Assembly (NCBI GenBank): GCA_934702165.1
Contig: CAKUYG010000016.1
Span: forward strand, 1 to 20,819
Reading direction: 5' to 3'
Origin: an uncultured Bacteroidales bacterium
GTDB taxonomy: Bacteria; Bacteroidota; Bacteroidia; Bacteroidales; UBA932
DNA: 20,819 nt
The notes under the pieces are model-generated. The model ran no database searches. It saw nothing but the letters and a program-made list of their open reading frames with translations, and was not told the origin of the DNA. The translations under genes were made by a program, and so were the position numbers. Shown here piece by piece: positions 1-20,819 of the stretch. Every line of letters begins with the position of its first letter. Within the stretch, counting starts at the first letter, position 1.

Positions 1-1169
1 TCATCCGGGAAAGCCAACCGGACGCATACATCATAAGCGGCGACGTCTACCATACCACCTCGCCCCAGACATCATCGCAGGAGATGCTGATGCGACACCT
101 TCTGAACGCCCACGAAGCCGCCCCGTCGATGAAGATCATAGTGACAGCCGGCAACCACGACAGCAGCCGGATAGAGATCACCGACCCGCTCTGGAATCTG
201 GTCGGCGTCTCCATGGTCGGCGCCATCAAGCGGGACATACTCGGAGGCGAGGACAAAGACAGCTACCATGAAGAACTCTTCCGCCGCCACATTTTCCATA
301 TCGGAGACGCCGGATACATCGTGGCCATCCCCCACTGCTATCCGGCCAACTTCCCTGCCGTGCAGGCCGGCCTCCCGCGCGAAGCGAGGATGAAGGCGTT
401 CATCTCACTGATGCTTCATGAAGTCGAAAGACGCAACCATGACGGTCTTCCGGTCGTGGTGATGGCCCATACGGCAGTAAGCCGCAGCGGCGGGGAAAAC
501 CCCGACACGCCTGGCCAGGACCTCGACATCATCGGCGGCATAGACATGATAAGCGCCGACACATTCGGCAGCGGCTACGACTACATAGCCCTCGGCCACA
601 TCCACTGCCCGCAGGACATATCCCCCAAGATACGCTACTGCGGCTCTCCACTCCCCATATCATTCGACGAAGACTTCAGCCACAGCGTCTCGCTCGTCAA
701 CATCGCCGCCCACGGAGACTTACCGCAAGTGGAGGCCATACCCATACGCAACTCCATGCCCGTCATCACGATACCAGAGCAGGACCGGGGCAGCAGCGTC
801 CGGTCGCTCAGCTGGGAAGATGCACGCAAGGCCTTTGAGAGCTTCGACCCCGACCTTGAGTGCTACGTCAGGCTCAATGTCACGGACGACGGCACCATCC
901 CGGTGGAAGCCAAAGACATAGCCGCCAAGATTCCGGAAAAATCCGGGCTCAAGGCAAAATTCTGCCTCATCAACAGGGTCAGGAATGACAGCGAAAAAAA
1001 CGGCACCTCTTCCCGGAGCACGAAGATCAGCACTGCGGAACTCGGGAAGATGACTCCCCTGTCCGTAGCCGAACTCTTCCTGAAAGAGACCGGAAAGGCA
1101 GATCTTGACCCTCAGATCCTCAACCTCCTCAAAGGAACCATCGCAGAAGTGGAAAAAGAACATAACTGA
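1..1169 (+). CDS. sbcD: SbcD, nuclease subunit of the SbcCD (Mre11-Rad50 type) complex, 5'-partial
   Basis: The open frame enters from the left edge (first full codon at 3), so the N-terminus is missing; an internal ATG at 84 is not the real start. Metallophosphoesterase motifs are visible in order: GDVYH (nt 39-53), GNHDS (nt 150-164), MAH in VMAHTAVS, and GHIH (nt 594-605), which supply the metal ligands of the Mre11/SbcD fold. About 388 codons remain, close to the usual family length, so only some 25-30 residues are lost. In this family SbcD is a Mn-dependent nuclease that, with the SbcC ATPase, cleaves hairpins and protein-blocked DNA ends in the cytoplasm. Its stop lies 4 nt before the sbcC start, which indicates one transcript. 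Confidence 0.96.
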   Translation, partial: IRESQPDAYIISGDVYHTTSPQTSSQEMLMRHLLNAHEAAPSMKIIVTAGNHDSSRIEITDPLWNLVGVSMVGAIKRDILGGEDKDSYHEELFRRHIFHIGDAGYIVAIPHCYPANFPAVQAGLPREARMKAFISLMLHEVERRNHDGLPVVVMAHTAVSRSGGENPDTPGQDLDIIGGIDMISADTFGSGYDYIALGHIHCPQDISPKIRYCGSPLPISFDEDFSHSVSLVNIAAHGDLPQVEAIPIRNSMPVITIPEQDRGSSVRSLSWEDARKAFESFDPDLECYVRLNVTDDGTIPVEAKDIAAKIPEKSGLKAKFCLINRVRNDSEKNGTSSRSTKISTAELGKMTPLSVAELFLKETGKADLDPQILNLLKGTIAEVEKEHN

Positions 1170-1173
1170 AGCC

Positions 1174-4100
1174 ATGAAAATCAAGAAACTGGAAATAAGC
1201 AACATAGCCTCCATAGCCAAGGCAAGCATAGACTTCACGGCACCTCCCCTGTCCGATGCCCCGGTATTCCTCATCTGTGGGCCGACAGGGAGCGGCAAAT
1301 CCACAATCCTGGACGCCATCTGCCTGGCCCTGTACGACAAGACCCCACGCCTGACAAACGGCAAACTGGTACAGGGGAACGCATACGAAGAGGGCAACCA
1401 GACCATCAACATCCAGTCAGTGAACCAATTGCTCAAAAAAGGAGAAAAAGAAGGCGGGGTATCTTTGCTCTTCGAGGGAGCGGACGGCTCAGACTACACC
1501 GCCGAATGGAAGTGCCGCGTAAACCGCAACGGCCGTCTTGAGAACGAGACCTGGAGCATCACTGACAGCACCGGCCACACCGACTCCAGCAAAGGCAACG
1601 CCCGCATGGACAGGATGGCCGAAATCATAGGACTGGACTACGATGAATTCTGCCGCACCACCATGCTTGCCCAGGGGCAGTTCACCCTGTTCCTCAAGGC
1701 CGAAGCCAAAGAAAAGTCAGACATCCTCGAGAAGATCACCGGCACGGAAATCTATGCCAAGATCGGAAGCCGCATACATCAGAAAGCCAAGGAAGCATAC
1801 GACACGCTCAAGGAAACCGAGATGGCGGTCAGCTCAGTCGAGCTGCTCTCAGACGACCAGCGGTCCGGATATCTGGAAGAAGAGTCGAAGATCAACGATG
1901 CCATATCCAAAGACAGCGCCGCCATCCAGCTCCTCGACAGCCTCCTGAAAGCCTTTGAGGGCATCGCCACGGCAAAAACAGCCATCAAGGCATCGGAAGA
2001 CGAACTCGACTCGGCGAGGTCAATGTTCACCACCCTCACAGGCGACCTTCTGTTCAGGAAAGACACGGCAGCGCAGAAAAGAGAGGAAGCGGAAACCCTC
2101 GCTGCAAACATAAAAATGCAAGAAGCCCATGCCGGCATGTTCGGGAATATCCAGGCCATCGAATCGCATTTGGAAAACATCACGGCGCAGAGGCGTACAA
2201 TACAGCAGCAGGAAGGGACACTCGCGGCAAGGGGAAAGGTACTGGACGCTGCCAAAGGGCATCTGTCTGAACTTGAAGCCGAGAAAGCCAAAGCACAGAA
2301 CACCCTTGACGAAAAGACAAACGCCGTAAAAGCCGCCGGGCAGGCCAAAGAAGCCCTCAATCCCGACGAGGTCGAAAAAGAAAGGCAATACCTCGACAAG
2401 ATGCTTGGCCTCATAGGCCAGGCCAGTACCGCCTATGCCACGATAAAACAGAAGGAGGAAGACCTCACTACAGCAATCTCAGACTACGCAGCAGCCGGCG
2501 AGGACATCAACGCCGCACGGACAGCCCTCGCAACCCTTGAGGGCAGGGCAAAGGAGGCGGACCGGGAATACCAGGAGGCCAGTACAGTCTACGAGAAACA
2601 GGCCCAGGTGCTCGACAAGGCCGCAGTCAGAATGCGCGAGTGGATCCGCAATACGCACAGCACGACCTGCCCCGTCTGCAACTCAAAGATATCCGGCCTC
2701 CCCACCGAGCAGCACGAACATGACCTTCTCAAACCCGTCAAAGACCACCTTGACAATAAGGAAAAAGAGAAAAAGGCAGCATACGAAGCCTTCACGCGCG
2801 CCCGCACCGAACTTTCAGCCAAAGAGGCCTCCCACGCCAGAGCAGGTGACAGGATCAGGCAGGCCGAACTCGACACTGCAAAACTCAAGGAAGACTTCAC
2901 CAGCAGGTTCTCCCGGCTCGGCATCAGCGGCAAGGAGGACAATCTCACGACACTCCTTGATTCCATCAAACTCTCGACCGACAAACGCAAGCAAGCCAAC
3001 GAGGACGCCATCGCCGCCATAAACGCGAAGCAGCGAGACCTGGACGCCGCAAACCACAACCTGGACAAATTCAGAAAAGAGGTCTTCGATCCCGCAGCGG
3101 CGGCCTGCAGCGACAAAGAGAAAGAAATCATGAAAGCCGAAGCGGAGATATCCAGAGCGCAGAGCCTCTTGGAGACGGCTCAGCGTTCAGAAGCACTCTC
3201 CCTCTCCGAAGCTGCAAAGCTCATATCCATCCCGGACTGGCAAAAAAAATGGGAAGAGGACCCGGCAGGCTTCATCTACACCATGAAGGAAAAAGCCAGA
3301 GCCTACAGAGAATGCGTTGATGCATATTCCAGGCTTGAGCAGGAGATCAAGGCTCTGGACGGCACAATAAAGTCCGCAGGCGAAGCCCATGACAGGATCC
3401 TCAGCGACAACCCTGACTTCATCCCGGAATCCGCCGCTATGGAGGAATTCCGAGGCGACCCCGTTTTCGAATGGGGTGTACTCGAGAGCAAAATCACATC
3501 AGCCCACAAAAACTTCGAGCAGGCAGACAGGGACAAGGCAGTCTGCGAGGAAACTCTCACGAAAGCGTTTGAGCAGGATGCATCTCTCCCGATAGACATT
3601 GATTCAATCCTGAGGCGAAAAACTGAAATCAACAAAGACATGATGAACCAATCCGCAAAACAGGGAGAAATAAAAAGCAAACTTGAAGACGATGAGCGCA
3701 AGCGCTCGGCTCTGAAGGACAAGATCAAAAAGCGCGACGCAGCAAGAACGGCAAATGCGCAGCTGACCACCCTGGACAGCCTCTTCGGCGGGGTCGACGG
3801 ATTCACCTTCAAGAAAATCGCCCAAAGCTACATCATGCAGGACATACTCGACCATGCCAACGCCTACCTGAGGAAAATCGCCCCGAGGTACGAGCTCACA
3901 GCACAGCCAGGTTCACTCGTCATACTGGTCAGAGACAACGAAGATGGCGGGGTCCGCTCGGGCAACACCCTCTCGGGTGGAGAAGGTTTCGTCATCTCCC
4001 TTTCGCTCGCCCTGGGTTTGTCGAGCCTTGCGGAAAACAGCATACACGTAGACACGGTCTTCATAGACGAGGGATTCGGAAACCTGAGCCAGGAATGGCT

Positions 4101-4257
4101 CAACAGCGTAATGGCGGCTCTGGAGAAACTCAACTCCACAAGCGGCCGTCATGTCGGTATCATATCCCACATAGAAGACCTGCAAAAAAGAATCCCGACC
4201 GTGATCGAAGTCAAGAAGACAGACGCGACCACGAGCGGGATCCTTATCCACGGCTGA
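1174..4257 (+). CDS. sbcC: SbcC, SMC-like ATPase subunit of SbcCD
   Basis: A 1027-residue Rad50/SbcC-type ATPase. The ATG at 1174 is chosen because the protein then begins MKIKKLEISNI, the usual start of the family; an upstream in-frame ATG at 1105 lies inside sbcD. Walker A GPTGSGKST is at residues 36-44. Long charged, Ala/Glu/Lys-rich coiled coils flank a zinc hook CPVC at residues 499-502. The ABC signature LSGGE is at about 933-937, and the Walker B FIDEGFG has its catalytic D965/E966 pair. The hook cysteines dimerise two SbcC arms around Zn, and ATP binding gates SbcD nuclease access. The two-gene sbcDC order with 4-nt spacing is typical. No odd features seen. Confidence 0.97.
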   Translation: MKIKKLEISNIASIAKASIDFTAPPLSDAPVFLICGPTGSGKSTILDAICLALYDKTPRLTNGKLVQGNAYEEGNQTINIQSVNQLLKKGEKEGGVSLLFEGADGSDYTAEWKCRVNRNGRLENETWSITDSTGHTDSSKGNARMDRMAEIIGLDYDEFCRTTMLAQGQFTLFLKAEAKEKSDILEKITGTEIYAKIGSRIHQKAKEAYDTLKETEMAVSSVELLSDDQRSGYLEEESKINDAISKDSAAIQLLDSLLKAFEGIATAKTAIKASEDELDSARSMFTTLTGDLLFRKDTAAQKREEAETLAANIKMQEAHAGMFGNIQAIESHLENITAQRRTIQQQEGTLAARGKVLDAAKGHLSELEAEKAKAQNTLDEKTNAVKAAGQAKEALNPDEVEKERQYLDKMLGLIGQASTAYATIKQKEEDLTTAISDYAAAGEDINAARTALATLEGRAKEADREYQEASTVYEKQAQVLDKAAVRMREWIRNTHSTTCPVCNSKISGLPTEQHEHDLLKPVKDHLDNKEKEKKAAYEAFTRARTELSAKEASHARAGDRIRQAELDTAKLKEDFTSRFSRLGISGKEDNLTTLLDSIKLSTDKRKQANEDAIAAINAKQRDLDAANHNLDKFRKEVFDPAAAACSDKEKEIMKAEAEISRAQSLLETAQRSEALSLSEAAKLISIPDWQKKWEEDPAGFIYTMKEKARAYRECVDAYSRLEQEIKALDGTIKSAGEAHDRILSDNPDFIPESAAMEEFRGDPVFEWGVLESKITSAHKNFEQADRDKAVCEETLTKAFEQDASLPIDIDSILRRKTEINKDMMNQSAKQGEIKSKLEDDERKRSALKDKIKKRDAARTANAQLTTLDSLFGGVDGFTFKKIAQSYIMQDILDHANAYLRKIAPRYELTAQPGSLVILVRDNEDGGVRSGNTLSGGEGFVISLSLALGLSSLAENSIHVDTVFIDEGFGNLSQEWLNSVMAALEKLNSTSGRHVGIISHIEDLQKRIPTVIEVKKTDATTSGILIHG

Positions 4258-4291
4258 AACTGCCGTTAAAATCTTTCGAAATCTTCTAAAT

Positions 4292-4336
4292 CGACCACTC
4301 TCCGGAAGACCGGCAGAGAGGCTCGTCGGGACTTTT
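4292..4336 (+). terminator. Possible sbcDC terminator or 3' hairpin
   Basis: Downstream of the sbcC stop, CTCT+CCGG (4298-4305) can pair with CCGG+AGAG (4310-4318) around an AAGA tetraloop, with one bulged C. An outer CGAC/GTCG helix (4292-4295 with 4325-4328) is followed by TTTT at 4333-4336. The T run is short and not adjacent to the inner stem, so this is only a weak intrinsic-terminator candidate. Confidence 0.3.
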
Positions 4337-4363
4337 CGTTGTTATCGAAAACATCGTTCAAAA

Positions 4364-4915
4364 CTATATTTTCAATTGTCTTATAATGCTTTGAATATTC
4401 TCCAGAAACATAGCTCCGTGCCCTCCATCCATCTGGACATGATGAAACTGGAAAGAGACAGGAAGGGTTGTCTTGAAGAAGCCCTTGCGATAACGCCCCC
4501 ACAACACCATCGGGTTGTTGAAACCTTTGGCATATTGGTTGACTATGCAGTCCAGCTCTGTCTGCACCATCGCCGATGTTCCTATAACCATCATCTCACT
4601 GTCCAGACAAAGGTTTTCACATTGCAATGCGGCCTTTCCCGTAATGGAACGGTAGTCGCTGTTGAACAGTTGCAGATCATCGCTATACGGAATATTGCAA
4701 TAGTTGATGCCCCCTTTGCGATTTACAACGACAGGGCCGACCGCAATACGATCGAAGCGGAACATCCCGTCTTCAACAGGCAGGTCAAAGAATTCCGGAA
4801 TCCCTGATGCAGCTTTCCCGATGCACCAACACATAAGACTGTTGAAAGAAATGCCTCGACGCTTGCTGAGCCGCATTCTCACGTCACAAAGGTACGGACA
4901 AACATTGAAAAGCAA
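4364..4915 (-). pseudogene. 5'-truncated chloramphenicol-acetyltransferase-like (CatA family) gene
   Basis: The frame encodes 183 residues and can only start at a TTG (4915), directly after an in-frame TGA two codons upstream. It ends with QFHHVQMDGGHG followed by MFLENIQ, matching the HHxxxDG catalytic-histidine motif and the C-terminal helix of type A chloramphenicol acetyltransferases. RGISFNSLM near the start matches the CAT segment that follows the N-terminal beta strands. Intact family members are about 205-220 residues and begin with a conserved Arg-Lys-x-His-Phe-type helix. That part is missing here, and no frame upstream encodes it recognisably. The region is AT-richer than its neighbours. 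It is probably a decayed or 5'-deleted acquired gene; a short functional O-acetyltransferase is possible but unlikely. Nothing shows that it gives drug resistance. Confidence 0.65.
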
Positions 4916-5033
4916 GTTTCAGCAAGCCCCTATGCACATGTCCATATTGTCTACATCGATCATTCTAACAACCAATACATTAAACAAGGCGATCTGTCCA
5001 TGCAGACAAAGAACGGAGAATAGGATCAGCCCG

Positions 5034-5041
5034 TAAATTTG
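5034..5041 (+). promoter_or_regulatory. Candidate -7 box upstream of the membrane-protein gene
   Basis: TAAATTTG fits the Bacteroides -7 consensus TAnnTTTG and lies 28 nt before the ATG at 5070. No clear TTTG -33 element is seen 19-21 bp upstream, so support is limited. Confidence 0.35.
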
Positions 5042-5069
5042 CACTCACTATAAGATATTAAAAAATGAT

Positions 5070-5543
5070 ATGAGAAAATTGGTTTTATCGGGAGCGATTC
5101 TGCATTTCGTGATCGGCGCGGGGCATCTGGCCTGCTTGTTTTGTCTGGAGACGGTATTCCGTATCTATGGGATAAACGGGATAATGGACGAGATTGCCAC
5201 ACATGGGGCGGCCCTGCCATATTTGATAACGGTCTGCATCGCAATGGCGTTTTTTCTCGCCGGAAGTTACGGGCTTTCTGTTTTAGGGCTCATTCATCGG
5301 CTTCCGCTCCAAAAGGCCGCAGTCATCACTATGCTGATTGTCTTCTTCGGGCGGACAATCTGGGGCGTAACGATGCTGGCCGAGAATTTTTCATGGCTTG
5401 AAATGTCATCAACAGGTGTCGCGTTTCTGCTTGGAGCTTTCTATATTCCTTGTCTGAGCATTATTCGGAAAGAAGACGAAAAACGCCGCCTGTTCAACAC
5501 AAATGTATCGCAGGCGGCAACAAAAAACCATGTTCAACGGTAA
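5070..5543 (+). CDS. Four-helix integral membrane protein, function unknown
   Basis: A 157-residue hydrophobic protein with about four predicted membrane spans (residues 5-27, 49-71, 82-104 and 113-133) and a short basic, hydrophilic C-terminal tail (KEDEKRRL). The first span contains the run GAGHLACLF followed by ETVFRIYGI. This looks like a small conserved membrane-protein family, but I cannot name a function. The ATG at 5070 follows an A-rich leader, as usual in Bacteroidota. It is monocistronic: its stop is 4 nt from the stop of the convergent nuclease gene, and its AT-rich composition resembles the preceding CAT-like remnant. No catalytic motif is visible. Confidence 0.8.
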   Translation: MRKLVLSGAILHFVIGAGHLACLFCLETVFRIYGINGIMDEIATHGAALPYLITVCIAMAFFLAGSYGLSVLGLIHRLPLQKAAVITMLIVFFGRTIWGVTMLAENFSWLEMSSTGVAFLLGAFYIPCLSIIRKEDEKRRLFNTNVSQAATKNHVQR

Positions 5544-5547
5544 AAAA

Positions 5548-6339
5548 CTACCGGAAAATATCATTCAGCACTGAAGCGAGGCGGAGGCCGGCACGCAGGA
5601 GCTGGTTTTCAATCACCGGAGCCCACTCACTCACATAATCATAGGACAGTTTGGAACCTACAGGGGTCTCGTCGTAGACTCTCTTGCAGATCTCGTACGT
5701 TTCCTTAGCCCATGACTCCGGAGTCCCTTCAGCGAGTTCCCGATCAACTTCCTTGCTGTTGGTGTCGATCTGCTCGACCCACTCGGTATACGTCCATTTG
5801 TGGGCGCTCTCGATGATCGATGAATCCCAGATGGAATGCAGGTTGGTGCCGTTGCCGAAATACTGCACCTGCCATCTGTTGCCGCCGCGGTCGGACTTAT
5901 GCCCCATGTGCATCGGGCAATGCAGATCCCCCATCAGATGGACCAGAAACTTCAGTGAAAGCACCTGCTCATCACGGCTCAGCTTTCCGCTTTTCAATGC
6001 AGCAATCTGCTCATTGACAGCACGGATGACATCCCCGTTCTCGTTTAGAGCCGCGCTTTCAAAAGTTTCGTCAGCATCGATGTTCTTGTAGTGCCATGTG
6101 CTTGTATAGCTGTATTCGGGGGTATGGCTGGCGTTGTCCATCCAGTTTGCCCAATAAATGATTGATTTCCCGTCCAGAAGTTCTGTAATCTTCTTTTCCG
6201 CTTTCTTCGTGAGGTGCTTCTGTGCCACGGCACAAGTCACGTCATGACCTTTCTGTCCCCAAGAATAACCGTTGACAGACAACGCGAGAAGACCTGCCCC
6301 CAGGCAGATCATCTTCAAAAAACTGCTTATCCTTTCCAT
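5548..6339 (-). CDS. Secreted S1/P1-type zinc nuclease
   Basis: A 263-residue protein. The ATG at 6339 (MERISSFLKM) gives a normal signal peptide that would be cut after S26, leaving Trp27 as the mature N-terminus. This is diagnostic, because the N-terminal Trp is a zinc ligand in S1/P1 nucleases. All nine expected ligands can be placed: W27, H32, D68, H83, H134, D138, H144, H168 and D172, with spacings like those of nuclease P1 (W-x4-H, H-x3-D, H-x3-D). The family hydrolyses single-stranded DNA/RNA and 3'-nucleotides, here outside the cytoplasm, probably to scavenge phosphate or nucleosides. A further in-frame ATG 57 nt upstream adds a charged stretch before the signal and is rejected. It is transcribed toward the membrane-protein gene (stops 4 nt apart). 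Trimeric Zn phospholipase C is a relative, but the ligand pattern and length fit S1/P1. Confidence 0.93.
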   Translation of the reverse strand: MERISSFLKMICLGAGLLALSVNGYSWGQKGHDVTCAVAQKHLTKKAEKKITELLDGKSIIYWANWMDNASHTPEYSYTSTWHYKNIDADETFESAALNENGDVIRAVNEQIAALKSGKLSRDEQVLSLKFLVHLMGDLHCPMHMGHKSDRGGNRWQVQYFGNGTNLHSIWDSSIIESAHKWTYTEWVEQIDTNSKEVDRELAEGTPESWAKETYEICKRVYDETPVGSKLSYDYVSEWAPVIENQLLRAGLRLASVLNDIFR

Positions 6340-6400
6340 GTCTGCAAAGATGCACAATTTTTTTCGCTTGCATACCTTTTTTGTCGCACCAGGCACACAG

Positions 6401-6430
6401 AAAAAAGGGGCCGGCCAAAGTCAGCCAGCC
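6401..6430 (-). terminator. Intrinsic terminator of the GH127 gene
   Basis: On the minus strand GGCTGGC (6430-6424) can pair with GCCGGCC (6415-6409), with one G-T pair and an 8-nt loop, and is followed by six T (6406-6401). It lies 24 nt after the GH127 stop and separates that gene from the downstream nuclease. Confidence 0.75.
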
Positions 6431-6453
6431 TCTTAAGCAATCAAAATACTGAA

Positions 6454-8442
6454 TCAGTTCTTTGCAGGCTTGACGGCACCAAGGCTCTGAGGAAGCCATA
6501 CGGACATCTCCCCGTCGCCGCGGTGAGCCCAAGCATAATACGGGATCATAGACACCTCCACCTCCCTTGTCTGGAGCCGGCCCTTGTCATCATAGTACAG
6601 AGACTGGCCGGAAGTCTTGATCATGTCGATGCCGTTGAGCATCTCAGGCTTTTTCTCGACCCTCAGCTCAGGATTTTCAGGCAGGAGGAGACTCTGCATC
6701 CGGAAATCATTGTCGGGCCATTCAGCACAATATACAAGCGGTCCGCGCTCCACGGCGATCCTGCCCCTGTCGGCCCCCACCAACGGGTTGGCCTTCACGA
6801 TGCGCGGCTCCATGTCGAACTCGATATCGACCTTGTCACCCTTCTTCCAGGTCCGGTCGATGCAGAGGTAACCGTTGTCCATCTTCTTCTCCACTTCGAC
6901 CCCGTTCACCTTGACGGTGAATCCGGACTTGGCATTATCGGCGAAACTGTACAGGTCGCTCGGAACAACCTCGTCCTGCAGCCATCCGGGGATTCGGAGC
7001 CTGAGGGTGAACTGCTGCTTCCTGCGCGGTGCGACCTCAACCTGCATCTGTCCGTCCCACGGATAGTTTCCCGTCTGGGTGAGGGCCACCTTCTTGCCGC
7101 CCACTTCAATCTCCGCCTTGTTGCTCATGTAGAGGTTGACATAAACATTGTTGTCTTTCACGGCATATAGGTATCCCGGCAGTGAAGGAATGAAACGGCT
7201 GAGGTTGGAAGGGCAGCAGGCGCAGCCGAACCAAGGCTGGCGGTGGGCCGCACCCTGGCTGAACTTGTACTCGCCGTCAGACTCCAGAGGATTAGGGTAG
7301 AAGAAAGTGCCGCCGTCCATTGACACGCCTGAAATCAGGCCATTGTAAAGAGTACGCTCCAGCACGTCGTAGTACTTGGACTCACCGTGCAGGAGGAAGA
7401 GGCGGTGGTTCCAGTAGACGTTGGCGATGGCCGCACAGGTCTCGCAGTAGGCGGTCAGGTTCGGGAGTTCGTAGTTGTCGCCGAAAGCTTCCCCGTCATG
7501 GCGTGCTCCCAGACCTCCGGTGAGGTAGAGTTTCTTGCCGGTCACGTTGTCCCAGATCCTGTCGATTGCATCGATATAGGCCCTGTCCCCGGTGAGGGCG
7601 GCCACATCGGCCATGCCGGAGTACATGTACAGGGCGCGCACGGCATGGCCCACGGCCTCGTCCTGCTCAAGCACAGGCTTGTGGGACTGGCTGTACTCCC
7701 GTTTCAGCTCGGTCTTGCCCCTGTTTTCAAGGAAGAATTCGGCGAGGTCGAGATATTTCTTGTCATGTGTGACAAGGTAGAGCTTGGCCAGGGCCATCTC
7801 GGCGATCTGGTGACCCGGCACTTTCACCTGCTGGCCGGGGCCGTTGCCGATTTCGCGCGCTACGCAGTCAGCATATTTGATGGCGATGTCAAGGAAGTTG
7901 CGCTTTCCTGTGGCCTGATAATAGGCCACAGCTCCCTCGACCATGTGCCCGAGGTTGTAGAATTCGTGGCTGAGCTCCTCCACCTTCTCCCAGCGCTTGC
8001 TGCCCATCCACTCATGCGGATGCTCAGGATTTCTGGTGCGGAAGGTGTTGAGGTAGCCGTCAGGCTCCTGTGCGGCGGCCACTATGACAAGCACGCTGTC
8101 GATGTACTGTTCCAGTTTCTTGTCAGGATGGGTCTGCAGGGAGTATGCAGCGCCTTCTATCGTCTTGTAGACATCCGTGTCGTCAAAAGAGAGTCCGGAC
8201 ACATCGTTGTCCGCGCTCGGATGCGCCGCCATCACGAAGTTCTTGTACCTTCCGGTCTCTTCGCATTTGCTGAATGCCAGAGGGATGGTCACCTCGCGGC
8301 TGGCCTTGAGCCTCTGCCCCCAGAAGTTGTCCGTCACCTTCACAGAAGTGAAAGGCACGGGGGTTATCGGGTATTCTTGCGCAGTCGCGGTTGCTGTCGC
8401 TGACACGGTGGCAAACGTAAGGAATAATGCTTTAAAGTTCAT
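6454..8442 (-). CDS. GH127 beta-L-arabinofuranosidase, secreted
   Basis: A 662-residue glycoside hydrolase with a signal peptide ending in an Ala/Thr-rich stretch (about residue 22, before QEYPITP). The ATG at 8442 is chosen because it follows an A-rich leader and starts the signal peptide. The longer in-frame extension to 8553 overlaps a SusD remnant read in another frame and is not real. The (alpha/alpha)6 domain carries the GH127 active-site set. By spacing to Bifidobacterium HypBA1 (E322, E338, C340, C417, C418), the residues are E318, E334 and C336 in CETC, and C409-C410 in GCACCPSN, with C409 as the expected nucleophile in a Zn-thiolate site. A beta-sandwich follows. The family removes beta-L-arabinofuranosyl units from plant arabinans or hydroxyproline-linked glycans. 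It sits 13 nt downstream of a susD tail, so it was probably the next gene of a polysaccharide utilization locus. Confidence 0.95.
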   Translation of the reverse strand: MNFKALFLTFATVSATATATAQEYPITPVPFTSVKVTDNFWGQRLKASREVTIPLAFSKCEETGRYKNFVMAAHPSADNDVSGLSFDDTDVYKTIEGAAYSLQTHPDKKLEQYIDSVLVIVAAAQEPDGYLNTFRTRNPEHPHEWMGSKRWEKVEELSHEFYNLGHMVEGAVAYYQATGKRNFLDIAIKYADCVAREIGNGPGQQVKVPGHQIAEMALAKLYLVTHDKKYLDLAEFFLENRGKTELKREYSQSHKPVLEQDEAVGHAVRALYMYSGMADVAALTGDRAYIDAIDRIWDNVTGKKLYLTGGLGARHDGEAFGDNYELPNLTAYCETCAAIANVYWNHRLFLLHGESKYYDVLERTLYNGLISGVSMDGGTFFYPNPLESDGEYKFSQGAAHRQPWFGCACCPSNLSRFIPSLPGYLYAVKDNNVYVNLYMSNKAEIEVGGKKVALTQTGNYPWDGQMQVEVAPRRKQQFTLRLRIPGWLQDEVVPSDLYSFADNAKSGFTVKVNGVEVEKKMDNGYLCIDRTWKKGDKVDIEFDMEPRIVKANPLVGADRGRIAVERGPLVYCAEWPDNDFRMQSLLLPENPELRVEKKPEMLNGIDMIKTSGQSLYYDDKGRLQTREVEVSMIPYYAWAHRGDGEMSVWLPQSLGAVKPAKN

Positions 8443-8455
8443 TTTTTTAGTGTTA

Positions 8456-8575
8456 TTATTTAGTGTATCCATCGTTCTGCTTGAGTTTCTTGTTCTTCTC
8501 CCTCTGGCTTCTCGGGATCGGAAGCAGGGCGCGGTAAGCCTCATTTGTGGCATCGTGGGAAAACCATATACTTTT
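8456..8575 (-). pseudogene. C-terminal remnant of a SusD/RagB-family protein
   Basis: Minus-strand codons from 8575 to the TAA at 8458-8456 read KSIWFSHDATNEAYRALL and continue PIPRSQREKNKKLKQNDGY, then stop. The closing pattern P-[IFL]-P-x-x-E/Q ... L-x-Q-N-x-G-[YW] is the hallmark end of SusD-family starch/glycan-binding lipoproteins, which are normally about 500-600 residues long. Upstream the frame hits two consecutive TGA codons (8581-8576), and no other frame continues the homology before the terminator at 8652-8678. The rest of susD, and any susC, are therefore gone. The fragment ends 13 nt before the GH127 start, the usual spacing inside a PUL operon. It is too short to encode a working protein. 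Confidence 0.85.
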
Positions 8576-8602
8576 TCATCAGTTCCAGCGTCATCAACGT
8601 GG

Positions 8603-8633
8603 CTAATTTATAAATAAATCCGGAAACGGCAAC
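8603..8633 (-). promoter_or_regulatory. Weak promoter candidate upstream of the SusD relic and GH127
   Basis: On the minus strand GTTG (8633-8630), a 19-bp spacer and TAAATTAG (8610-8603) resemble TTTG-N19-21-TAnnTTTG with one mismatch in each element. It is the only promoter-like pattern between the upstream terminator and the GH127 start, and could have replaced the lost PUL promoter. Confidence 0.2.
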
Positions 8634-8651
8634 ACCTGTGCAATACAGAAA

Positions 8652-8678
8652 AAGGCCTCCCTCTGTACGGGAGGCCTT
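8652..8678 (-). terminator. Strong intrinsic terminator of the BACON-protease-lipocalin operon
   Basis: A perfect 10-bp stem, AAGGCCTCCC (8652-8661) with GGGAGGCCTT (8669-8678), encloses a 7-nt loop. On the minus strand it is followed by a T run (TTTTTC). It lies 24 nt after the stop of the last operon gene and insulates it from GH127. Confidence 0.9.
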
Positions 8679-8702
8679 CAAATCAACCGAAACGGGGCGG
8701 AC

Positions 8703-9173
8703 CTAAAGCAGCCGTCCGCCCTCCATTCCTCGGGCCTTGGTGACAAGCTTCGCGCCCACCTTGGCCTCCTCCGGCACAGCCTGCTTCATATATTCCTGAG
8801 TCTCACGCACTTCCCCGATGCTCGTCAGCACCAGACGTCCGGCGCTTCCGTCGTACTCATACTCATAGCTGCTTCCCCACGGGGTGCCGTCGCTGTAAGC
8901 GCCTTCCAATGTCTCCCAGTCCGCAGAATAAGTCCCGGTGTACTTCTGCCAGCGCGGGCTCTGGACCTTCTGCCATAGGATGAAAGTCCCGTCAGCACCG
9001 AGATCCAGATATGCATCGTAGTCCGTCGGTGTCTGCCCTTCGAAAGACACGAGATGCCACTCCCCCGCTATCGTCTCGGCTGCAGTAGGAGAATTCTTCT
9101 TGCAGCCGGACAAAAGCAGGGCGCCTAAAAGGCCCAGACTGAGCAAAGCGGTTTTTATTGTGTTTCTGTACAT
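8703..9173 (-). CDS. Lipocalin-like lipoprotein
   Basis: A 156-residue protein with a lipoprotein signal peptide; the lipobox LLSGC gives a lipidated C24. The mature part, from IAGEWHLVSFEGQ onward, has the short Gly-x-Trp beginning and the alternating beta-strand pattern of small bacterial lipocalin-like domains (about residues 35-125): GTFILWQ, KYTGTYSADWETL, YEYEYDGSAGRLVLTS. The Gly-x-Trp is the structural signature of the fold; the ligand cannot be inferred. It is the third gene of the operon, starting 12 nt after the protease stop, and is followed by a strong terminator. It may bind a peptide or lipid product or act as an accessory to the two preceding lipoproteins; that is inference from position only. 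Confidence 0.8.
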   Translation of the reverse strand: MYRNTIKTALLSLGLLGALLLSGCKKNSPTAAETIAGEWHLVSFEGQTPTDYDAYLDLGADGTFILWQKVQSPRWQKYTGTYSADWETLEGAYSDGTPWGSSYEYEYDGSAGRLVLTSIGEVRETQEYMKQAVPEEAKVGAKLVTKARGMEGGRLL

Positions 9174-9185
9174 ATTCGTTCGTTT

Positions 9186-11210
9186 TTATAACCATCCTCC
9201 ATTGCTGCTCGCAGCGCTACGGGAGATGATGGCGAAAGTCTTCTTCACCTCAATGCCGCCCATTTCCGCGCCGCTGCCAGGCTTGTCACCTCCGGCAACA
9301 GCCGTCACGGTGACCTTGGCCGAACCGGGCTTGCCGCAAAAAATCACAAGATTACCATCCTCCACGCGTGGAGTTCCCTGCACATCCAGCCTTCCCATAT
9401 CAGCCTTGTCCATATTGACAGACAAATACGTAAGACCGGCATAGCCCTGTCCGAAATACGCGGACAGAGGCAACTCTTCCTCCTTGCCGGCCACCAGCCT
9501 CAGGCAAGGCGTACCTTCTATCTGCATCAGCAGCTGAAAAGCATCCACAGCCCCGCTCCCCATCTTGTGGTAATAATTCTTGTAATTGTCGTTCTTCGAC
9601 ATGGCCCCGTCGATGTCGTTGACTGACGTGAGCAGCATGTCCCTGAACTCAGGCATGGTGAACTTCTTGCCGAGCTGCACCGCATAAGAGAGCCCCAACG
9701 CCGCGACACCGGAGACATGCGGACACGCCATTGACGTACCCTGAGAGAAGCCATAGTCCTCTCCGCCGTTCACCTCCGAAGGCATGGTGGAAAGTATCTG
9801 GGAAGAAGTCCTGCTCTTGTCCACAGCTATAAGGTAATCTCCGCCGGGAGCCGCAATGTTGCAGCCCGGGCCGAAGTTTGTATAATAGGCAGGCATGAAG
9901 TTCGGAGCGAAAGCCGTCACAGAGATGTAATCACGATACGCCCCCGGATAGGCGGAACGGGGCGCCGCATCATTGCCTGATGCGAATATCGCCAGGTTTC
10001 CATACGAGAGCGCAGGACAATTGGCCTTGTGTTTCGTGAAATAATCGATCGCCTCCTTCTCAAGACTGCTGAGTGAGGTATACTGGTTGTCCGAGACGAA
10101 ACGTCCGGAACTGTAACCGTAGGAGCATTGTATGATGGCAGCACCCATATCGGCCGCATAGCGTATCGCACGCGCTATCGCCACAGCCGAGCCGGTCTTG
10201 TTCATGTCCTCACCGGAGAAAATCTGGCAGGACATGAGCCTCACTCCGTCTCCCTTACCGCTGCCTCCGGCAATACCGGCAACACCCTTGCCGTTGTTGT
10301 TGACAGCTGCCACAGTCCCTGCGACATGAGTTCCGTGCCCGGAATCACCCTTGTTCTGGCCGGCCACCCAATACTCCTTGTTCCAGCTAATCGGACCGTT
10401 CGTGACAAAGTTCATCCCGTAGATGTCGTCCACATAGCCGTTTCCGTCATCATCCACACCTTTCTGCCCGTTTCGCTCGGCCTCGTTGACCCACATGTTT
10501 GCCCGCAGGTCCGGGTGGCTGTATTTCACACCCTCGTCGACGATGGCCACAACCACGCTCGGGTCACCCCCAGTAAGCGCCCATGCCGGGTCGGCATTGA
10601 TGTCCGCTCCGGCCACAGCCCCCACGGCCACATCGGAAGAACCGGAGTTGTTGTAATGCCACTGCTGCGGCAGCAGCGGGTCGTCGAACATGGTCTCCGT
10701 ACCGGCCGCAAGAGGCCTGGCAGCACTATGGTACGGGGTGATCTTCTCCCAGTTGCGCTGCATCTGTACGTCAAACTCCACAGCCTCGACCTCCCCCAAT
10801 GCAGACAGGCAGAGCGCAGCCTCATCCAGATCGGCATCATCACTGAAATGGACAATGTACCAGCGGTGCAGTCCGGCCTCACGCGCCTCCTGCTCAAACT
10901 TTGGGATCAACGGGAAAACCCTCTCCAGCGAGGAAACCCCGAGTTCATCAAGAACATCGTCCACAGCCCCGATCCCGGAGCGGGTCAACGGTTCACCGGA
11001 GCGGGTATGGACGGTCTGTTCAAGGCTCGACACGGCCTCGTCGCCGAAGCGCACTATGAGCCGGCCGGTACCTGCATTTTCAGAAGAATGGATGATTTTT
11101 TCCTGCACGCAAGACGGCACGGGTAATCCCGTGCCGCTTTCCAATGTTTCAGTACAGGAGATTGCAGCCAACGCGATAGCCGCCAGTGCAACTGCTGATC
11201 CTGCTTTCAT
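9186..11210 (-). CDS. Subtilisin-like S8 serine peptidase, lipoprotein
   Basis: A 674-residue protein beginning with a lipoprotein signal (AAISC, lipidated C19). Residues about 45-165 form a prodomain-like region, including GRLIVRFGDE and a VEAVEFD strand typical of S8 inhibitory prodomains. The S8 domain (about 200-560) has the complete triad: D225 in VAIVDEGVKYSHPDL, H292 in SGHGTHVAG and S493 in SQGTSMACPHVSG, with oxyanion N413 in ASGND. A Ca-binding-like DDDGNGYVDD sits at about 253-262. The C-terminal 110 residues form a beta-rich Ig-like module without a visible type IX secretion tail. Anchoring by the N-terminal lipid, on the periplasmic or outer face, is therefore expected. It starts 3 nt after the stop of the BACON lipoprotein, implying translational coupling. 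Substrate unknown. Confidence 0.95.
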   Translation of the reverse strand: MKAGSAVALAAIALAAISCTETLESGTGLPVPSCVQEKIIHSSENAGTGRLIVRFGDEAVSSLEQTVHTRSGEPLTRSGIGAVDDVLDELGVSSLERVFPLIPKFEQEAREAGLHRWYIVHFSDDADLDEAALCLSALGEVEAVEFDVQMQRNWEKITPYHSAARPLAAGTETMFDDPLLPQQWHYNNSGSSDVAVGAVAGADINADPAWALTGGDPSVVVAIVDEGVKYSHPDLRANMWVNEAERNGQKGVDDDGNGYVDDIYGMNFVTNGPISWNKEYWVAGQNKGDSGHGTHVAGTVAAVNNNGKGVAGIAGGSGKGDGVRLMSCQIFSGEDMNKTGSAVAIARAIRYAADMGAAIIQCSYGYSSGRFVSDNQYTSLSSLEKEAIDYFTKHKANCPALSYGNLAIFASGNDAAPRSAYPGAYRDYISVTAFAPNFMPAYYTNFGPGCNIAAPGGDYLIAVDKSRTSSQILSTMPSEVNGGEDYGFSQGTSMACPHVSGVAALGLSYAVQLGKKFTMPEFRDMLLTSVNDIDGAMSKNDNYKNYYHKMGSGAVDAFQLLMQIEGTPCLRLVAGKEEELPLSAYFGQGYAGLTYLSVNMDKADMGRLDVQGTPRVEDGNLVIFCGKPGSAKVTVTAVAGGDKPGSGAEMGGIEVKKTFAIISRSAASSNGGWL

Positions 11211-11213
11211 AAA

Positions 11214-12800
11214 TTACTCTTTGCTTGATGAACTGCCAGTGCCGTCCATGATCTCCACATGACCGCTGTAGCTGGCCGTGATCTTGTGTTTACGGGAATC
11301 TACAAGCACGTAGGAGATCTTGTACTCTCCCTCGCCGGTCTTCTCTATATCGAGATATGATTCCTCCACCGGCTGGCCGAGGATGGCCTGATCGTAGTTG
11401 TTGATCTCCGGATTCCAGTGCTTGCAGGCCATGCCGTAGTATGCAGGCTTGAGGTAATATCCGCGCTCGGCTGTGCCGCGCACTCCCTTCCTCGGCTCGG
11501 AAGCGATGGTATACCTGCCCTCAGGAATGGTGTCACGTGCTGCGAAGAAAGTGGCGAAGACATCATATCCAGCTGCCAACTGGTCTGCGCTCCAAAGTTC
11601 AAGCCCCCAGACAGGGGTACCGAAATCCGCTGTTCCGCCATATTTGAGGTATGCAGCACGCACCTTGCCGAGGTCGTAGTCCTCATCAAGGAAGTCGTCA
11701 TCGAAATAGTATACATTCCAGTCACGCCAGTTGTTCTCGAATTCGAGCTTGCCGGAATACTCGAATGTGAAAGTGCCGCTGTCAGAAGCCACCTGATATT
11801 CGCCCCACTCAGGATCGACTACAGTGGTCATCACGAAGCATCCAAGGGAGCCCTTGATGGTATATGTTCCTCCTGCATAGGCTACTTCCAATGTGCCGCC
11901 ATCTTCCTTGACATAATTGACGGACTCGGATACTACAAGACCGTTCTTCTTGATATAGAAGCGAGTCCCTTCCAGAGCGTACTGGTTGTTAGGAGCTATG
12001 GTTCCGACTGCCGTATAGTTGTTCTTGTAAGGCTGCACGGCGATATAACTGCGGGCCGGCAGGATGATGTTGTTGTAGTCGGGCTTCTCCTCATAGAAAA
12101 TCACCGTGGCGCCGATCTCGGTCTGCTCATCAATGGATTTGCTGAACTCGACCTTGTAGGCGTTGTTGTAATCACCGCCCTCATAGCTTGCCTTGGCAGT
12201 GTCGAAGACATAGGCCGTGCTGAAAGACACTTTTTTCTCCGGGCTCTTCGGGCCCTCGCCCAGACCGTTCTCTCCGGCCACGGTATAAGTACCGGCCACC
12301 ACGGTCTCCAAGCTGCGCTCTTCAGTGTTCTGTACCTCCTTGCCGTCGCGGTACCATTTATATGTCTGCGCGTGCGGAATTTCAGCTACGCTCAGGACAA
12401 TGGTCTCACCTGCGGCGCCCTGCTCCTTTCCCTCTATGGCCCCGGCCGCCTCCGGAACTTTGAGCACGTAAGCTTCCTGGGCAATGATGACCTCGCTGGT
12501 CAGGCCGCCTCCGAGCACCTTGACGGTAGCCTTACGCGCCTCCTCCACTTTATTGGCGCTCACCGTCACCACGAGGGTGGCGTTGCCGCTTCCCTTTTCC
12601 GGCTGAACAAGCACCCAGTCAGCGGATGAAGTCGCCGTCCAGTCTGTATTGGACTCGACAGACATGCTCACTTCCTGCCCTTCCGCAGGGATCGCCTCTG
12701 ACTCGTAGATCAGATTCAATATTACCTCGTCTTTCTTACATGCCGAAAGACCGATGAAGATAGCCATCAAGGCTACGAACCGATAGATGTTTTTTTTCAT
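11214..12800 (-). CDS. BACON / Ig-like domain lipoprotein
   Basis: A 528-residue protein; the ATG at 12800 (MKKNIYRF) starts a signal peptide with lipobox GLSAC, lipidated at C21. Residues about 37-110 are a BACON domain, seen in SNTDWTATSSADWVLVQPEKG and the closing VTVSANKVEEARKATVKV then EVIIAQEA. Residues about 111-193 are an Ig-like/PKD-like domain (YKWYRDGKEV, GTYTVAGENGLGEG). The remainder (about 200-520) is not recognised but looks like two diverged copies of one beta-rich unit: ILPARSYI then GGTYTIKGSLGCF, versus TIPEGRYTI then KHKITASYSGHV. BACON domains usually act as spacers or ligand-binding modules on surface glycan- or protein-processing proteins of Bacteroidales. It is the first gene of the protease operon and may capture substrate for the protease, which is inference. 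Confidence 0.88.
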   Translation of the reverse strand: MKKNIYRFVALMAIFIGLSACKKDEVILNLIYESEAIPAEGQEVSMSVESNTDWTATSSADWVLVQPEKGSGNATLVVTVSANKVEEARKATVKVLGGGLTSEVIIAQEAYVLKVPEAAGAIEGKEQGAAGETIVLSVAEIPHAQTYKWYRDGKEVQNTEERSLETVVAGTYTVAGENGLGEGPKSPEKKVSFSTAYVFDTAKASYEGGDYNNAYKVEFSKSIDEQTEIGATVIFYEEKPDYNNIILPARSYIAVQPYKNNYTAVGTIAPNNQYALEGTRFYIKKNGLVVSESVNYVKEDGGTLEVAYAGGTYTIKGSLGCFVMTTVVDPEWGEYQVASDSGTFTFEYSGKLEFENNWRDWNVYYFDDDFLDEDYDLGKVRAAYLKYGGTADFGTPVWGLELWSADQLAAGYDVFATFFAARDTIPEGRYTIASEPRKGVRGTAERGYYLKPAYYGMACKHWNPEINNYDQAILGQPVEESYLDIEKTGEGEYKISYVLVDSRKHKITASYSGHVEIMDGTGSSSSKE

Positions 12801-12822
12801 ACTGTAATACACTTGAATTTTT

Positions 12823-12896
12823 GCCAAATATAATTTTCGGCTTCGCCAAATGCAAGTGCCTAGTATTCTCATTATGGCAAATTGTCAAAATGAGAA
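12823..12896. promoter_or_regulatory. Candidate operon promoter with repeat elements
   Basis: Between the regulator stop (12910) and the operon start (12800): TATATTTG (minus strand, 12832-12825) fits the Bacteroides -7 box, and CTTG (12856-12853) lies 20 bp further upstream as a possible -33 element. GCCAAAT occurs at 12823-12829 and 12845-12851, and GGCAAAT at 12876-12882 (plus-strand reading), spaced 22 and 31 bp, close to two and three helical turns. TTCTCATT (12866-12873) and AATGAGAA (12889-12896) form an 8-bp inverted repeat. Direct repeats on one helix face are what AraC-type regulators usually bind. Confidence 0.5.
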
Positions 12897-12909
12897 AACT
12901 TCGCACTGC

Positions 12910-14589
12910 TCAGTTTGAGAACCGCTTACGGTACTGCGATGGAGATGTGCCTTTGATCGCCTGGAACAGGCGATAGAAAGTGGAAAGGGACGTGAAGCCC
13001 AGTCCTGAGGCCACAGCCTTGATGGGAGTCTGGTCAGAAGGGTCTGAGAGGATGGTGGCCGCTTCCTCTATCCTGTAAGAATTGATATAATGCACAAAGG
13101 AAAGCCCGGTATAGCGCTGTATCACCTCTGTCAGGTAGGTCCGGTTTGTCTGTAGCCGGTCCGCCACGCTCTCCCGGGTAAGACCGGGATCACGATACAG
13201 TTTATCATACGTCATCAGCTTCTGGAGGCCCTCGAAAAGATCGCGCATCCTGCCCTCCTGCGAATCACTCTCCTCTGAGCGTCTGGACTTCGCTTCAGGC
13301 TGCCTGCCATCAAGCTGCTCCTGGAAGCGCTTCAGCATCTGGATGTTCTGCTTGTTCTTCCGATAATAGAGCACGCCTCCCAGAGCGATGAGCACGAGGA
13401 TGAAGACCGAACTGATGAGAACCGCCGTAAACTTGTGTTTCCAGCGCAACTCCTCCATCTCATGCTCTTTCAAGCCGTTTTCGTACCGCTCCCGCTCATA
13501 CTTCATCTTCATCTCGTTCACTGCCCTCTCCTTTTTCATACTGAAAAGGCTGTCGGATTCCGCATGGAAATACTTGTAGCAGTCGAGCGCCCGCCTATAA
13601 TCACCGGATTTTTCGTACAACTCCGCAAGGCTGCGATAGACCAGATACGACTTCGATGAACGGTTGGCATGCCTGGAAATGCGCAATGCCTGCTGAAGCA
13701 GGGTGATGGCGGAGTCTGTCTGACCGCGTCGGCCCAAGTAGGCGGCATAGCCCACGTGCGCATCAATATCCGAGAACCGACCGGAATCCTCCCCTTCGGA
13801 AAGCGCCTTGCGATAATAGCTTACCGCTTGGTCTTCTTTCCCTTTGGCAGAAAGGATGTCCCCATAGAGAGCATATACTCCACGCTGGTCGCCATAGTAG
13901 TCCACCTGATCCAGGACTTTGTCTATATAGTGACCGGCACTGTCGCACTGCCCCAACATCTCATACATATACGCAGAGAGCACCGCCCCGAGATAACGGG
14001 CAAACGGATGATTGTTCTCCTCTCCGAACCGGTATACGTCCAGCGCATAAGGCAGGCCGGATTCGTCTCGCCGCATATAATAGGCAAGGGCAAGATTGCT
14101 TTCCAGCGGGAAGAGACGGCTCTTGTCATCACATCTCCGCGCATAGTCTATGCCTTCCGTCAAACTGCCGATAGCCTTCTCATAATCCATCTGAGCAAAA
14201 GCCTGATAGGCGCCCTCGGTGTTGTAAAGAGTGGCCAGAGCCCACCAGTCTTGCTCGCTTCTGGCCATCTTCTCACCCATGGAAATATATTTCCACATCG
14301 AGTCTTCCTGACCTGTACGCAGATAGAAGCTCTGCGCCTTGGCCACCATGCCGTAGAGCTGCACCTTGGTATCCTGCGTGTGCATCCCATAGCGGTAGAG
14401 GCTGGCGGCCAGACTGTCGATGGCATCCACATCCTGCGTGGCCAGACCCTCTTTGAGTTCGTTGCGCAGGACTTCCACCCTGGCGGAAGCGCCGTCATCC
14501 GCACGCCGGACTTCACGACGTGAGCAGGCAGAAAACAGCATCGCCGCGGTCACGGCGGCAAGCATCAGGATATTGACCTTACTGCGCAT
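12910..14589 (-). CDS. TPR-transmembrane-AraC membrane-anchored transcription regulator
   Basis: A 559-residue protein. It has an N-terminal signal with a lipobox-like LFSAC (C22), then about 330 residues of helical TPR-type repeats (for example EDQAVSYYRKALSEGE and YRRALDCYKYFHAESD), a charged coiled coil, one membrane helix (about 387-408), a short linker and a C-terminal AraC-type HTH (about 460-556). The HTH is visible in TRESVADRLQTNRTYLTEVI and SLSTFYRLFQAIKGTSPSQY. The layout suggests a periplasmic TPR sensor and a cytoplasmic DNA-binding domain in one chain; no kinase or receiver is present. Its ATG (14589) lies inside the 3' end of greA (11-nt overlap), so translation is probably coupled. 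It is encoded immediately upstream of the BACON-protease operon, its most likely target. Confidence 0.9.
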   Translation of the reverse strand: MRSKVNILMLAAVTAAMLFSACSRREVRRADDGASARVEVLRNELKEGLATQDVDAIDSLAASLYRYGMHTQDTKVQLYGMVAKAQSFYLRTGQEDSMWKYISMGEKMARSEQDWWALATLYNTEGAYQAFAQMDYEKAIGSLTEGIDYARRCDDKSRLFPLESNLALAYYMRRDESGLPYALDVYRFGEENNHPFARYLGAVLSAYMYEMLGQCDSAGHYIDKVLDQVDYYGDQRGVYALYGDILSAKGKEDQAVSYYRKALSEGEDSGRFSDIDAHVGYAAYLGRRGQTDSAITLLQQALRISRHANRSSKSYLVYRSLAELYEKSGDYRRALDCYKYFHAESDSLFSMKKERAVNEMKMKYERERYENGLKEHEMEELRWKHKFTAVLISSVFILVLIALGGVLYYRKNKQNIQMLKRFQEQLDGRQPEAKSRRSEESDSQEGRMRDLFEGLQKLMTYDKLYRDPGLTRESVADRLQTNRTYLTEVIQRYTGLSFVHYINSYRIEEAATILSDPSDQTPIKAVASGLGFTSLSTFYRLFQAIKGTSPSQYRKRFSN

Positions 14590-15052
14590 CGACGGTCACA
14601 CTTTCAATTCTCAGCTGAAACGTCCCCGACGGAGCATGTACATCCACCACATCCCCGGCTTTCCCGCCCATAAGAGCTTCACCGATAGGGGACTTCAGGG
14701 AAATTTTCCCTTCCTGGAGATTCATCTCGTGAGGGCTGACAACCGTATACGTCATCCTGGCTCCAGTCTTCAGGTTGGTGAACTCCACCCGGCTCAGGAG
14801 ATTGACCTCGCCCTGCGGCAGCTTGTCCGTGTCGATGACCCTCGAGAACTGGAGAACCTTCTGCAGAAAGCGTATACGGCTGATGGCCTTGGCCTGGGCA
14901 CGGCGCGCAGTACGGTACTCGGCGTTGTCGCTCAAGTCCCCTTGGGCACGCGCCTCGCAGAGTTCATCCTTGATCCTCGGATACTCCTCATCAATCAGTT
15001 GTTTGAGCTCGGCGACAATCTGGTCGTGACGCTCCTTCGACAGATATTCCAT
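14579..15052 (-). CDS. greA: Transcription elongation factor GreA
   Basis: A 157-residue protein, the normal GreA length (about 158). The ATG at 15052 (MEYLSKERHDQI) is preferred over an upstream in-frame ATG that would add 24 atypical residues. The N-terminal antiparallel coiled coil (about 1-75) carries the acidic tip in GDLSDNAEY, the residues that reach into the RNA polymerase secondary channel. The C-terminal FKBP-like domain ends with ISLKSPIGEALMGGKAGD, the conserved GreA/GreB signature. It rescues backtracked polymerase by stimulating transcript cleavage. Placing a specialised membrane regulator in an 11-nt overlap behind this housekeeping gene is unusual. Confidence 0.96.
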   Translation of the reverse strand: MEYLSKERHDQIVAELKQLIDEEYPRIKDELCEARAQGDLSDNAEYRTARRAQAKAISRIRFLQKVLQFSRVIDTDKLPQGEVNLLSRVEFTNLKTGARMTYTVVSPHEMNLQEGKISLKSPIGEALMGGKAGDVVDVHAPSGTFQLRIESVTVDAQ

Positions 15053-15070
15053 AACGTGTGCCTTTTCCTG

Positions 15071-15078
15071 CAAATATA
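15071..15078 (-). promoter_or_regulatory. Candidate greA -7 promoter box
   Basis: TATATTTG on the minus strand, 18 nt upstream of the greA ATG, matches the Bacteroides TAnnTTTG consensus. A convincing -33 TTTG is not seen; TTAG lies about 20 bp upstream. If real, it would drive greA and the overlapping regulator. Confidence 0.45.
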
Positions 15079-15098
15079 AGCAGAATCCGGCAGCTTGT

Positions 15099-15161
15099 CT
15101 AAATGTGTTTTTTACAAAAAACATTTTAGTAGTGTTTTTGTTTTATTCAAAAAACACTACT
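15099..15161. promoter_or_regulatory. Twin T/A-rich inverted repeats upstream of the ATPase gene
   Basis: Two adjacent inverted repeats. The first is imperfect: CTAAATGTGTTTTTT pairs with AAAAAACATTTTAG (15099-15129). The second is a perfect 12-bp stem: AGTAGTGTTTTT (15128-15139) with AAAAACACTACT (15150-15161). Together they give four units of AAAAAACA or its complement, at 15106, 15116, 15133 and 15149. They lie between divergent greA and the ATPase gene and could be operator sites or terminator-like hairpins. Confidence 0.55.
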
Positions 15162-15165
15162 TTTG
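15158..15165 (+). promoter_or_regulatory. Candidate -7 box of the ATPase gene
   Basis: TACTTTTG fits TAnnTTTG and lies 19 nt before the ATG at 15185. A TTTG (15137-15140) lies 17 bp upstream, slightly closer than the usual 19-21 bp. The box overlaps the right arm of the second inverted repeat, so a protein bound there would block it. Confidence 0.4.
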
Positions 15166-15184
15166 TGTCATCAAAAACCAAAAG

Positions 15185-16390
15185 ATGGAGAAGTTATTTC
15201 AACGGCACGATGATTATATGAGAGTCACACCGACAGACTATGTTCGCGACTTCATGAGACGAGTCAACTGGGACAGCAGGCTCATATGCATAAAAGGGCC
15301 GAAAGGTGTCGGAAAATCCACACTGCTCAAGCAACGGATCAAACTCAACTACGCTGAAGGCGACCGGCACATCCTTTACTGTTCGGCCGATTCCGGATAC
15401 TTTTCCAACCACACCTTGCTGGACACGGCTGAAGACTTTGTCAAAATCGGAGGCACACACCTTTTCATTGACGAAATCCACAAATACGACAAATGGAGCG
15501 TGGAAATAAAGGAGATCTATGATCTCTATCCCCAACTGCATGTGGTCTTGAGCGGGAGTTCCCTGCTGGCTCTGAAAACCGGTCTGGCGGATCTTTCCCG
15601 CCGAATGCTGCAGTACGACATGCCCGGGCTGTCTTTCCGAGAATATCTGCATCTCGAAAAGGGCTTTGACCTGCACCCGGTAGAGCTTGAAGGACTGCTT
15701 GAAAAGCCCTCCACTTTCTGTACGCGAGTGAGGGAACGCTGCAATCCACTTGAACATTTCCCGGAATACATCAAAAAAGGGTACTATCCATTTTACTTTG
15801 AAGACAGGGTAGCCTACGCACCGAGAGTGGAAAATGTCGTCAATTTCACCATAGAGAATGAACTGACATCACAGTGCGGTGTGGACATGGCAAACACACG
15901 CAAGATAAAGGCTCTGATGCAAATCATCTCAGGGATGATACCCTTTGATGTCGACATAGCGAAAATGTCCCGCAATCTCGGCCTGCAAAGACTAACCCTA
16001 CTGCAATATCTCAAACATCTTGAGGACGCATATCTGATACGGCGACTGTTCGCCAACCTATTATCTACCAGAGATTTGCAGAAACCGAACAAAATTCTGC
16101 TGGACAATCCGAATCTTATATATGCCCTATGCCCGACCACCCCAGAGATTGGGACTGTGAGGGAAACATTCTTCTGCAACCAGCTTGCATCCGCCGGACA
16201 TGTGGTGGAATATGGTGGCATGAAGACGGCAGACTTCAGGATTGACGGCAAATACGTCATTGAAGTAGGAGGAAAAGACAAGGGATACTCGCAGATTGAC
16301 CGGAATGAAAACGGATATGTCGCAGCCGACGGCACCGACTCGGCCGTTTTCCGCAAAATACCACTCTGGGCATTCGGATTTCTGTACTGA
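15185..16390 (+). CDS. AAA-type ATPase with C-terminal DUF4143-like nuclease-fold domain
   Basis: A 401-residue protein; the ATG at 15185 (MEKLFQRHDDYM) lies just after the promoter-like region, and the longer in-frame start at 15095 is in intergenic repeat DNA. Walker A GPKGVGKST is at 38-46, Walker B HLFIDEIHK has D96/E97, and the sensor-like VVLSGSS is at about 120-126. A winged-helix-like middle part (KMSRNLGLQRLTLLQYLKHL) precedes a C-terminal region with E327, D350 and E360 in YVIEVGGKDKG. This pattern resembles the PD-(D/E)XK fold of the ATPase/DUF4143 family, where it is often degenerate. Biological role unknown; members are common, mobile and frequently duplicated in Bacteroidales. 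It is solitary, with no toxin or restriction partner next to it. Its stop is 2 nt from the stop of the convergent sensor gene. Confidence 0.88.
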   Translation: MEKLFQRHDDYMRVTPTDYVRDFMRRVNWDSRLICIKGPKGVGKSTLLKQRIKLNYAEGDRHILYCSADSGYFSNHTLLDTAEDFVKIGGTHLFIDEIHKYDKWSVEIKEIYDLYPQLHVVLSGSSLLALKTGLADLSRRMLQYDMPGLSFREYLHLEKGFDLHPVELEGLLEKPSTFCTRVRERCNPLEHFPEYIKKGYYPFYFEDRVAYAPRVENVVNFTIENELTSQCGVDMANTRKIKALMQIISGMIPFDVDIAKMSRNLGLQRLTLLQYLKHLEDAYLIRRLFANLLSTRDLQKPNKILLDNPNLIYALCPTTPEIGTVRETFFCNQLASAGHVVEYGGMKTADFRIDGKYVIEVGGKDKGYSQIDRNENGYVAADGTDSAVFRKIPLWAFGFLY

Positions 16391-16392
16391 CT

Positions 16393-19300
16393 TCAGCTCC
16401 TTTTCTTGAACTCAGACGGGGTGCAGCCGAACTCTTCTTTGAAGATCTGACGGAAATACGCAAACGAGCTGATGCCGATGTTCCAAGCCGTCTCGGAGAC
16501 ATTGAACTCCCCGGACGAGAGCATCTCCGCAGCCTTGCGGAGTTTTATCTTGCGTACATAGTCGTTGGCTGAGACCCCTGTGAGGCTCTTGAGCTTACGG
16601 TAGAGGGACGAGACACTGACATTCATGTGGGCGGCCATGCTGCTGATGTCCAGATCCTCGGAGGAAAGGTTCTCCTCTATGTAGGCTGTGAGCTTCTGCA
16701 GGAACTTGTTGTCCAGAGGAGAGAAGCCGTTGTCCTGTTTCGGCCCGGGGCCCGCCGGACTGTTGATCTGATGCATGTACTGCCGGGCAAGCTGACTGCG
16801 CGAAAGGATCAGGTTCGCGACTCTTGCCTTGATCAGTTCACTGGTGAACGGTTTGGTAATATAGGAGTCTGCGCCCACCTTGTAGCCCTCGCTCTTGTCG
16901 CTCAAAGTGTCCTTGGCCGTCAGGAGCACCACCGGTATATGGCTGAGACGGATGTCCGCCTTGACACGACGGCACATCTCCAGACCGTCCATCTTCGGCA
17001 TCATGATGTCACTGATTATCACGTCCGGAATAAACTGTATGGCTGCTGCAAGCCCCTCCTCTCCGTCAGATGCCTGGATCACCTCATAATCACCGGAAAG
17101 GATGGTGGAGAGGTAATCCCGGATGTCAGCATTGTCCTCCACCACGAGCACCCGCTGCGCTGAAGAGTCGCCTTCTGTCTGTCCCGTTCCCGTCTGTTCG
17201 CGGCTCTGCTCGGCCTGCATCGGGAGGCGTACGGTGAAACAGCTTCCCCTGCCTCTCTCACTGTCCACACTGATGTTGCCCCCATGCTGTTCGACAAACC
17301 TCTGGACGATGGAAAGCCCTATCCCGGAACCGTTTATGTTCTCCCTCCCCGGAACGCGGTAATACCTCTTGAATATCTTGCCGAGCTGGTCAGGGGCTAT
17401 ACCCTCTCCGGTATCGGCCACCGTGATCACAGCCTCGGCCCGTCCGTCTTCCACCGCAGTGTGAAGCCCCAGCGTCACCTCACCCTTCCTCGTATATTTG
17501 AAGGCATTCGACAGCAGGTTGTTAAGTACCGATGAGACTATCTCCCTGTCGAATGACATGAACACGTCACTTTCCACATCGAAGCGGATGTCAAGTTCCT
17601 TATTGGTATTTGATTCGGCAAACACCTTACCGATGCTCATGACGAATCCGCTCAAGTTGCCCCAGGCCGGATTGAAGCGGACGCTGTCGGTCTCGGCCAT
17701 CCTGAAGTTCAGGAGTTTGTTGATCAGTTCCATCAGGTTCCCCGCATTCTTGTATATGAGGGACAGCTTGTGCCTCGCAGACTCGCTCAGGCTTGTGTCG
17801 CCGATCATGTCTTCGGCGGGGCCGAGAATCAGAGACAACGGGGTCTTGAGCTCATGGGTGACATTGGTGTAGAACCGGAGTTTCTCCTCATTGACCTCCC
17901 GGATCTGGGCAATTGCAGCCTTGTCCATACGCCGGCTCGTCACAGTCCGTACCACGAAGAAGCACAACACCCCTAAAACAATGGCATAGAAGATTATGGC
18001 CGGCATGCTCATCCAGAACGGCGGGGCAATGCTGACATTGAGTACAGCTTCGCACACGAGATTCCGGCTCCACGGGTATCCGGCTTTCACCCGTAAAGTG
18101 TACCGCCCCGGAGAAAGCTGGAGAAACGACAGGGAACGTCCGTCGGTGCGATGCCAATCCTTGTCAAGCTGGTCGATCTTATAATAGTACCTGAGATTGT
18201 CGGCCTTGGAAAAATCATCTGAAGTGAACCTCACCACAAAATTGTTCTGGTACCAATTCAGCCTGACCTGATCCTGGAAGGGCATCAGCACAGGCGCCTT
18301 CCCGCCACCCTGATGGTTACGGCTGTCCTTCACCTCGATAGAGGAGAAATGTATCGGGGTCGGCCTCTCTGAATCCATCACCGACCTGTCCAGGAAGACT
18401 ATCCCGTCCGAAGACCCGAAAGCGATGAGGCCGTCATCCCGCAGAGCGGCGGCCCCCAACGAGAAACTGCCGTGCAGGTAACTCATTCCAGCAGTATAAT
18501 CCACCGCCCTGCCGTCACGCAGGAAACCAATCGACTTCGCCGTAGTGAACCAGATCGTGCCCGCCTTGTCCTCAAGTACCGACATTATGGCCTCCGAGAT
18601 CATCGGACCGCCATCTGCATATTGCTGGTACGAAAAACTGTCCGCATCCGGAAAACAGATCAGTCCGTTGTCCGTCGCCGTCCAGATCCTGCCGGCACTG
18701 TCCTGGATTATATGGTTCACCGCCCCGGACGGGAATCCGCTGTCGGAGTTGAAATGCGCGAGCAGATTAAGCTCAGCATCAAATACATACAAGCCCTGAC
18801 GGTATGATCCCACCCAAAGCCGCCCGCGGCTGTCCCGGCAGATGGACTTGAGATAGTTGTCATAGAGCCCATTACCGGTACTCAACCTCCGCTCCGCCCT
18901 GAAAGTCTTCCTGTCGATTGACCAGAGCCCTGACACCCCGGAAGCCGCCCACACCTGTCCTTCCGACTCGCAGAAGCCGCGCACCTCACCTATCTGGATA
19001 GCAGCCTTCAGCTTCAAGGTGCTGTCCACGACAGCTATCCCGTTGTTGAATGTCCCTGCCCAGAAAAGGCCTGAAGCGTCTTTGAAGGTGGAAATCACAT
19101 TCTTGTCCGGAAGGGAGGCCACTTCACGGCGCATCAAGTCCGTGTCCGCACCGACAAGGCTGATCCCGCCTCCGTCCGTGCCGGCCACAAGATTTCCCCC
19201 GGCGGTAAACTCCAGTCCCCTGACAAGTTTCTCGGGGAAATCCTCCGGATGACGGACCCCGAAGATCCCCGAATGATTGGGGGACTTATAATACAAGCCC

Positions 19301-20325
19301 TTCCCCGCAGAGCCGAGATAGATATTGCCATACTTGTCCTCAAGCATGGAGCGGATGCCGATGTCGCTCATCCCCTCGGGCATGACGACCTGCCTGAAGC
19401 GTGGAGCCCCTTGGGAAAGATCGTCAAGATCCATAGCCCAGAGGCCTCTGGTGTCCGGTGAGGCGAGAATGCGGTTGTCGGAAGTGCGCATCACGGAGAA
19501 AAGGATGCCGTTCGGCAAACCGGACGAGGCCTCGTTGAAAACCGTAAAATCCTTGGTGACCGGACGGAAAAGGGCAAGTCCGCGCCCGGTCCCAAGCCAC
19601 ACATTGTTGTCCTTGTCGATGAAGATGCATCCGATCCCGCTGTTCGGAAGGCCTCCCGGTTTCCCGGTACGCACATACTGCTCAGCCGTCATGGTCTCGG
19701 GATTGATCACAGCGAACCCCTCACCGAAAAAGCCAGCATACACCTTACCGTCCGGAGAGAGTTCGATGCACCTTATGTTTCCCTCCGCCATACCCTTTAC
19801 AGTAGAGCTGTTGAAAGTGGTGAATGTACCGGAAGTGCTGTTGTAGCGCCCCACACAACCTGTATATGTGCTGAACCAGATATCACCACTGGCATCCTGC
19901 TTCAGGCAGGTGATCTCATCCGAGAGCGGAGAGTCCGGGTTGTTCCTGTCATGCCTGAAGAACATGGACTCCCCCGTCCTCCAGTCGAAATACCCGAAAC
20001 CGTCCCGCTTGGTGGCGAACCACACCCGATCCTGAAAACGGTCAGCAAGCACGGCATTCAGCTCGTTGCCGGATATCACCCCGCCCCCTCTTGTATATTT
20101 CACCATCTCGGAACCGTCATAGCAGGCCAGTCCGTTCTCGGTGCCGATCCACAGCCGCCCGTAGCGGTCAAAATCCAGAGAGAGAACATAATCGCTCGGC
20201 AGTTCATCCCTGAACGAACCCCAGGAACACAAGAATGAATTAGAGACCTCCCGCCCGGAAAGTGAGGGCAGGAAGGACAATGTCAGGGCTATAAGGCCGG
20301 AAAGAAATGCGGTTCGGTGTGCCAT
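16393..20325 (-). CDS. Hybrid two-component system sensor-regulator (HTCS)
   Basis: A 1310-residue one-chain sensor. A signal peptide (about 1-24) leads into a periplasmic part made of two seven-bladed propellers of Reg_prop repeats, for example GRLWIGTENGLACYD, NNVWLGTGRGLALF and RIWTATDNGLICF. A Y_Y_Y domain follows at about 696-765, then a membrane helix at about 775-795 and HisKA with H824 in NVTHELKTPLSLI. The HATPase has an N box at about 936-945 and DTGEG. The receiver has phospho-acceptor D1106 in ISDIMMPKMDG and K1158, and the C-terminal AraC HTH (about 1205-1310) ends GCTPSEFKKR. Such proteins sense glycan fragments in the periplasm and activate polysaccharide utilization loci. The ATG at 20325 is preferred over 20346 because a promoter-like box ends only 3 nt upstream of the latter. 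No susC/susD pair adjoins it here; its target may lie beyond the right edge. Confidence 0.95.
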   Translation of the reverse strand: MAHRTAFLSGLIALTLSFLPSLSGREVSNSFLCSWGSFRDELPSDYVLSLDFDRYGRLWIGTENGLACYDGSEMVKYTRGGGVISGNELNAVLADRFQDRVWFATKRDGFGYFDWRTGESMFFRHDRNNPDSPLSDEITCLKQDASGDIWFSTYTGCVGRYNSTSGTFTTFNSSTVKGMAEGNIRCIELSPDGKVYAGFFGEGFAVINPETMTAEQYVRTGKPGGLPNSGIGCIFIDKDNNVWLGTGRGLALFRPVTKDFTVFNEASSGLPNGILFSVMRTSDNRILASPDTRGLWAMDLDDLSQGAPRFRQVVMPEGMSDIGIRSMLEDKYGNIYLGSAGKGLYYKSPNHSGIFGVRHPEDFPEKLVRGLEFTAGGNLVAGTDGGGISLVGADTDLMRREVASLPDKNVISTFKDASGLFWAGTFNNGIAVVDSTLKLKAAIQIGEVRGFCESEGQVWAASGVSGLWSIDRKTFRAERRLSTGNGLYDNYLKSICRDSRGRLWVGSYRQGLYVFDAELNLLAHFNSDSGFPSGAVNHIIQDSAGRIWTATDNGLICFPDADSFSYQQYADGGPMISEAIMSVLEDKAGTIWFTTAKSIGFLRDGRAVDYTAGMSYLHGSFSLGAAALRDDGLIAFGSSDGIVFLDRSVMDSERPTPIHFSSIEVKDSRNHQGGGKAPVLMPFQDQVRLNWYQNNFVVRFTSDDFSKADNLRYYYKIDQLDKDWHRTDGRSLSFLQLSPGRYTLRVKAGYPWSRNLVCEAVLNVSIAPPFWMSMPAIIFYAIVLGVLCFFVVRTVTSRRMDKAAIAQIREVNEEKLRFYTNVTHELKTPLSLILGPAEDMIGDTSLSESARHKLSLIYKNAGNLMELINKLLNFRMAETDSVRFNPAWGNLSGFVMSIGKVFAESNTNKELDIRFDVESDVFMSFDREIVSSVLNNLLSNAFKYTRKGEVTLGLHTAVEDGRAEAVITVADTGEGIAPDQLGKIFKRYYRVPGRENINGSGIGLSIVQRFVEQHGGNISVDSERGRGSCFTVRLPMQAEQSREQTGTGQTEGDSSAQRVLVVEDNADIRDYLSTILSGDYEVIQASDGEEGLAAAIQFIPDVIISDIMMPKMDGLEMCRRVKADIRLSHIPVVLLTAKDTLSDKSEGYKVGADSYITKPFTSELIKARVANLILSRSQLARQYMHQINSPAGPGPKQDNGFSPLDNKFLQKLTAYIEENLSSEDLDISSMAAHMNVSVSSLYRKLKSLTGVSANDYVRKIKLRKAAEMLSSGEFNVSETAWNIGISSFAYFRQIFKEEFGCTPSEFKKRS

Positions 20326-20348
20326 GCGGTCAGTTTTTTTTAACATCT

Positions 20349-20356
20349 CAAATATA
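20349..20356 (-). promoter_or_regulatory. Candidate HTCS -7 promoter box
   Basis: TATATTTG on the minus strand, 23 nt upstream of the chosen ATG at 20325, fits TAnnTTTG. No clean -33 TTTG is visible at 19-21 bp. The position argues that translation starts at 20325 and not at 20346. Confidence 0.4.
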
Positions 20357-20652
20357 AGAAGTCTAATCTTAAGAGAAAACAGCCGGCCGAAGTCCCACAC
20401 GACTGTATCCGCCCAAAAACCGCCTCAGAAAGGTCAAAAGCCGCATCCTGGCATCGCCGCTTTACCGCATGCTCTCCACTCCCTGTAGTCGTAAGCCGGC
20501 TCTTCTGGGGCTTATGCCCCGGCATTCCCGACAAGACCGCCAAACCTCCCCAGCTCCGCAAATATACACAAAATAGTCTCCGGGGCGAACTCCCCCGTGC
20601 GGCTCTCCGTGAAGCGGTAGCAGGAGACGATGTCGTCGGAGCCCCAGAGCGA

Positions 20653-20748
20653 CTCGTCCCGTCCCCATCCTCGTCCCGTCCCCATCCCAGTCCCAGAGGG
20701 TCCCAGTCCTCGTCCCAGTCCCCATCCTCGTCCCCATCCTCGTCCCGT
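20653..20748. repeat. C-rich degenerate hexamer repeat (G-rich on minus strand)
   Basis: About 15 imperfect hexamers of the type [CT][CA][GA]TCC (CCATCC, TCGTCC, CAGTCC and similar) run nearly uninterrupted, with one break at CAGAGGG (20694-20700). The minus strand contains GGGACTGGGATGGGGACGGG (20694-20675), four G runs with 2-3 nt loops, which fits the canonical G-quadruplex rule. Confidence 0.85.
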
Positions 20749-20797
20749 GCGCACGGCGGTGATCCCGTGCGTAAAAAGGGCTCTCGTGCGCACGGGA
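20743..20797. repeat. CCCGTGCG direct and inverted repeats with 12-bp palindrome
   Basis: TCCCGTGCG occurs at 20743-20751 and again 20 bp later at 20763-20771; its complement CGCACGGGA is at 20789-20797. The first copy sits in the perfect palindrome CCGTGCGCACGG (20745-20756), the last in CGTGCGCACG (20785-20794). The 20-bp spacing (about two turns) suggests a protein-binding array. Confidence 0.7.
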
Positions 20798-20819
20798 ATG
20801 GCGGAAAACTTTTGCCGTG

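Follow-up and report, generated by a model that had tools for sequence, protein, structure and literature searches.

This analysis revealed that the window, by which we mean the whole stretch of 20,819 nucleotides analysed, carries a real, sharply bounded piece of a susD gene beside an intact GH127 gene. This piece, at positions 8566–8459 of the minus strand, codes for the 36 C-terminal residues of a SusD protein and runs up to the SusD stop codon. The best explanation of this arrangement is probably a deletion in place that removed susC and most of susD. The locus comprises the following features, all on the minus strand:

6454–8442, minus strand: intact GH127 gene of 662 aa with three GH127 domains (Pfam, reading frame)
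8443–8455, minus strand: spacer of 13 nt between the remnant stop codon and the GH127 start
8456–8458, minus strand: stop codon of the remnant, with a second in-frame stop directly after it
8459–8566, minus strand: SusD C-terminal remnant of 36 codons (WFSHDATNEAYRALLPIPRSQREKNKKLKQNDGYTK), corresponding to residues 511–546 of the 546 of protein P0007
8567–8575, minus strand: three open codons K-S-I, not SusD according to the SusD alignments
8541–8579, minus strand: mini-ORF of 12 codons (MKKYMVFPRCHK and a stop) that enters the remnant in another frame
8603–8633, minus strand: weak Bacteroidetes-type promoter-like match from a motif scan (GTTG, 19 nt, TAAATTAG)
8651–8679, minus strand: terminator-like hairpin after the S8 protease and lipocalin-like genes (1 found, 0.4 expected)
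8703–9173, minus strand: lipocalin-like lipoprotein gene, the upstream neighbour (Lipocalin_4 at 19.2 bits, below the cut-off of 22.4)
9186–11210, minus strand: S8 subtilase gene, lying 5' of the lipocalin-like gene (Pfam)

The minus strand is open over 39 codons from 8575 to 8459 and then reaches the stop at 8458–8456. These codons, their stop and the 13-nt gap to GH127 are present as given in a preliminary description of this DNA, which had assigned about 39 codons to the C-terminal signature of SusD; the homology holds, but it extends over 36 codons rather than 39. In Pfam, the segment matched profile positions 265–297 of the 297 of PF07980 (SusD_RagB) with an E value of 8.2e-5 and 22.8 bits, just below the curated cut-off of 23.1 bits. 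A search of the segment alone against approximately 5.8 billion proteins returned P0007 as the single match among 2 candidates (E 5.5e-13). P0007 is a complete SusD of 546 aa with the domains PF07980, PF14322 and PF12771. When P0007 was compared with the window by BLAST, 32 of 36 residues were identical (72.8 bits) and the alignment ended at the last P0007 residue. As a control, 177 of 200 shuffled windows also matched P0007, with a top score of 26.9 bits versus the 72.8 bits observed. A scan of viral contigs with P0007 gave no match.

The C-terminal signature of the SusD family, with PF07980 just under its cut-off and P0007 identical at 32 of 36 positions, is thus present. With regard to the SusD/RagB lipoproteins, which bind glycans at the outer membrane (PF07980, PF14322), the remnant represents their C-terminal end and has P0007 as its nearest full relative, whereas about 93% of the protein, including the N-terminal part, is absent from the window. 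A full protein of approximately 530–550 aa with its N-terminal domain is not encoded, as homology ends at 8566.

Since none of the 36 codons is damaged, the segment could be taken for a small gene or leader that still has a function. We consider this extremely improbable. No ATG, GTG or TTG occurs in the 39 codons of the remnant frame, which is closed just upstream by stops at 8578 and 8581, and the segment aligns with the C-terminus of a protein of 546 aa. There is consequently no translatable gene with its own start, and the remnant, lacking a usual start codon, is probably not translated by itself. We also rejected a leader RNA with a function of its own, since the fold of 8443–8600 is unremarkable (z 0.24) and a scan of the window at gathering scores gave no Rfam family.

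The position of the break can be given to the base. P0007 and the SusDs of L014, L064 and L065 all begin to align exactly at base 8566, and that of L190, one of the four SusDs tried besides P0007, gave no match to the remnant. In the codons K-S-I directly upstream, K-S could be read as homologous to SusD with one inserted residue. This was rejected on the alignment of P0007 with 25 locus rows (21 places, four of which were fetched twice): in P0007 and all 25 rows, K-S/N is directly followed by W/R, while the window has an extra I. As none of these sequences has a residue between K-S/N and W/R, K-S-I was assigned to the region outside the SusD homology, and the alignments place the SusD-side break at 8566/8567. 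The junction had been sought previously between about 8575 and 8652, a range that is slightly off. Direct-repeat pairs were detected near the break at 8443–8453/8456–8466 and 8498–8506/8657–8665, in addition to the terminator hairpin; none of these repeats lies at 8566/8567 in a search that covered 281 bases at one end.

Between the hairpin and the break lie the 13 bases ATGAAAAAGTATA, and ATGAAAAAGTAT occurs only once in the window. The first 13 bases of the mini-ORF may represent the start of a lost first gene beginning with ATGAAAAAGTAT at 8579. The promoter-like match at 8603–8633 was scored with what we take to be the Bacteroidetes promoter consensus; an equally good match was obtained in 346 of 2000 shuffles, and it is not evidence of function. 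A sigma-70 scan found no site on the minus strand and one on the plus strand.

The GH127 gene is complete and encodes a putative beta-L-arabinofuranosidase that would cut plant sugars. It starts with the ATG at 8442–8440, and Pfam assigned to its product a catalytic domain (PF07944, 4.9e-127), a middle domain (PF20736, 4.6e-27) and a C-terminal one (PF20737, 9.8e-26), in agreement with the earlier view that the hydrolase had stayed intact. Among solved GH127 structures, the best match was 6ex6 chain B, which covered residues 23–657 of 662 with 1067 bits, followed by 4qjy and 3wkw. The protein has a CETC motif at 333 and a GCACC motif at 406, which may belong to the Glu/Cys3 zinc-binding site of GH127. 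A near-identical GH127 of 662 aa from another record, P0008, differs at 3 of 662 positions, which indicates that the gene is real and whole. Many relatives carry a C-terminal extension that the 662-aa protein lacks: among the best 120 of 7998 relatives, 70 measure 790–809 aa and 38 measure 660–669 aa. Since these 38 are also short, the length of the window protein was not taken as damage.

The tail is not fused to GH127, as had been suggested, because the two frames differ. The GH127 frame is open upstream to 8607, and the TGA of the mini-ORF (8543–8541) overlaps an ATG at 8544–8542. This raises the very unlikely prospect that the old susD codons, read out of frame, became a new 5' leader of GH127, in which the 12-codon mini-ORF (8579–8541) would end with its TGA overlapping the in-frame ATG at 8544. 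If so, 34 residues would precede the signal peptide, and the amount of exported enzyme would be altered.

A further susD piece was not detected, the next SusD matches in the window being no better than E 0.59, so that the rest of susD is missing upstream as reported. Five SusC queries likewise found no susC piece, the best match in the window (E 0.078) falling in the ATPase gene at 15185–16390. An adjacent susC-susD pair, as expected of a polysaccharide utilization locus, is therefore absent.

Intact relatives were found elsewhere. The GH127 loci compared were the best 80 among the matches listed, and 116 locus rows were obtained overall, some places being represented twice. SusD was the nearest upstream plus-strand ORF in only 3 of the 116 rows (L014, L041 and L064), and 6 rows had no such ORF. 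These three loci, two from Massilibacteroides (L014, L041) and one from Flavobacterium daejeonense (L064), have a complete susC-susD-GH127 order with SusD-GH127 gaps of 174, 132 and 96 nt, respectively, compared with 13 nt and only the tail in the window. A Parabacteroides locus (L003) has the order susC-susD-GH127-GH127 with a gap of 14 nt, the first GH127 being 48% and the second 72% identical. In all four loci, as in the window, a SusD stop lies shortly 5' of a same-strand gene of the GH127 family; there, susC stands in front. Four Cryptobacteroides-type loci (L190–L193) exhibit susC-susD followed within 65–72 nt by a different GH127 of 43–44% identity to that of the window, and look like one syntenic locus. 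In L190, L191 and L193, the three genes come directly after ribosomal-protein-type genes, named by eye from their translations.

The SusDs of the intact susC-susD-GH127 relatives are 36–42% identical to P0007. In other genomes, P0007-like SusDs directly precede genes of the GH127 family and are themselves preceded by susC, which makes it reasonable to assume an ancestor with susC-susD-GH127. A P0007-like SusD occurred somewhere in the stretch in 17 of 80 GH127 loci, a count that is not claimed as an enrichment, SusDs being frequent in such genomes. The comparison with related genomes that had been proposed thus yielded the expected gene order in eight loci, but no intact version of the window locus; the genomes searched included no proven member of the window's genus.

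On this basis, the window would descend from an ancestor with a polysaccharide utilization locus arranged as susC-susD-GH127. We infer that a single deletion took susC together with susD codons 1 to approximately 510, or some 4.6 kb assuming gene sizes as in relatives. This would have left the 36 last susD codons, the stop, the 13-nt spacer and the whole GH127 gene. The deletion would have its left end at 8567 or further upstream, possibly four codons inside a gene starting with ATGAAAAAGTAT at 8579. Of the scar of a deleted locus that had been proposed, the lost susD with its tail before GH127 is well supported, and the deletion in place is conjectured from it. The loss of susC is likely, judging from the intact relatives in other genomes; that no susC piece is left at the locus counts against it. 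The low number of GH127 rows with a SusD next to them (3 of 116) and the missing match of the L190 SusD also speak against a deletion in place, and the latter, like the failure to find the lipocalin-like gene and GH127 in one fetched locus, lowered its likelihood slightly.

Alternatively, the susD tail and GH127 may have been copied or moved together from a utilization locus elsewhere into the space after the S8 and lipocalin-like genes, with the tail as a passenger and no deletion at this site. Among 58 genomes of the Cryptobacteroides type that carry a close GH127, 4 have a P0007-like SusD (E 1e-100; 39–42%), and in 4 of 4 the closest GH127 lies on another contig than that SusD, which speaks for such an import. 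By their gene order, the four Cryptobacteroides-type loci support a pairing of P0007-type SusD with GH127, yet they count against a simple conserved locus. GH127 neighbourhoods also vary widely, and the lipocalin-like gene and GH127 occur together in no fetched locus, the flanks being mostly 1.5 kb. Nevertheless, no transposase or integrase was found in 14 Pfam-scanned segments of the window, the search for repeats covering the 281 bases at one end. In addition, the listings give an 'lgn' contig of 13170 bases for each of two sister proteins, the lipocalin-like P0003 (79%) and the GH127 P0034 (74%). The equal size would place both on one contig and suggests that they are neighbours in a sister lineage, a weak hint of an old adjacency of the two genes. 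Import is, in our assessment, unlikely, although it is the alternative that deserves most consideration.

A wrong assembly join of two unrelated pieces near 8567–8650 is improbable to a greater degree. It would accord with the neighbourhoods of GreA in relatives: three that were fetched share no gene order with the window, the only matches being two weak ones in an AraC domain in L184 (30–32%), and the L183 contig spans just 7478 bases. Against such a join, the sister-lineage GH127 and lipocalin-like proteins are listed with equal contig size, and the near-identical GH127 is known as a protein from another record.

The window GreA was 75% identical to that of G002, 71% to that of G001 and 65% to that of G1081, whereas no other genome tried exceeded 43%; matches were obtained in 15 of 16 genomes of one set and 10 of 12 of another. 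The identities of 75% and 71% place the window near Cryptobacteroides-type genomes; L066, a locus of G001, bears the title Candidatus Cryptobacteroides caccocaballi. The protein (14579–15052, minus strand) is a second type of GreA: it is 65–75% identical to one copy in each of these three genomes, each of which also has a distant copy (33–37%). Other proteins were less informative, SbcC being too divergent for genome comparison and the S1/P1 nuclease matching in 1 of 8 genomes tried. The lipocalin-like protein matched in 5 of 393 genomes (E 1e-3), 19 of 398 (E 1e-20), 11 of 200 (E 1e-20) and 4 of 51 (E 1e-15), in draws that overlap; the listed genome matches were at most 45% identical, and the protein collection contains relatives at 74–85%, without context. 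The S8 subtilase and lipocalin-like lipoprotein genes (8703–11210) are adjacent in relatives as well, with more than one pair in some genomes.

Elsewhere in the window, a hybrid two-component regulator is encoded at 16393–20400 (minus strand), 8 kb from GH127, with propeller, Y_Y_Y, kinase, receiver and AraC-type HTH domains. Such hybrid regulators often adjoin sugar-use loci. Imperfect tandem repeats with periods of 12 and 17 lie upstream of the regulator gene at 20653–20746. At 4364–4915 (minus strand), a weak match to the chloramphenicol-acetyltransferase family (24.0 bits, cut-off 23.5) lacks the first 43 profile positions.

Among the papers listed by a literature search, none dealt with this locus, and no wider claim is made. 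The locus is most likely a gene-decay scar, a further example of a familiar type of event, namely ordinary gene loss, and not a new system. Taken alone, it changes no general view; its exact susD break point is easily comparable in sister strains. Should the deletion in place be correct, the uptake pair for the enzyme product would be gone from the locus, while GH127 survives whole and may still be expressed. This would illustrate a route by which sugar-use loci decay, with the uptake pair lost and the enzyme kept, and the cell might then rely on a different transporter or cut glycan to the benefit of others.
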